Source: Mycolicibacterium tusciae JS617 (GTDB lineage: Bacteria > Actinomycetota > Actinomycetes > Mycobacteriales > Mycobacteriaceae). Taken from it: a stretch of 64,000 nucleotides of DNA. Positions 1 through 64,000 of this stretch are shown here, in pieces. Made by a program: the position numbers and the translations under genes. The DNA lies in assembly GCF_000243415.2 (NCBI RefSeq), contig NZ_KI912270.1, forward strand, positions 2,790,001 to 2,854,000, given 5' to 3'. The first letter of the stretch is position 1, and each line of letters starts with the position of its first letter. The notes below the pieces were generated by a model. It had not been told where the DNA came from. It ran no database searches and saw nothing but the letters and a program-made list of their open reading frames with translations.

Positions 1-1392
1 GCCCTGATCGACTGGGCCCGCGAAAAGGCGCTGTCGGTCCAGTGGCGCCCCGGCGACGATTGGGTGGTCGTCGAGGGATCACCCGATGCCGTTGAGCGGG
101 CATTCGACGTCTCCGTGCGCGACTATCAGGGAAGAAAGGGCCAGCACTTCTACGCCTCGCCACACCAGCCTTCAGTGCCTGAGCACCTGCGCGGCGAGGT
201 GTCCGAGATTGGCCGAATCCTCAGTTACACACCGCATCACATGTCGCGTCCCGACCATTTCCCGCTCGATGTCCCCGACCAAGGGCTGGCACCCGACGCG
301 CTGCGCAACACCTACAACGCCGACGATCTCGTCCGGGCCGGAATCACCGGCGAGGGGGTCACCATCGTGATATTCGCCTTCGACAGTTTCCACCAATCCG
401 ACCTGGATAAGTTCACCACCATTTTCGGCCTGCCGCAGTTCACCCCGGAGGTCGTCGGTGGCCTGCCCGGCGAAGCGCGCGGCGAGCTGTCGATGGATCT
501 TCAAGTGGCACATGCCATTGCGCCCGATGCCCGCAAGGTCGTCGTGAACGCCCTTCCCACCGTCGAAGGTGGTGGCGGATACCGCAAGATCGGCCAGATG
601 CTCGAGGACACCGACCGCCGGTTCCCCGGTGCGGTATGGAGCTTTTCCATCGGCTGGGGCTGCGACAAACTCATCACCGCCGCCGATCTGGCTCCGGTAC
701 GGTCCGCACTGCGTGCCGCCCAGTCACACGGAACCACCGCCTTCAACGCCAGCGGTGATCTCGCCGGTATGGAATGCAGAGGCGGACAAGACTGGTCGTC
801 ACCGCCAAGCGAACATGACATCGGCCTCGACTCGATCGCCTCGCTGCCCGAGATGACCAGTGTCGGGGGCACCACGCTGTCCACCGACACGGACGGAACG
901 TGGGTATCCGAGCAGACCTGGTTTGACGTCCCGCTGTCCCAGGGCACCGGTGGCGGCTTGTCGACCCTGTTCGATCTGCCGCCCTGGCAGCGCCAGGCCG
1001 GCCTCGCGGTCCCGCCCGAACGCAACACCGGCAAGCGCATGACGCCGGACATCGCCGCGGTGGCCGACCCGTTCACCGGGGTGAAGATCGTGCTCGACGA
1101 CCAGATCGTCGCCGGCGGGGGCACCTCACAGTCGGCGCCCATCTGGGCCGGGCTCACAGCGCTGATGAATCAGTATCTGCTCAACAACGGCGGCACGCTG
1201 ATCGGCGACATCAATCCGCTGCTGTACCGCATCGCCCAGGGTGCACCACGACCCGCATTCCGAGATATCACGTTGGGCGGCAACGCTGTCGACCTCGCCG
1301 CCCCGGGCTATGACTTGGTCACCGGGCTGGGCACCCCCGATGTCGACAACCTGGTTCGCAACCTGCAGATCGCGCAGCAGGTGTCAGCCTGA
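1..1392 (+). CDS. S53 family (sedolisin/kumamolisin) serine peptidase, 5' end outside window
   Basis: The frame is open from base 1, so the true start and signal peptide lie upstream. The first ~85 visible residues look like the end of a pro-kumamolisin activation domain. The catalytic domain follows, with the sedolisin Glu/Asp pair in GELSMD (about base 480), the oxyanion-type SGD (about 752) and the Ser motif GGGTSQSAP (about 1117). The C-terminal DITLGGN...TGLGTP stretch fits the family's calcium-binding end. Sedolisins are secreted acid-active endopeptidases that process themselves. The stop overlaps the start of the next gene by one base (TGATG), which suggests translational coupling. 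The family call is strong; the substrate is unknown. Confidence 0.88.
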   Translation, partial: ALIDWAREKALSVQWRPGDDWVVVEGSPDAVERAFDVSVRDYQGRKGQHFYASPHQPSVPEHLRGEVSEIGRILSYTPHHMSRPDHFPLDVPDQGLAPDALRNTYNADDLVRAGITGEGVTIVIFAFDSFHQSDLDKFTTIFGLPQFTPEVVGGLPGEARGELSMDLQVAHAIAPDARKVVVNALPTVEGGGGYRKIGQMLEDTDRRFPGAVWSFSIGWGCDKLITAADLAPVRSALRAAQSHGTTAFNASGDLAGMECRGGQDWSSPPSEHDIGLDSIASLPEMTSVGGTTLSTDTDGTWVSEQTWFDVPLSQGTGGGLSTLFDLPPWQRQAGLAVPPERNTGKRMTPDIAAVADPFTGVKIVLDDQIVAGGGTSQSAPIWAGLTALMNQYLLNNGGTLIGDINPLLYRIAQGAPRPAFRDITLGGNAVDLAAPGYDLVTGLGTPDVDNLVRNLQIAQQVSA

Positions 1393-3317
1393 TGAGCGCC
1401 CCCTCGCCCGGCATGGTGGAATGCCCGGTCTGCCAGATCGAGGTGCCCGCAGGCGAATACTGCGGACTGTGCGGCGTCCCGCTGGCCGAGCACAAACGAG
1501 GCGACGGCCCGCACTGGCTGCGCGCACGCAGGTTCAGCGCGGCGCCCGGGCAGCGTCTGCTCTCGCCGGCGCTGACGAGTTCGCTGTTCCCGCACCTGCC
1601 GCCGCGGTCGCGCAAAGTGTTCCTGATGGGCCTGGTGCTGCTGGCGGGTGCCCTGACCGTCGCGACGTTATTGCGTATGCCCGCCGCTCTCATCGCGATC
1701 GCCTCGCTCGGCCTCCCGATGCTGTTCGCCTTGTACCTTCGGGAATCCGGTGTGTCCCGCGATATCCCACGCAGCACGTTGGCACTGACGGTGGGACTCG
1801 GGGTCATCCTCGGCGTCGGCTGGGTGATGCTGACCGGCGCCGCGGTGGCCCGCGCCTATGGTGTCCCGCTTGGCGCCGGCATCGCCGGCGGACGAATTCT
1901 GCGCGACGGTATCGGGGTGCCGGTGGGCAGCATGCTGCTCATGTTGGTCCCGGCACTGGCGGCCCGATTCGCCTGGCGCGGCAACCGGGAAGCCTTGGAC
2001 GGCTACGCAATCGGCGCGCTGGGTGCTCTGACATTCACCGCAGCGGCCACGCTGACCCGGCTGGCACCACAGTTCAGCACCGGGATGATCAACCGCGTCC
2101 GTCCACTGGACGGACTGCTCGTCGAGGCCGGAATCCGCGGAATCGCCATGCCACTGACCGCCGCCGCCGTCGGCGGCCTGATCGGCACCGCGCTGTGGTT
2201 CACTCGGCCGCCGACCAAGGTCGGCAAAAACCGCGGCTTCGTCGGGGGGACTCTCACCCTGATCGCGCTGGTGGTGGCCACCGTCTACGCCGGTCTGGGC
2301 CTGGTCGACGTCGCCCGCTTTCCGCAATGGTTGCAATTGGCCCTACACCTGACGCTGACCGGCCTCGCACTGCTTGCGCTGCGAATCGGCCTGCACCTGG
2401 CGCTATTGCACGAGGCGCAGGACGAGATCCGCATCGATGAACCGATCCTGTGCATGGAGTGCAATCACGTTGTGCCCGATGCACCGTTCTGCGCACGGTG
2501 CGGGGCCGCCATGCACGCATCGTCGCGACGCTCACGCAGGACGCGGCGCGAGGAACGTCCGATCCGGCTCGCCGCGCAGCCCGACGACGGAGAGATCGTC
2601 GTCGGATTGCTGCCCGGCTACTCGCTGCAATCCGGCGCGTTCGAGGTGACCCAACCGCCGAAGACGTCGTTCCGAAAAGTGGCGCTGGTACTGGGGATCG
2701 CGATCGTCGTGCTGGCCGGCAGCTTGGTCGGCCTGTCCGCGGCGATCTCAAAACCCGCTCCCAAATATGTCTGCCCGCCGGATTGCGGTAGCCCGCCGAT
2801 GAACCGCGCCGTGATGATCAACCCCCGGTTCACCTCCGCCGACGGGGCTTTCTCGGTGTCATACCCGGTCGAGGGGGCGGCCTACGAGGTCTCGAAGCAC
2901 GACAACGGGATCACCGCGGTGCTGAAGGCCGGCGACGGCGGCACGATGCAGTTGTTCAGCAGCCCCGCGGCCGGGCGCACCCCGGAGGAGATCGCCGTCG
3001 ACCTGGTAAACCAGACCTTCCCGGACACCAGGACCGCGTACGAGATCCCGAACACGTTGGTCGGCTATCAACACGGATATGGGCTGGCCGCCGATTGCTG
3101 GCCGCAGGGTGCGATGACCAGCTACTCGCGGATGCGCGTCATCGTGATGGTCGCCATCAAAAACGATCTCGCCCTGATCGCCGGCGCGGTCGGCCCATAT
3201 CGCGCTTTCGGACCCGACTTCGGTTCCGGTAAGCCCTCGGCCGCCAATCTGCAATTGGCGCTCGACATGGGCAAGTACGTCAACAGTTTCAGCTGGCGCG
3301 GAGACCCGCCCCGGTAA
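1392..3317 (+). CDS. Zinc-ribbon polytopic membrane protein with extracytoplasmic C-terminal domain
   Basis: This 641-residue protein begins with a zinc-ribbon (CPVCQIE...CGLCG) near residues 12-28. A block of hydrophobic segments follows between roughly residues 75 and 335. A second zinc-ribbon (CMECNHVV...CARCG) lies near residue 355, and another transmembrane helix (VALVLGIAIVVLAGSLVGL) near residues 430-455. The last ~190 residues form a soluble domain that should lie outside the membrane. It is coupled to the S53 peptidase by a one-base start/stop overlap, so the two are probably co-expressed. I do not recognise a characterised family; a sensor or scaffold role is only inference. Confidence 0.75.
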   Translation: MSAPSPGMVECPVCQIEVPAGEYCGLCGVPLAEHKRGDGPHWLRARRFSAAPGQRLLSPALTSSLFPHLPPRSRKVFLMGLVLLAGALTVATLLRMPAALIAIASLGLPMLFALYLRESGVSRDIPRSTLALTVGLGVILGVGWVMLTGAAVARAYGVPLGAGIAGGRILRDGIGVPVGSMLLMLVPALAARFAWRGNREALDGYAIGALGALTFTAAATLTRLAPQFSTGMINRVRPLDGLLVEAGIRGIAMPLTAAAVGGLIGTALWFTRPPTKVGKNRGFVGGTLTLIALVVATVYAGLGLVDVARFPQWLQLALHLTLTGLALLALRIGLHLALLHEAQDEIRIDEPILCMECNHVVPDAPFCARCGAAMHASSRRSRRTRREERPIRLAAQPDDGEIVVGLLPGYSLQSGAFEVTQPPKTSFRKVALVLGIAIVVLAGSLVGLSAAISKPAPKYVCPPDCGSPPMNRAVMINPRFTSADGAFSVSYPVEGAAYEVSKHDNGITAVLKAGDGGTMQLFSSPAAGRTPEEIAVDLVNQTFPDTRTAYEIPNTLVGYQHGYGLAADCWPQGAMTSYSRMRVIVMVAIKNDLALIAGAVGPYRAFGPDFGSGKPSAANLQLALDMGKYVNSFSWRGDPPR

Positions 3318-3331
3318 CGCCCTTCGCCACC

Positions 3332-3360
3332 GATCCACTGCTCGATGAGATCAGTGGATC
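3332..3360. terminator. Hairpin between convergent genes
   Basis: A perfect 9-bp inverted repeat, GATCCACTG / CAGTGGATC, encloses an 11-base loop. It lies between the zinc-ribbon gene and guaA, which converge, and it overlaps the guaA stop codon. There is no clear T-run on either side, so it is terminator-like rather than a textbook intrinsic terminator. Confidence 0.45.
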
Positions 3361-4918
3361 ACTCCCATTCGATGGTGCCGGGCGGCTTGCTGGTGATGTC
3401 CAGCACCACGCGGTTCACTTCGCGGACCTCGTTGGTGATGCGCGTGGAGATGCGCTCCAGAACCTCGTATGGCACCCGCGTCCAGTCCGCGGTCATCGCG
3501 TCCTCGCTGGACACCGGTCGCAGCACGATCGGATGACCGTACGTGCGGCCGTCGCCCTGCACCCCCACCGAGCGGACTCCGGCAAGCAGCACCACCGGGC
3601 ACTGCCAGATCTGGTTGTCCAAACCGGCTGCGGTCAGTTCTTCCCGCGCGATCGAGTCGGCATGCCGCAATGTTTCCAGCCGGGCCGCGGTTACCTCGCC
3701 GACAATCCGGATACCCAGACCCGGTCCCGGGAATGGTTGGCGCGCAACGATTTCCTCGGGTAGGCCCAGTTCCCGGCCGACCGCGCGCACCTCGTCCTTG
3801 AACAGCAGCCGTAGCGGCTCGACGAGTTTGAACTTGAGGTCGTCGGGCAGCCCGCCGACGTTGTGGTGGCTCTTGATGTTCGCGGTTCCCGTACCACCGC
3901 CGGACTCCACCACATCGGGATACAACGTGCCCTGCACCAGAAAGTCGACCTCAGATCCGGTATCCCCCACGATATCTCGGACCGCGCCCTCAAAGGCACG
4001 GATGAACTGCCTGCCGATGATCTTGCGCTTGCCCTCGGGGTCGGTCACCCCGGACAGCGCCTCCAGGAATCGGTCGGCGACATCGACGGTGACCAGATTC
4101 GCGCCGGTGGCGGCGACGAAGTCCCGCTGGACCTGCGCCCGCTCCCCCGCCCGCAGCAGGCCGTGGTCGACGAATACACACGTCAGCCGGTCACCGATGG
4201 CCCGCTGCACCAGCGCGGCGGCCACCGCGGAGTCGACGCCGCCGGACAGCCCGCATATCGCCCGCCCGTCGCCGATCTGCTCACGCACCTGCTCGACGAG
4301 CGCGTCGGCGATGTTCGCCGGCGTCCACGTCGAGTCGATACCGGCGAATTCGTGCAGGAACCGGCTGAGTATCTGCTGGCCATGGGGGGTGTGCATCACC
4401 TCGGGGTGGTACTGCACTCCTGCTAGGCCCCTGGCCCGGTTCTCGAACGCTGCGACGGGTGCGCCGGAGCTGGTGGCGACCACGTCAAAGCCCTCGGGAG
4501 CGGCGGTGACGGCGTCACCGTGGCTCATCCACACCGGCTGGGTGGTGGGTAGGTCGGAATGAAGTTCTCCCCCAGTCACTTCCAGTTGAGTGCGGCCGTA
4601 CTCGCTGGTCCCGGTGCGGGCGACGGTGCCGCCCAGCGCCTGCGCCATCGCCTGAAAGCCGTAGCAGATGCCGAATACCGGGACCCCCAGGTCGAACACC
4701 TCGGCATTTAATTGCGGCGCGCCGTCCTCGTACACACTCGACGGGCCGCCCGACAGCACGATGGCCCGCGGGTCGCGGGCCTTGATCTCCTCCACGGTCG
4801 CGGTATGCGGAATCACCTCGGAGTAGACGCGCGCTTCGCGGACGCGGCGGGCGATCAACTGCGCATATTGCGCTCCGAAGTCGACGACCAACACGGGACG
4901 GGGAGAACCTGTTGTCAC
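3359..4918 (-). CDS. guaA: GMP synthase (glutamine-hydrolysing)
   Basis: Converts XMP to GMP with ATP and glutamine, the last step of guanine nucleotide synthesis, in the cytosol. The 519 residues match the usual length. The N-terminal class I amidotransferase domain shows the nucleophile motif GICYGFQAM and the YHPEV motif carrying the catalytic His. The ATP pyrophosphatase domain carries the PP-loop [12 protein letters not shown] near residue 225. The C-terminal dimerisation/XMP domain ends with the family signature [10 protein letters not shown]. The other guanine-branch genes, guaB2 and guaB3, lie about 10 kb further on, as in M. tuberculosis. Confidence 0.98.
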
Positions 4919-5043
4919 CCGGACAGTCTAGTTGGGACCTCTGACTGCGGCCTTTCGCCCAAAGTATGCCCGCGGACGATATTGGGAATGGTGAAGTGGA
5001 GCCACGAACCCAAGTTCGCCATCACCGCAAAGCGAGGTACCCA

Positions 5044-5784
5044 GTGCTCGGCCTACCCGAACGGATCCGTGCCACCCTTTTCGACCTCGACGGAGTGCTG
5101 ACGGACACCGCCAGCGTGCACAAAAAGGCCTGGAAGTCGATGTTCGACGACTTTCTCAAGGCGGACGCAGAGCGCGCAGGGAGCCAATTCGTGCCGTTCG
5201 ACATCGACACCGACTACCTGAAGTACGTCGACGGCAAAACACGCGAGGACGGAGTCCGGTCCTTTCTCGCCAGCAGGCGCATCGATCTACCCGATGGCAG
5301 ACCGGACGACGGACCAGACGCCCGGACCGTCTTCGGTCTCGGGAATCGCAAGAACGAGATGTTTCAGCACACCCTGCACACCGACGGGATCGAGGTCTTC
5401 GAGGGATCGCGCCGCTACCTCGAGGCGGCCGCGAAGGCGGGGTTGGGCATCGCGGTGGTGTCATCGAGCGCCAACACGCGTCAGGTGCTCGAGCTCACCG
5501 GGCTCGACACGTTCGTCCAGCACCGCGTGGACGGGGTGACCATGAGGGAGCAGAACATCGCGGGAAAACCCGCGCCCGACTCGTTTCTGCGCGCCGCGGA
5601 GTTGCTCGACGTCACGCCGGCAGAGGCCGGCGTCTTCGAGGACGCTCTCGCGGGTGTCGCAGCCGGCCGTGCCGGAAACTTCGGGTACGTCGTCGGGGTA
5701 GACCGCGTCGGGCAGGCAGATGCATTGCGGGACAACGGGGCTGACATCGTGGTCACCGATCTCGCTGAGTTGATGTCGCGATGA
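5044..5784 (+). CDS. HAD-family beta-phosphoglucomutase-like hydrolase
   Basis: The HAD motif [14 protein letters not shown] is near the N-terminus, SSSANT gives motif II, and the GKPAPD...VFEDALAGV region gives motifs III and IV. It resembles M. tuberculosis Rv3400. I chose the GTG at 5044 because AGCGAGG sits at suitable spacing upstream; longer in-frame starts exist at 4996 (GTG) and 4966 (ATG). It overlaps the GH65 gene by four bases (ATGA). That pairing suggests a pathway: a GH65 phosphorylase releases beta-glucose 1-phosphate, which a beta-phosphoglucomutase turns into glucose 6-phosphate. The reaction is inferred from family and context. Confidence 0.88.
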
Positions 5785-8135
5785 TCACCGGCGACAACTT
5801 CACCGTCGAGCCGTGGCATATCCGCGAAACCTCGCTCGATCTCGATCTATTGGATGAGTCCGAGTCATTGTTCGCCCTCTCGAATGGCCAAATCGGCCTG
5901 CGGGGCAACCTCGACGAGGGCGAACCACACGGGTTGCCCGGCACATATTTGAACTCTTTCTACGAGGTTCGTCCGTTGCCTTACGCCGAGGCGGGGTTCG
6001 GCTATCCCGAAGCCGGCCAGACGATCGTCAACATCACCAATGGCAAGCTGATTCGCCTGCTTGTCGACGACGAGCCGTTCGATTTACGGTACGGCGATCT
6101 GCTCGAACACGAACGCGTCCTGGATATGAGGGCCGGCACACTGACCCGCACTGCGCATTGGCGTTCTCCGGCGGGCCGACAGGTCAAGGTGGTGTCGACC
6201 CGCCTGGTGTCGCTGGCACAACGCAGCGTCGCCGCGATCGAGTACACCGTCGAGGCGCTCGATGAGTTCGTCCGCGTCACGGTGCAGTCCGAGTTGGTTG
6301 CCAACGAAGAGTTGCCCGCGTCCGCAGACGATCCCAGGGTGGCCGCCGTGCTCGAGAAGCCACTTGAAGCCGTCCAGCACGAACACTCCGAGCATGGCGC
6401 GATCCTGCTGCACCGGACCAGGTCCAGCGGGCTCCTGATGGCCGCGGCGATGGACCACGACGTCGACGTCCCCGGACGTGTCGAGGTCGCCACCGGGGCG
6501 GATGGAGATTGGGCGACCACCACCGTCATCTGCGGTCTGCGGCCGGGCCAACGGCTGCGAATCGTCAAGTACCTCGCCTACGGATGGTCGAGCCTGAGGT
6601 CGCGTCCGGCCCTTCGCGATCAGGCAGCAGCCGCACTCAGCAGCGCGCGCTACACCGGATGGGAAGGCCTGCTCAAATCCCAGCGTGAGTATCTCGACGA
6701 GTTCTGGGACTCCGCGGATGTGGAAGTCGAGGGTGATCCCGACAGCCAGCAGGCGGTGCGGTTCGGGCTATTCCATGTCTTACAGGCCAGCGCGCGTGCC
6801 GAGCGCCGGGCCATTCCGGGAAAGGGGTTGACCGGCTCCGGATATGACGGGCACGCGTTCTGGGACACCGAAGGTTTCGTACTGCCGCTGCTCACCTACA
6901 CGGCGCCGTACGCGGCCGCCGACGCGCTACGGTGGCGGGCCTCCACTCTTGACATGGCCAGGGAGCGTGCAGCACAACTCGACCTCACCGGCGCCGCTTT
7001 CCCCTGGCGCACCATCCGCGGTGAGGAGTGTTCGGCATACTGGCCCGCAGGGACAGCGGCGTGGCACGTGAACGCCGACATCGCAATGGCATTCGAGCGG
7101 TACCGCATCGTGACGGGCGACGAGTCGCTGGAGGCCGAGTGCGGGCTGGCGGTCCTTGTCGAAACGGCGCGGTTGTGGTTGTCGCTCGGCCATCATGACC
7201 GGCACGGGGTGTGGCACCTCGACGGGGTCACCGGGCCCGACGAATACACGGCTGTGGTGCGGGACAATGTCTTCACCAATCTGATGGCGGCACACAACCT
7301 TCGGACCGCTGCCGAGGCCTGCCTGCGTCACCCCGACGGTGCCGACGGCTTGGGGGTCACCGCCGCGGAGATGGCCGACTGGCGAAACGCTGCCGACGAC
7401 GCCTTTATCCCGTTCGACGACGAACTCGGCGTCCACCCGCAGTGTGCCGGATTCACGACGCTTCGGGAGTGGGACTTCGTGTCCAACACCACCTATCCCC
7501 TGTTGTTGCACGAACCGTATGTGCGGCTGTATCCGGCGCAGGTCCTCAAACAGGCCGATGTGGTGTTGGCCATGCATTGGCAGAGCCACGCGTTCACACC
7601 CGAACAGAAGGCACAAAACGTCGACTACTACGAGCGCCGGACCACCCGCGACTCCTCACTGTCGGCGTGCACGCAAGCGGTGATGTGTGCCGACGTCGGC
7701 CATCTCGAACTCGCACATGACTACGCCTACGAGGCAGCGCTGATCGATCTGCGCGATCTGCACCACAACACGCGCGATGGTCTGCACATGGCCTCACTGG
7801 CAGGTGCGTGGACGGCGCTGGTGTCGGGCTTCGGCGGTCTGCGTGACGACGATGGTGTGATATCGCTCGACCCACACCTGCCGTCTGGAATCTCGAGACT
7901 GCGGTTCCGCTTGCGGTGGAAAGACTTCCGGCTCACCGTCGATGTCAACCACGAAGACGTGACCTACACCATCCGCGATGGGCCCCACCACCGCCTGACG
8001 ATCCGTCACGCAGGCGCGGATCTGGTACTCAGCACCGACCAGTCATCGACGGTCGCGATCCGCCCGCGAGAGCCTCTGCTGCCCGAGCCGCAGCAGCCGC
8101 CTGGCCGGAAACCATTGCGCCGCAGGCCGCTCTAG
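5781..8135 (+). CDS. Glycoside hydrolase family 65 protein (disaccharide phosphorylase type)
   Basis: A 784-residue protein with GH65 architecture: an N-terminal beta-sandwich (about residues 1-270), an (alpha/alpha)6 barrel, and a small C-terminal beta domain. The conserved [15 protein letters not shown] near residue 485 contains the acid/base Glu, and the [13 protein letters not shown] region is also typical. GH65 enzymes mostly phosphorolyse maltose, trehalose or kojibiose, giving beta-glucose 1-phosphate. The exact sugar cannot be read from sequence alone. It is translationally coupled to the HAD phosphomutase and resembles Rv3401. The 3' end overlaps the convergent oxidoreductase gene by four bases. 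Confidence 0.9.
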
Positions 8136-9112
8136 GGCGTCAACACCGTCGAACCATGGGTGCGCCGGCCCTCGAGATCCCGGTGCGCCTGCGCGGCATC
8201 CTTGAGGGGGTAATGCTTGCCGACGGTGACGACGATGACGCCCTTGGCGATTGCGTCGAAGAGTTCGCCGCAGCGCCAGGAGAACTCCTCGCGGGTCCGG
8301 TTGAAATGACTACGCAGCGGACGCGTCAGATACACCGATCCGGCGGCGTTGAGCCGCTGGGGATCGACCGGCGGTACCGGCCCACTGGCCGCCCCGTATA
8401 GCGCGAGTGTTCCACGCACCGCCAGGCTGGCGAGGCTGGCGTCGAAGGTCGACCGGCCGACCCCGTCGTAGACCGCGGCGACCCCGTTGCCGTCGGTGAG
8501 ATCGCGAATCCTCGCACCGAATTCCTGCGGGTCGTCCGGGTAGTCGAGCACGTCTGCCGCACCGGCTTGTCGCGACATGTCGGCCTTCGCCGATGTCGAC
8601 ACTGTCGTGATCACTCGGGCGCCCAACGACGCCGCCCACTGGGTGAGGATTAGCCCGACACCGCCCGCTCCCGCGTGCACCAGGATGTCGTCGCCCGGCT
8701 TCACCGCGTACACCGACCTGGTCAAGAAATGCGCGGTCAGGCCTTTCAGTAGCGCCGAAGCGGCCACCTCATAGGTAATGCCATCAGCGATCTCGGAAAC
8801 CAAATCGGTGGGTGCAACACAGCATTCGGCATACGTGGCCACCGCGTCGGCGCTGGCGACCCGATCACCGACGCGCAGCGATGTCACACCATCGCCGACG
8901 CCGGCCACGGTGCCCGATACCTCACTGCCCGGCACGAAGGGCAGATCGTGTGGGTATGTACCGGTTCGGAAGTAGGTGTCGATGAAGTTGACGCCGATGG
9001 CTTCGGTCTTGATCAACACCTCTCCCGGGCCCGGCTCCGGCTCGGCCATCTCGACGTACTCCAGGACCTCCGGACCACCGTTTTCAGGCACCTCGATTGC
9101 GTACACGGTCAT
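8132..9112 (-). CDS. NADPH:quinone oxidoreductase, MDR superfamily
   Basis: A 326-residue medium-chain dehydrogenase/reductase. The N-terminal GroES-like domain includes FIDTYFRTGTYPHDLPFVPGSE, the quinone oxidoreductase form without the catalytic-zinc ligands. The Rossmann fold has the nucleotide loop HAGAGGVGLILTQWA near residues 142-156. It probably reduces quinones or enones with NADPH. It is the last gene of a three-gene minus-strand run with the tautomerase and decarboxylase (gaps of about 20 bases), which points to joint use in aromatic or alpha-keto acid metabolism. Confidence 0.88.
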   Translation of the reverse strand: MTVYAIEVPENGGPEVLEYVEMAEPEPGPGEVLIKTEAIGVNFIDTYFRTGTYPHDLPFVPGSEVSGTVAGVGDGVTSLRVGDRVASADAVATYAECCVAPTDLVSEIADGITYEVAASALLKGLTAHFLTRSVYAVKPGDDILVHAGAGGVGLILTQWAASLGARVITTVSTSAKADMSRQAGAADVLDYPDDPQEFGARIRDLTDGNGVAAVYDGVGRSTFDASLASLAVRGTLALYGAASGPVPPVDPQRLNAAGSVYLTRPLRSHFNRTREEFSWRCGELFDAIAKGVIVVTVGKHYPLKDAAQAHRDLEGRRTHGSTVLTP

Positions 9113-9132
9113 GCTCCTTCCGCAAGCCAGGC

Positions 9133-9507
9133 TTACTCCTGGCCTGGTTCGGGCAGAACCCGACCGCCCTCGATAGCGAACCGCGCCGGACTGTTGCCGA
9201 TCACGACGAGCACCCGCTCCGCCGGGATTCCGGTCACTTGTGTTGCCGCCCCTGCGATCTCAGCGACCAGTCGGCTGGTCTGATCCTCCGGATGTCCGCT
9301 CCTGACCCACCCGTTGACGATCAACGGGTGGGCCGGACGGCCGTCGGTGTAGATGTTTTCGGCTGCCACCTCGTTGAACACCACGTTGACGTAGGTGCTC
9401 GGAACGTGATTGACGGCGGAGTGGATACGCGTCACCTCGGCGGCGAGTTTCGACTTGACGTCGGCACTGAGCGTCGATTCGGCGATCGTGCATGTATAGA
9501 GAGGCAT
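9133..9507 (-). CDS. 4-oxalocrotonate tautomerase-family protein
   Basis: The 124-residue product starts MPLYTCTIAE, leaving Pro2 as the N-terminal residue after Met removal, which is the catalytic base in this superfamily. I set the start at 9507 for that reason; the frame stays open further upstream but those codons overlap the decarboxylase gene. At ~124 residues it resembles the longer, fused-length tautomerases rather than the 62-residue 4-OT. It lies between the benzoylformate decarboxylase-like and quinone reductase genes, so a role in the same catabolic step is likely. Confidence 0.82.
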   Translation of the reverse strand: MPLYTCTIAESTLSADVKSKLAAEVTRIHSAVNHVPSTYVNVVFNEVAAENIYTDGRPAHPLIVNGWVRSGHPEDQTSRLVAEIAGAATQVTGIPAERVLVVIGNSPARFAIEGGRVLPEPGQE

Positions 9508-9527
9508 CGAATTTCCTTTGGTCGTCG

Positions 9528-11141
9528 TCAGCCGAGATGCGGCAGTTGCGGTGTCGTGGGAACGACGATGACGGTGGGGCCGTCGGCGTCCAGTGCGGCC
9601 TTGAACTCGCCGGCCAGCATGTCGGTGCTGTCCACCTCCACCGCGTGGCATCCGAAGCCGGAGGCGATGGATGCGATGTCGAGGCCAGGAAGCTCCAGCC
9701 CTGGCACGTTCGGCGTCTCCTCCAGCAGCGCAAAGGATTTGAGAATCGCATACTCGCCGTTTCGCAGCACCACGAACACGATCGGCAGCTTGTGCTGCGC
9801 CGCGGTCCAGATCGCCTGCACCGAGTACTCGAATGACCCGTCGCCGATGGTCGCCACGATGTGGCGCTTGACGCCACGCGCGCGATCACCCAGTGCAATG
9901 CCCACGGCGCCGGGCACACCCCAGCCGATGCCCCCGCTTCCGGTGGCGAAGAAGCTCTTCGAGTGGGTCGTCGGCAGCCAATTGAACAGATCGACCATGG
10001 TCGACGTCGACTCCATGACGACAGCGGAGTCGTCGGGTTTGACGGTGCTGATGACCTCGTAGACCGCATTAGACGTCATCGGTGCCTGCGCGGGAACATC
10101 GGAGCGATGGTCGCGCACCAGGGGTGCGGGACGCTCGCGGTCGGCGGGTACGCGGACGATCTCGGTCAGCCGCGTCAGCGCCGCGCCGACATCGCCGACC
10201 AGGCTGTCTCCCACCGGGGCCACCGCGGAGAGGTGGGGATCGGCGGTGATCTGCAGCAGCTCGGTGCCCTCGGGGAGGTACTCGCCCGCCACATACGGGT
10301 AGTAGCGGAACACCTGGGCACCGATCACCACGACGAGGTCGTGACCGTGCACGGTCTGCTCGACCTCAGCGATGGTCATCGGCAGCGGCCCCGCATAGAG
10401 GGGGTGATTCTCGGGGAACGAGATCCGGTCGGCCAGCGCGCTGCCGTACACCGGCGCGCCCAGTTTCTCGGCAAATGCGATGCCGGCGTCCCAGGCTCCG
10501 GCCCGGTCCACCTCGGGACCAAGCACCAACATCGGGCGCTGCGCCGCGCTGATGCGCTCGGCGAATTCGGCCAGCTTCGAGGCGTCGGGCGCGACCCGCT
10601 CGCTGATGCTGCGCACCACGGCCGGACCCAGCGCCTGCTTGTCCCAGTCGTCCAGTGGGATCGACAGGAAGACGGGGCCCTTAGGCGCCTGCATGGCCAT
10701 CGCGTAGGCCTGCATGAACGCTGCGGGCACGTCTTCGGCGCGAGCAGGCTCATACGCCCATTTCACCCACGGCTGAGGTAGTTCCGTCGCGTTCGGATTG
10801 TTCAGATACGGGTCAGACAGCGACATTTCACGGGTCTGTTGGCCCGCGGTGATGATGAGCGGAGTATTGGCCCGGTACGCCGCGATCAGGCTGCCCATCG
10901 CGTTACCGGTACCCGCGGCCGTGTGCAGATTCACCAGTGCAGGCCTGCCGGTGGTCTGGGCGAACCCGTCGGCCATCGCCAGTGCCGATGCCTCCTGCAA
11001 CGCCAACACGTATGTGAAGTCGTCGGGGAAATCTCGTAGGAATGACTGTTCGGTGGAACCCGGATTCCCGAAAACGGTTGTCAGTCCCAGTGTCCTGAGA
11101 AGGTCGTAGGTAACGTCGTGGACAGTCTTCTGATCGGCCAT
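9528..11141 (-). CDS. mdlC: Benzoylformate decarboxylase-like ThDP enzyme
   Basis: A 537-residue thiamine diphosphate enzyme. Alignment by eye to Pseudomonas putida benzoylformate decarboxylase places Ser29 (NPGSTE), Glu50 (LQEAS) and His73 (NLHTAAGTGN) at the active-site Ser26, Glu47 and His70. The C-terminal ThDP-binding motif is GDGS...RNGEYAI. This supports decarboxylation of an aromatic 2-oxo acid to an aldehyde. It heads a three-gene run with a tautomerase and a quinone reductase. No mandelate dehydrogenase or aldehyde dehydrogenase is adjacent, so the natural substrate is uncertain. Confidence 0.85.
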   Translation of the reverse strand: MADQKTVHDVTYDLLRTLGLTTVFGNPGSTEQSFLRDFPDDFTYVLALQEASALAMADGFAQTTGRPALVNLHTAAGTGNAMGSLIAAYRANTPLIITAGQQTREMSLSDPYLNNPNATELPQPWVKWAYEPARAEDVPAAFMQAYAMAMQAPKGPVFLSIPLDDWDKQALGPAVVRSISERVAPDASKLAEFAERISAAQRPMLVLGPEVDRAGAWDAGIAFAEKLGAPVYGSALADRISFPENHPLYAGPLPMTIAEVEQTVHGHDLVVVIGAQVFRYYPYVAGEYLPEGTELLQITADPHLSAVAPVGDSLVGDVGAALTRLTEIVRVPADRERPAPLVRDHRSDVPAQAPMTSNAVYEVISTVKPDDSAVVMESTSTMVDLFNWLPTTHSKSFFATGSGGIGWGVPGAVGIALGDRARGVKRHIVATIGDGSFEYSVQAIWTAAQHKLPIVFVVLRNGEYAILKSFALLEETPNVPGLELPGLDIASIASGFGCHAVEVDSTDMLAGEFKAALDADGPTVIVVPTTPQLPHLG

Positions 11142-11301
11142 GGTTGAACCCCTCGCAGTTGGAATAGATTTCGACTGCCAGGTGTTGTCCAGCAGCTTGC
11201 CAAGAAGAGTCGCCTGTGCAACGCCCCAGCGTCATCGGCGCTGGCAGCTATTGGGCCGTCGGCTGACGGGAAAGTCTGATTACCACTAGCGGGTATGCGG
11301 G

Positions 11302-11967
11302 CTAGGCGAGCTGTTTGGAATCGGGCAGGCCGCCGGTCGCCTCGAACACGACCCGCCTGCCGATTTCGACAGCGTGGTCGGCGAACCGTTCGTAATAGCG
11401 ACCCAGTAGTGCGACGTCTACCGCGGAGCACACGCCGTCCTGCCACTTGTGGTCGATCAGCAGCGTGAACAAATGCCGGTGCGCGGCATCCACGGCATCG
11501 TCTTCATCGCGCAACCGCGCTGCCTTATATGGATCGCGCGACAGCAGTACTTCCTGCGCGGTTCTGGCCAACTGAACCGCCGTTTCGCCCATTCCGGTGA
11601 AGCTGACGCGGACGTCCTCCGGCACCGCACACTCAGGATGTCGAAGCCGCGAGATGCTCGCCACATGCACGGCAAGCGCGCCCATCCGCTCGACGTCGGC
11701 ACCGATCTGGATGGAGCCGACGATCGACCGCAGATCACCGGCGACCGGTTGCTGAAGAGCCAGCAGCCGCAGCGCCTCGGCCTCGGCCCGAAGACTTATG
11801 GCGGCGAGGTGTTCATGGTCGGCGATGACCTGTTCGGCCAGCTGTAGGTCGGCGTCGAGCAATGCGCGGGTGGCGTGCTCCATCGCCGCCGCCGCCAGTC
11901 CGCACATCTGGACGAGATGCGATCGCATTTCGTCGAGCTGCTCGTGGTAAGCGGTACGCACCGGCAC
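11302..11967 (-). CDS. phoU: PhoU-family phosphate signalling regulator
   Basis: The 221 residues form two PhoU helical repeats, each with the acidic cluster that binds metal in PhoU structures (for example EADADLQ-type helices, and the [14 protein letters not shown] [11 protein letters not shown] near the end). PhoU proteins link the Pst phosphate transporter to the SenX3-RegX3 type two-component system and repress the phosphate regulon when phosphate is ample. M. tuberculosis has two paralogues, PhoY1 and PhoY2; I cannot say which this matches. No pst genes lie nearby. The start is a GTG. Confidence 0.9.
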
Positions 11968-12009
11968 TACGTACCCTGGTCCGACCAGTTCAAACGCGTG
12001 TGGCGCGAT

Positions 12010-13779
12010 TTATCCTGCCGAGCTGACCGGCTCGATCGGCGGCTGGGGCCGCGGCGATGAGCCGCTTGCGCGAAGAGCAGAGAACAGCGCCGCAGGAGCG
12101 TCGACGGGGACGACGGGGTGATTCGGCGAGATCGGTGCAAGACGCTTGTAGGGCTCGCCCTGCGCCGGGCGTTGATCAACCTCACCCTTGTTGGGCCACA
12201 GCGACGCAGCGCGCTCTGCCTGCGCGGTGATCGAAAGCGACGGGTTGACACCGAGATTCGCCGAGATCGATGCGCCGTCGTGCACCGACAGCGTCGGGTA
12301 GTTGTACACCCGCTGATACGGGTCGATGACACCGTGCTCGGCGGTGTCACCGATCGCGGCACCGCCGAGGTAGTGCGCGGTCAGCGGGATGTTGAACAGT
12401 TCTCCCCAGGTGCCGCCGGCGACGCCGTCGATCTTCTCAGCGATCCGGCGCGTCACCTCGTTGCCCACCGGGATCCACGTCGGGTTGGGCTCGCCGTGAC
12501 CCTGCTTACTGTCCAGCCGTCGGAAGCCGAACCTGGTGCGACGCGTGTAGGTCGTGATGGAGTTGTCGAGGTGCTGCATGACCAGCGCGATCATGGTCCG
12601 CTCGCTCCACTTGCGTGGGTTCAGCAACCGCAGCAGCTTGCGGGGGTTCGACCCGGCCTGCTGGAAGAACTGCCTCCACCGCGGGACGTCAGTCCCCTGG
12701 GGCCCCGCACCATCGGTCATCAGCGTCTGCAGCAGGCCCATCGCGTTGCTGCCCTTGCCATATCGCACCGGCTCGATGTGAGTGTCCGAGGTCGGATGAA
12801 TCGACGAGGTGATCGCCACGCCATGGGTGAGATCGAGATCCTTCGACACCTCGAAACGTCCGGCGCCGACGATCGACTCCGAATTGGTCCGGGTGAGCAC
12901 GCCGAGCTTGTCGGACAGCTTGGGCAGCTTGCCCTTGTCGCGCATTTTGAACAGCAGTTTCTGGGTGCCGTATGTGCCGGCCGCCAGCACCACGTGTGTG
13001 GCGGTGAGCGTGCGACGTTTACGCAGCAGACTGCCGGTGCGCGCGGTGCGCACATCCCACAGCCCGTCGGAACGTTGCGAGAAGCTCGTCACGGTCGTCA
13101 TCGGAATGATTTCGGCCCCAGCCGTTTCCGCCAGCCCGAGGTAATTCTTCAACAGCGTGTTCTTGGCGCCGTACCGGCAACCCGTCATGCAGGAACCGCA
13201 TTCGATGCAGCCGGTGCGGGCCGGACCTGCGCCGCCGAAGTACGGATCCGGCACAGTCCGGCCCGGTGCCTTGGTGCCGTCGGGACCGAAGAACACACCA
13301 ACGGGCGTCGGAACGAACGTGTCCTCGACGCCCATGTCGGCGGCGACCTCTTTCATGACGCGGTCGGCGTCGGTGAATGTCGGGTTCTCGACCACGCCGA
13401 GCATCCGCTGCGCCTGGTCGTAGTGCGGGGTCAGTTCGCTACGCCAGTCGGTGATCTGCTTCCACTGCGGGTCGTTGAAGAACGCGTCCGGCGGCACGTA
13501 CAGGGTGTTGGCGTAGTTGAGCGATCCCCCGCCGACACCAGCGCCGGCCAAGATCATCACGTTGCGCAGCAGGTGGATTCTCTGGATGCCGTACATCCCG
13601 AGCCTCGGCGCCCACAGGAACTTGCGCAAGTTCCACGAAGTCTTCGCGAAGTCCTCGTCCTCGAACCGGCGACCGGCCTCGAGAACGCCGACGCGATAGC
13701 CCTTCTCGGTAAGCCGCAGCGCGGACACACTGCCACCGAATCCCGAACCGATGACCAAGACGTCGTAGTCAGGCTTCAT
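12010..13779 (-). CDS. choD: GMC-family FAD oxidoreductase, ChoD type (putative cholesterol oxidase)
   Basis: A 589-residue flavoprotein. It has an N-terminal dinucleotide motif GSGFGGSVSALRLTEKG, the GMC signature region AGAGVGGGSLNYAN, and a cysteine cluster IECGSCMTGCRYGAKNT near residue 195. The C-terminal region with HYLGGAAIG and the NPSLSITAQAERAA motif completes the FAD fold. It matches M. tuberculosis ChoD (Rv3409c) in order, just upstream of guaB3. Although named cholesterol oxidase, ChoD is not the main sterol-oxidising enzyme in mycobacteria, so substrate assignment should stay open. Confidence 0.92.
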   Translation of the reverse strand: MKPDYDVLVIGSGFGGSVSALRLTEKGYRVGVLEAGRRFEDEDFAKTSWNLRKFLWAPRLGMYGIQRIHLLRNVMILAGAGVGGGSLNYANTLYVPPDAFFNDPQWKQITDWRSELTPHYDQAQRMLGVVENPTFTDADRVMKEVAADMGVEDTFVPTPVGVFFGPDGTKAPGRTVPDPYFGGAGPARTGCIECGSCMTGCRYGAKNTLLKNYLGLAETAGAEIIPMTTVTSFSQRSDGLWDVRTARTGSLLRKRRTLTATHVVLAAGTYGTQKLLFKMRDKGKLPKLSDKLGVLTRTNSESIVGAGRFEVSKDLDLTHGVAITSSIHPTSDTHIEPVRYGKGSNAMGLLQTLMTDGAGPQGTDVPRWRQFFQQAGSNPRKLLRLLNPRKWSERTMIALVMQHLDNSITTYTRRTRFGFRRLDSKQGHGEPNPTWIPVGNEVTRRIAEKIDGVAGGTWGELFNIPLTAHYLGGAAIGDTAEHGVIDPYQRVYNYPTLSVHDGASISANLGVNPSLSITAQAERAASLWPNKGEVDQRPAQGEPYKRLAPISPNHPVVPVDAPAALFSALRASGSSPRPQPPIEPVSSAG

Positions 13780-13895
13780 CGCTTCAGTATCTCGCTACTC
13801 GCCAGTAACTACTACCCAGGTGACCCTTACCGGGGCTCTACCTGCAATTCGTCCGAATTGACGTCGGCGCAGCAAACCGGGCGTACGCTTCGCGC

Positions 13896-14261
13896 ATGAT
13901 CCGTCCGCTCATCACAGTCGCGTTCGTCGCGGCCGCCGTAGCGCTGGCGGTCCCTGCCACCGCAGAGCCGGTTCCCGGGATGGTCAACGACGCCGTGCTG
14001 GGCCAACCGTGCGACAACACGACCTCGTTCGTCTTCGGAACCAACGCAAGCGGCGCAATTCTGGCGTGCGGCTCGCCAAAGGCTCCCGGCGAATGGTCGC
14101 AGATCTCCGGTCTGATCGGGGTCCGCGAGATCGGCACGAAGTGCTTCTCCGACGTCGTCAGCGTCAATCCCGAAGGCAGCGGATGGACCGCCGCGCAATC
14201 ACCCGACGGCCGACCGCTGTTCTGCGCCTACCCGACGGACACGTGGGAAGTGCAGTCTTAG
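13896..14261 (+). CDS. Small secreted protein of unknown function
   Basis: The 121 residues begin with a Sec signal peptide (MIRPLITVAFVAAAVALAVPATA) with a likely cut after ATA. The mature part is about 98 residues with four cysteines, enough for two disulfides outside the cell. No known domain is visible. It converges with guaB3 with only two bases between stop codons, and it is divergent from choD. Similar small exported mycobacterial proteins are common and uncharacterised. Confidence 0.75.
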   Translation: MIRPLITVAFVAAAVALAVPATAEPVPGMVNDAVLGQPCDNTTSFVFGTNASGAILACGSPKAPGEWSQISGLIGVREIGTKCFSDVVSVNPEGSGWTAAQSPDGRPLFCAYPTDTWEVQS

Positions 14262-14263
14262 CG

Positions 14264-15409
14264 TCAATCCCCGACGGTCAGTCCGACCTTCTGGAACTCC
14301 TTGAGGTCGCAATATCCGGCCTTGGCCATCGATCGCCGCAGGCCTCCGACGAGGTTGAGCGAGCCGAACGGATCGTCTGACGGGCCGGTCAGCACCTGCG
14401 CCAGCGACGGCCGTTCGCCGATAGCCACCTGCAGCAGAGCGCCGCGCGGCAGGGACGGGTGCGCCGCCGCGGCGGGCCAGAACCAGCCGCCACCCAGGGC
14501 CTCGGCGGCGGTGGCCAGCGGCGTGCCGAGGACGACGGCGTCGGCGCCGCACGCAATGGCCTTGGCCAGATCGCCGGAGGTATGGATGTCACCGTCGGCC
14601 AGCACGTGGACGTAGCGGCCGCCGGTCTCGTCGAGGTATTCGCGGCGAGCGGCGGCGGCGTCGGCGATCGCGGTCGCCATCGGCACGCTGATCCCGAGCA
14701 CTTCGTCGCTGGTGGTGACACCGCTGGTCGACCCGTAGCCGACGATGACGCCTGCTGCGCCGGTACGCATGAGGTGCAGGGCAGTGCGGTGGTCGAGCAC
14801 ACCGCCGGCCACCACCGGAATGTCGAGTTCGGAGATGAACGTCTTGAGGTTCAACGGCTCGCCGACTCCGTGATCCTGGGCGACCCGCTCGGCGGAGATG
14901 ATGGTGCCCTGGATGACCAGCAGGTCGACACCCGCGGCGACGAGCGCCGGCGTCAGCGCCGCAGCGTTCTGCGGACTGACACGAACCGCTGTCGTCACCC
15001 CGGCCTCGCGGATGCGCGCCACTGCGGCCCCCAGCAGGTCGGGGTCCAATGGCGCGGCATGCAGTTGTTGCAGCAGCCGGATCGCCGCCGACGGTTCCGG
15101 CTCCTTCTCGGCGGCGGAGATGACCTGCGCGATCTTCTCCTCGACGTCGGCGTGCCTGCCGATCAAGCCCTCGCCGTTCAGCACGCCCAGACCGCCTTGG
15201 CGGCCTATTTCGATGGCGAACTCCGGCGACACCAGCGCGTCGGTCGGGTGCGCGACAACCGGGATCTCGAACCGGTACGCATCCAATTGCCAGGCCGTCG
15301 AGACGTCCTGGGATGACCGGGTGCGCCGCGACGGCACAATGTTGATGTCGTCGAGTTCGTAAGTGCGACGGGCGGTTCGGCCCATACCGATTTCAACTGT
15401 GTCACGCAC
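14264..15409 (-). CDS. guaB3: GuaB3, IMP dehydrogenase-family / GMP reductase-like protein
   Basis: A 381-residue TIM-barrel protein of the IMPDH/GMPR family, without the CBS pair found in GuaB2. The N-terminus (GMGRTARRTYEL) and order match M. tuberculosis GuaB3 (Rv3410c). GuaB3-type proteins do not replace GuaB2 as IMP dehydrogenase; a GMP reductase-like purine salvage role has been proposed for related actinobacterial proteins. A GTG start at 15409 follows GAGGAGATGG. It lies downstream of guaB2 on the same strand with a 50-base gap. Confidence 0.93.
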   Translation of the reverse strand: MRDTVEIGMGRTARRTYELDDINIVPSRRTRSSQDVSTAWQLDAYRFEIPVVAHPTDALVSPEFAIEIGRQGGLGVLNGEGLIGRHADVEEKIAQVISAAEKEPEPSAAIRLLQQLHAAPLDPDLLGAAVARIREAGVTTAVRVSPQNAAALTPALVAAGVDLLVIQGTIISAERVAQDHGVGEPLNLKTFISELDIPVVAGGVLDHRTALHLMRTGAAGVIVGYGSTSGVTTSDEVLGISVPMATAIADAAAARREYLDETGGRYVHVLADGDIHTSGDLAKAIACGADAVVLGTPLATAAEALGGGWFWPAAAAHPSLPRGALLQVAIGERPSLAQVLTGPSDDPFGSLNLVGGLRRSMAKAGYCDLKEFQKVGLTVGD

Positions 15410-15459
15410 TGGGCCATCTCCTCTTCGCGCAAGCGCTCATCGGTGAGCGCCAGCGTTCG

Positions 15460-17546
<2,087 letters not shown>

Positions 17547-17561
17547 GGGCGCAACCCCTGG

Positions 17562-18797
17562 TTAGCTGCCGTCGCCGCTGGAACCGGTCTCGGGTTTGGG
17601 CATCACGAATGTCGTCGTAACAGGCGCCTGCCGTTGCACCGGCGGTGGTTGCCGTTGTGGCGGCGGAGCCACGACTGTGGTGGGCGGCGCCTGAACCGTT
17701 GCCGGCGGCGCCTCAACCGTTGCCGGCGGCGCCTCAACCGTTGACGGCGGCGCCTCCTCGGCGGCCTCGGTGACAGTCGATGACTGCGCAGGCTGGCTCT
17801 TCGTGGTCATTGCAACTGTGGTCGTCGTCGTAGGTGGCGGTGTCGCCACGGAAGACGTCGGGGGCGGTACTTCCTCCGATGTCGGCGATGCAGGCGGCGT
17901 GCTGGGCCCAGATGTCGGCTCCACCGTCGCAGGGACCGACGTCGGCGGCGGGGCCTGCACTGGCGGGCTGGTCGGCGGCGGCTGGCTCGACGATGGCGCG
18001 CTCGTCGGCTGCGACGTCGGGCTGGACGACGGCGTGGTCGGACTGCTCGGCGAAGTGGTGTCCGACGGCGACGTGGTCGCGGGCGAAGTCGAGGTATCCG
18101 AGGGCGGTGTCGTCTCCGGAGCCGAGGTATCCGACGACGTCGGTGTCTGGAGCACGACCACGTCGGGGAAGACCGGCGGCGGCACGTCGGGAGGCAGGAC
18201 GGCCGCGGCGTCTTGGGCGTCGACCTTCACCGTCAGCTCTTGCCACTCGGTGACCAGTTCCTGCTTGCGCACATCGTCGTTGACTGTGGCGACGGTCGTC
18301 GTCAGAGTCTGCAGCTTCTGCTGGGCGGCGTCCCACTGTCCCTCGTCGACGAGCTGCTGCACCTCGGCAAGTTGCTGCGAGGCAAGCATCACGGCGTCGT
18401 CGCGGGTAGCTGGCTGCTCACCGAAGATCATCGTGCGCAGCCCATAGAGCGAGTCGCCCGGCCCCGCACCCGCTACGACGCTGGCGAAGCCGCCGAGACA
18501 CAGCACCGCCGCGGCGGTCGATCCGACAAGAGCCAGGGTCCTGCGCGAGCGCTTATGTGTGCGCTGAGCGGAGTCCAACGCGATCACCGCATCCCGCGGC
18601 GTCACCGGAACCGTCAGCGGCGCATCACGAATGTCGTCGCGCCAACCGGATAGCAGATTGACCAGTTCGGCCTCGCCGGCATCGGTGGCATACACCGGCT
18701 GTTCGAAGGCGAGCGCGTCGAGGAACCGGTCGGTGCGGTTGATCTCGTTGAGCGACGGGTCCCCGCCGTTGGAAGTCCAGCGTCCGAAGTCAGGCAT
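17562..18797 (-). CDS. rsdA: Anti-sigma-D factor RsdA
   Basis: Membrane-anchored regulator that binds SigD. The cytoplasmic N-terminus (about residues 1-80) includes the FLDALAFEQPVY segment expected to contact the sigma factor. One transmembrane helix lies near residues 87-110. The long outer part is rich in Pro, Thr, Ser and Val, with near-identical repeats PPATVEA and PPATVQA close to the end. At 411 residues the tail is long. It overlaps the end of sigD by eight bases, so the two are co-translated. In M. tuberculosis RsdA is removed by Clp proteolysis to release SigD. Confidence 0.92.
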   Translation of the reverse strand: MPDFGRWTSNGGDPSLNEINRTDRFLDALAFEQPVYATDAGEAELVNLLSGWRDDIRDAPLTVPVTPRDAVIALDSAQRTHKRSRRTLALVGSTAAAVLCLGGFASVVAGAGPGDSLYGLRTMIFGEQPATRDDAVMLASQQLAEVQQLVDEGQWDAAQQKLQTLTTTVATVNDDVRKQELVTEWQELTVKVDAQDAAAVLPPDVPPPVFPDVVVLQTPTSSDTSAPETTPPSDTSTSPATTSPSDTTSPSSPTTPSSSPTSQPTSAPSSSQPPPTSPPVQAPPPTSVPATVEPTSGPSTPPASPTSEEVPPPTSSVATPPPTTTTTVAMTTKSQPAQSSTVTEAAEEAPPSTVEAPPATVEAPPATVQAPPTTVVAPPPQRQPPPVQRQAPVTTTFVMPKPETGSSGDGS

Positions 18798-19368
18798 GGT
18801 CGTGCCCCTTCGACATGATCTCGTCCTTCAGCCGCGCCAGCGCGCGGTGCTGGGCGACCCGGACCGCGCCCGCTGTGCTTCCGACCGCCTCGGCGGTCTC
18901 TTCTGCGCTCATGCCGACGACCACGCGCAGGATCAGAATTTCGCGTTGCTTCTCGGGCAACACAGTCAGTAGCTGCTTCATCCGGGCCGATGCCTCGGAG
19001 TCCAGCGCCATCTGTTCTGGGCCGGCGTCCACCGACAAGCGTTCCGGCACGACATCCGTCGGGTCGGAGCGGTTCCTGCCCGCTGCGCGATGTGCGTCAG
19101 CGACCTTGTGCGCAGCTATGCCGTACACAAAGGCCAGGAACGGTCGTCCCTGATCCTTGTAGCGCGGCAGCGCCGTAATGGCGGCCAAGCACACCTCCTG
19201 CGCGACGTCATCTGCTGAGAGGCCACTTCGTTCAGTCGACCCAACCCTCGCCCGGCAATACCGGACGACGATGGGACGAATGGTCTCCAGCACCCTCCGG
19301 AGCGCGTCCCGGTTGCCCGCTACAGCTTCAGCGACGACATCATCGAGACGTTCTCCCGAAATTGTCAT
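18790..19368 (-). CDS. sigD: ECF sigma factor SigD
   Basis: A 192-residue extracytoplasmic-function sigma factor. Region 2 spans about residues 25-95 with the DDVAQEVCLAA helix and the YGIAAHKVADAHRA segment that recognises the -10. Region 4 spans about residues 130-185 with a helix-turn-helix (GMSAEETAEAVGSTAGAVRVAQHRAL) for the -35. It matches Rv3414c in order. It is coupled to its anti-sigma factor RsdA by an eight-base overlap. In M. tuberculosis SigD supports ribosomal and chaperone gene expression during starvation. Confidence 0.96.
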   Translation of the reverse strand: MTISGERLDDVVAEAVAGNRDALRRVLETIRPIVVRYCRARVGSTERSGLSADDVAQEVCLAAITALPRYKDQGRPFLAFVYGIAAHKVADAHRAAGRNRSDPTDVVPERLSVDAGPEQMALDSEASARMKQLLTVLPEKQREILILRVVVGMSAEETAEAVGSTAGAVRVAQHRALARLKDEIMSKGHDHA

Positions 19369-19458
19369 CGTGGGCGATCTCTCCAGCGTTACTTGCAGGA
19401 CACTTACCGGTGGCTTGGCTCAGCTAAACAATAACTTTCAGGATGGCGCGCTCCCCTC

Positions 19459-20247
19459 TCAGCAGGCGGCCCACACGCCGCCTCGTGACCGGACTGTGTC
19501 GGCAGAACCATCGCGGATGGCCGTCACCTCTACATCTGAGCGCGTCGCGCTGCCGATGCCGACCAGCAACGACGCCAACGCCCACCGCAACGGGATCATT
19601 CCGAGCCGTTCGGTGTCGTCGAGCGCGGTATCGGCGACTCGCCGGGAGCCGTGCAGGTCCCCAGCGCAGCACAACGCCGCGGCCAGGACCACGTCGGACT
19701 TCAGGATGTGGCGTGCCGAACCGAACGCGGCGGCGGCGGTTCGGGCCGTTTCGGCGTGGTCCACCGCCGCCGCCCCCTGACCGCGGGCCATCGCCAGTTC
19801 GGCGGACACCCACGCGATCCGCACGTGCAGCCGATCAGGCCCCCGCTCGTCGATCAGGTCGGCGGCGCGGTGCAGTGCCCGCTCCGATGCCGCGAACCGT
19901 CCCGTGCCGAGCGCGTCCGCGGCCAATCCGATCAGCGCATCGCCGCCAGCCTCGCGATCGGAACCCGCAAGTGCCGACGCCCGGCCGTCCCAGCCACGGG
20001 CGCGGTCGTGCCAGCCGAGTTGCCGAAGAAACGACGCACGGGTGCTGTGGGCCAGCGATACGACAGGGTCACGGGGCCCGCGACAGACTGCGGCGAGATC
20101 GGCAAGCGCGCTGCTGTACCGGCCCTGACCACCGGCCGCAACGGCCCGCAGCCATAGTTCATACGGTGTCGTCGCGGCGGCCAGCGGCCAGCATCCAGGG
20201 TCGTCGCCGAACGCGGCGTTCGAGAGTTCTGCGGGGGAAGTGATCAT
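19459..20247 (-). CDS. Rv3415c-like helical repeat protein
   Basis: About 262 Ala- and Arg-rich residues forming a run of helices with TPR-like spacing (for example RFAASERALHRAADLIDERG). Its place between sigD and whiB3 matches M. tuberculosis Rv3415c. No catalytic motif is visible. The start is uncertain: the frame extends to 20361, but the internal ATG at 20247 (MITSPAEL) gives a length nearer that expected. Possibly a protein-binding scaffold; function unknown. Confidence 0.7.
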   Translation of the reverse strand: MITSPAELSNAAFGDDPGCWPLAAATTPYELWLRAVAAGGQGRYSSALADLAAVCRGPRDPVVSLAHSTRASFLRQLGWHDRARGWDGRASALAGSDREAGGDALIGLAADALGTGRFAASERALHRAADLIDERGPDRLHVRIAWVSAELAMARGQGAAAVDHAETARTAAAAFGSARHILKSDVVLAAALCCAGDLHGSRRVADTALDDTERLGMIPLRWALASLLVGIGSATRSDVEVTAIRDGSADTVRSRGGVWAAC

Positions 20248-20547
20248 CGGTGCCGAGACGGTATCAACGGGACAGGTAATACCCGTTACCGGCGGACCCG
20301 TTTTCTCGTTGGGGTCAAAATCACTTTGGTTAACAGTTGGTGCTGCCAAAGTTAATTCCATGTAAGCCGGTGACGGGTCCAGGGAATTTGCCGGAAAGAC
20401 ATCAATCGACGCGAACAGGACAAATGCCGGACGTGGACAACCGCGACTCGTTCGCTAAAACAACGAACTTCGCAATCGAGCGTCTCAAGATGAACGTGAC
20501 GTAAATTCTGTACCTGCCGTTATGTCAATAAGCACATGCTCAAGCTA

Positions 20548-20577
20548 TTGACGGAATTTCGTGAGCACACCTAGTTT
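20548..20577 (+). promoter_or_regulatory. Candidate whiB3 promoter
   Basis: TTGACG (20548-20553) and TAGTTT (20572-20577) are separated by 18 bases, a fair match to the mycobacterial housekeeping promoter. It lies about 95 bases before whiB3, inside the 422-base AT-richer gap between 20247 and 20670. I see no other gene in that gap. Confidence 0.4.
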
Positions 20578-20669
20578 GTGTGCACGCGGTCATCGATGAT
20601 TAGCGATCGGTTCCAAAGCTCCCGCACTCGTGTAGTTGGCGAATTGGGTGTGTAGAGAGGGGTTCTCCA

Positions 20670-20960
20670 ATGCCACAGCCTCAACAGCTTCCTGGCCCCA
20701 ACGCTGATATCTGGGATTGGCAGATCGCCGGCCTATGCCGAGGCGTTGATTCGGCCATGTTCTTTCACCCCGACGGCGAACGCGGCCGGGCCCGCGCGCA
20801 ACGAGAGCTGCGCGCCAAGGAGATGTGCCGGAGCTGCCCAGTGATCGCGCAGTGCCGCACGCACGCGCTCGCGGTCGGTGAGCCCTACGGCATCTGGGGC
20901 GGCCTCTCCGAGGCCGAGCGTGAACTGCTGCTGAAGCGGGGCATCCGCCGCGCCTCGTAG
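20670..20960 (+). CDS. whiB3: WhiB3 redox-sensing transcription regulator
   Basis: The 96 residues contain the WhiB four-cysteine set: one Cys in AGLCRGVD, CRSC (two, spaced CxxC) and one in AQCRTH, which bind a 4Fe-4S cluster. The family GIWGG turn follows, then the basic tail LLLKRGIRR that contacts DNA. Sequence and order match Rv3416. WhiB3 senses NO, oxygen and redox state and controls lipid anabolism and intracellular redox balance, partly by binding the principal sigma factor. Followed by a strong hairpin, so probably monocistronic. Confidence 0.96.
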   Translation: MPQPQQLPGPNADIWDWQIAGLCRGVDSAMFFHPDGERGRARAQRELRAKEMCRSCPVIAQCRTHALAVGEPYGIWGGLSEAERELLLKRGIRRAS

Positions 20961-20983
20961 CCACGGTCCAATAGAGCCAGACA

Positions 20984-21023
20984 GAGAAGGCCCCACCCCG
21001 GCGTCGGCGGATGGGGCCTTCTC
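20984..21023 (+). terminator. Hairpin terminator after whiB3
   Basis: A perfect 12-bp stem, GAGAAGGCCCCA / TGGGGCCTTCTC, with a 16-base loop starts 24 bases after the whiB3 stop codon. There is no T-run, as is common for mycobacterial terminators. Confidence 0.7.
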
Positions 21024-21110
21024 CACGCGTGGTCGCGGCCGGCGCGGCTGATCTTCGCGACAACACAAGACACGCGACAACACAAGACAATGGACCGCCG
21101 CTGACCCAGA

Positions 21111-21566
21111 ATGAGCTCCGTGGTCAAATCTCTGGACTTTGATGGCAACGTCGCCAACGTCGTCGACTTCGAATCGACGACGGCCAGCACTGCGGTCGCC
21201 GGGTCGGCAGCCACTGCGGCCAGCTCGGCGGTGGCCGGCTCGGCAGCGACGGTGGCGAGCACCGCGGTCGCCGGCTCGGCAGCCACCGTGGCGAGTGCGG
21301 GAGTGGCCGGCTCCGCGGCCACCGTCGCCAGTACCGCCGTGGCCGGATCGATCGCCACCGCCGGAAGCGTCGCCATCGCCGGAAGTATCGTCACCGCAAT
21401 GTCTCTCGCGATCGCGGGCAGCATCGCGTGCGTGGCATGTGCGTTCTGCAAGAAGTGCATCGCGTGCTTGGGTTGCGTCGGCTGCACGAACTGCGTCGGG
21501 TGTGTGGGGTGCTATAACTGCTCAGGCCTGCGGTTCGCCGCGGGGCTGCGCGACGTGCACGTCTGA
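21111..21566 (+). CDS. Alanine-repeat protein with C-terminal cysteine ladder, unknown function
   Basis: The 151 residues fall into three parts. Residues 1-22 are unique (MSSVVKSLDFDGN...). Residues 23-106 are seven tandem copies of a 12-residue unit close to TVASTAVAGSAA, encoded by matching 36-base repeats, becoming more Ile-rich towards the end. Residues 107-137 are eleven cysteines at exactly every third position (CxxCxxC...), with small, hydrophobic or polar residues between. A short tail (SGLRFAAGLRDVHV) ends the protein. There is no signal peptide. The fixed three- and six-residue periods suggest a solenoid with a stacked Cys face, or a metal-binding ladder. I do not recognise a named family. 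The next gene on this strand is an HExxH membrane protein. Confidence 0.75.
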   Translation: MSSVVKSLDFDGNVANVVDFESTTASTAVAGSAATAASSAVAGSAATVASTAVAGSAATVASAGVAGSAATVASTAVAGSIATAGSVAIAGSIVTAMSLAIAGSIACVACAFCKKCIACLGCVGCTNCVGCVGCYNCSGLRFAAGLRDVHV

Positions 21567-21942
21567 CCCGTTTGCCGGCTCGGCGCGCCCTTTCTCGGCC
21601 AGCCAATTGATGCCGGGCCACACGGTGAGGCTGTGCACGACGAGGCTCAACGAGACCGTGACTCCGACCACTTGCGTGACCCAGAACTCCGGGACGGGCT
21701 CACAACACCATGACGGTCAAGGTGAAAATGGTGGCGTTCATCTTTTCATCACGCCCGTACGATCGCGCCCGGCAGCGTGTGTCACGCACTGATAGGCCCG
21801 TCACGTCGGGTCGCCGCCGCTCGTTCGCCCAGTTCGCGCAACCAAGTGAAAATCGGAAAACCTCAAGGGACATTGCCGCGCATATGCCTATGCTCACGCA
21901 CGGACCGGCAGCCGCTGCGTTCGCTAGACGGTTGGAGAGCGC
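21567..21942 (+). other. Non-coding gap before the HExxH membrane protein gene
   Basis: This 376-base stretch contains short open frames on both strands, but none shows protein-like composition or a domain. No clear promoter or hairpin was found. GGAGAG just before 21943 is the likely ribosome binding site for the next gene. Confidence 0.4.
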
Positions 21943-22707
21943 GTGCCAGACGGCCCGAGCACACGTTCTCGGTCGATGTGGCTGCTGCTGGCGGCCACGC
22001 CGCTAGTCCTACTCGTCACCTACTACGTGTCCTTCATGACTCACGAATACGGCCACTCCTTTGCCGCGTGGATGCTGGGCATCAAATCGAGCCCGTGGCC
22101 AATCCACTGGGGCGCCAACAGCATCGGCAACATCTTGTTTCTTTCCGAAGTCGACGAGCACGTCGACTACGACGCTGCGATGGCATCCGGTAAGAATCTG
22201 GCAGTCGCTGTGGTCGCGCTCTCCGGCATCGCGGTCAATGCCCTGCTGTATCTCGTCTTTCGTTTCGTCGCGCCGTTGTGGCGCACCAGTACGCGCACGC
22301 TCGTCGCCTACTCGACCTTCTGGTTGTTGTGCATGGAGGTCGGCAACTTCTTCTGTTACGTACCCATCCGAGTCGCCTCCCCAAGTGGCGACATGCACAA
22401 CTGGACCGTGGGATCACATCAGTCGTGGTGGTGGCTGTACGTGATCATCGGATATCTGACGTTGTGGGCGATGGTCGACTTCTACCGAACGGTGTTGCCG
22501 AAGTCGCTCGACGCCAGTGGCATCCGGCCGCGGATTGGCCGGGCGTCGGTGTTGGTCACGGCTACGCTCCTGCTCTTCGGCTACTTCGCGGGACCCGGTT
22601 TGATGAAGGATGATGACCTCACACAGTTCATCTCCCGAACGTCACTGCTACTCATTCCCGTCGTCCTGTTGCTCGGCTGGCGCCGGGTTGTGAGGACTGG
22701 GCGCTGA
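21943..22707 (+). CDS. Polytopic membrane protein with HEYGH motif, M50-like
   Basis: A 254-residue membrane protein with about six hydrophobic segments, starting at GTG after GGAGAG. The first helix runs into THEYGHSFAAWMLG near residues 29-42. This HExxH has the spacing of M50 (site-2-type) zinc metallopeptidases. The second M50 motif (NxxPxxxxDG) is not evident, so zinc peptidase activity is unproven. Its last 60 bases overlap the end of the convergent DUF4349 gene. It follows the cysteine-ladder protein on the same strand, so a functional link is possible but untested. Confidence 0.72.
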   Translation: MPDGPSTRSRSMWLLLAATPLVLLVTYYVSFMTHEYGHSFAAWMLGIKSSPWPIHWGANSIGNILFLSEVDEHVDYDAAMASGKNLAVAVVALSGIAVNALLYLVFRFVAPLWRTSTRTLVAYSTFWLLCMEVGNFFCYVPIRVASPSGDMHNWTVGSHQSWWWLYVIIGYLTLWAMVDFYRTVLPKSLDASGIRPRIGRASVLVTATLLLFGYFAGPGLMKDDDLTQFISRTSLLLIPVVLLLGWRRVVRTGR

Positions 22708-23592
22708 GCTCACAGACGAGGATTGGCGTGCGCCCACCAGTCGGATGACGCCGTAGCCGAGACCAATCGTAACGGCGAGCACAACCAGCCAGGGAAGCAG
22801 CAAACCGAACAGCAGTACCAGGTTTCCTACAACGAAAACCATTGTGTCCCAGCCTCGTTCTACCTGCCCCAGGAAGCCTTGGTACTCCTTGGGCGCCGGC
22901 CCGCCGATCGATTCGGCCACGAACGTGACATCGACGGTGCTGTACTCGATGCGGTCGCCGAGCGCGTCGCGCTGAGCACGCAGGCTGTCCAAATCAGCTT
23001 GGCGCTGTGAGAGCGCATCCTCGGCGGAGATCAGCGCTTCGGGATCCCTGGCGTCGCGCATGATGGCCAAAAGGCGATCCACCGACGTCTGCAGCGCCTT
23101 GATGCGCGCGTCGAGATCGACCCGTTGTGCCGTCACATCCTCGGAGGTGGTTACGGCCGTCTGCACGGTTCCCAGAGTCTTGAGTTCCCGCACCACACCG
23201 TCGAGCTTGCCGACCGGAACGCGCAGCACCACCGACGTACGGGCGAATCCCCGGTCAGATCCCGCATCCTCGCTGCGGCTGTCGACCCGACCGTCGACGT
23301 CCTCCACCATGACGGCAGCCTTGTCCGCGGCCTCAGAGGTATTGGAAACCGCGATGGTCATCGAAGCGGTCTTCACGACATCGCGCGTAGCGTCCTCCAC
23401 CGGCAGGGGCTCTTGCTGAGGTGGAGCTTCCGGCGCGCCCGCGGAGGCGCCGTCCGTGAATTTGGAAGCGGGCGCCTCGTCGCTGAGGGACGGACCTGAT
23501 CCAGCGCAAGCCGTCAGAAGACCTAGTGCCGCGATCCCCGTAATCGCCAACGTCAACCACTTGCGGTACAACCTGCAGGAAACCCGGCTCAT
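22648..23592 (-). CDS. DUF4349 lipoprotein
   Basis: A 314-residue exported lipoprotein with a signal sequence ending in the lipobox LLTAC. A DUF4349 domain follows (TASMTIAVSNTSEAADKA onward), then a coiled coil near residues 150-220 (ALQTSVDRLLAIMRD...). A C-terminal transmembrane segment (VVGNLVLLFGLLLPWLVVLAV) comes last. It is probably anchored at both ends in the envelope. I used the ATG at 23592, since it gives a standard signal peptide; the frame stays open to 23652. Function unknown. Confidence 0.85.
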   Translation of the reverse strand: MSRVSCRLYRKWLTLAITGIAALGLLTACAGSGPSLSDEAPASKFTDGASAGAPEAPPQQEPLPVEDATRDVVKTASMTIAVSNTSEAADKAAVMVEDVDGRVDSRSEDAGSDRGFARTSVVLRVPVGKLDGVVRELKTLGTVQTAVTTSEDVTAQRVDLDARIKALQTSVDRLLAIMRDARDPEALISAEDALSQRQADLDSLRAQRDALGDRIEYSTVDVTFVAESIGGPAPKEYQGFLGQVERGWDTMVFVVGNLVLLFGLLLPWLVVLAVTIGLGYGVIRLVGARQSSSVSSAPSPHNPAPAEQQDDGNE

Positions 23593-23655
23593 GTGAGCCA
23601 CCATGCCATTAGCTGTGAAGTTCGACCATTTTCGCTGGTTGGATAGGCGCAACGC

Positions 23656-24282
23656 CTAGGCGTCGAGCGGATTGGCGCTGATCCGTCCAGCCCCGTTGCT
23701 GGCGATCGACGCGGCGGCGGCGCTGTCCGGCTTACGTCGCGCCTGATCTTCGAAGTACGCGATGAACTCACCGCCGAATCCCTGTCGGGGATGGCGTGCA
23801 AGTATCACCGCGCGCAGCTCCGCCGGGAACTCCTCAGGCCGGCGCCCGGCGACGTCCCAGCTGGTGGCGACCTGTAAGAGATGGGACTCGGGGTCGACGT
23901 CCGCGGGCACATCTGGGCGCATGTGCAGCACGATGATCTCCTCTGTCCGTGCGGCCCGCTCGGGTGACCAACCGGCCGCCACCCCGAACACCCACGCGAG
24001 GTTTCCACCCGCTACTTCGAAATCGGATCGGTGGCTGTCGAATGCATCGGTAAGGCCGAGGTCGTGAAGCATCGCCGACACATAGAGAAGTTCCTCGTCG
24101 AATGCGATGCCGCGCGCCTCTCCGTATTTCGCCGCCCACAGGTATGAGCGCAGACAATGGTGAAGTAGTGCCGGCGAGTAGAAGCGGGTAGCCACCGCCA
24201 GCGCGGCGGTGGCCGCCGGCGTCTGCGGACCGGTGAGGTCAACTCCCCTGTCAGAAACATCGTTCACCGACTTTCCTTTCAT
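23656..24282 (-). CDS. HD-domain phosphohydrolase-like protein
   Basis: The 208 residues contain an HD domain: HHCLRSYLWA supplies the first His, and YVSAMLHDLGLTDAF near residue 70 holds the HD pair; a distal Asp is plausible further on. Proteins of this type resemble cyanamide-hydratase-like HD enzymes. It is coupled to the oxidoreductase upstream by a four-base ATGA overlap. A second start (GTG shortly inside, preceded by AAAGGAAAG) is possible. Substrate unknown. Confidence 0.8.
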   Translation of the reverse strand: MKGKSVNDVSDRGVDLTGPQTPAATAALAVATRFYSPALLHHCLRSYLWAAKYGEARGIAFDEELLYVSAMLHDLGLTDAFDSHRSDFEVAGGNLAWVFGVAAGWSPERAARTEEIIVLHMRPDVPADVDPESHLLQVATSWDVAGRRPEEFPAELRAVILARHPRQGFGGEFIAYFEDQARRKPDSAAAASIASNGAGRISANPLDA

Positions 24283-25232
24283 GAAACAGCCTTTTCCCCA
24301 ATGATTTCCGGCGTGTCGTCGGTGACACGGATGATCGCCTTACCCCGGCCGCGGCGGGTCGGGCTGAATACGGAAGCCGCCTCTTCGAGGGGCCGTACCG
24401 TTCCGACGAGTGGGCGCAGCCGCCCGTCTCTCAACCTGACCTCGAGCTCGCCAAGCCCCGCGCGATCGGGTTCGACGACGAAGAAAATGGCCCGCACATA
24501 GTCAGGCGTGCTCGGCGGCGGTTCCGCGATGCTGACGACCGTTCCGCCCGAGCGGACCAGGGCCGCTGAACGACAGAGGATTTGACCGCCGATCACATCG
24601 AAGACCATGTCCACTTCGCCGATGTCTTCGAGCCGATCGCGATCCAAGTCCACGAACGCTTCCGCTCCCAACTCGACGACGGTTTCCCGATTGGCCGCAC
24701 GGCCGGCGCCTATGACCCTCGCCCCGGCCTCTATCGCCAGTTGCACAGCAATCGAGCCGACACCGCCTGCGGCACCGTGAATCAACACGGTCTGCCCAGA
24801 GGAGATCTGGCCGTGGGTGAACAGACCCTGCCACGCCGTGAGACCTGAAATCGGCAGCGCTGCAGCGATGATGTGGTCGACCCCGGCCGACAGCGGCGCA
24901 AGGTTGCGCGCCTCCACTGCCACGAATTCGGCCAGCGTGCCGTTGCGGCACCAGTCGGTGACCCCGAATACCCGTTGGCCGACGGTCAGCCCGGTCGTCC
25001 CGTAACCGAGGCCGACGACGACGCCGGAGACCTCGTGGCCGGGAATGGTCGGCGCCCGATCGCGCCCGGCACGGTCGGTCCAGGTGCCCGGCCAGTCGAG
25101 TTCGCCCGGCGTGAACCCCGCCGCGTGCACCTGCACGATGACGTCGTTCTCGGCGGCGTGCGGGTAGGGCATCTCCGCCACCGCAAGGCCGTCAATGCCG
25201 GCGGTGCGGTCACGCGCAATGATCGCTCGCAT
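24279..25232 (-). CDS. Zinc-free MDR-family NADP-dependent oxidoreductase
   Basis: A 317-residue quinone reductase-type protein. The GroES-like domain spans about residues 1-125 (PTIPGHEVSGVV). The NADP loop HGAAGGVGSIAVQLA is near residues 151-165, followed by the ARVIGAGRA beta-strand. It overlaps the HD-domain gene by four bases, so the two probably act together, perhaps in detoxifying a small electrophile. The specific reaction is not readable. Confidence 0.87.
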   Translation of the reverse strand: MRAIIARDRTAGIDGLAVAEMPYPHAAENDVIVQVHAAGFTPGELDWPGTWTDRAGRDRAPTIPGHEVSGVVVGLGYGTTGLTVGQRVFGVTDWCRNGTLAEFVAVEARNLAPLSAGVDHIIAAALPISGLTAWQGLFTHGQISSGQTVLIHGAAGGVGSIAVQLAIEAGARVIGAGRAANRETVVELGAEAFVDLDRDRLEDIGEVDMVFDVIGGQILCRSAALVRSGGTVVSIAEPPPSTPDYVRAIFFVVEPDRAGLGELEVRLRDGRLRPLVGTVRPLEEAASVFSPTRRGRGKAIIRVTDDTPEIIGEKAVS

Positions 25233-25443
25233 GGTCTCAGCCTGGGTGACGACGGGCGCTGGGAGGGCGCAGTGAGTCGCGGGCCTCGGTCTCGTCCGCT
25301 GCGAGCATGGTGATCATGTCGACATCCGGAGCGCAGATGCACACGGCCAGGAATCTACTCCACCTGACTGCGGGCGGGACCTGAACCGTCAGGGCAGCTG
25401 GAGATACGCCAAAGAAGGTGAAAAGCGGTTAGGGACAGGGGCT

Positions 25444-25740
25444 CTAGTCGTCGGACTTATCGGACTTATCGGACTTATCGTCCTCGTCGGAGTCGTCGTC
25501 CTCGTCGGAGTCGTCGTCCTCGTCGGAGTCGTCGTCCTCGTCGGAGTCGTCGACCTTTGCGGACTTGGTCGACTCGCTGATCGCGTCGGCGTGCTTCGTC
25601 AGGAGCCGCGCCAATTGGCGGGCCTCTTCAGGTGCCAACGAGTCATCGAATAGCCGCTCGCTGTCCTCGGACACTCGCTCGAGGTAGACCTCGTTGTCTT
25701 TCGTGGCGACATTCCATTGGCCGCCCTCCTGTTCCACCAT
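25444..25740 (-). CDS. Small acidic Asp/Ser-repeat protein
   Basis: A 98-residue protein. The first ~65 residues look like a folded domain (QWNVATKDNEVYLERVSED...EEARQLARLLTKHAD). The tail is low complexity: tandem DDSDED units, then KSDKSDKSDD. The DNA shows matching short tandem repeats (about 15 and 9 bases), which could change length by slippage. The charge suggests a cation- or nucleic acid-competing tail. No family recognised. Confidence 0.65.
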   Translation of the reverse strand: MVEQEGGQWNVATKDNEVYLERVSEDSERLFDDSLAPEEARQLARLLTKHADAISESTKSAKVDDSDEDDDSDEDDDSDEDDDSDEDDKSDKSDKSDD

Positions 25741-25780
25741 GAACCCTTGGGTACCCCGGCTTCTGGGTTGTCACCCATTT

Positions 25781-26155
25781 TCAGGGGACCCGGGTCCAGG
25801 GTTGACAGTTCCGCGACTCGAAGGCCATCACGGTCGTATTGATATTCGCGAACATCGGTCCGATGGACATATTCGTCGCGACCACATTGTCCTTGTTCGT
25901 ATCGGGCGTGCTGTAGGTAAACCACACACACATCGAGTCCTGCGTGGGCACATCGTTAATCCAAACCCCGAAGGTCGACGCCGAACCGGCCGTTTGGTAA
26001 AGACCCGGCGAGATATCAGACCCCACGAGGAAGAACCCGTTCCCCGGTATCGGGTCCATCGGGCCGGCGCTGGCTGGTGACACGAACGCGATCGCGGCCA
26101 CCCAGCCAGCGAGCGCAGCCGCTGCGTGGCGCCGACGGATGGGAAACATACGCAA
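25781..26155 (-). CDS. Small secreted protein of unknown function
   Basis: The 124 residues start with a signal peptide (about residues 1-30, ending SPASA) and a short mature domain beginning GPMDPIPGNGFFLVG. It contains DISPGLYQTAGS, a motif common in small exported actinobacterial proteins of unknown role. Two mature cysteines could pair. It lies immediately downstream of the two-TM protein gene (three bases apart) on the same strand, so they may be co-transcribed. Confidence 0.75.
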   Translation of the reverse strand: MRMFPIRRRHAAAALAGWVAAIAFVSPASAGPMDPIPGNGFFLVGSDISPGLYQTAGSASTFGVWINDVPTQDSMCVWFTYSTPDTNKDNVVATNMSIGPMFANINTTVMAFESRNCQPWTRVP

Positions 26156-26158
26156 CTC

Positions 26159-26821
26159 CTAAACGCCCGACTTGGACGGTCCACGAAAGCGCCGGAATCG
26201 GGCCTCCAGGCTCAGCGGCAAGCCCCGACTCGCCGGTGAAGCGGGCACCGTTGCAGCGGGCAGTGTGTGGTCGTGGGCACGGACGACAACCGGCAGGGTG
26301 AGCATCTTGCCGAGCACGCTGATCTCTCGTTTTGCCTGCTCTCGCGCGATGAACAACAGGTCGAGCGGATACCAGAGGCCAACCCACGCAACGACGAGGA
26401 ACACGCCGCTCCCAATCAGATCGTTGGCAAATTCGCCCACCCCGGGTCGCGTGAACGCGAACGACAACAAAATGCCAACGATGAACAGCAGCGAGCCACT
26501 CACCAGCGACCGCATGCCCTGGCGCCAGATCAGGTCGTGTTCGCGGTTTGCACGCCGCAGTCGCAGGTCGCAGTAGCGGCGGACGGCCGCCACCACCTTG
26601 GCCGCCTGCTCGTCGGGGCACCCGCTGGCGATGTCCAGAACGACGCGCTGGTCAGGGCCGACGCTCCTCTGGGCCAGTAGCCGCTCCACCAGCTCGTCCA
26701 TACCGCTGTCGATGCGACGCGCTCCGGCCAGCAGGCCACTCGGATCGGCATAGAACAACTCGTCGGCACTGGCTAGCTCGATCACCACATCGGTCGGGGG
26801 CGCTCGTTTCTTGCGTCGCAC
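26159..26821 (-). CDS. Two-TM membrane protein of unknown function
   Basis: A 220-residue protein starting at GTG 26821 after GGGGAGG; the frame extends upstream to 26917. The N-terminal ~115 residues are soluble and helical. Two hydrophobic segments follow (SLVSGSLLFIVGILLSFAF and GVFLVVAWVGLWYPLDLLFI), with a basic C-terminus. No domain recognised. It probably sits in one unit with the secreted protein downstream. Confidence 0.65.
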   Translation of the reverse strand: MRRKKRAPPTDVVIELASADELFYADPSGLLAGARRIDSGMDELVERLLAQRSVGPDQRVVLDIASGCPDEQAAKVVAAVRRYCDLRLRRANREHDLIWRQGMRSLVSGSLLFIVGILLSFAFTRPGVGEFANDLIGSGVFLVVAWVGLWYPLDLLFIAREQAKREISVLGKMLTLPVVVRAHDHTLPAATVPASPASRGLPLSLEARFRRFRGPSKSGV

Positions 26822-26933
26822 GTTCACCTCCCCGGCCGGGGCGTAGCTGGCGCCGTTCACCGACGGCAATCGGGATATTACGTACCAAGGTGCCCGCCAG
26901 CAGCCGGATCGCCGCACACGGTGCTAAACCCGG

Positions 26934-28166
26934 CTAGGAACCGAAGTTGACGACGCTCCCGTCCAGCGGCAGCTGGTTGGTGCGTTCATTGGGCGCCGCT
27001 TCCCACACGACGCGGTCGTCGTCCATTGATCCGGCAAGGGCGAATCGATCGATCTCGTACGGCACGTTGTCGCTCGACAGCGGCACCGGTCCCCGAGACA
27101 AGTGGAAGTGAAGATGAGCCTCACTGGTGTTGCCCGAATTGCCAAGCCGCCCAATGATCTGGCCGCGGGTCACCTTGTCGCCGACTTTCACTGAGGCGGA
27201 TCCGGGAATCATGTGGGCATAGAACGCGAAATGCCCGTCACCGATATCGATGATGATGTGATTGCCGCCGAGCTCCTCGAAGGCTTGGTTGGCCGTGATG
27301 ACCTGTGGCACAGCCTCGTTCAGATCCGACACCACCGTCGTCACCGTGCCGTCGGCCACCGCCAGCAGCGGGGCATCGAAGGCGAGGTAGTCCTCGTTGC
27401 GCTTTCCGTCGCCGGTGAAGGTGGTGGCCGGGTCGCTGGTCGGGTCCAGGCGCAACCAGTCGATGGCGTAACGCTCACTGCCATTGAGCCTGGAACCGAC
27501 ACCCATCACCGCTCCACGATGCGAGGTGACGCCGCAGCATCCGTTGAGCGCAACCCAGTCGTCGCCGGCGAGCGGGGAGCCGATGACCACCGGTGACCCC
27601 GTGCCGGTGCGGACGACGCCACCGATCTGGGTGACGGCATCGGGATACCGGGAGCTGACGGGTTGGTTCTCCGGCAGAGCCGGGCCCAGCGTCATGTTCA
27701 CCCGGTGCGTCACCTCGGAGGGGACATCGGCACGCGTGTCGTAGACGTCCTCGAGCACCAGCACCGCGGTACGTCCTGCGGGGATTTCGGTGACAGGGGC
27801 GGAATGCAGATTGGGGATCAGGATGGTCCGCGCCACGATCTCCTGCGGTGCGACGGTGGCCACGGTGGCGCCGTCAGGTCCGCCGTCAAGGGTCTCGATC
27901 TGTGTGATCGTCGCCGGCTTCGGCCCTGAGTTGAGCACCTCGATTTCATAGGCCACGTGGATCTTTCCGTCTGTCCCCGTGACCGGGATCGGGTCCGGAG
28001 AAAGCGTCGTGAGGACCAGCGGCGCCACCACGTCGACATCGAGCGGATAGCCGGGCGGGATTCCGCCGCGGGAGTCCACGACCGATGGTGCGGCAGTGTC
28101 GGTCGGTGAACCGCAGGCCACCGACAGAAACGCACAGAAAAGCAGAAGGATCGGTGACGTTCGCAT
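26934..28166 (-). CDS. M23-family peptidase-like lipoprotein
   Basis: A lipoprotein signal (MRTSPILLLFCAFLSVAC) ends in a lipobox Cys. The C-terminal third is a LytM/M23 domain with GGNHIIIDIGDGHFAFYAHM and GNSGNTSEAHLHFHL, which provide the His and Asp zinc ligands and HxH motif. M23 proteins cut peptidoglycan cross-bridges or regulate other hydrolases. The middle section is a beta-rich domain of unknown role. The start could be ATG 28166 or GTG 28175, which has AAGGCGA upstream. About 410 residues. Confidence 0.85.
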   Translation of the reverse strand: MRTSPILLLFCAFLSVACGSPTDTAAPSVVDSRGGIPPGYPLDVDVVAPLVLTTLSPDPIPVTGTDGKIHVAYEIEVLNSGPKPATITQIETLDGGPDGATVATVAPQEIVARTILIPNLHSAPVTEIPAGRTAVLVLEDVYDTRADVPSEVTHRVNMTLGPALPENQPVSSRYPDAVTQIGGVVRTGTGSPVVIGSPLAGDDWVALNGCCGVTSHRGAVMGVGSRLNGSERYAIDWLRLDPTSDPATTFTGDGKRNEDYLAFDAPLLAVADGTVTTVVSDLNEAVPQVITANQAFEELGGNHIIIDIGDGHFAFYAHMIPGSASVKVGDKVTRGQIIGRLGNSGNTSEAHLHFHLSRGPVPLSSDNVPYEIDRFALAGSMDDDRVVWEAAPNERTNQLPLDGSVVNFGS

Positions 28167-28290
28167 CCAGAGCACTCGCCTTGCTTGTCGTTGACGCGTG
28201 GAACCCCGGCGGGAGGAGCCTATCCGTATCCCCGAGGCATCCACCTCTACCGGCACTAACCGTCCCAACGCGCTGACGCATCGACGAAAA

Positions 28291-28319
28291 CGCCCCCGGC
28301 CCAAGAGCGGCCGGGGGCG
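28291..28319 (-). terminator. Intrinsic terminator of groES-groEL1
   Basis: A perfect 11-bp GC stem (CGCCCCCGGCC / GGCCGGGGGCG) with a 7-base loop lies 18 bases past the groEL1 stop. On the minus strand it is followed by TTTTC, giving a classic Rho-independent terminator. Confidence 0.85.
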
Positions 28320-28337
28320 CTAGTCGAATTACTGGCT

Positions 28338-29972
28338 TCAGTGCGAGTGGCCGTGCCCATGGCTGTGACCATGGCCATGGCCGTCGTCCTCAGCCTCGGC
28401 CGGCTTCTCGACGATCGCCGTCTCCGTGGTCAGCACCATCCGGGCGACGGACGCCGCGTTCAGCACGGCTGACCGGGTGACCTTGACCGGGTCCACGACG
28501 CCGTCGGCAGTCAGATCACCGTAGTCGAGCGTGGCGGCGTTGAAGCCCTGCCCGGCAGGCAATTCGGAGACCTTGTTCACCACCACGGCGCCGTCGAGCC
28601 CCGCGTTGGTGGCGATCCAGAACAGCGGCGCGGACAGCGCTGCGGCGAACACGCCGACGCCCAGCGCCTCGTCACCGGAGAGCGACTCGCGCAACGGGCC
28701 GAGCACCGAGCCGGCCTGAACGAGCGCTGCACCGCCACCGGTGACGATGCCCTCCTCGACGGCCGCCTTGGCTGCCGAAACCGCGTCCTCGACTGCTTCC
28801 TTGCGCTTCTTGAGGTCGGTCTCGGTGGCCGCGCCGACCCTGATGACGGCGACGCCACCGGACAGCTTGGCCAGACGCTCCTCGAGCTTCTCGCGATCCC
28901 AATCGGAATCGGATGCCTCGATCTCGGAACGCAGCTGTGCCTTGCGCCCTTCGATGGCGTCCGGCGTGCCCCCGCCGTCGACGATGACGGTGCTGTCCTT
29001 GTCGACCACGACACGGCGCGCGGTACCCAGGACCTCGAGGCCGACCTCGCGCAGCACCAGACCGACATCGGGGTTGACGACCTGCCCGCCGGTGACGACC
29101 GCCAGATCGTCGAGGAACGCCTTGCGTCGGTCGCCGAAGAACGGCGCCTTGACGGCAACGGCCTTCAGCGTCTTGCGAATTGCGTTGACCACCAACGTCG
29201 AAAGGGGTTCACCCTCGACGTCCTCGGCCACGATCAGCAGCGGCTTGCCCGCCTCGGCGACCTTCTCCAGCAGCGGAAGCAGATCGGGCAGCGAGCTGAT
29301 CTTCTCGCGATGCAGCAGCACCAATGCGTCCTCGAGCACAGCTTCCTGAGCGTCGAAGTCGGTGATGAAGTACGCGGAGATGTAGCCCTTGTCGAAGCCG
29401 ACGCCCTCGGTGACCTCGAGTTCGGTGTTCAGCGTCGAGGACTCCTCGACCGTCACAACGCCGTCGACGCCGACGGTGGTCATCGCCTCGCCGACCAGCT
29501 CGCCGACCTCTGCGTCGCGCGAGGAGACGGTGGCGACCTGGGCGATCCCCGTCTTGTCGCTGACCGGCGTCGCCGCCGCCAGCAGTGCTTCAGAGACGGC
29601 GTCTGCGGCCTTGCTGATGCCTTGGCCCAGCGCAATCGGATTGGCACCGGCCGCCACGTTGCGCAGCCCCGCCTTGATGATCGCCTGTGCGAGTACCGTC
29701 GCCGTGGTGGTGCCGTCGCCGGCTACGTCGTTGGTCTTGGTGGCGACCGACTTGACCAGCTGGGCACCCAGGTTCTCGAACGGGTCCTCCAGTTCGATCT
29801 CGCGGGCGATGGTGACGCCGTCGTTGGTCACCACTGGCCCGCCGTACGCCTTGGCCAACACCACGTGGCGGCCGCGCGGCCCCAGCGTGATCCGCACAGC
29901 GTCGGCAAGCTTGTCGACCCCGGCTTCCATTGCCCGGCGCGCAGTCTCGTTGAACTCAATCTGCTTGCTCAT
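28338..29972 (-). CDS. groEL1: Chaperonin GroEL1 (60 kDa) with His-rich tail
   Basis: A 544-residue Hsp60. The conserved [14 protein letters not shown] is near residue 85 (ATP binding) and the equatorial, intermediate and apical domains are full length. The C-terminus is [13 protein letters not shown], the histidine-rich tail typical of mycobacterial GroEL1 (Rv3417c), in place of the GGM tail of the essential GroEL2. GroEL1 is dispensable and is linked in M. smegmatis to mycolic acid synthesis during biofilm growth; the tail can bind metals. It lies 81 bases after groES and ends at a strong terminator. Confidence 0.98.
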
Positions 29973-29999
29973 AAACGTCCTTCTGACTCGGAACGAGTG

Positions 30000-30042
30000 C
30001 CGCCCCGGAACTCACCCGTCGATACGGGAAGCTCCGGGGCGG
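30000..30042 (-). other. Hairpin in the groES-groEL1 spacer
   Basis: CCGCCCCGGA and TCCGGGGCGG form a 10-bp stem in the 81-base gap between groES and groEL1; a smaller ACCCGT/ACGGGA pair sits in the loop. It may mark an mRNA processing site or set the groES:groEL1 ratio, as groES-groEL1 mRNA is reported to be processed in M. tuberculosis. Confidence 0.5.
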
Positions 30043-30053
30043 GACACGGGTGC

Positions 30054-30356
30054 TTACTTGTTGACGACAGCCAACACGTCGCGGGCGGAGAGAATTAGGT
30101 ACTCCTCGCCGTTGTACTTGATCTCGGTGCCGCCGTACTTGCTGTAGATAACGGTGTCGCCTTCGGAAACGTCCACGGGGATACGCTTCTCGCCGTCCTC
30201 GTCCCAGCGGCCGGGGCCAACTGCGACGACGGTGCCCTCCTGGGGCTTCTCCTTGGCGGTGTCGGGAATGACCAGACCGGAAGCGGTCGTGGTCTCGGCC
30301 TCGTTGGCCTGAACGAGGATCTTGTCCTCGAGTGGCTTGATGTTCACGCTCGCCAC
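30054..30356 (-). CDS. groES: Co-chaperonin GroES (10 kDa)
   Basis: The 100 residues starting [15 protein letters not shown] match M. tuberculosis GroES in length and sequence. The mobile loop ([19 protein letters not shown], about residues 19-37) that docks on GroEL is intact. GTG start at 30356 after GGAGGG; the frame remains open five codons upstream. It heads the operon with groEL1 and is controlled by the CIRCE element about 135 bases upstream. Confidence 0.97.
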
Positions 30357-30489
30357 GATGGAGCCCTCCAACTAATTCGGGTTGTCGATCCCGGGGGATC
30401 CCGGGTTCTCAATTACCAGGTGTTCGGCATAGCGTCCGTGCCTCGCGTCGTCGTCGCGGGTGCCGGCGCAGGGGTTGGTCGCCTGCCAC

Positions 30490-30516
30490 CTAGCACTCTA
30501 TACATGAGAGTGCTAG
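30490..30516 (-). promoter_or_regulatory. CIRCE operator (HrcA-binding) upstream of groES
   Basis: CTAGCACTC - 9 bases - GAGTGCTAG, a perfect 9-bp inverted repeat matching the CIRCE consensus (TTAGCACTC-N9-GAGTGCTAA), at both the core and spacing. On the minus strand TATAGA inside the spacer could serve as the -10. HrcA binding here would repress groES-groEL1 and release on heat shock. Confidence 0.92.
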
Positions 30517-30537
30517 CACTCAAGATCACCCCTCTGC

Positions 30538-31539
30538 CTATCGCCGGTGGCGAACACGCAGGTCGCCCAAGAAGGCGGTCACCAGCGGATTGACGATGTC
30601 GGCGCGCTCCCACTGCAGGAAGTGTCCTGCGCCAGGAACCACGACCGGGCCTGTGCGGTTGGTGAAGGCCACCTCGCAGGTGTGCAAGAAATCCGGGCCG
30701 ACCACCTGATCGTCCATGCCGTAGAGGATCAATGTGGGCACGTCGACCTTGCGGTCGATGATCGGCGGCTCGTTCATCTGCCGGCCGTGCAGCAGCTGGT
30801 AGCAGGCCCAGCCCGCGCGCATCCGCTCCTCGGTGGCGAACGGTTCGGTCATGAAGTCGACGTCCGCCGCGGTGAACGTGCCCGGCGACGCCCACAGCCG
30901 GTGCCCATACATTCCGGCGATATGCCGGCGGCGCTTGGCCGGTGTGTCGAGTTCGGCCGCCAGCGCGTCCGGCGTCGCCCCCTGGAGTTGGCGATAGTCG
31001 GCCGTCGGGCCGTCGCCGATTGCGCGGATCGACCCGACGTCGATGCCGGCAGCGACGAAGTCGTCGAAAACGAACGGCGGCACGGTGTTGAAGTAAACAA
31101 GCTTCTCCACGAAGCCCGGATATCGGTGCAAAAGGTCCACCGCGACCGCGCCTCCGAGATCGCCCGCGACCACCGCGCACCGCTGATGGCCGAGAACGTC
31201 GTGCACGAGCAGATACGTGTCACGGCTCCACGCCGCGAGGTCGTACACATCGGCCGCCGAAAGGTCGGAGTCACCGAAGCCGCGCAGGTCAGGTGCGATC
31301 ACCTGGTATCCGGCCTCGGCCAGCGCGCCGATGTTGCGCCACCAGATGCGTTTGGTCTCGGGCCATCCGTGCAGCAGCACGACAGGATAACCGTCCTCCG
31401 GGCCTTCGTGCACGAAGGCGATCGACAGTCCGTCTCGGCCAGGGCTGGGCGGGACCTCACGGTGGTGGATCGTGAACGCGTCCGGTGCCGGGGTTGCCGG
31501 TTGGGCGGGCCGCAGCCGCAGGTCGTAGTGCACGCCCAT
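30538..31539 (-). CDS. Alpha/beta hydrolase, epoxide hydrolase-like
   Basis: The 333 residues carry the hydrolase fold with HGWPETKRIWWRN (oxyanion HGWP), the nucleophile Asp in VVAGDLGGAVA, and the distal GAGHFLQWE His. An Asp nucleophile with HGWP is characteristic of epoxide hydrolases and haloalkane dehalogenase-like proteins. I set the start at 31539 (MGVHYDLRLRP) because upstream codons overlap the next gene. The substrate is not defined. It ends the minus-strand run beginning at alr. Confidence 0.85.
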   Translation of the reverse strand: MGVHYDLRLRPAQPATPAPDAFTIHHREVPPSPGRDGLSIAFVHEGPEDGYPVVLLHGWPETKRIWWRNIGALAEAGYQVIAPDLRGFGDSDLSAADVYDLAAWSRDTYLLVHDVLGHQRCAVVAGDLGGAVAVDLLHRYPGFVEKLVYFNTVPPFVFDDFVAAGIDVGSIRAIGDGPTADYRQLQGATPDALAAELDTPAKRRRHIAGMYGHRLWASPGTFTAADVDFMTEPFATEERMRAGWACYQLLHGRQMNEPPIIDRKVDVPTLILYGMDDQVVGPDFLHTCEVAFTNRTGPVVVPGAGHFLQWERADIVNPLVTAFLGDLRVRHRR

Positions 31540-31559
31540 GGAGTCTGCCGCAGCGACGG

Positions 31560-32012
31560 TCAGAAGTTCGTCGGATCGACCATCAAGTGATCGGACACAT
31601 TGCCGAGCATCTGGATTTCCACCTTGCGCTCGGTGAAATGCCAACCGCTTACATCACGGCCGAACGTGTCCGAATATCGCCCGACGACGATCGGCTGGAT
31701 CGGCACGGACTCGGTGTCCTGCACCACGCAGAACGTGGAACGTGCGACCGCGGTGTCACCGGTGAGCTCGACGATCGGGTTGAGCACGAGGTGCCGCGTG
31801 CGCGGGGTGTTGCCGTGCTCCGGGTAGCGGCGAGTGGTGGCCGCGAACAGCCTTGCGATGTGCTCCGCACCGGAGACACCCTGTGGACCGGTGCCGCCGA
31901 ACGACGCGCGCGACAGCAGCGCGCCGACCCCGTCGAAGTCGCCTGCGTCGATGAGTTCGGCGTAGCGGTAGAGCAACTCGGTGATGTCCAGCTTGTCGGC
32001 GGGGTCGCTCAA
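31560..32012 (-). CDS. NTF2-like (SnoaL) family protein
   Basis: The 150 residues have the cone-shaped NTF2/SnoaL pattern ([26 protein letters not shown]...). The start is a rare TTG at 32012, which overlaps the tsaD stop as TTGA, a four-base coupling. No upstream ATG/GTG start fits better. Such proteins include dehydratases and isomerases of small hydrophobic substrates as well as non-enzymatic binders; nothing here picks one. Confidence 0.78.
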
Positions 32013-33043
32013 GTGACCTGTCCCTTCACCACGGGCAGCCCGGGGTCGCTGACGGAATCCAGTGGCGACGGCGCCGCACCCGCCGCGATCAGGTGCGCCG
32101 CGAACGATGCGATCATCGCCCCGTTGTCCGTGCACAGCCGCGGCCGCGGGATACGCAGCGTCAGTCCGGCCTCGGCGCACCGCTGCTCCGCGAGTTCACG
32201 CAGCCGCGAATTCGCCGCCACCCCACCGGCGATCAGCAATGTGGACACGTCGAGTTCCTTGGCCGCTCGTACCGCCTTGCGGGTCAGCACGTCGGCGACC
32301 GCTTCCTGGAAGCCGGCGGCGACATCGGCCTGCGACGCGTCCGGGTTCCGCACGTTCTTTTCCAGATACCGGGCCACTGCCGTCTTGAGCCCGGAGAAGC
32401 TGAACGCATACGGGTCGTCGCGCGGGCCCGTCATGCCGCGCGGGAACACGATCGCGTCGCGGTCACCGGTGCGCGCGAGGTCGTCGAGCGCCTTGCCGCC
32501 GGGGTACCCGAGACCCAGTAGCCGCGCCACTTTGTCATAGGCCTCACCCGCGGCGTCGTCGACGGTGCTGCCGAGCTCGACGATCGGTTCGCCCAGTGAC
32601 CGCACGTGCAGCAGGTTGGTGTGGCCGCCCGATACCAGCAGACCCACGCTTTCGGGCAGCGGGCCGTGGTCATAGACGTCGGCGGCCAGGTGCCCACCGA
32701 GATGGTTGACGGCGTAGAACGGCACCTGCCACGCGGCCGAATATGCCTTGGCGGCAGCCACTCCCACCAACAGTGCCCCGGCGAGCCCAGGTCCGATGGT
32801 CGCCGCGACAATGTCCGGCTTGACGACGCCCGCCGTCTCCATGGCGCGGCGCATCGTCGGCCCCAGCGCCTCCAGGTGGGCCCGCGACGCGATCTCGGGA
32901 ACCACGCCACCGAATCGGGCATGCTCGTCGACGCTGGAGGCCACCTCGTCGGCCAGTAGCGTCACCGAGCCGTCCGGACCGAGTTCGGCGATACCGACCC
33001 CGGTTTCGTCGCAGGAGCTCTCAATGGCCAGGATGATTGTCAC
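32009..33043 (-). CDS. tsaD: tRNA N6-threonylcarbamoyladenosine transferase TsaD
   Basis: The catalytic subunit that transfers the threonylcarbamoyl group to A37 of ANN-decoding tRNAs. The 344 residues have the N-terminal [11 protein letters not shown] phosphate loop, the metal-binding His pair [14 protein letters not shown] near residue 115, VSGGHTNLL, and the C-terminal [10 protein letters not shown]. It overlaps rimI upstream (ATGA) and the NTF2-like gene downstream, so the cluster alr-hydrolase-tsaE-tsaB-rimI-tsaD is one translationally coupled unit. Confidence 0.97.
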
Positions 33044-33516
33044 GACGGATCCTCTTGGGGAAGGCGCTTCATCGTATAGGCGTCGGCTCCGCTGGCGCGG
33101 TAATAGCGCCTGCGCAATCCGACATTGACGAAGCCGAAGCTCTCGTAAAGCGCAATCGCGGGCACGTTGTCGGTTCGGACCTCGAGGAAAACCACGCTAC
33201 CCGAAGCCAATTCGAGGAGCTTGCTCACCAGACGTCTACCGATGCCCTGGCCCTGGTACGCGGGGTCGACGCCGATGGTGTGAATCTCGTACTCGTAGGG
33301 CGGTATTCGGCCCAGCCGCGCGATCCCCGCGTAGCCGATCAGGTTGTCCTCGCTGCGCGCGGCAACATAGTGAATGTGCTTGGCCTTGAGTTCGGCCAGG
33401 AACGCCCGCTCCGGCCAGGGGTCGTCCCCCGTGAACAGCTGGGACTCCAGCTCTGCGCACCGCGCTGCGTCAGACGGTTTCAGCTTCCCGTAGACGACGG
33501 TCATCGGGCTGGTCAT
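33040..33516 (-). CDS. rimI: Ribosomal-protein alanine N-acetyltransferase RimI
   Basis: A 158-residue GNAT acetyltransferase. The acetyl-CoA loop is in [20 protein letters not shown] near residue 90, followed by [20 protein letters not shown], the RimI signature. It acetylates the N-terminus of ribosomal proteins and probably others. It overlaps tsaB and tsaD by four bases each. The tsaB-rimI-tsaD order is conserved in many bacteria. Confidence 0.93.
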
Positions 33517-34112
33517 CGAGCCGCTTCCCGCTCTGCCAGCGTCTTGGCGTCCGGGCGGCGGAGATACAGCGGCACCAGGGGCGCCGAGGCGGAGGTCCAG
33601 TCCGCGACCGACCGCACCAGCCCGGCCGCGTTGGGATACCGCGGCGGCTGTGCCAGCGCTTCGTCGGCGCCGGGCACGTCGGCCGGGGCGTCGACGGCGG
33701 GGCCTTCCACGCGCGCACCGTCGCGGTAGCGCGCCCAGTACACCTCGCGCCTGCGCGCGTCGGTCACGACCAAGAGGTTTCCCCCGGCCTCGATGCCGAT
33801 GGCGTCAAGGCTGCACACGCCGTGTACCGGCAGGCCGAGCGCATGGCCGTACGCCGCAGCGGTGGCCATGCCGACTCGAAGACCGGTGAACGGCCCCGGC
33901 CCGCAGCCGACGACGATCGCGTCGAGATCGTCGACGCCGACCCCGGCATTGGCGAGTGCACCGACCGCATTGGGTGTCAGCTGCTCGGCGTGCGCGCGCG
34001 CATCGAGAGTGACCCGTTCGGCCAGCACCTCAATCGTGTCACCGTCACGACGGACCACCCCGGCGGTGACCGCGGGCGTTGCGGTGTCGATCGCCAGGAT
34101 CAGGCGGCTCAC
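33513..34112 (-). CDS. tsaB: t6A biosynthesis protein TsaB
   Basis: TsaB is the non-catalytic partner of TsaD. The 199 residues begin with ILAIDTATPAVTAGV and hold the dimer-interface AHAEQLTPN segment and a GPGPFTGLRVGM loop, all family hallmarks. The likely start is GTG 34112, overlapping the tsaE stop as GTGA, rather than the in-frame ATG at 34124. Required for the universal tRNA modification t6A. Confidence 0.93.
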   Translation of the reverse strand: MSRLILAIDTATPAVTAGVVRRDGDTIEVLAERVTLDARAHAEQLTPNAVGALANAGVGVDDLDAIVVGCGPGPFTGLRVGMATAAAYGHALGLPVHGVCSLDAIGIEAGGNLLVVTDARRREVYWARYRDGARVEGPAVDAPADVPGADEALAQPPRYPNAAGLVRSVADWTSASAPLVPLYLRRPDAKTLAEREAAR

Positions 34113-34576
34113 GGCACGCTCCACTGCCAGATCGCGGTGCGCACCTCGGTATCTGCGCCCCGTTCGAGCCGGATGTCCAGATGGCTGTCGGACAGGCGCT
34201 CGGCCAGTCCTTCACCCCATTCGACGACGACGACCGCGTCGTCGAGATCGGTGTCCAGGTCCAGCGAGTCGAGTTCGGCGAGCAGGTCGACGGAGGCGGC
34301 ATCCAGCAGCCGGTAGAGGTCGACGTGGATCATGGCCGGGGCGTCGGTACGGCGTGCCCGGTGCACGCGGGCCAATACGAAAGTCGGCGAGACGACCGGC
34401 CCGTCGACATCCATGGCCTGCGCAATCCCCTTGGCCAACACTGTCTTTCCCGCGCCGAGCGGACCCGACAGCACGACGACGTCACCGGCGCGCAGTTCTC
34501 GGCCCAGCCGCTCGCCCAGGGCGATGGTGTCGGCCGCAGTCGGCAGCTCGGCCGTCCCCGCGCCACGCTCAGCCAT
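34109..34576 (-). CDS. tsaE: t6A biosynthesis ATPase TsaE
   Basis: The 155 residues carry a Walker A loop LSGPLGAGKTVLAKG near residues 38-52, a switch DLYRLL segment, and VVVVEWGEG (Walker B-like) typical of TsaE. It binds TsaB-TsaD and ATP to reset the complex. I chose ATG 34576 (MAERGAG), which gives the normal TsaE length and an eight-base overlap with the hydrolase gene. Confidence 0.93.
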   Translation of the reverse strand: MAERGAGTAELPTAADTIALGERLGRELRAGDVVVLSGPLGAGKTVLAKGIAQAMDVDGPVVSPTFVLARVHRARRTDAPAMIHVDLYRLLDAASVDLLAELDSLDLDTDLDDAVVVVEWGEGLAERLSDSHLDIRLERGADTEVRTAIWQWSVP

Positions 34577-35660
34577 GGTGGCGCACCCGGTCCCGGACGC
34601 GGCGGGTGAGCGCGACGAGCTTGGACGGAGTTGCGCGTTCCACCAGCCGGACCAGCGCGTCGTCGATGACATCAGGCTGTTCGAGCTCCACGAGATGGCC
34701 TGCGCCTTCGACGATCACGAGTTCGGACTTCGGCAGAGCATCCGCCATGTCCTGCGAGTACTCCATCGGGGTGAGCAGGTCGTGGTCACCACACGCGATC
34801 AGCGTCGGCACCTTTGCCAGGGCGGTCAGCCCCTCGGTCTCGTCGTGCACTTCGAGTGCGTGCAGGAATTCGACCAGCGTCTCAATCGGGGTCTCGTGCA
34901 TCATCTTTTCGGAGAATTCGACAACGCTTCGGCTGACCTTCACATCACCGTAGGAGGCGGCACGCAGGATCGGAGCGATCACCGCTTTGGCAGCACCGCG
35001 GGTGCGGTGCACGGTCTTCGGTGCGTACCGGACGGCGAAGCGGACGGCCTCCAGCGCGGGGTTCTTCAGAATCTCCCCCAGCGGCGAGCGTGAAACACCT
35101 TCGGCAGCAGAGGCTATCAGCGCAGCACCGACGACACGGGTCGGATAACACTGCGGGAACTGCCTGGCGTGCGACAACACGGTCATACCGCCCATCGAAT
35201 GGCCGACCAGTACGACTGGACCGCGCGGTGCCATCACCGCCAGCACCGTCTCCAGGTCCCTGCCGAGTTGCGCGACGCTGTAGGTGTCCGGTGACGCCTG
35301 GCCGGACTGACCGTGTCCACGCTGGTCGTAGAACACCATCCGCACCTGCGAGCCCCATTCCTCGGTCAGGCGGGCACGTTGGAAATGGAAGGCGCCCATG
35401 CGAAGACAGAAGCCGTGCGCGAAGACCACCGTCAGTCGGGCGTCGGGGTCCCCCACTTCGCGGACAGCCAGGTCGACACCGTCTGGCGTGGTGACGATGA
35501 CGCTGCGATCGGAGTCTAGAAGGCCGAAATCCTCGTATTCGTACGGGTCATCGCTGCTGACGCGTCGGCGCAGCGACCTGGCGACGGACACCGCTGTGGC
35601 GGTGCCGACGGCGGTCACGCCTGCCGCGCCCGCCAGCCAGCGGGCACCCTGCTCGCTCAA
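34569..35660 (-). CDS. Alpha/beta hydrolase
   Basis: The 363 residues start with a hydrophobic stretch ([20 protein letters not shown], about residues 8-27) that may anchor the enzyme to the membrane. A hydrolase fold follows with [17 protein letters not shown] (GHSMG nucleophile elbow, Ser near residue 160), an acid residue, and [12 protein letters not shown] (His). It lies between alr and tsaE with four- and eight-base overlaps. A lipase or esterase; substrate not known. Confidence 0.88.
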
Positions 35661-36808
35661 CGTTGCGATCCGCGATAGGTCCGCACGACACGGCCGCGGG
35701 GGCTCGTAACGACCTCATAATTGATGGTGCCGAGCAGTTCGGCCCAGTCCTGCGCGGTAGGTTCACCGTGGGTGCCCGGCCCGAACAGGATTGCGTCGTC
35801 GCCCTCGGAGACGTCGCCGTCGGAACCCACGTCGACCACGAGTTGGTCCATGCAGACCCGTCCGGTGATGGGACGCCGCCTGCCGTTGATCAACACGTCG
35901 ATACGTCCACTGAGGTTGCGGAAGACACCATCGGCATAGCCGATGGGAAGCAACGCCACGGTGGTGTCGCGTTCGGCGATCCACGTATGGCCGTAGGACA
36001 CGCCGTCGCCCGCGTGCACCGGGCGCACCAGTGCCACAGGGCATTTAAGCGTCATCGCCGGCTTCAATCCCATGTCACCGCGCTCGGGAATCGGCGTCTG
36101 CCCGTACATCGCGATTCCGGCACGGACCATGTCGAAAGCAAGATCGGGCCGCGTCAATGCCGACGGTGAGTTGGCCAGGTGCACCAGCTCGTACTGCACA
36201 CCCTGATCGCGCGCCTGGCCGACCATCTCTTTGAGCCGTTGCGCCTGAACGTCGTTGAACGGATGGTCGGGGATATCACCCTGCGCCAGATGCGACATGA
36301 GGCCGCGCAACGTGAACGCTTCGTCGGCCAGAGCGCGCTTCAGTGCGATCAGCATCGCCGAATACTCCGCCGGGCTGGCGCCGTTGCGACTGAGGCCGGT
36401 GTCGACCTTGACGGTGACTTCGGCGGGACGGCCCGTTCGCTCGGCCGCCTCGCGGAGTTCGTCCAGTTGGCGCAGCGACGACACGGCGATCTGCACGTCG
36501 GCGTCGAGCGCGGGTGCGAAGTCGGTTCCCGGCGGGTGCAGCCACGCCAGCACGGGAGCGGTGATGCCGTCACGGCGAAGCGCGATCGCCTCGTCAACAG
36601 TGGCGACGCCGAGTTCGGCCGCGCCCGCGGCCAGGGCAACACGGCCGGTCTGCGTCGCTCCATGGCCGTATCCGTCGGCCTTGACGACGGCCATCACCTG
36701 CGCCGAGCCCGCGTGCTCGCGCAGCAGGGCCACGTTGTGCGCCACGGCGTCGAGGTCGATGACGGCTTCGGGGGCCGCGGGCGTCGTTCTGGTCGTCTGC
36801 ATGGTCAT
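35657..36808 (-). CDS. alr: Alanine racemase
   Basis: Makes D-alanine for peptidoglycan; PLP enzyme. The 383 residues have the PLP lysine in [14 protein letters not shown] near residue 44, the barrel domain, and the C-terminal domain with [25 protein letters not shown] containing the catalytic Tyr. It heads the coupled run leading to the t6A genes. The essential cell-wall role and the target of D-cycloserine are known for the family. Confidence 0.96.
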
Positions 36809-36951
36809 GTCACCATGGCCGATTCTCCCAGACGCGTCATCCCGCCAAGGTCAGGCCTGCTGACCTAGGGTTTTGGCCCGCAATTCGAGGCGGGTGTTTC
36901 GGGACACAGCCATGGCCATGATGTCGCTGGGCTCGTCCAACTCGATGCGGC

Positions 36952-38316
36952 TCAGTCCCCGATGACCGCGGCTTCCTTCCGGACGGTAATCGGCGCGGCG
37001 AGTTCTTGGTCATCGCAGATGCGTTGCATTTTCTCCAGCGTGGCTTCGATACCGGGGCCGAGTCGGGGGCCCGGGGTGAAGGTGGCGGGTAGGTGCTGCA
37101 TGCCCTGGATGACGCCGATCGTCTGGTAATGCACTGCGCCGTCGGGGTCGCAGTGAAAGTCGGGCATGCGGTCCAGGACGGCGCGCAGCATCGACTTGAA
37201 GACTGTTCGGGCCACGTTGGAGCCGATGCATCGGTGGATACCGAGCCCGAAACTGAAGTGGCGGTTGCCTGTCCGGTCGAGGATGACCTCATCGGGATTC
37301 GCGAACAGTTCAGGGTCGCGGTTGGCCATCGCCCACGACAACCAGAGTCGCTCGCCCTCTTTGAGCACGACGCCGTCGACTTCCACATCCTCGGCGATGG
37401 TGCGGCCGTCGCCCGGCGCAGGCGTGAAGAACCGCAGGAATTCTTCGGTGGCCGGGTTGAGCAGCGTGTCGCGATCGCGGCTCAGCCGCTCCCGTTCATC
37501 CGGGTGTTGAGAAAGCCACTCCAACGAATGTGCCGTCAACGCGGTGGTGGTGTCGAAGCCGCCGCCGATCAGCAACATGAGCATGCCGAGGATCTCGGTG
37601 TCTGGTGCCGGCTCGCCGTTGATCCGACACCGGACCAGTGCATCGATCAGCCCGGGCCTCGGCGCCTCCCGGATCTCGGCGACGTGGCGCATCATGCCCA
37701 TGGCCGACGCGATCGCGAGATCGGCGACGCGGTGATAGTCCGGCGAGTCGGCGGGGGTGTACACCGATGCGTGGGCGGGCTCGCAGTAGATCTCCCAGTC
37801 CTTCAGCGGCACACCCAACAGGCCCAGCGTCAGCACCGCGGGCACGATGTTGGCGAGGTCGTCGACGAAGTCGATCCGACCGTCCTCGATCTTCTCGTCG
37901 AGGCACGCCTTGACGATCTCGTCGACGACGGGAACCCACCGGCGCACCGCGGCCGGAGACAGATATGCGTTCAGCGGTGTCCGGTACTCCCGATGCTCGG
38001 GGTCATCCATCTCCAGCATCCCGCCGCGAAAAGTGGTGCTGACGTCGCCGCGAGGAATGCTGATACCGATGTAGCCCTTGCGCTCACCGGTGACGTCGTT
38101 GTCATTGGAGACGTGCGGGCACCGCGCCAGTTCGAAGACTTCCTTGTTGCCCGCGGCCACCCAGTGCCCGCCGTAGGTGTCCGTCCATGCGAGCGGACAG
38201 CGACTTTGCATTTCCGAGGTGATGGCTTCGAACCGGTCCCGGTACTGCGGGGTGTGGCGATCGAAGTGGAAGACGCGATCTTGGCGATGGCCATCGACCA
38301 GGGCTTCGTCGGTCAT
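36952..38316 (-). CDS. Cytochrome P450
   Basis: A 454-residue soluble P450. The I-helix oxygen groove is LLIGGGFDTTTALTAHSLEW near residue 250, ExxR lies in ATEEFLRFF, and the haem loop HFSFGLGIHRCIGSNVAR holds the proximal Cys near residue 360. No ferredoxin or reductase gene is adjacent. I cannot assign a CYP family without alignment. Between alr and gadB in M. tuberculosis lie different genes, so it is likely part of a species-specific insertion. Confidence 0.94.
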   Translation of the reverse strand: MTDEALVDGHRQDRVFHFDRHTPQYRDRFEAITSEMQSRCPLAWTDTYGGHWVAAGNKEVFELARCPHVSNDNDVTGERKGYIGISIPRGDVSTTFRGGMLEMDDPEHREYRTPLNAYLSPAAVRRWVPVVDEIVKACLDEKIEDGRIDFVDDLANIVPAVLTLGLLGVPLKDWEIYCEPAHASVYTPADSPDYHRVADLAIASAMGMMRHVAEIREAPRPGLIDALVRCRINGEPAPDTEILGMLMLLIGGGFDTTTALTAHSLEWLSQHPDERERLSRDRDTLLNPATEEFLRFFTPAPGDGRTIAEDVEVDGVVLKEGERLWLSWAMANRDPELFANPDEVILDRTGNRHFSFGLGIHRCIGSNVARTVFKSMLRAVLDRMPDFHCDPDGAVHYQTIGVIQGMQHLPATFTPGPRLGPGIEATLEKMQRICDDQELAAPITVRKEAAVIGD

Positions 38317-38421
38317 GTCGCGTCCGCTCCGATGTCAGGTGGCTGCTGCACATCGAGGATAAGAAATCTGCAGAGAGCAGACATCAAGATCGCCGATATT
38401 CCGTCGTCTAGGGACGGCCGG

Positions 38422-39816
38422 TCAGTGCGCGAACGGCTGCAGTTCGTCGAAGTGGCCCTGTGGCTTCAGTGCGTCGAGGTTGGCGAGCACGGTGACCATG
38501 TCGTCGCGCAGCATCCTGGCCAGGTCGGCGGAGAAACCCTCCCGCACCACTATGCGTAACACGACGACGTCGCTGGCGTTGTCCGGCATGGTGTACGCGG
38601 GCACTTGCCAGCCGAACGAGCGCAGGGCGTGGGAGACGTCGAACTCGGTGTAACCGGGATCACCGGACAGCCGGAAGCTGACCACGGGGATGGCCGAGCC
38701 GTCGGAGATGATCTCGAAGTGTTGGCTTTCTCTGAGTTGATCGCCAAGCCAGCGCGCCGTAGTCGACAGAGATGACATCACCTGGACGTAGCCGGATCTG
38801 CCGAGCCGCAGGAAGTTGTAGTACTGGCCGATGACCTGGTTGCCACCCTTGGAGAAGTTCAGCGTGAACGTGGGCATGTCACCGCCCAGGTAGTTGACCC
38901 GGAAGACGAGGTCCTCGGGCAGGTATTCGGCGCTTCGCCACACCACGAAGCCGATGCCGGGGTACGTCAGGCCGTACTTGTGGCCGCTGACGTTGATCGA
39001 CACCACCCGGGGCAACCGGAAGTCCCACACCACGTCCGGGTGCAGAAATGGCACGACGAAGCCGCCGCTGGCCCCGTCTACGTGCACCGGGACGTCGACT
39101 CCCCCGTCGGCGGCCAGCTTGTCGAGCGCGGCGCAGATCTCGGCGATCGGCTCCAGTTCGCCGGTGTAGGTGGTGCCGAGGATGGCCACCACGCCGATGG
39201 TGTCCTCGTTGACCGCGGAGAGCACCTGCTCCGGTGTGATGACGTAGCGCCCCTCCTCCATCGGCAGGTAGATCGGCTCGACATCGAAGTAGCGACAGAA
39301 TTTCTCCCAGACCACCTGGACGTTGGAGCCCATCACCAGATTCGGCTTACGGGTGCGCCAGCCGCCGTCCTTGTCGTCGCCGACCTTCGCGCGCCACCGC
39401 CAGCTCATGGCAAGACCGGCGAGCATCACGGCCTCGCTGGACCCGACGGTGGAGACGCCGATCGCGCTGGCCGGGTCGTCGTCGCGCAGGTCTTCGGCGT
39501 GGAACAGGTCGGCCACCATGCACACGCAACGCTGCTCGATCGCCGCGGTGGCCGGGTATTCGTCCTTGTCGATCATGTTCTTGTCGAACGTCTCGGCCAT
39601 CAGTTTCTCGGCCTCGGGGTCCATCCAGGTGGTCACGAAGGTCGCCAGGTTCAGCCGGCTGCTGCCATCGAGCATCAATTCGTCGTGAATGAAGCGATAG
39701 GCGGTGGCGGCGTCCATGCACTCGTCGGGCATCCGCAGCGCGGGAACGGGCGCCATCGCGAACCGCCCCGTGTATGCCGGGGAGATCATCGGAGCGTGAG
39801 TGCGCTTGCGCGACAT
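38422..39816 (-). CDS. gadB: Glutamate decarboxylase
   Basis: Decarboxylates L-glutamate to GABA with PLP, consuming a proton. The 464 residues show HVDGASGGFVVPF and the PLP lysine in NVSGHKYGLTYPGIGF near residue 277. I used ATG 39816 (MSRKRTHAP), which follows AAAGGT and gives the length of Rv3432c; the frame stays open to 40044. It follows the nnr 3' end by 14 bases, so transcription from the nnr promoter would now cross the inserted IS. Confidence 0.94.
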   Translation of the reverse strand: MSRKRTHAPMISPAYTGRFAMAPVPALRMPDECMDAATAYRFIHDELMLDGSSRLNLATFVTTWMDPEAEKLMAETFDKNMIDKDEYPATAAIEQRCVCMVADLFHAEDLRDDDPASAIGVSTVGSSEAVMLAGLAMSWRWRAKVGDDKDGGWRTRKPNLVMGSNVQVVWEKFCRYFDVEPIYLPMEEGRYVITPEQVLSAVNEDTIGVVAILGTTYTGELEPIAEICAALDKLAADGGVDVPVHVDGASGGFVVPFLHPDVVWDFRLPRVVSINVSGHKYGLTYPGIGFVVWRSAEYLPEDLVFRVNYLGGDMPTFTLNFSKGGNQVIGQYYNFLRLGRSGYVQVMSSLSTTARWLGDQLRESQHFEIISDGSAIPVVSFRLSGDPGYTEFDVSHALRSFGWQVPAYTMPDNASDVVVLRIVVREGFSADLARMLRDDMVTVLANLDALKPQGHFDELQPFAH

Positions 39817-39830
39817 GGCAAGACCTTTCG

Positions 39831-40051
39831 TTAGAGAGATGCGACGGCGGCCCGGACGTGGGCCAGGATGCGTGATGCTGATGTCGGTGCCGGGCGCGGC
39901 CCCGGGTCGGTGGCGGACAGGTTGGCGGCACGAGCGTGGACGTAGGCGGCTGCGGCGGCTGCCTGGCCCGGCGGCAACCCCGCGGCGAGCAGTGCGCCGA
40001 CGATGCCGGACAGCACGTCGCCGGAACCGGCTGTGGCCGCCCACGATTGGC
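39831..40051 (-). pseudogene. nnr: nnr 3' fragment (dehydratase end), cut off by the IS
   Basis: After the IS, the frame QSWAATAGSGDVLSGIVGALL...continues to a stop at 39831. It is the C-terminal ~73 residues of the NAD(P)HX dehydratase, including the AGSGD motif with the catalytic Asp. It joins exactly to the 5' fragment if the IS and one target copy are removed. No start codon serves it now, so it is probably not translated as a functional domain. Confidence 0.88.
40044..40051. repeat. 8-bp target site duplication, left copy
   Basis: CGATTGGC directly before the left IS end. The same eight bases occur at 41520-41527 after the right end. Eight-base duplications are the norm for the ISL3 family. 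Confidence 0.92.
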
Positions 40052-41519
40052 GGCTCTTCGATTTTGAGCGGGCAATCAGCATGATGTCTGGGTTGCGGCC
40101 CGCTGTTTGCGGGTGCAGTGGAAGCGTATCCGGCGGGCCGAGTTTTCTGTGTTTCTGAACCCGCACGCTGTGCGTTTGACCTGCTTGACGAGCCGGTTGT
40201 AGCCCTCGGTGCCGGCGTTGGTGATGCCGGTGGCGATGAAGGCGTTGATCTCGGGCCACCAGGTGTCCACGGTGGTGGCCAGGGTCAGCAGCTCCGGGAT
40301 CTGCGAATCGATGCACCAGGACAGGAACCGGTGCAGGCGGTGCCGGGTCAGGTGCGGGTCGCCGCCGACGCGCACGGTGGACAGCAGGGTGCGCAGTTCT
40401 TCCTTGGCGATCCACGCTGAGAGGATCTGACCGGTGTCGTCAGCGGCGATGAGGGCGTTCCACATTTTGGCGAAACTCTTGCCCGACAGGCGTTCCCGAG
40501 CGCGCAGCAACCGTCGCCGGTTGGCCCATTCCGGGTCGATCTTGCGACCACGACGCTCACGTAGATCCCAGGTGACCCGTTGACGCACCTTGGTCACCGC
40601 GTCGTTGCCGAGCTTCACCAGGTGGAAGTGATCGACCACGATCGTCGCGTTGGGCAACAAGCCGGGTGTGCGGATCGCTGTCGCGTAGACCGCGGCCGGG
40701 TCGATGGCCACGTAGGCCACGCCCGCGCGGAAGGCTTCGGTGCGCTCAGAGAGCCAGTCGATGACCGCTGCGCCGGTGCGGCCCTCCCGTTGCCCCAGCA
40801 GGCCCTGATCGCCGGCCAGGTCGACGAACCCCGGTGTCCCCACGGGTCCACCCGCACCCACCCCTGCGTCACCGCGCAGTGTTCCCACCTGGGCTTTCCG
40901 CGCGGGTCTCATCGATGCCCAGCACCGCGGTGGGCTGCGGTTCGACTAGCAGCGACTCGGCGTGGGCGACGAACGCGCGGTGCGCGGTCGGCCACGACAC
41001 GCCGTGGCTGTTTGCGACCTCGGCCACAGAACGGGCCGCATCCCCGATCGCCGCACCGACCTGAGTGCGCAACCGCAGAGTTGTGCGGGCCCGCGCCGGC
41101 ACCTGCGCGATGGACTCGGTGAAGGACCCGCGTTCACAGTAGTCCTCCCGGCAACGCCACCGGGTCTTGTGCCACCGCAGCATGATTCGCGCTTCACCGT
41201 AGGGGATATCCTTCGGTGCGGTGGCGACTCGGGCCTTCACCGAGGTGGACAACACCCCACACGACGGGCACGCCGCCGCGGACTCGCTCGCGGTCACCGC
41301 GTGCACTACTCGCGTCCCGTCGGCCCAGCGCTCGACACGCTCAACCCGCACTCCTGGCAGCCCAAACAACAATGTCGTACCGTCGGACACGGCCCTTGGT
41401 TCCCTTCGTCAGCCTGAATGCTTCGCAACTTTCAGACTTCGGAAGACCAAGGGCCTCCCCATGCAGCGACACGCCCTACGAGAGCGAAATCACAACTGCC
41501 CCATTAAAATCGAAGAGCC
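40052..41519 (-). mobile_element. ISL3-family insertion sequence inserted in nnr
   Basis: The element is 1468 bp. Its ends are inverted repeats: GGCTCTTCGATTTT is identical at both ends (40052-40065 and the complement of 41506-41519) and similarity continues for several more bases (GGGCA). It is flanked by perfect 8-bp repeats (CGATTGGC). One transposase gene fills it on the minus strand. The transposase family and the 8-bp duplication both point to ISL3. The clean ends and duplication suggest a recent insertion. Confidence 0.95.
40076..41390 (-). pseudogene. ISL3-family transposase, frameshifted
   Basis: The N-terminal part (41390 to about 40870) has the zinc-finger CPSCG...CREDYC and a helix-turn-helix, ending in VLGIDETR. 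The C-terminal part (about 40840 to 40076) carries the DDE-domain AYVAIDPAAVY, DHFHLVKL and the tail. Between them the expected RGKPRWEHCAVT reads in a third frame (about 40840-40900). At least three indels are needed: one base lost near CGCGCGG and an extra G in each of TGGGGACACC and CCGGGGTTC. Either the gene is dead or homopolymer errors affect this consensus. Confidence 0.85.
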
Positions 41520-42722
41520 CGATTGGCCAGCCGAGTTGAGATACACCGGCCCACCGGGTTCGGCGATCACGGTGATGTTGCCCTTCAACAACACAATGAC
41601 GCCGAGGCGGTCGGCGAGCTTGCGGGTGGCGCCGACGCGATCCCCACCGGGCGGCGAGCCGGCCAGCCTCTCGAACTCTCCTGCGTGCGGCGTCAGCACC
41701 GTCGGCGCGGCACGATTGGCAATGAGGTCGGGGTGGGCGGCGAGGATGGTCAGCCCGTCGGCGTCGACGATCACCGGCAGGTCGGACTCCAGCGCGAACC
41801 ACAACGCCGCCGCACCGGATTCATCGGTTCCCAGCCCGGGCCCGACCACCCACGCCTGCACCCGTCCCGCCGCGGAGATGGTCGGGGCGGCGACGACCTC
41901 TGGCCACTGTGAAATCACTTGCTGTGCGGCACTTCCCGCGTAGCGCACCATGCCGGACGTCGCGGCGACCGCCGCTCCCGTGCACAACACGGCCGCACCC
42001 GGGTAGGTCGCCGAGCCAGCCAGGACGCCGGTGACGCCCTGGGTGTACTTGTCGTCCTTCGGGCCGGGGATCGGCCACCGCGCGGCGACATCGCCGGCGT
42101 CCAATTCGAGTACGTCGGACGGGGGCAGATCCAGGCCGATGTCGACCAACTCGACACGACCACAATCGCCAAGGGCGTGAACCGGTTTGAGGCCGCCGAA
42201 GGTCACCGTCAGCGCAGCGCGCACATGCGGGCCATCTGCGACCCCCGTGTGCACGTCGATACCGCTGGGGATGTCGACAGCGACCACGGGGGCGGCCACG
42301 TTTTCGAATACGCGGGCCGCGTCGGGCCTCAGCGGCCCCGAGCCGGAAATCCCGACGACGCCGTCGATCACCAGATCGGTTGCTGGCGGAATGCTTTCGA
42401 CGATCGTGCCGCCAGTTGCGGTGAACGCAGCCAGCGCCTCAGCGTGCGTGCGTTCCGGTTTGAGTAGTACCGCGGCAGCCGATGCGCCGCGACGGCGCAG
42501 GAAGGTGGCCGCCCACAGTGCGTCGCCGCCGTTATCTCCGGAGCCGACGACCGCGCAGACCCGGCGACCGGAGACGCCACCGGTGAGCAGGGTGAGTTCG
42601 CGTGCGATCGCGGTGGCCAGTCCATGCGCGGCGCGGCGCATCAGGGCACCGCTGGGGAGGCTCTCCAACAGCGGCGCTTCTGCCTCGCGTATTTGGTCGG
42701 CGGTGTAGTAGTGCCGCATCAC
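41490..42722 (-). pseudogene. nnr: Bifunctional NAD(P)HX epimerase/dehydratase, interrupted by IS (5' fragment)
   Basis: The homologue of M. tuberculosis Rv3433c, which repairs hydrated NADH/NADPH. The epimerase (YjeF N-type) domain is complete, with VVGSGDNGGDALWAA near residue 57 and VDIPSGIDV. The dehydratase domain begins at about residue 215 (PGPKDDKYTQGVTGVLAG) and includes LTPHAGEF and LLKGNITVI. It ends at the IS: after AGQS the frame runs ten residues into the element and stops at 41490. The AGSGD catalytic motif is left in the 3' fragment. The epimerase half may still work. Confidence 0.9.
41520..41527. repeat. 8-bp target site duplication, right copy
   Basis: CGATTGGC immediately after the right IS end, identical to 40044-40051. 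Confidence 0.92.
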
Positions 42723-43056
42723 CTTCAGGATTCCACGTCGAACGCCGGGGCGCGTAGCGAACCGGCCAAATGGCGTTCCAGCGCGCCCCGCCCCTCACCA
42801 CCAGCAAATACAGCCTAAAGTGCGGACACTCGAGCAAGCTTGGTAGATAACAATCCGGTAACGCTTGGGTCGGCGTCCGCAACGGATGGCTCACCAGCCT
42901 TTTCGCTGGCCACGCGGCATCATCGGAACTGGTGGCGCCCCACAGCCCCGAGCACCGCAAATTTGATCAGTACCTGGCACTGTGCTTAGGTCGGCTCACC
43001 GATGCCTCTACGTATGTGATTCGAAACTTTTGATCGGCGGTGAACAGCTAACTGTT
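42723..43056. other. Intergenic region between nnr and ectA
   Basis: These 334 bases separate the divergent nnr and ectA genes and must hold both promoters. TAGATA at about 42844-42849, before ACAATCC, is AT-rich and could be a -10 for ectA, but no confident -35 was found. No gene is supported here. Confidence 0.35.
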
Positions 43057-43632
43057 ATGCGCGTGCTTGGTCACGATCCCGGGCAACCTGACCCACAAAA
43101 CCCATCTCTTCAACGAAAAGACGTCCCCCCCTCGCGGGAACGCTTCTTGCGTCGCCCCGAAAGCCGCGATGCGATCGCCATGCATCAACTGGCGGACGCG
43201 ACGAACGCGCTCGATCTCAACTCGACGTACGCATACCTGTTGTGCGCGACCGACTTCGCCGACACCGCGATCGTTGCCGAGACCGGCGGCGAACTATCGG
43301 GATTCATCACCGGCTACCACCCGCCCACCCGCCCCGACGTGTTGTTCGTCTGGCAGGTGGCCGTCGCGCCGCGAGCACAAGGTGGTGGATTGGGCAGTGC
43401 GATGCTCGACGCCCTCGCCGCCCGCGTGCGCAACGACCGGCGTGGCCATCCACTGACGGTTGAAGCGACGGTGGCGCCGAGCAATAAAACGTCAAGGGCG
43501 CTCTTCGAGGCGTTCGCACGCCGACACGGTGTCCCCATCTCAGAACACCCACACTTCGGTGCAGAGCTCATCGGTGCCGATCACGACGACGAACCAATCC
43601 TTCGGATTGGTCCGATCACCGCTTCTCTCTAG
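43057..43632 (+). CDS. ectA: L-2,4-diaminobutyrate acetyltransferase
   Basis: A GNAT enzyme of ~191 residues that acetylates diaminobutyrate, the second ectoine pathway step. FVWQVAVAPRAQGGGLGSAMLDAL holds the acetyl-CoA loop and VEATVAPSNKTSRALFEAFARRHG is the EctA signature. I chose ATG 43057 (MRVLGHDPG); the frame is open to 42982, and GTG 43063 is also possible. First gene of ectABCD. Confidence 0.93.
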   Translation: MRVLGHDPGQPDPQNPSLQRKDVPPSRERFLRRPESRDAIAMHQLADATNALDLNSTYAYLLCATDFADTAIVAETGGELSGFITGYHPPTRPDVLFVWQVAVAPRAQGGGLGSAMLDALAARVRNDRRGHPLTVEATVAPSNKTSRALFEAFARRHGVPISEHPHFGAELIGADHDDEPILRIGPITASL

Positions 43633-43655
43633 AGCCCAACCGAACGGAGTCCCCA

Positions 43656-44936
43656 ATGTCACTGCTGGAAACAGAGCTGTTGAACAACGAATCCGAACTT
43701 CCCGAAATCTTCGCGGCGGTCGAGTCCGAAGTGCGCAGCTACTGCCGAGCATGGCCCACCACCATCGCGACGGCGCAAGGTTCGTGGCTGACCGACACCA
43801 CGGGTCGGCGCTACCTGGACTTCTTCGCCGGCGCGGGTGCCCTCAATTATGGACACAACAACCCGATCCTCAAGCGCGCGGTCATCGACTACCTGTCTTC
43901 GGATGGGATCGTGCATTCACTCGACATGGCTACTACGGCCAAAAGGGAATTCCTCGAGACCTTTTCGCGGCTGATCCTGCAACCACGCAAGCTTGATTAC
44001 AAGGTGCAGTTTCCCGGACCTACCGGGACGAATGCGGTGGAGTCCGCGTTGAAGCTGGCGCGAAAGGTGACCGGACGCGAATCGATCATCAGCTTCACGA
44101 ACGCGTTCCATGGCATGACGCTGGGTGCCTTGTCGGTGACTGGGAACTCGATGAAGCGTGCCGGCGCCGGAATACCGCTGGTACACGCCACACCCATGCC
44201 CTACGACAACTATTTCGGCGGTGTTACAGAGGACTTCCACTGGTTCGAGCGCGTTCTCGACGACGCGGGCAGCGGGCTGAATCAACCTGCTGCGGTGATC
44301 GTGGAAACAGTTCAGGGTGAGGGCGGTCTCAACGTCGCGCGCATCGAATGGCTGCAGGCGTTGGCCGACCTATGCCGTCAGCGCGACATCCTTCTGATCA
44401 TCGACGACGTCCAGATGGGCTGCGGTCGCACGGGGCCGTTCTTCAGTTTCGAAGCGGCGGGCATCGTGCCGGATATCGTCACGTTATCTAAATCGATCAG
44501 CGGGTACGGATTGCCGATGGCGCTGACGCTCTTTCGTTCCGACCTGGACGTGTGGGCACCGGGTGAGCACAACGGAACCTTCCGCGGTCACAACCCCGCA
44601 TTCGTCACCGCCACGAAGGCGCTTGAAACCTATTGGAATACGAGTGCACTCACCGAGAACACGCTCGCGATGGGCGCCGTCATCCGTGACCGGCTCGAAA
44701 TCATCGCGGCCGGGCATGACGGTGTCTCGGCACGGGGCCGCGGCATGGCGCAGGGACTGAAGTTCGAGGATCCTGACCGTGCCGGTGACATCTGTCGTGC
44801 CGCTTTCGACCGCGGTGTGCTCCTGGAAACCAGCGGGCCGGCCGACGAAGTTGTCAAACTACTTCCCCCACTGACTATCTCAACGGCCGATCTGACAGCG
44901 GGACTGGACATCCTCGCCGAGTCCGTCGCGGCATAA
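43656..44936 (+). CDS. ectB: L-2,4-diaminobutyrate transaminase
   Basis: A 426-residue class III PLP aminotransferase that makes diaminobutyrate from aspartate semialdehyde and glutamate. DDVQMGCGRTGPFFSFE and the Lys region TLSKSISGYGLPMALTLF are visible. It follows ectA by 23 bases with AACGGAG as ribosome binding site. No aspartokinase (ask_ect) accompanies the cluster. Confidence 0.96.
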   Translation: MSLLETELLNNESELPEIFAAVESEVRSYCRAWPTTIATAQGSWLTDTTGRRYLDFFAGAGALNYGHNNPILKRAVIDYLSSDGIVHSLDMATTAKREFLETFSRLILQPRKLDYKVQFPGPTGTNAVESALKLARKVTGRESIISFTNAFHGMTLGALSVTGNSMKRAGAGIPLVHATPMPYDNYFGGVTEDFHWFERVLDDAGSGLNQPAAVIVETVQGEGGLNVARIEWLQALADLCRQRDILLIIDDVQMGCGRTGPFFSFEAAGIVPDIVTLSKSISGYGLPMALTLFRSDLDVWAPGEHNGTFRGHNPAFVTATKALETYWNTSALTENTLAMGAVIRDRLEIIAAGHDGVSARGRGMAQGLKFEDPDRAGDICRAAFDRGVLLETSGPADEVVKLLPPLTISTADLTAGLDILAESVAA

Positions 44937-44954
44937 CCCCGAAGGAGACATCCA

Positions 44955-45341
44955 ATGATTGTTCGCACCACCGAGGAGATCACCGGCACCGACCGTGATG
45001 TGTCCGATGGGATGTGGCGATCGAAACGCATCGTCCTTGCCGGCGACGGCGTCGGATTCTCGTTCCACGAAACGACGATCAAGTCCGACGCGGTCTGCGA
45101 GTTCCACTATCAGCACCACGTCGAAGCGGTTTGGGTGGTGGAGGGCACCGGCACTCTCGCCAATCTCGAAACCGGTGAACAGCACAAGTTGTCGGCAGGC
45201 ACGATGTACCTGCTCGACGATCACGAACGGCACCGGTTGACATGTCACGACCAGCTGCGGATGTTCTGCGTCTTCAACCCGCCAGTGAGTGGGCAGGAGG
45301 TCCACGACGAAACCGGCGCCTACCCGCCGCCTGCGGCATGA
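44955..45341 (+). CDS. ectC: Ectoine synthase
   Basis: The 128-residue cupin that closes N-acetyl-diaminobutyrate to ectoine. The conserved CEFHYQHHVEAVWVVEGTG and AGTMYLLDDHERHRL segments form the cupin iron site. It follows ectB by 18 bases with GAAGGAG, and its stop overlaps the ectD start (ATGA). Confidence 0.96.
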   Translation: MIVRTTEEITGTDRDVSDGMWRSKRIVLAGDGVGFSFHETTIKSDAVCEFHYQHHVEAVWVVEGTGTLANLETGEQHKLSAGTMYLLDDHERHRLTCHDQLRMFCVFNPPVSGQEVHDETGAYPPPAA

Positions 45342-46240
45342 TCGCGATGGAGCGCATCGACAACTACCCCACTCGCCTCGATCACGCGACCCCTCCGATT
45401 CCGCGAATCGAGCCCACGGTTTGGGGAACGGAAGCCCACGGCCCGCTGGCTGCAGCGGAGCTGAACAGTTTCGCGGAGCAGGGCTACCTGATGCGGAGCG
45501 AGGCCTTAGGCGACGACTGGCTGCCGCCGCTTCGCCAGGAGTTGGACCGGTTGGCCGTCGACCTCGACGTCGCCGATCCGCGCATCATCCGTGAACCGGA
45601 CGGCAGCGTCCGCTCGGTGTTCGAACCGCATCTGCTGTCCGATCTGGTCGCGCAGGTCGTCGAACTCGACACCGTGCTTCCGGTCGCGCGCCAACTACTG
45701 TGCAGCGACGTCTACATTCACCAGGCACGGATCAATTTCATGCCTGGCTTCACCGGAACCGGGTTCTACTGGCATTCAGATTTCGAGACCTGGCACGCCG
45801 AGGACGGCATGCCCGCTATCCGTGCGGTGTCCTGCTCGATCGCGCTGACCGACAATTTCTCCTACAACGGCTCCTTGATGGTGATGCCGGGCTCACACCA
45901 GACTTTCTATCCGTGTGTGGGTGCCACGCCGGACAACAACTACGGCACGTCGTTGGTTCGGCAAGAAGTCGGCGTTCCCGATCAGACGGTGCTGACGAAG
46001 GCGGCCGACCGGTACGGCATCAGCCAATTCACCGGTCCGGCGGGCACCGCCCTGTGGTTCGACGCTAACCTGCTCCACGGGTCCGGATCGAACATCACGC
46101 CGTTTCCCCGGGCGAATGTCTTTCTGGTCTTCAACTCAGTGCAAAATCCGCTCTCGGAGCCGTTCGCGGCGACCACCCCGCGACCGGAATTCCTTGCGTG
46201 CCGACAGGTCCGTGCCCTGGGCCGCGTTGCGTCGAGCTAG
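45338..46240 (+). CDS. ectD: Ectoine 5-hydroxylase
   Basis: A 300-residue iron(II)/2-oxoglutarate dioxygenase that makes 5-hydroxyectoine. The diagnostic FYWHSDFETWHAEDGMP near residue 142 gives the HxD iron ligands. LLHGSGSNITPF supplies the distal His, and the Arg in PFPRAN fits the 2-oxoglutarate site. The start is coupled to ectC by ATGA. Hydroxyectoine protects against heat and drying as well as salt. Confidence 0.95.
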   Translation: MIAMERIDNYPTRLDHATPPIPRIEPTVWGTEAHGPLAAAELNSFAEQGYLMRSEALGDDWLPPLRQELDRLAVDLDVADPRIIREPDGSVRSVFEPHLLSDLVAQVVELDTVLPVARQLLCSDVYIHQARINFMPGFTGTGFYWHSDFETWHAEDGMPAIRAVSCSIALTDNFSYNGSLMVMPGSHQTFYPCVGATPDNNYGTSLVRQEVGVPDQTVLTKAADRYGISQFTGPAGTALWFDANLLHGSGSNITPFPRANVFLVFNSVQNPLSEPFAATTPRPEFLACRQVRALGRVASS

Positions 46241-46263
46241 CCCGGACTGACTCGGCTGTCGAC

Positions 46264-46520
46264 TCAGCGCCTCGCGATCCACCCAATCGTCGCCGCCGCC
46301 GCACGAAGCCGATCTGGCTTGTGGGCGGCATGTCCGATTACCAGGCCTGGCGGACCGGCCGTGCGGCGATGCCAGGACAGTGGGTGAACGAGGACTCCCT
46401 CCTCGCGCAGCTCGGCGGCCAGTGCCGTGTCGTCGGTGTTTCGTCGGACAGGGTGACAAGCAGGTGCAATCTGGCGCGACACCCTTCACCGAAGCGCGGG
46501 GCTGCGCCGGCCGCTCACCG
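46264..46520 (-). pseudogene. Remnant of a MocR (GntR/aminotransferase) family regulator
   Basis: On the minus strand, DDTALAAELREEGVLVHPLSWHR and PGLVIGHAAHKPDRL resemble the last part of a MocR-type regulator. LHLLVTLSDE, which belongs just before it, reads in another frame, so a frameshift near 46445 is needed. A second shift near 46490 would add PALR. The rest of the protein and the DNA-binding domain are missing. The remainder of the 46241-46659 gap has only random open frames. Confidence 0.5.
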
Positions 46521-46659
46521 GCGTGATCCCCGGTCCGTCGGTGTGGGCGGGTGTAGCGCTGATCTCCGTGGGGCTCTCCTCCGGGCTGGGGGCCCATGCC
46601 GAAACTGAAGATATGTACGAGTTTTCGGCAGAAACACCTGCATAACTTCAGACTCGACT

Positions 46660-47544
46660 CTATGCGTCGGCGTCGTCCCAGAACGCGGCGGCCCGCGCAG
46701 CTATCTCTGAGGGATACTCACCGTTGATCGCATGCGACGCATCGGCCCACAGTTCGACCTGCCCGCGCGGCAATAGGTTTCGAGCCCGTGCGGCGGCCTT
46801 GACGGAGTCGTGCATCACGCTGCGGCCGGCGATCAGGGACAATACCGGAATGTCCAGCGAGCGTAGCTGCTCATCTGTGAGCATCTTGGGCATCGCCTTC
46901 CGCAGCACGTAATCGGTCGAACCCGCGGAGATCAATGCCGCCTCAGGAAGCGTGCCGTCGACATCCGCGCCACCCGAGATCCAGCTGAGCACCCGTTGCC
47001 GTACGGCTTTGGGAACCCCGGGTACGAACAGGGCAGGCGAAGCCAGCACCGCCTTCACCGCGATCGGCGCGAAGGTGAACACCGGATCGAGTAGGACCAG
47101 CGAGGCCGCCCGGCCAGGACGACGGGCGGCGTAGTTGACCGCTGTCCAGCCGCCGATCGAGACTCCCATCAGGTGCACTTTGGCCAGCCCGAGCCCTGCC
47201 AGGGTCTCGTCCAGCCACTGCGCCTCGTCGTCGGGTCCCGTGATCGCCTTGTCCTGCACGGACATGCCCGCCTCACCGAGCAAGTCCACGCAGATGACCG
47301 AGCGGTGCTCGAGTATGGCGGGAATGTTGCCCAGCCACATCGGGGTGGACGCGTTGCGACCCGGCAACAACATGACTGGCGGGCCAGCGGAAGGTCCGTC
47401 GAAACGATATACGCGGACGTCCCCGAACGATGTTGTCACCTCGGTTGATTCGCGGACCGACGGCATTCCCGCCATGGCGGCCTGGTAGACGCCGACGAAG
47501 TGATCGCGAGCCCGCTCGCTGCGGAAGTGTCCGACCTTCCCCAT
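46660..47544 (-). CDS. Alpha/beta hydrolase
   Basis: The 294 residues hold a standard fold with VMLLPGRNASTPMW (oxyanion loop), the nucleophile elbow LMGVSIGGWTAVNYA (GVSIGG Ser near residue 130), and the catalytic His in ASHAINGEYP. It begins at the last base of the glmS stop (TAATG), so it is translationally linked to glmS, though a functional link is not obvious. Substrate unknown. Confidence 0.85.
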   Translation of the reverse strand: MGKVGHFRSERARDHFVGVYQAAMAGMPSVRESTEVTTSFGDVRVYRFDGPSAGPPVMLLPGRNASTPMWLGNIPAILEHRSVICVDLLGEAGMSVQDKAITGPDDEAQWLDETLAGLGLAKVHLMGVSIGGWTAVNYAARRPGRAASLVLLDPVFTFAPIAVKAVLASPALFVPGVPKAVRQRVLSWISGGADVDGTLPEAALISAGSTDYVLRKAMPKMLTDEQLRSLDIPVLSLIAGRSVMHDSVKAAARARNLLPRGQVELWADASHAINGEYPSEIAARAAAFWDDADA

Positions 47545-49412
47545 TACTCGACGGTGACCGACTTGGCCAGGTTGCGCGGCTTGTCGACGTCATAGCCGCG
47601 CGCCTGCGCGACGCCCGCGGCGAAGATCTGCAACGGAATCGTCGACAGGAGCGGCTGGAAGAGCGTTGGTACCGCAGGAATCTCGATCAGATGGTCTGCG
47701 TGCGGCCGGACGGTGTCGTCGCCCTCTTCGGCGATGACGATGGTGATCGCGCCTCGGGCCTGTATCTCGCGGATGTTCGAGAGCAGCTTGGCATGTAGCG
47801 TCCGGGAGTTCTTCGGCGACGGCATCACTACGATGACCGGCAAGCCCTCCTCGATCAACGCGATCGGCCCGTGCTTGAGCTCGCCGGCCGCGAAACCCTC
47901 GGCGTGCATGTACGCCAATTCCTTGAGCTTGAGCGCGCCCTCGAGCGCGACCGGGTAGCCGACGTGACGGCCGAGGAACAGCACTGTCTGCGACTGAGCG
48001 AAGCGCCGGGCCAGTTCGAATACCGGCTCGACGGTGTCGAGTACCCGTGCGACGAGATCGGGCATGGCCTCCAGAGCGCGGTACTCACGCTCCACCTCGT
48101 CGGGATACTTCGTGCCGCGAGCCTGCGCGAGGGCAAGTCCGACAAGATAGTTGGCGGTGATCTGCGCGAGGAACGTCTTGGTCGACGCCACCCCGATCTC
48201 CGGACCGGCACGCGTGTAGAGGACTGCGTCGCACTCACGCGGAATCTGTGACCCGTTGGTGTTGCAGATGGCCAGCACCTTGGCCTTCTGCTCCTTGGCG
48301 TGCCGCACCGCTTCCAGCGTGTCTGCCGTCTCGCCGGACTGCGAGATGGCGACGACGAGGGTGTGCTGGTCCAAAACCGGGTCACGGTAACGGAACTCGC
48401 TCGCCAGCTCGGCCTCGACGGGTAGGCGGGTCCAGTGCTCGATCGCATACTTGGCCAGCAAGCCGGAATGGAAGGCCGTGCCGCAGGCCACCACGAATAC
48501 CTTGTCGATCTCACGCAGCTCCTGATCGGAGAGGCGCTGCTCGTCGAGCACGACGCGGCCGTCGACGAAATGGCCGAGCAGGGTGTCGGAGACCGCGGCA
48601 GGCTGCTCGGCGATCTCCTTGAGCATGAAGAACTCGTAGCCACCCTTTTCGGCAGCCGAGATGTCCCAGTCGATATGGAATTCGCGGGCATTCGCGGAGT
48701 CGTCGGCGCCGTTGAAGTCGGTGATGCGATAGCCGCTCGCGGTGACGATCACCGCCTGGTCCTGACCGAGCTCGACGGCGTCTCGGGTGTATTCGATGAA
48801 CGCTGAAACGTCTGAACCGACGAACATCTCGCCGTCGCCGACACCGAGTACCAACGGCGTGGATCGTCGAGCGGCGACGATCGTGCCGGGATCGTCGGCA
48901 TTGGCGAAGACGAGGGTGAAATGGCCTTCGAGCCGGCGCAGCACGGCAAGCACAGAAGCGGGGAAGTCGCCTGCGGTGGGACCATGGCGGTACTGCCAGG
49001 ACACCAGATGTACGGCCACTTCGGTGTCTGTGTCGCTGGCGAACTCCACGCCCGCCGCTTCCAGTTCGGCGCGCAGGACGGCGTAATTCTCGATGATGCC
49101 GTTGTGGACAACCGTGATCTTCTCGGCGGCGTCACAATGCGGATGGGCGTTGCGATCGGTGGGCCTGCCGTGGGTCGCCCAGCGGGTATGACCCAGCCCG
49201 GTGCTGCCCGCAAGGGTGCCTGCATCGGATTCGGCCAGCGCAGTCTCGAGATTGGCGAGCCGCCCGGCCCGGCGCCGCACCGTCAGGCCGCCTTTTCCGT
49301 CGAGCAGGGCCACACCTGACGAGTCGTACCCGCGGTATTCCATCCGGCGCAACGCGTCAACGACAACGTCGCAGGCCGGACGCTGCCCGACATAGCCGAC
49401 GATTCCGCACAT
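47544..49412 (-). CDS. glmS: Glutamine:fructose-6-phosphate aminotransferase
   Basis: Makes glucosamine 6-phosphate for peptidoglycan. The 622 residues begin MCGIVGYVG with the N-terminal nucleophile Cys. The amidotransferase domain spans about residues 1-235 (LGHTRWATHG). Two SIS sugar-binding domains follow (ISQSGETADTLEAVR and KLKELAYMHAEGFAAGELKHGPIALI), ending KSVTVE. Its pathway partner glmM lies about 7 kb downstream. Confidence 0.97.
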   Translation of the reverse strand: MCGIVGYVGQRPACDVVVDALRRMEYRGYDSSGVALLDGKGGLTVRRRAGRLANLETALAESDAGTLAGSTGLGHTRWATHGRPTDRNAHPHCDAAEKITVVHNGIIENYAVLRAELEAAGVEFASDTDTEVAVHLVSWQYRHGPTAGDFPASVLAVLRRLEGHFTLVFANADDPGTIVAARRSTPLVLGVGDGEMFVGSDVSAFIEYTRDAVELGQDQAVIVTASGYRITDFNGADDSANAREFHIDWDISAAEKGGYEFFMLKEIAEQPAAVSDTLLGHFVDGRVVLDEQRLSDQELREIDKVFVVACGTAFHSGLLAKYAIEHWTRLPVEAELASEFRYRDPVLDQHTLVVAISQSGETADTLEAVRHAKEQKAKVLAICNTNGSQIPRECDAVLYTRAGPEIGVASTKTFLAQITANYLVGLALAQARGTKYPDEVEREYRALEAMPDLVARVLDTVEPVFELARRFAQSQTVLFLGRHVGYPVALEGALKLKELAYMHAEGFAAGELKHGPIALIEEGLPVIVVMPSPKNSRTLHAKLLSNIREIQARGAITIVIAEEGDDTVRPHADHLIEIPAVPTLFQPLLSTIPLQIFAAGVAQARGYDVDKPRNLAKSVTVE

Positions 49413-49467
49413 AGGCTTTCAGGGTAGTGCAAGAGCGACTGACGACCACCTGCGCTACGGTCGTCTG

Positions 49468-58942: not shown

Positions 58943-59515
58943 TCAGCGCTTGCTGTACTGCGGCGCCTTACGGGCCTTCTTGAGGCCGTACTTCTTGCGT
59001 TCGATGGCCCGCGGATCGCGGGTAAGGAAGCCGGCCTTCTTCAGTGCAGGCCGGTCCTCGGGCTGCACCAGGATCAGCGCGCGGGAAATCGCCAGGCGAA
59101 GTGCGCCGGCCTGCCCGGACGGGCCGCCGCCATCGAGGTGGGCGTAGATGTCGAAGGCGTCCACCCGGTCCACGGTCACCAGCGGGGCCTTGATGAGCTG
59201 CTGGTGCACCTTGTTCGGGAAGTAGGCCTCAAGAGAGCGGCCGTCCAGGTGGAACTGGCCCGTGCCCGGCACCAGACGCACCCGGACCACGGCTTCCTTG
59301 CGACGGCCGACGGTCTGGATCGGGCGGTCGATGATGACCGGCTCGCGAGCGGGAGCCGCTTCAGGCGCGGCTGCCTCGGTCGCGGCCTCCACCACGGGGG
59401 CCTCGGCCACAGCTTCTGGGGCTTCTGGAGCCTCGGTGACCACTGGGGTTTCCGGGGCTGCTGGGGCTTCTGGGGCTTCGGTCACTTCTTCGGTCGTGTC
59501 AGTCGGTTCGGTCAC
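58943..59515 (-). CDS. rpsI: 30S ribosomal protein S9 with long acidic N-terminus
   Basis: The S9 body (about residues 60-190) is complete, from [18 protein letters not shown] to the conserved tail RKAPQYSKR that reaches the ribosomal P site. The first ~58 residues are an extension rich in Glu, Ala, Pro and Thr (EAPEAP repeats), longer than the ~20 residues of M. tuberculosis S9. It overlaps rplM by four bases (GTGA). Confidence 0.96.
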
Positions 59516-59955
59516 TGGGCTACCTGCTTGATCTCATACGGAATGGGCTGCTGAGCGGTGTGGGGATGATCCGGGCCCACGTAGACCTTCAGCTTCTTCT
59601 GGATCTGATGACCGAGCTTGGTGTGCGGGATCATGCCGAGGATCGCCTTCTCGACGACCCGGTCGGCGTGCTTCTCCATCTCGTCACCGAGCGCACGCGC
59701 GCGCAGACCGCCGGGAAAACCCGAGTGGCGGTAGGCGAACTTCTTCGTGAGTTTGTCGCCACTGATGGCGATCTTGTCTGCATTGATGACGATGACGAAA
59801 TCGCCACCGTCGACATTCGGCGTGAATGTCGGCTTGTGCTTGCCACGCAGCAGATTTGCTGCTGCGACGGCGAGCCGGCCGAGCACCACGTCGGTGGCGT
59901 CGATGACGTACCACGAACGTGTGGTGTCACCCGCCTTCGGCGTGTACGTAGACAC
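59512..59955 (-). CDS. rplM: 50S ribosomal protein L13
   Basis: The 147 residues carry the L13 signature ([35 protein letters not shown] near residues 15-50 and GMIPHTKLG). GTG start at 59955 after GGAGAGG. It leads the rplM-rpsI pair, conserved across bacteria. The upstream 314-base gap (59956-60269) has no gene but holds the ESX-4 hairpin. Confidence 0.98.
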
Positions 59956-60164
59956 AGCGCTACCTCTCCATAAATCGGGTTAGTCCCGGAGTGACCCGGG
60001 GGTCGGTCTGGCATTGCGGTTGGGAATCCTCGGCGACCGACGTAGACCCGAGGCCCCGGCTCACTTTTTGCACCGTACGCCAACGGGGCAGCTTACCCGC
60101 GGACGTCCTCGCAGGTCAAAACGCCTACAGCGGCCGCATCACACGGTCTGACCTGGAGCGACGA

Positions 60165-60212
60165 GTTTGGGCCACCGTAGCCGCCTCTCCAAACGGCCAC
60201 GGTGGCCCAAAC
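60165..60212 (-). terminator. Hairpin after esxT
   Basis: A perfect 14-bp inverted repeat, GTTTGGGCCACCGT / ACGGTGGCCCAAAC, with a 20-base loop, 57 bases past the esxT stop. It separates ESX-4 from the rplM-rpsI operon. No T-run follows. Confidence 0.7.
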
Positions 60213-60269
60213 CTTCACTGGCGAATCCCTTGGCTCCCCACCAAACGGGACCGCGCAGACTTCATGGGG

Positions 60270-60566
60270 CTATCCGCCCCAGGCGTTGGCCGCCATCCGA
60301 TCCGTCGCAGCGACCTCGTCCGAACCGTCGCGGACCGCGTTGCCCAATCTGACCAGGATGTCGTTCAGCGCGTTCGCCGCCTGCTCCCAGCGGGCCTGCT
60401 CGATGCGATATGCCTCGGCGGCCTGGCGCGTCCAGATTTCCTGCAGTGGCGCGATCTGGGCGCGTAGATCATCAAGGGCAGCGTTCAGTCGGGCCGAGGT
60501 GGTGTGGATTTCCTGCCGGACCGTGTACTCGATCTCGCCGAAGTTGTACGAGAGCACGTTCTCCAT
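60270..60566 (-). CDS. esxT: ESX-4 WXG100-like protein EsxT
   Basis: The 98 residues (ATG 60566, MENVLSYNFGE) form a helical hairpin. The turn reads LQEIWTRQAAEAY, with Trp but Arg in place of the usual Gly, as in other EsxT proteins. The C-terminal DRMAANAWGG follows. It pairs with EsxU and is secreted as a heterodimer through ESX-4. Order matches Rv3444c. Confidence 0.92.
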   Translation of the reverse strand: MENVLSYNFGEIEYTVRQEIHTTSARLNAALDDLRAQIAPLQEIWTRQAAEAYRIEQARWEQAANALNDILVRLGNAVRDGSDEVAATDRMAANAWGG

Positions 60567-60576
60567 GTCGGACTCC

Positions 60577-60900
60577 TCAAAGGTTGGTGGCGACGGTGCC
60601 GATCTGGTGCGAATGGGTCTCCGCGGCATCGCGAAGCGTTGCCTGGTTCAGGCGAATCGTTTCGGCGATCCGCTGCAGTGCCGCGTGGAGCTTGACCGAT
60701 TCGGTGTTCCATCGATCGACGACGTCGTGGAAGCGGGTCGCGGCCACCCCACCCCAGACGGATGCCGGTACGCCGCCCATGCGCCCGATGAAGGACGCAA
60801 GCATCGCCCGGATCTCCTCGTTTCGCGCATCCGTCTTCCCGGCGATGGCCGCCATCAGGTCGAAGTCGGTGTTGAGTGAGCCACCTGCCGGTGTCGTCAT
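60577..60900 (-). CDS. esxU: ESX-4 WXG100 protein EsxU
   Basis: The 107 residues contain a WXG motif, [22 protein letters not shown], at the turn between two helices (about residues 45-65). It lies ten bases before esxT, its partner. Order matches Rv3445c. Confidence 0.92.
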
Positions 60901-60967
60901 CGGTGTCCTTCCATTTCGTTCGTGCAGTTATCAAGGTTCGACGTGATGGCCGCTCATTCGGTTCCAT

Positions 60968-62155
60968 CTAGGACACGGCGTGCGCGGAACGAATCGCTCG
61001 ATCGCAGGCTTCCCGTACGAGGTGTTCACGGTGCGGCAGGCTCTGGCAGCCGATCGCAATGCGCGCGGTGCCGTCGATCAATACCGTCCATGCGACGTTT
61101 CGCTCCGGTCGGATCTCGCGATATGTCACCGCGTCCCTGCCCGCACGACGATCCGACGGATCGAAATCGACGAAGGCGCCGTCGGCCGACTCGGCCAACG
61201 CTGCGAGCAGAGTATCCGCCGTTTTCGCGAGGCTGGACGGCCGCGCGAGGACCGACTGCGTGACATGCAGGGCGAGGTCGCCGTCAGTCGGTGAAACCAC
61301 TTGCACCCGAGCTGATCCCGGGCCCGATGTGATGCGTTGCGTCGTCCAGGCCGCCGGCACCATCAGCCCGATCCTGCCTTCGACCAGCAACGTCATCGGC
61401 ATCTCGTCGACACGATCCGAACCGCTGTTCTGCACCGCAGCGACACCGCCGCACAGCACTACCGTCGACATCACGCCGAACAGCACGGCAAGTGTCTTCC
61501 GGTCGCGAAGCCGGCCCGAGCTTCGAACGGCGACTTCCGCGGGTTGAGCCGCAGCGTGTGATCGTTGCGCCACAGCGGCGCGCCGAATCCAGCCGTCGTC
61601 GGCGATCCTGACCGGCACTCCGACGACGCGCATGCGGTCGGTGACCGACGAAGCGAGAAGTTCGGCGCCGAACACGGTTTTCGGGGCATCCACCAACACT
61701 CCCGCCGGCGCACCGAGCGCGGCCACTACCGCCTCGACGTCCTCGTCTAGCACGCCCTGGCGCGGCACGACGGAGACGATCTTCTCGAAGACAGTCACGA
61801 TCGCGACATCTGTGGCGATCTCGACGATGGTCGCGTCAGCCGAGATGCCCTCCCGCAGCATCGCTGTTCGGGAAAGCAGGACAACGTCGGTGGCCACGGT
61901 GCGGGCAGCCTGCTGCACCGTGTCGATCCTGGCTGACGACCACCACGCGGGACACACGAGGACAGCGATATCGACGTCGCTACCCGCGGCGGCACTCATC
62001 ACCTCATCCCACAGATCGCGCACGGACACCGGGCGGTCGTCGAGCAACGCGATCTCGTCGTCGATGCAATCGAGCGCCGCCGAAACCCATTCCGGCCGAA
62101 CATCGTTGGCCCCGCGAATAGCCCCCGGTCCCACCTCGATCACGACTTCCGTCAC
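60968..62155 (-). CDS. Type VII secretion-associated protein (Rv3446c family)
   Basis: The 395 residues hold an N-terminal actin-like/ASKHA-type fold (VVIEVGPGAIRGAND, and DVAIVTVFEKIVS). One transmembrane helix follows (LAVLFGVMSTVVLCGGVAAV, about residues 236-255), then an exported C-terminal domain (about 265-395) of the Rv3446c-family type. It overlaps eccC4 by four bases (ATGA) and lies 67 bases before esxU. It is specific to ESX-4-type loci; its role is unknown. Confidence 0.88.
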   Translation of the reverse strand: MTEVVIEVGPGAIRGANDVRPEWVSAALDCIDDEIALLDDRPVSVRDLWDEVMSAAAGSDVDIAVLVCPAWWSSARIDTVQQAARTVATDVVLLSRTAMLREGISADATIVEIATDVAIVTVFEKIVSVVPRQGVLDEDVEAVVAALGAPAGVLVDAPKTVFGAELLASSVTDRMRVVGVPVRIADDGWIRRAAVAQRSHAAAQPAEVAVRSSGRLRDRKTLAVLFGVMSTVVLCGGVAAVQNSGSDRVDEMPMTLLVEGRIGLMVPAAWTTQRITSGPGSARVQVVSPTDGDLALHVTQSVLARPSSLAKTADTLLAALAESADGAFVDFDPSDRRAGRDAVTYREIRPERNVAWTVLIDGTARIAIGCQSLPHREHLVREACDRAIRSAHAVS

Positions 62156-64000
62156 GGTGGATCGGTCCAGGCCACCTGTACGAGCTGATCTGCGTCGCTG
62201 CGAGTGATCAACGTTCCCCGCCCCGGCGGAAGTGCTGAAGGTCGGACCGTCCCGAGCAGCACCCCCTCCTCCGGGCTCGCGCTCATCATCAACCCCATGC
62301 AGCCGAGCTCGCGCAACCTAGCGAGCACCGGATCGAACATCGCACGTGCGGCACCACCGGAGCGCCGGGCGACGACGACGTGCAGTCCGAGATCCTTGGC
62401 ATGCGGTAGGAAGTCGGCCAGCGGAGCGAGCGGGTTACCGGTCGCTCCTGCCGCCAGGTCGTAGTCATCGATGACGAGATAGATGTCGGGGCCTGACCAC
62501 CAAGACCGCGTGCGCAGCTGCTGCTGGGTGACGTTCTCGCCGGGCATCCGCGCTTCCAGCCTGCCGAGTATCGCCGACAATCGTGATGCCAGAGATACCG
62601 GCGACATTGCGTAACCGGTGAGGTGTTTGGACTCGACGACGCCGAGCAGGGTCCGGCGAAAGTCGACGATCTCCAATTGAGTCTCGTCGCTGGTGTTGTT
62701 GCGAGTCAGTTCTCGACACAGCAGCCGAAGTACCGCCGACTTTCCGCACCCGGCTTCTCCGAGCACGATCAGGTGAGACTGTGCCGCGAAATCGACGTGG
62801 ACGGGCTTCAACTCGTTCTCGCCGATGCCGATCAACACTTCTGGCCCGTGCCGCCCATCGTGATCCACGAGGTCCTCACAGGGGATCCGCCTCGGTAGCA
62901 ACCGGACCACCGGCGCAGAGTTCGGCGCCCACCGGTCGCGCAGGCGTTCGCACTCGGCAGCGATCGCTTCGGCGAGCCCGTTCGTGGTCGGCTCGCCGTC
63001 GAACCGCGGCAGTGCAATCGCGAATTCCCGGCGGTTTGCCGCGATGCCGCGTCCTGGCGGTCGGTCAGAAAGGTCACGCGCACGCTTACGGTCTACCTCG
63101 GATTCAGAGGGGTCACCGAGGCGGAGCTCGATGCGTGTCGCGATCTGATCCTTCAATGCAGGCCGCAATTCCGCCCAGCGCGATGCAGCAATGACGACAT
63201 GAATACCGAACGAAAGGCCCTGTGCGGCAATCGCAGTGATCGGCCCCTCAAGGAAGTCGAACTCCTGGCGCAGCGTCGACCAGCCATCGATGACCAGAAA
63301 TACGTCGCCGAAACGCCCCTCGCCTCTTTCGCACGACGCCTCCCGCCGCTGCAATATCGAGGCCACTGCCGCAACGGTCCGGCGGCACAGGTCGATGTCA
63401 GAACGCCCGGCCATCGAGCCCACATGCGGCAGTCGCCGCAGGGTCGATAGGGTTCCGCCGCCGAAGTCCAGGCAGTAGAACCCCACATCGGCCGGATCAT
63501 GGTCTCGGGCCAATGCCAGCAGCATCGCGCGCAGCGCCGTCGACTTCCCGGACCGCGGTGCGCCAACGACCGCGACATTGCCTGCTGAGCCGTGGAGTTC
63601 GAGGAGGAGCGGATCTCGGCGCTGCTGGAAGGGATTGTCCACGACGCCGATCGGCACCGTCAGCCTCCGAAGCCCGGGCCCCGGCATCAACGCATCGAGA
63701 GTCGGCGACCGGGTCAGCGGCGGCAGCCACACCTGATGCGCGGGCGGACCGTGGCCCGCAAGGCGATCCAGCATCGCGTCCAACACGGTGCGAGCCGGTT
63801 GCTGAGGCCGATCGGTATCGGCCGGCTCGCGGATCGCTCTTACCTGCGCGGCGGTGAACACCCGTGGAACCGCCGGTGTCGTCGACGCGGGCGCGCTGGG
63901 TCGCTCGCTGTCAGCACCGGAAACGAATGCGGTCTGAAACCGCACGAGCTCACCCGAAGCGGTCTTGAGATAGGCCGCCCCAGGTGCGGTCGGCAGGTGA
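62152..64000 (-). CDS. eccC4: ESX-4 FtsK/SpoIIIE-type ATPase EccC4, N-terminus outside window
   Basis: The frame is open to the window edge. This part holds two FtsK-type ATPase domains: Walker A GAPRSGKSTALRAML (about 63540) and GEAGCGKSAVLRLL (about 62740), with Walker B-type VFLVIDGW and IYLVIDDYD. EccC proteins are the motor and substrate-recognition component of type VII secretion; the EsxU/EsxT signals bind the last ATPase domain. The first domain and membrane segments are off the right edge. Order matches Rv3447c. Confidence 0.95.
   Translation of the reverse strand, partial: HLPTAPGAAYLKTASGELVRFQTAFVSGADSERPSAPASTTPAVPRVFTAAQVRAIREPADTDRPQQPARTVLDAMLDRLAGHGPPAHQVWLPPLTRSPTLDALMPGPGLRRLTVPIGVVDNPFQQRRDPLLLELHGSAGNVAVVGAPRSGKSTALRAMLLALARDHDPADVGFYCLDFGGGTLSTLRRLPHVGSMAGRSDIDLCRRTVAAVASILQRREASCERGEGRFGDVFLVIDGWSTLRQEFDFLEGPITAIAAQGLSFGIHVVIAASRWAELRPALKDQIATRIELRLGDPSESEVDRKRARDLSDRPPGRGIAANRREFAIALPRFDGEPTTNGLAEAIAAECERLRDRWAPNSAPVVRLLPRRIPCEDLVDHDGRHGPEVLIGIGENELKPVHVDFAAQSHLIVLGEAGCGKSAVLRLLCRELTRNNTSDETQLEIVDFRRTLLGVVESKHLTGYAMSPVSLASRLSAILGRLEARMPGENVTQQQLRTRSWWSGPDIYLVIDDYDLAAGATGNPLAPLADFLPHAKDLGLHVVVARRSGGAARAMFDPVLARLRELGCMGLMMSASPEEGVLLGTVRPSALPPGRGTLITRSDADQLVQVAWTDPP

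What the first reader, a model, noticed from the sequence alone, without database searches (positions are those of the whole stretch)
21111..21566. Cysteine-ladder protein: 11 Cys at exact 3-residue spacing after seven 12-residue alanine repeats
Seven near-identical 12-residue units (TVASTAVAGSAA type) are followed by 11 cysteines at residues 107, 110, 113 ... 137 without a break. The underlying DNA repeats are 36 bases. Three- and six-residue periods fit a solenoid with a Cys-lined face: a possible metal, Fe-S, disulfide or acylation platform. It has no signal peptide and I know of no named family. Its length could vary by repeat slippage.
Basis: partly seen in the sequence, partly recalled or inferred. 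Interest (0 to 1): 0.82.

Follow-up and report, generated by a model that had tools for sequence, protein, structure and literature searches.

The report
Overlooked cysteine-lined repeat protein family
A small bacterial gene that gene finders tend to miss makes a repeat protein that probably coils into a thin rod whose last turns are lined with cysteine; it is conserved across many actinobacteria, but its job is not known.

The parts
21111..21566 (+). Cys-ladder ORF, 151 aa, ATG start, TGA stop
   Evidence: relatives
21111..21185 (+). residues 1-25, N-terminal segment, not conserved between subfamilies (some whiB-site kin share M-x-x-V-V-K)
21186..21422 (+). residues 26-104, body of 12-residue units (xA[VT]AGS hexapeptides); no charged residue in residues 23-106; core column V/S/T/S
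21387..21443 (+). residues 93-111, pre-ladder stretch, the most hydrophobic 19-residue window (Kyte-Doolittle 2.14)
21429..21521 (+). residues 107-137, eleven C-x-x triplets; the columns of 113-137 are Cys in 39 of 39 sequences aligned at the last ladder Cys
21522..21563 (+). residues 138-151, conserved tail S-G-L-R-x-A-x-G-L-R-D-V-H-x; core column continues as L/A/L/V
20670..20960 (+). upstream neighbour, WhiB-family regulator (the name whiB3 is recalled, from the neighbouring sigD and guaB genes); not part of the module
   Evidence: PF02467, E 1.3e-24
20987..21020 (+). inverted repeat AAGGCCCCA/TGGGGCCTT between whiB and the ORF, terminator-like, read by eye

Best explanation
The ORF belongs to an undescribed family of small repeat proteins under protein-level selection (shown) and very likely translated (start/stop overlaps and fusions). 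Its chain most likely winds into a narrow beta-solenoid of 12 residues per coil in which every third residue points inward: V, S, T, S in the body, then only Cys for about the last three coils, then a conserved GLR tail that closes the end (inferred). If the body's register continues into the ladder, Cys 107/113, 119/125 and 131/137 sit at strand centres, where beetle antifreeze proteins form their cross-coil disulfides, while 110, 116, 122, 128 and 134 sit at the turns (extrapolated). I think the Cys core is a chemical lock on the end of an uncharged, Ala-faced rod that packs with copies of itself: oxidised or metal-loaded it is rigid, reduced or empty it frays. In many loci the rod is probably made together with whatever gene lies upstream, or as a tail on an enzyme, so it may tether or assemble that product (speculative).
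Confidence: 0.37

Rival explanations
1. Soft-metal or Fe-S store: the Cys-lined end is a reduced thiol tube that binds Cu(I), Zn or an Fe-S cluster, working like a metallothionein on a rod.
For: Turn-type as well as strand-type Cys are conserved; no export signal seen; one copy lies behind a Cu/Zn superoxide dismutase-like gene (L041, Sod_Cu E 1.7e-25), others behind an Fe-S subunit (L071) or an FAD enzyme (L066).
Against: No metal-regulated partner recurs; neighbours change between loci. Metal-site geometry cannot be read from the models.
Confidence: 0.3
2. Membrane anchor: the hydrophobic stretch before the ladder is a transmembrane helix and the Cys triplets are a cytosolic tail.
For: Residues 93-111 reach Kyte-Doolittle 2.14 (the usual threshold of 1.6 is recalled); family maxima 1.54-2.69, median 2.01; 0 charged residues in residues 23-106.
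Against: Neither AF2 run shows a helix; the stretch keeps the triplet frame; windows starting at residues 25-73 score only 1.0-1.3.
Confidence: 0.12
3. Thiazole/oxazole-modified bacteriocin precursor, like heterocycloanthracin, whose Cys-x-x triplets become thiazoles.
For: Haft 2009 (PMC2674419, part 1 of 2 read) describes Cys-x-x repeats that vary by triplets in a precursor encoded far from its enzymes. YcaO above cut-off was seen in 5 of 23 ladder-positive and 0 of 14 ladder-negative same-genus genomes.
Against: No YcaO above the family cut-off in the window's own genome (one hit of 21.8 bits, cut-off 25.7) and none in 18 of 23 ladder-positive same-genus genomes; no conserved N-terminal leader; no NCBIfam match.
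Confidence: 0.03
4. Cys-sensing leader peptide whose translation controls the next gene, as proposed for mycobacterial poly-Cys uORFs (recalled).
For: Many Cys codons in a small ORF that a codon-usage gene finder misses.
Against: The nearest called downstream gene is co-directional in only 19 of 39 loci; Cys are spaced, not consecutive; fusions to enzymes do not fit a leader.
Confidence: 0.03

Closest known systems
Beetle antifreeze proteins (Tenebrio molitor, 1EZG; Dorcus, PMC8038014)
   Different: No T-x-T in the window protein; here all core positions of the last coils are Cys, after a long Cys-free body; bacterial, no export signal seen; no sequence match
Heterocycloanthracin family, thiazole-type bacteriocin precursors (PMC2674419)
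   Same: Run of Cys-x-x triplets that vary in number
   Different: No YcaO above cut-off in the own genome, no conserved leader, long repeat body, conserved C-terminal tail
Fungal ice-nucleation proteins with disulfide caps (PMC13288671)
   Same: Beta-solenoid with conserved Cys near its ends
   Different: Repeats homologous to the 16-residue ones of bacterial ice nucleators and a few Cys at irregular spacing; no sequence relation was tested
Left-handed beta-helix hexapeptide proteins (PF00132)
   Different: 18-residue coil (recalled); here 12-residue units; no Pfam match for the window protein
Collagen-like repeats (PF01391)
   Same: Small residue every third position; 4 of 46 aligned members match at E up to 0.1 and P0040 passes the cut-off
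   Different: Ala nearly as often as Gly at that position; the window protein does not match

Membership tests
Beetle antifreeze protein | 12-residue repeat | tested here: met
   Self-identity 0.77 at a shift of 12; 12-residue indels
Beetle antifreeze protein | Core residue every third position | tested here: met
   Phase counts in 85 sequences; sequence pattern only, burial not shown
Beetle antifreeze protein | TxT/TCT ice-binding motif | tested here: not met
   No T-x-T in the 151 residues
Beetle antifreeze protein | Right-handed 12-residue beta-helix | tested here: inconclusive
Heterocycloanthracin / thiazole-type bacteriocin | Cys-x-x repeats | tested here: met
Heterocycloanthracin / thiazole-type bacteriocin | YcaO cyclodehydratase partner in the genome | tested here: not met
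   own genome: only a 21.8-bit hit, cut-off 25.7; 5 of 23 ladder-positive same-genus genomes have one above it. Other cyclodehydratase types were not searched
Heterocycloanthracin / thiazole-type bacteriocin | Match to a curated precursor model | tested here: not met
   0 NCBIfam families up to E 1; I did not check that TIGR03601 is in that release
Left-handed beta-helix hexapeptide repeat (PF00132) | Pfam match | tested here: not met
   0 families for the window protein
Left-handed beta-helix hexapeptide repeat (PF00132) | 18-residue coil | tested here: inconclusive
   Self-identity 0.40 at 18 against 0.77 at 12; body gaps 7 of length 18 against 151 of length 12; AF2 run 2 leans the other way
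Collagen-like repeat (PF01391) | Gly at every third position | tested here: not met
   Gly 736 and Ala 602 of 1622 in the family; in the window body mostly Ala
Metallothionein | Binds metal through Cys | not testable with these tools
   needs purified protein

The most novel reading that the evidence does not exclude
A portable protein module: a rod with a Cys-only core at its end, kept by selection but tied to no fixed pathway, that is repeatedly placed behind or fused onto unrelated (often redox) enzymes across Actinomycetota and Dormibacterota, where it assembles the enzyme or responds to thiol/metal state through its Cys tube. It has stayed unseen because gene finders tend to skip it.
Probability: 0.2. 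Interest if true: 0.85.

Novelty: new variant of a known kind. Interest (0 to 1): 0.62.

Why it matters
It is a conserved, very likely translated protein family in common actinobacteria that is thinly represented in protein databases (best database hit to the window protein: 64% identity over 95% of it). If the core model is right, it would be a natural beta-solenoid with coils lined by nothing but Cys, useful for thiol/metal chemistry and for solenoid design, and it raises the question why one module travels behind so many different genes.

Tried and rejected
Pfam and NCBIfam for the whole protein: nothing up to E 1. PDB by sequence: nothing for the single protein; the profile gave six hits up to E 10, best 0.14. 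Plasmid and phage records: no match (the BLAST low-complexity filter is on). Conserved operon partner: rejected, since neighbours differ between groups of loci. Read-through from the upstream gene: the upstream stop is in the ladder's frame in 9 of the 31 loci where my script found such a gene, about the third expected by chance, so no case. Antisense ORF as the real gene: disfavoured, since differences concentrate on the third codon position of the ladder frame; the antisense frame was not tested on its own. Foldseek against PDB gave no match with E up to 0.001. A paper search for the strings CVGCVGC, CIGCVGC, GCVGCYNC, VAGSVATAGS, CXXCXXCXXC, NCSGLRN found two papers, one relevant; the listings showed no description of this family, within the open-licence library only and by title and abstract start. 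P0004 (hexapeptide acetyltransferase joined to the ladder) sits on an 816-base contig and was not used as a fusion. Several database relatives (P0016, P0017, P0046, P0051, P0053) look frame-shifted in the ladder by eye; I left them as they are.

Full report
OBSERVATION. The ORF at 21111-21566 (+) has 151 codons with an ATG start. The eleven Cys lie at 107-137 with ten gaps of exactly three. None of 100,000 shuffles of the last 46 residues gave such a ladder, and the next longest independent C-x-x run in all six frames of the window is four. The DNA repeats with a period of 36 or 72 bases at 21175-21361. By eye five of the seven 12-residue units are near-identical; the last two diverge.

IT IS A REAL GENE FAMILY. 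The first protein search gave 19 relatives, the profile search 76 with E up to 0.01, and a second profile 58 with E up to 1e-6; in each only about 7,990 candidates were scored. Whole genomes: 26 of 61 relatives had a match, of which 23 of the 37 same-genus genomes, the own one included (tally); the three matches outside the genus were weak, and two of their loci have no ladder of five or more. In 396 genomes of the phylum 13 matched at E up to 1e-5, five of them weak and without a ladder; that search scored few candidates per genome. In 81 genomes of another actinobacterial order 17 matched, and in two of the 17 loci my script found no ladder. The genus label Mycobacterium for the window is an inference: one unnamed same-genus contig has the length of a named Mycobacterium sp. 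ENV421 contig and the same ladder protein.

SELECTION. In 39 distinct sequences, the window's included, aligned at the last ladder Cys, nine Cys columns are invariant, with 2286 synonymous TGC/TGT differences and no replacement among all pairs. Differences in 53 close pairs fall 231, 158 and 839 on codon positions 1, 2 and 3. Pairwise dN/dS has a median of 0.22 in 429 usable of 741 pairs and 0.07-0.11 to the eight nearest relatives of the window; to one Dormibacterota copy it is 0.66. These pairs are not independent.

GENE POSITION. A small codon-usage gene finder of my own called the ladder ORF in only 2 of 39 loci, and the window protein itself is not among the hits, so the family is probably under-annotated. 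The nearest called upstream gene is co-directional in 28 of 36 loci (3 more had none), the downstream one in 19 of 39 (the finder misses short genes such as whiB, and loci are related). In 10 of 56 loci a possible start codon overlaps an upstream stop (eight ATGA, one GTGA, one TGATG), in 12 more the gap to the first possible start is 0-30 bases, in 9 it is longer or no start follows, and in 25 the script found no co-directional coding ORF ending there, which includes misses such as whiB and some ABC-transporter copies. The overlapped genes are SDRs at L067 and L075 (about 80-82% identical to the Pfam-checked SDR of L052), an Fe-S subunit of the succinate dehydrogenase kind (L071), a 2-oxoacid dehydrogenase acyltransferase at five related loci (one, L097, checked), SMC (L102) and an ORF without a Pfam match (L035). 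In the window the gene stands 150 bases behind a WhiB gene with a terminator-like inverted repeat between (read by eye). In-frame fusions: CYTH domain in P0031, P0034 and P0035 (the first below Pfam's cut-off) and OMP decarboxylase in P0042, with P0043 of the same kind by precomputed domain; all are on contigs of 2.5-8.9 kb. A tree of the 48 ladder and tail residues groups the whiB-site copies with two SDR-site copies, while other SDR-site copies fall elsewhere (no support values were examined), which hints at relocation.

DESIGN. Counting from the ladder in 85 sequences, not made non-redundant, every third residue of the 60-residue body stretch is S, V or T in 1441 of 1615 cases; the residue before it is G or A in 1338 of 1622; in the tail the same column is L, A or V in 281 of 340. 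Body length changes mostly in steps of 12: among pairs of 68-99.5% identity, body gaps of 12 occur 151 times, of 24 25 times, of 36 11 times, against 30 of length 6, 7 of length 18, 37 of length 1 and 24 of length 7; in the ladder and tail gaps of 3 dominate (100), largely one shared difference counted many times. A published description of the beetle antifreeze repeat gives inward positions 2, 5, 8 and 11 of 12 (PMC8038014, passages). The two patterns agree.

MECHANISM. If the frame is right, about three last coils have four Cys each in the core. Strand-type Cys (107/113, 119/125, 131/137) could pair as in beetle proteins; turn-type Cys (110, 116, 122, 128, 134) could stack along the edges. 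Disulfide end caps on beta-solenoids are described for fungal ice nucleators (PMC13288671, part 1 of 4 read). I favour a thiol-locked cap, with metal binding as a close rival, because the turn-type Cys are equally conserved. What the rod does for the cell is not shown.

RIVALS. A thiazole-type precursor lacks its YcaO enzyme here and in 18 of 23 ladder-positive same-genus genomes, although the 5 genomes with YcaO are all ladder-positive. A Cys-sensing leader does not fit the gene order. A membrane anchor is possible because of the hydrophobic stretch at 93-111.

Noticed in passing
21056-21089: Two perfect copies of a 17-base direct repeat (CGCGACAACACAAGACA) just upstream of the ORF.
   Followed up: no
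21090-21104: Tiny ORF ATG-GAC-CGC-CGC-TGA a few bases before the start codon; a similar four-codon ORF overlaps the start in ABC-transporter-site copies such as L059 (by eye).
   Followed up: no
25469-25556: Acidic SDEDD-type protein repeat (98-aa ORF, minus strand) from 9/18/36-base DNA repeats.
   Followed up: no
L041, L043, L054 (upstream); L031, L035 (downstream): Several copies lie next to a Cu/Zn superoxide dismutase-like gene; the Pfam scan covered L041 only, the others by sequence reading.
   Followed up: partly
9-10 bases before the start in L038, L040, L045, L059-L063, L066, L068, L070: A TGA(C/G)AT motif recurs at copies in different sites (by eye), possibly a leaderless promoter; in the ABC-transporter-site copies it coincides with that gene's stop codon.
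   Followed up: partly
P0004: A hexapeptide acetyltransferase running straight into the ladder on an 816-base contig; real fusion or assembly chimera.
   Followed up: no
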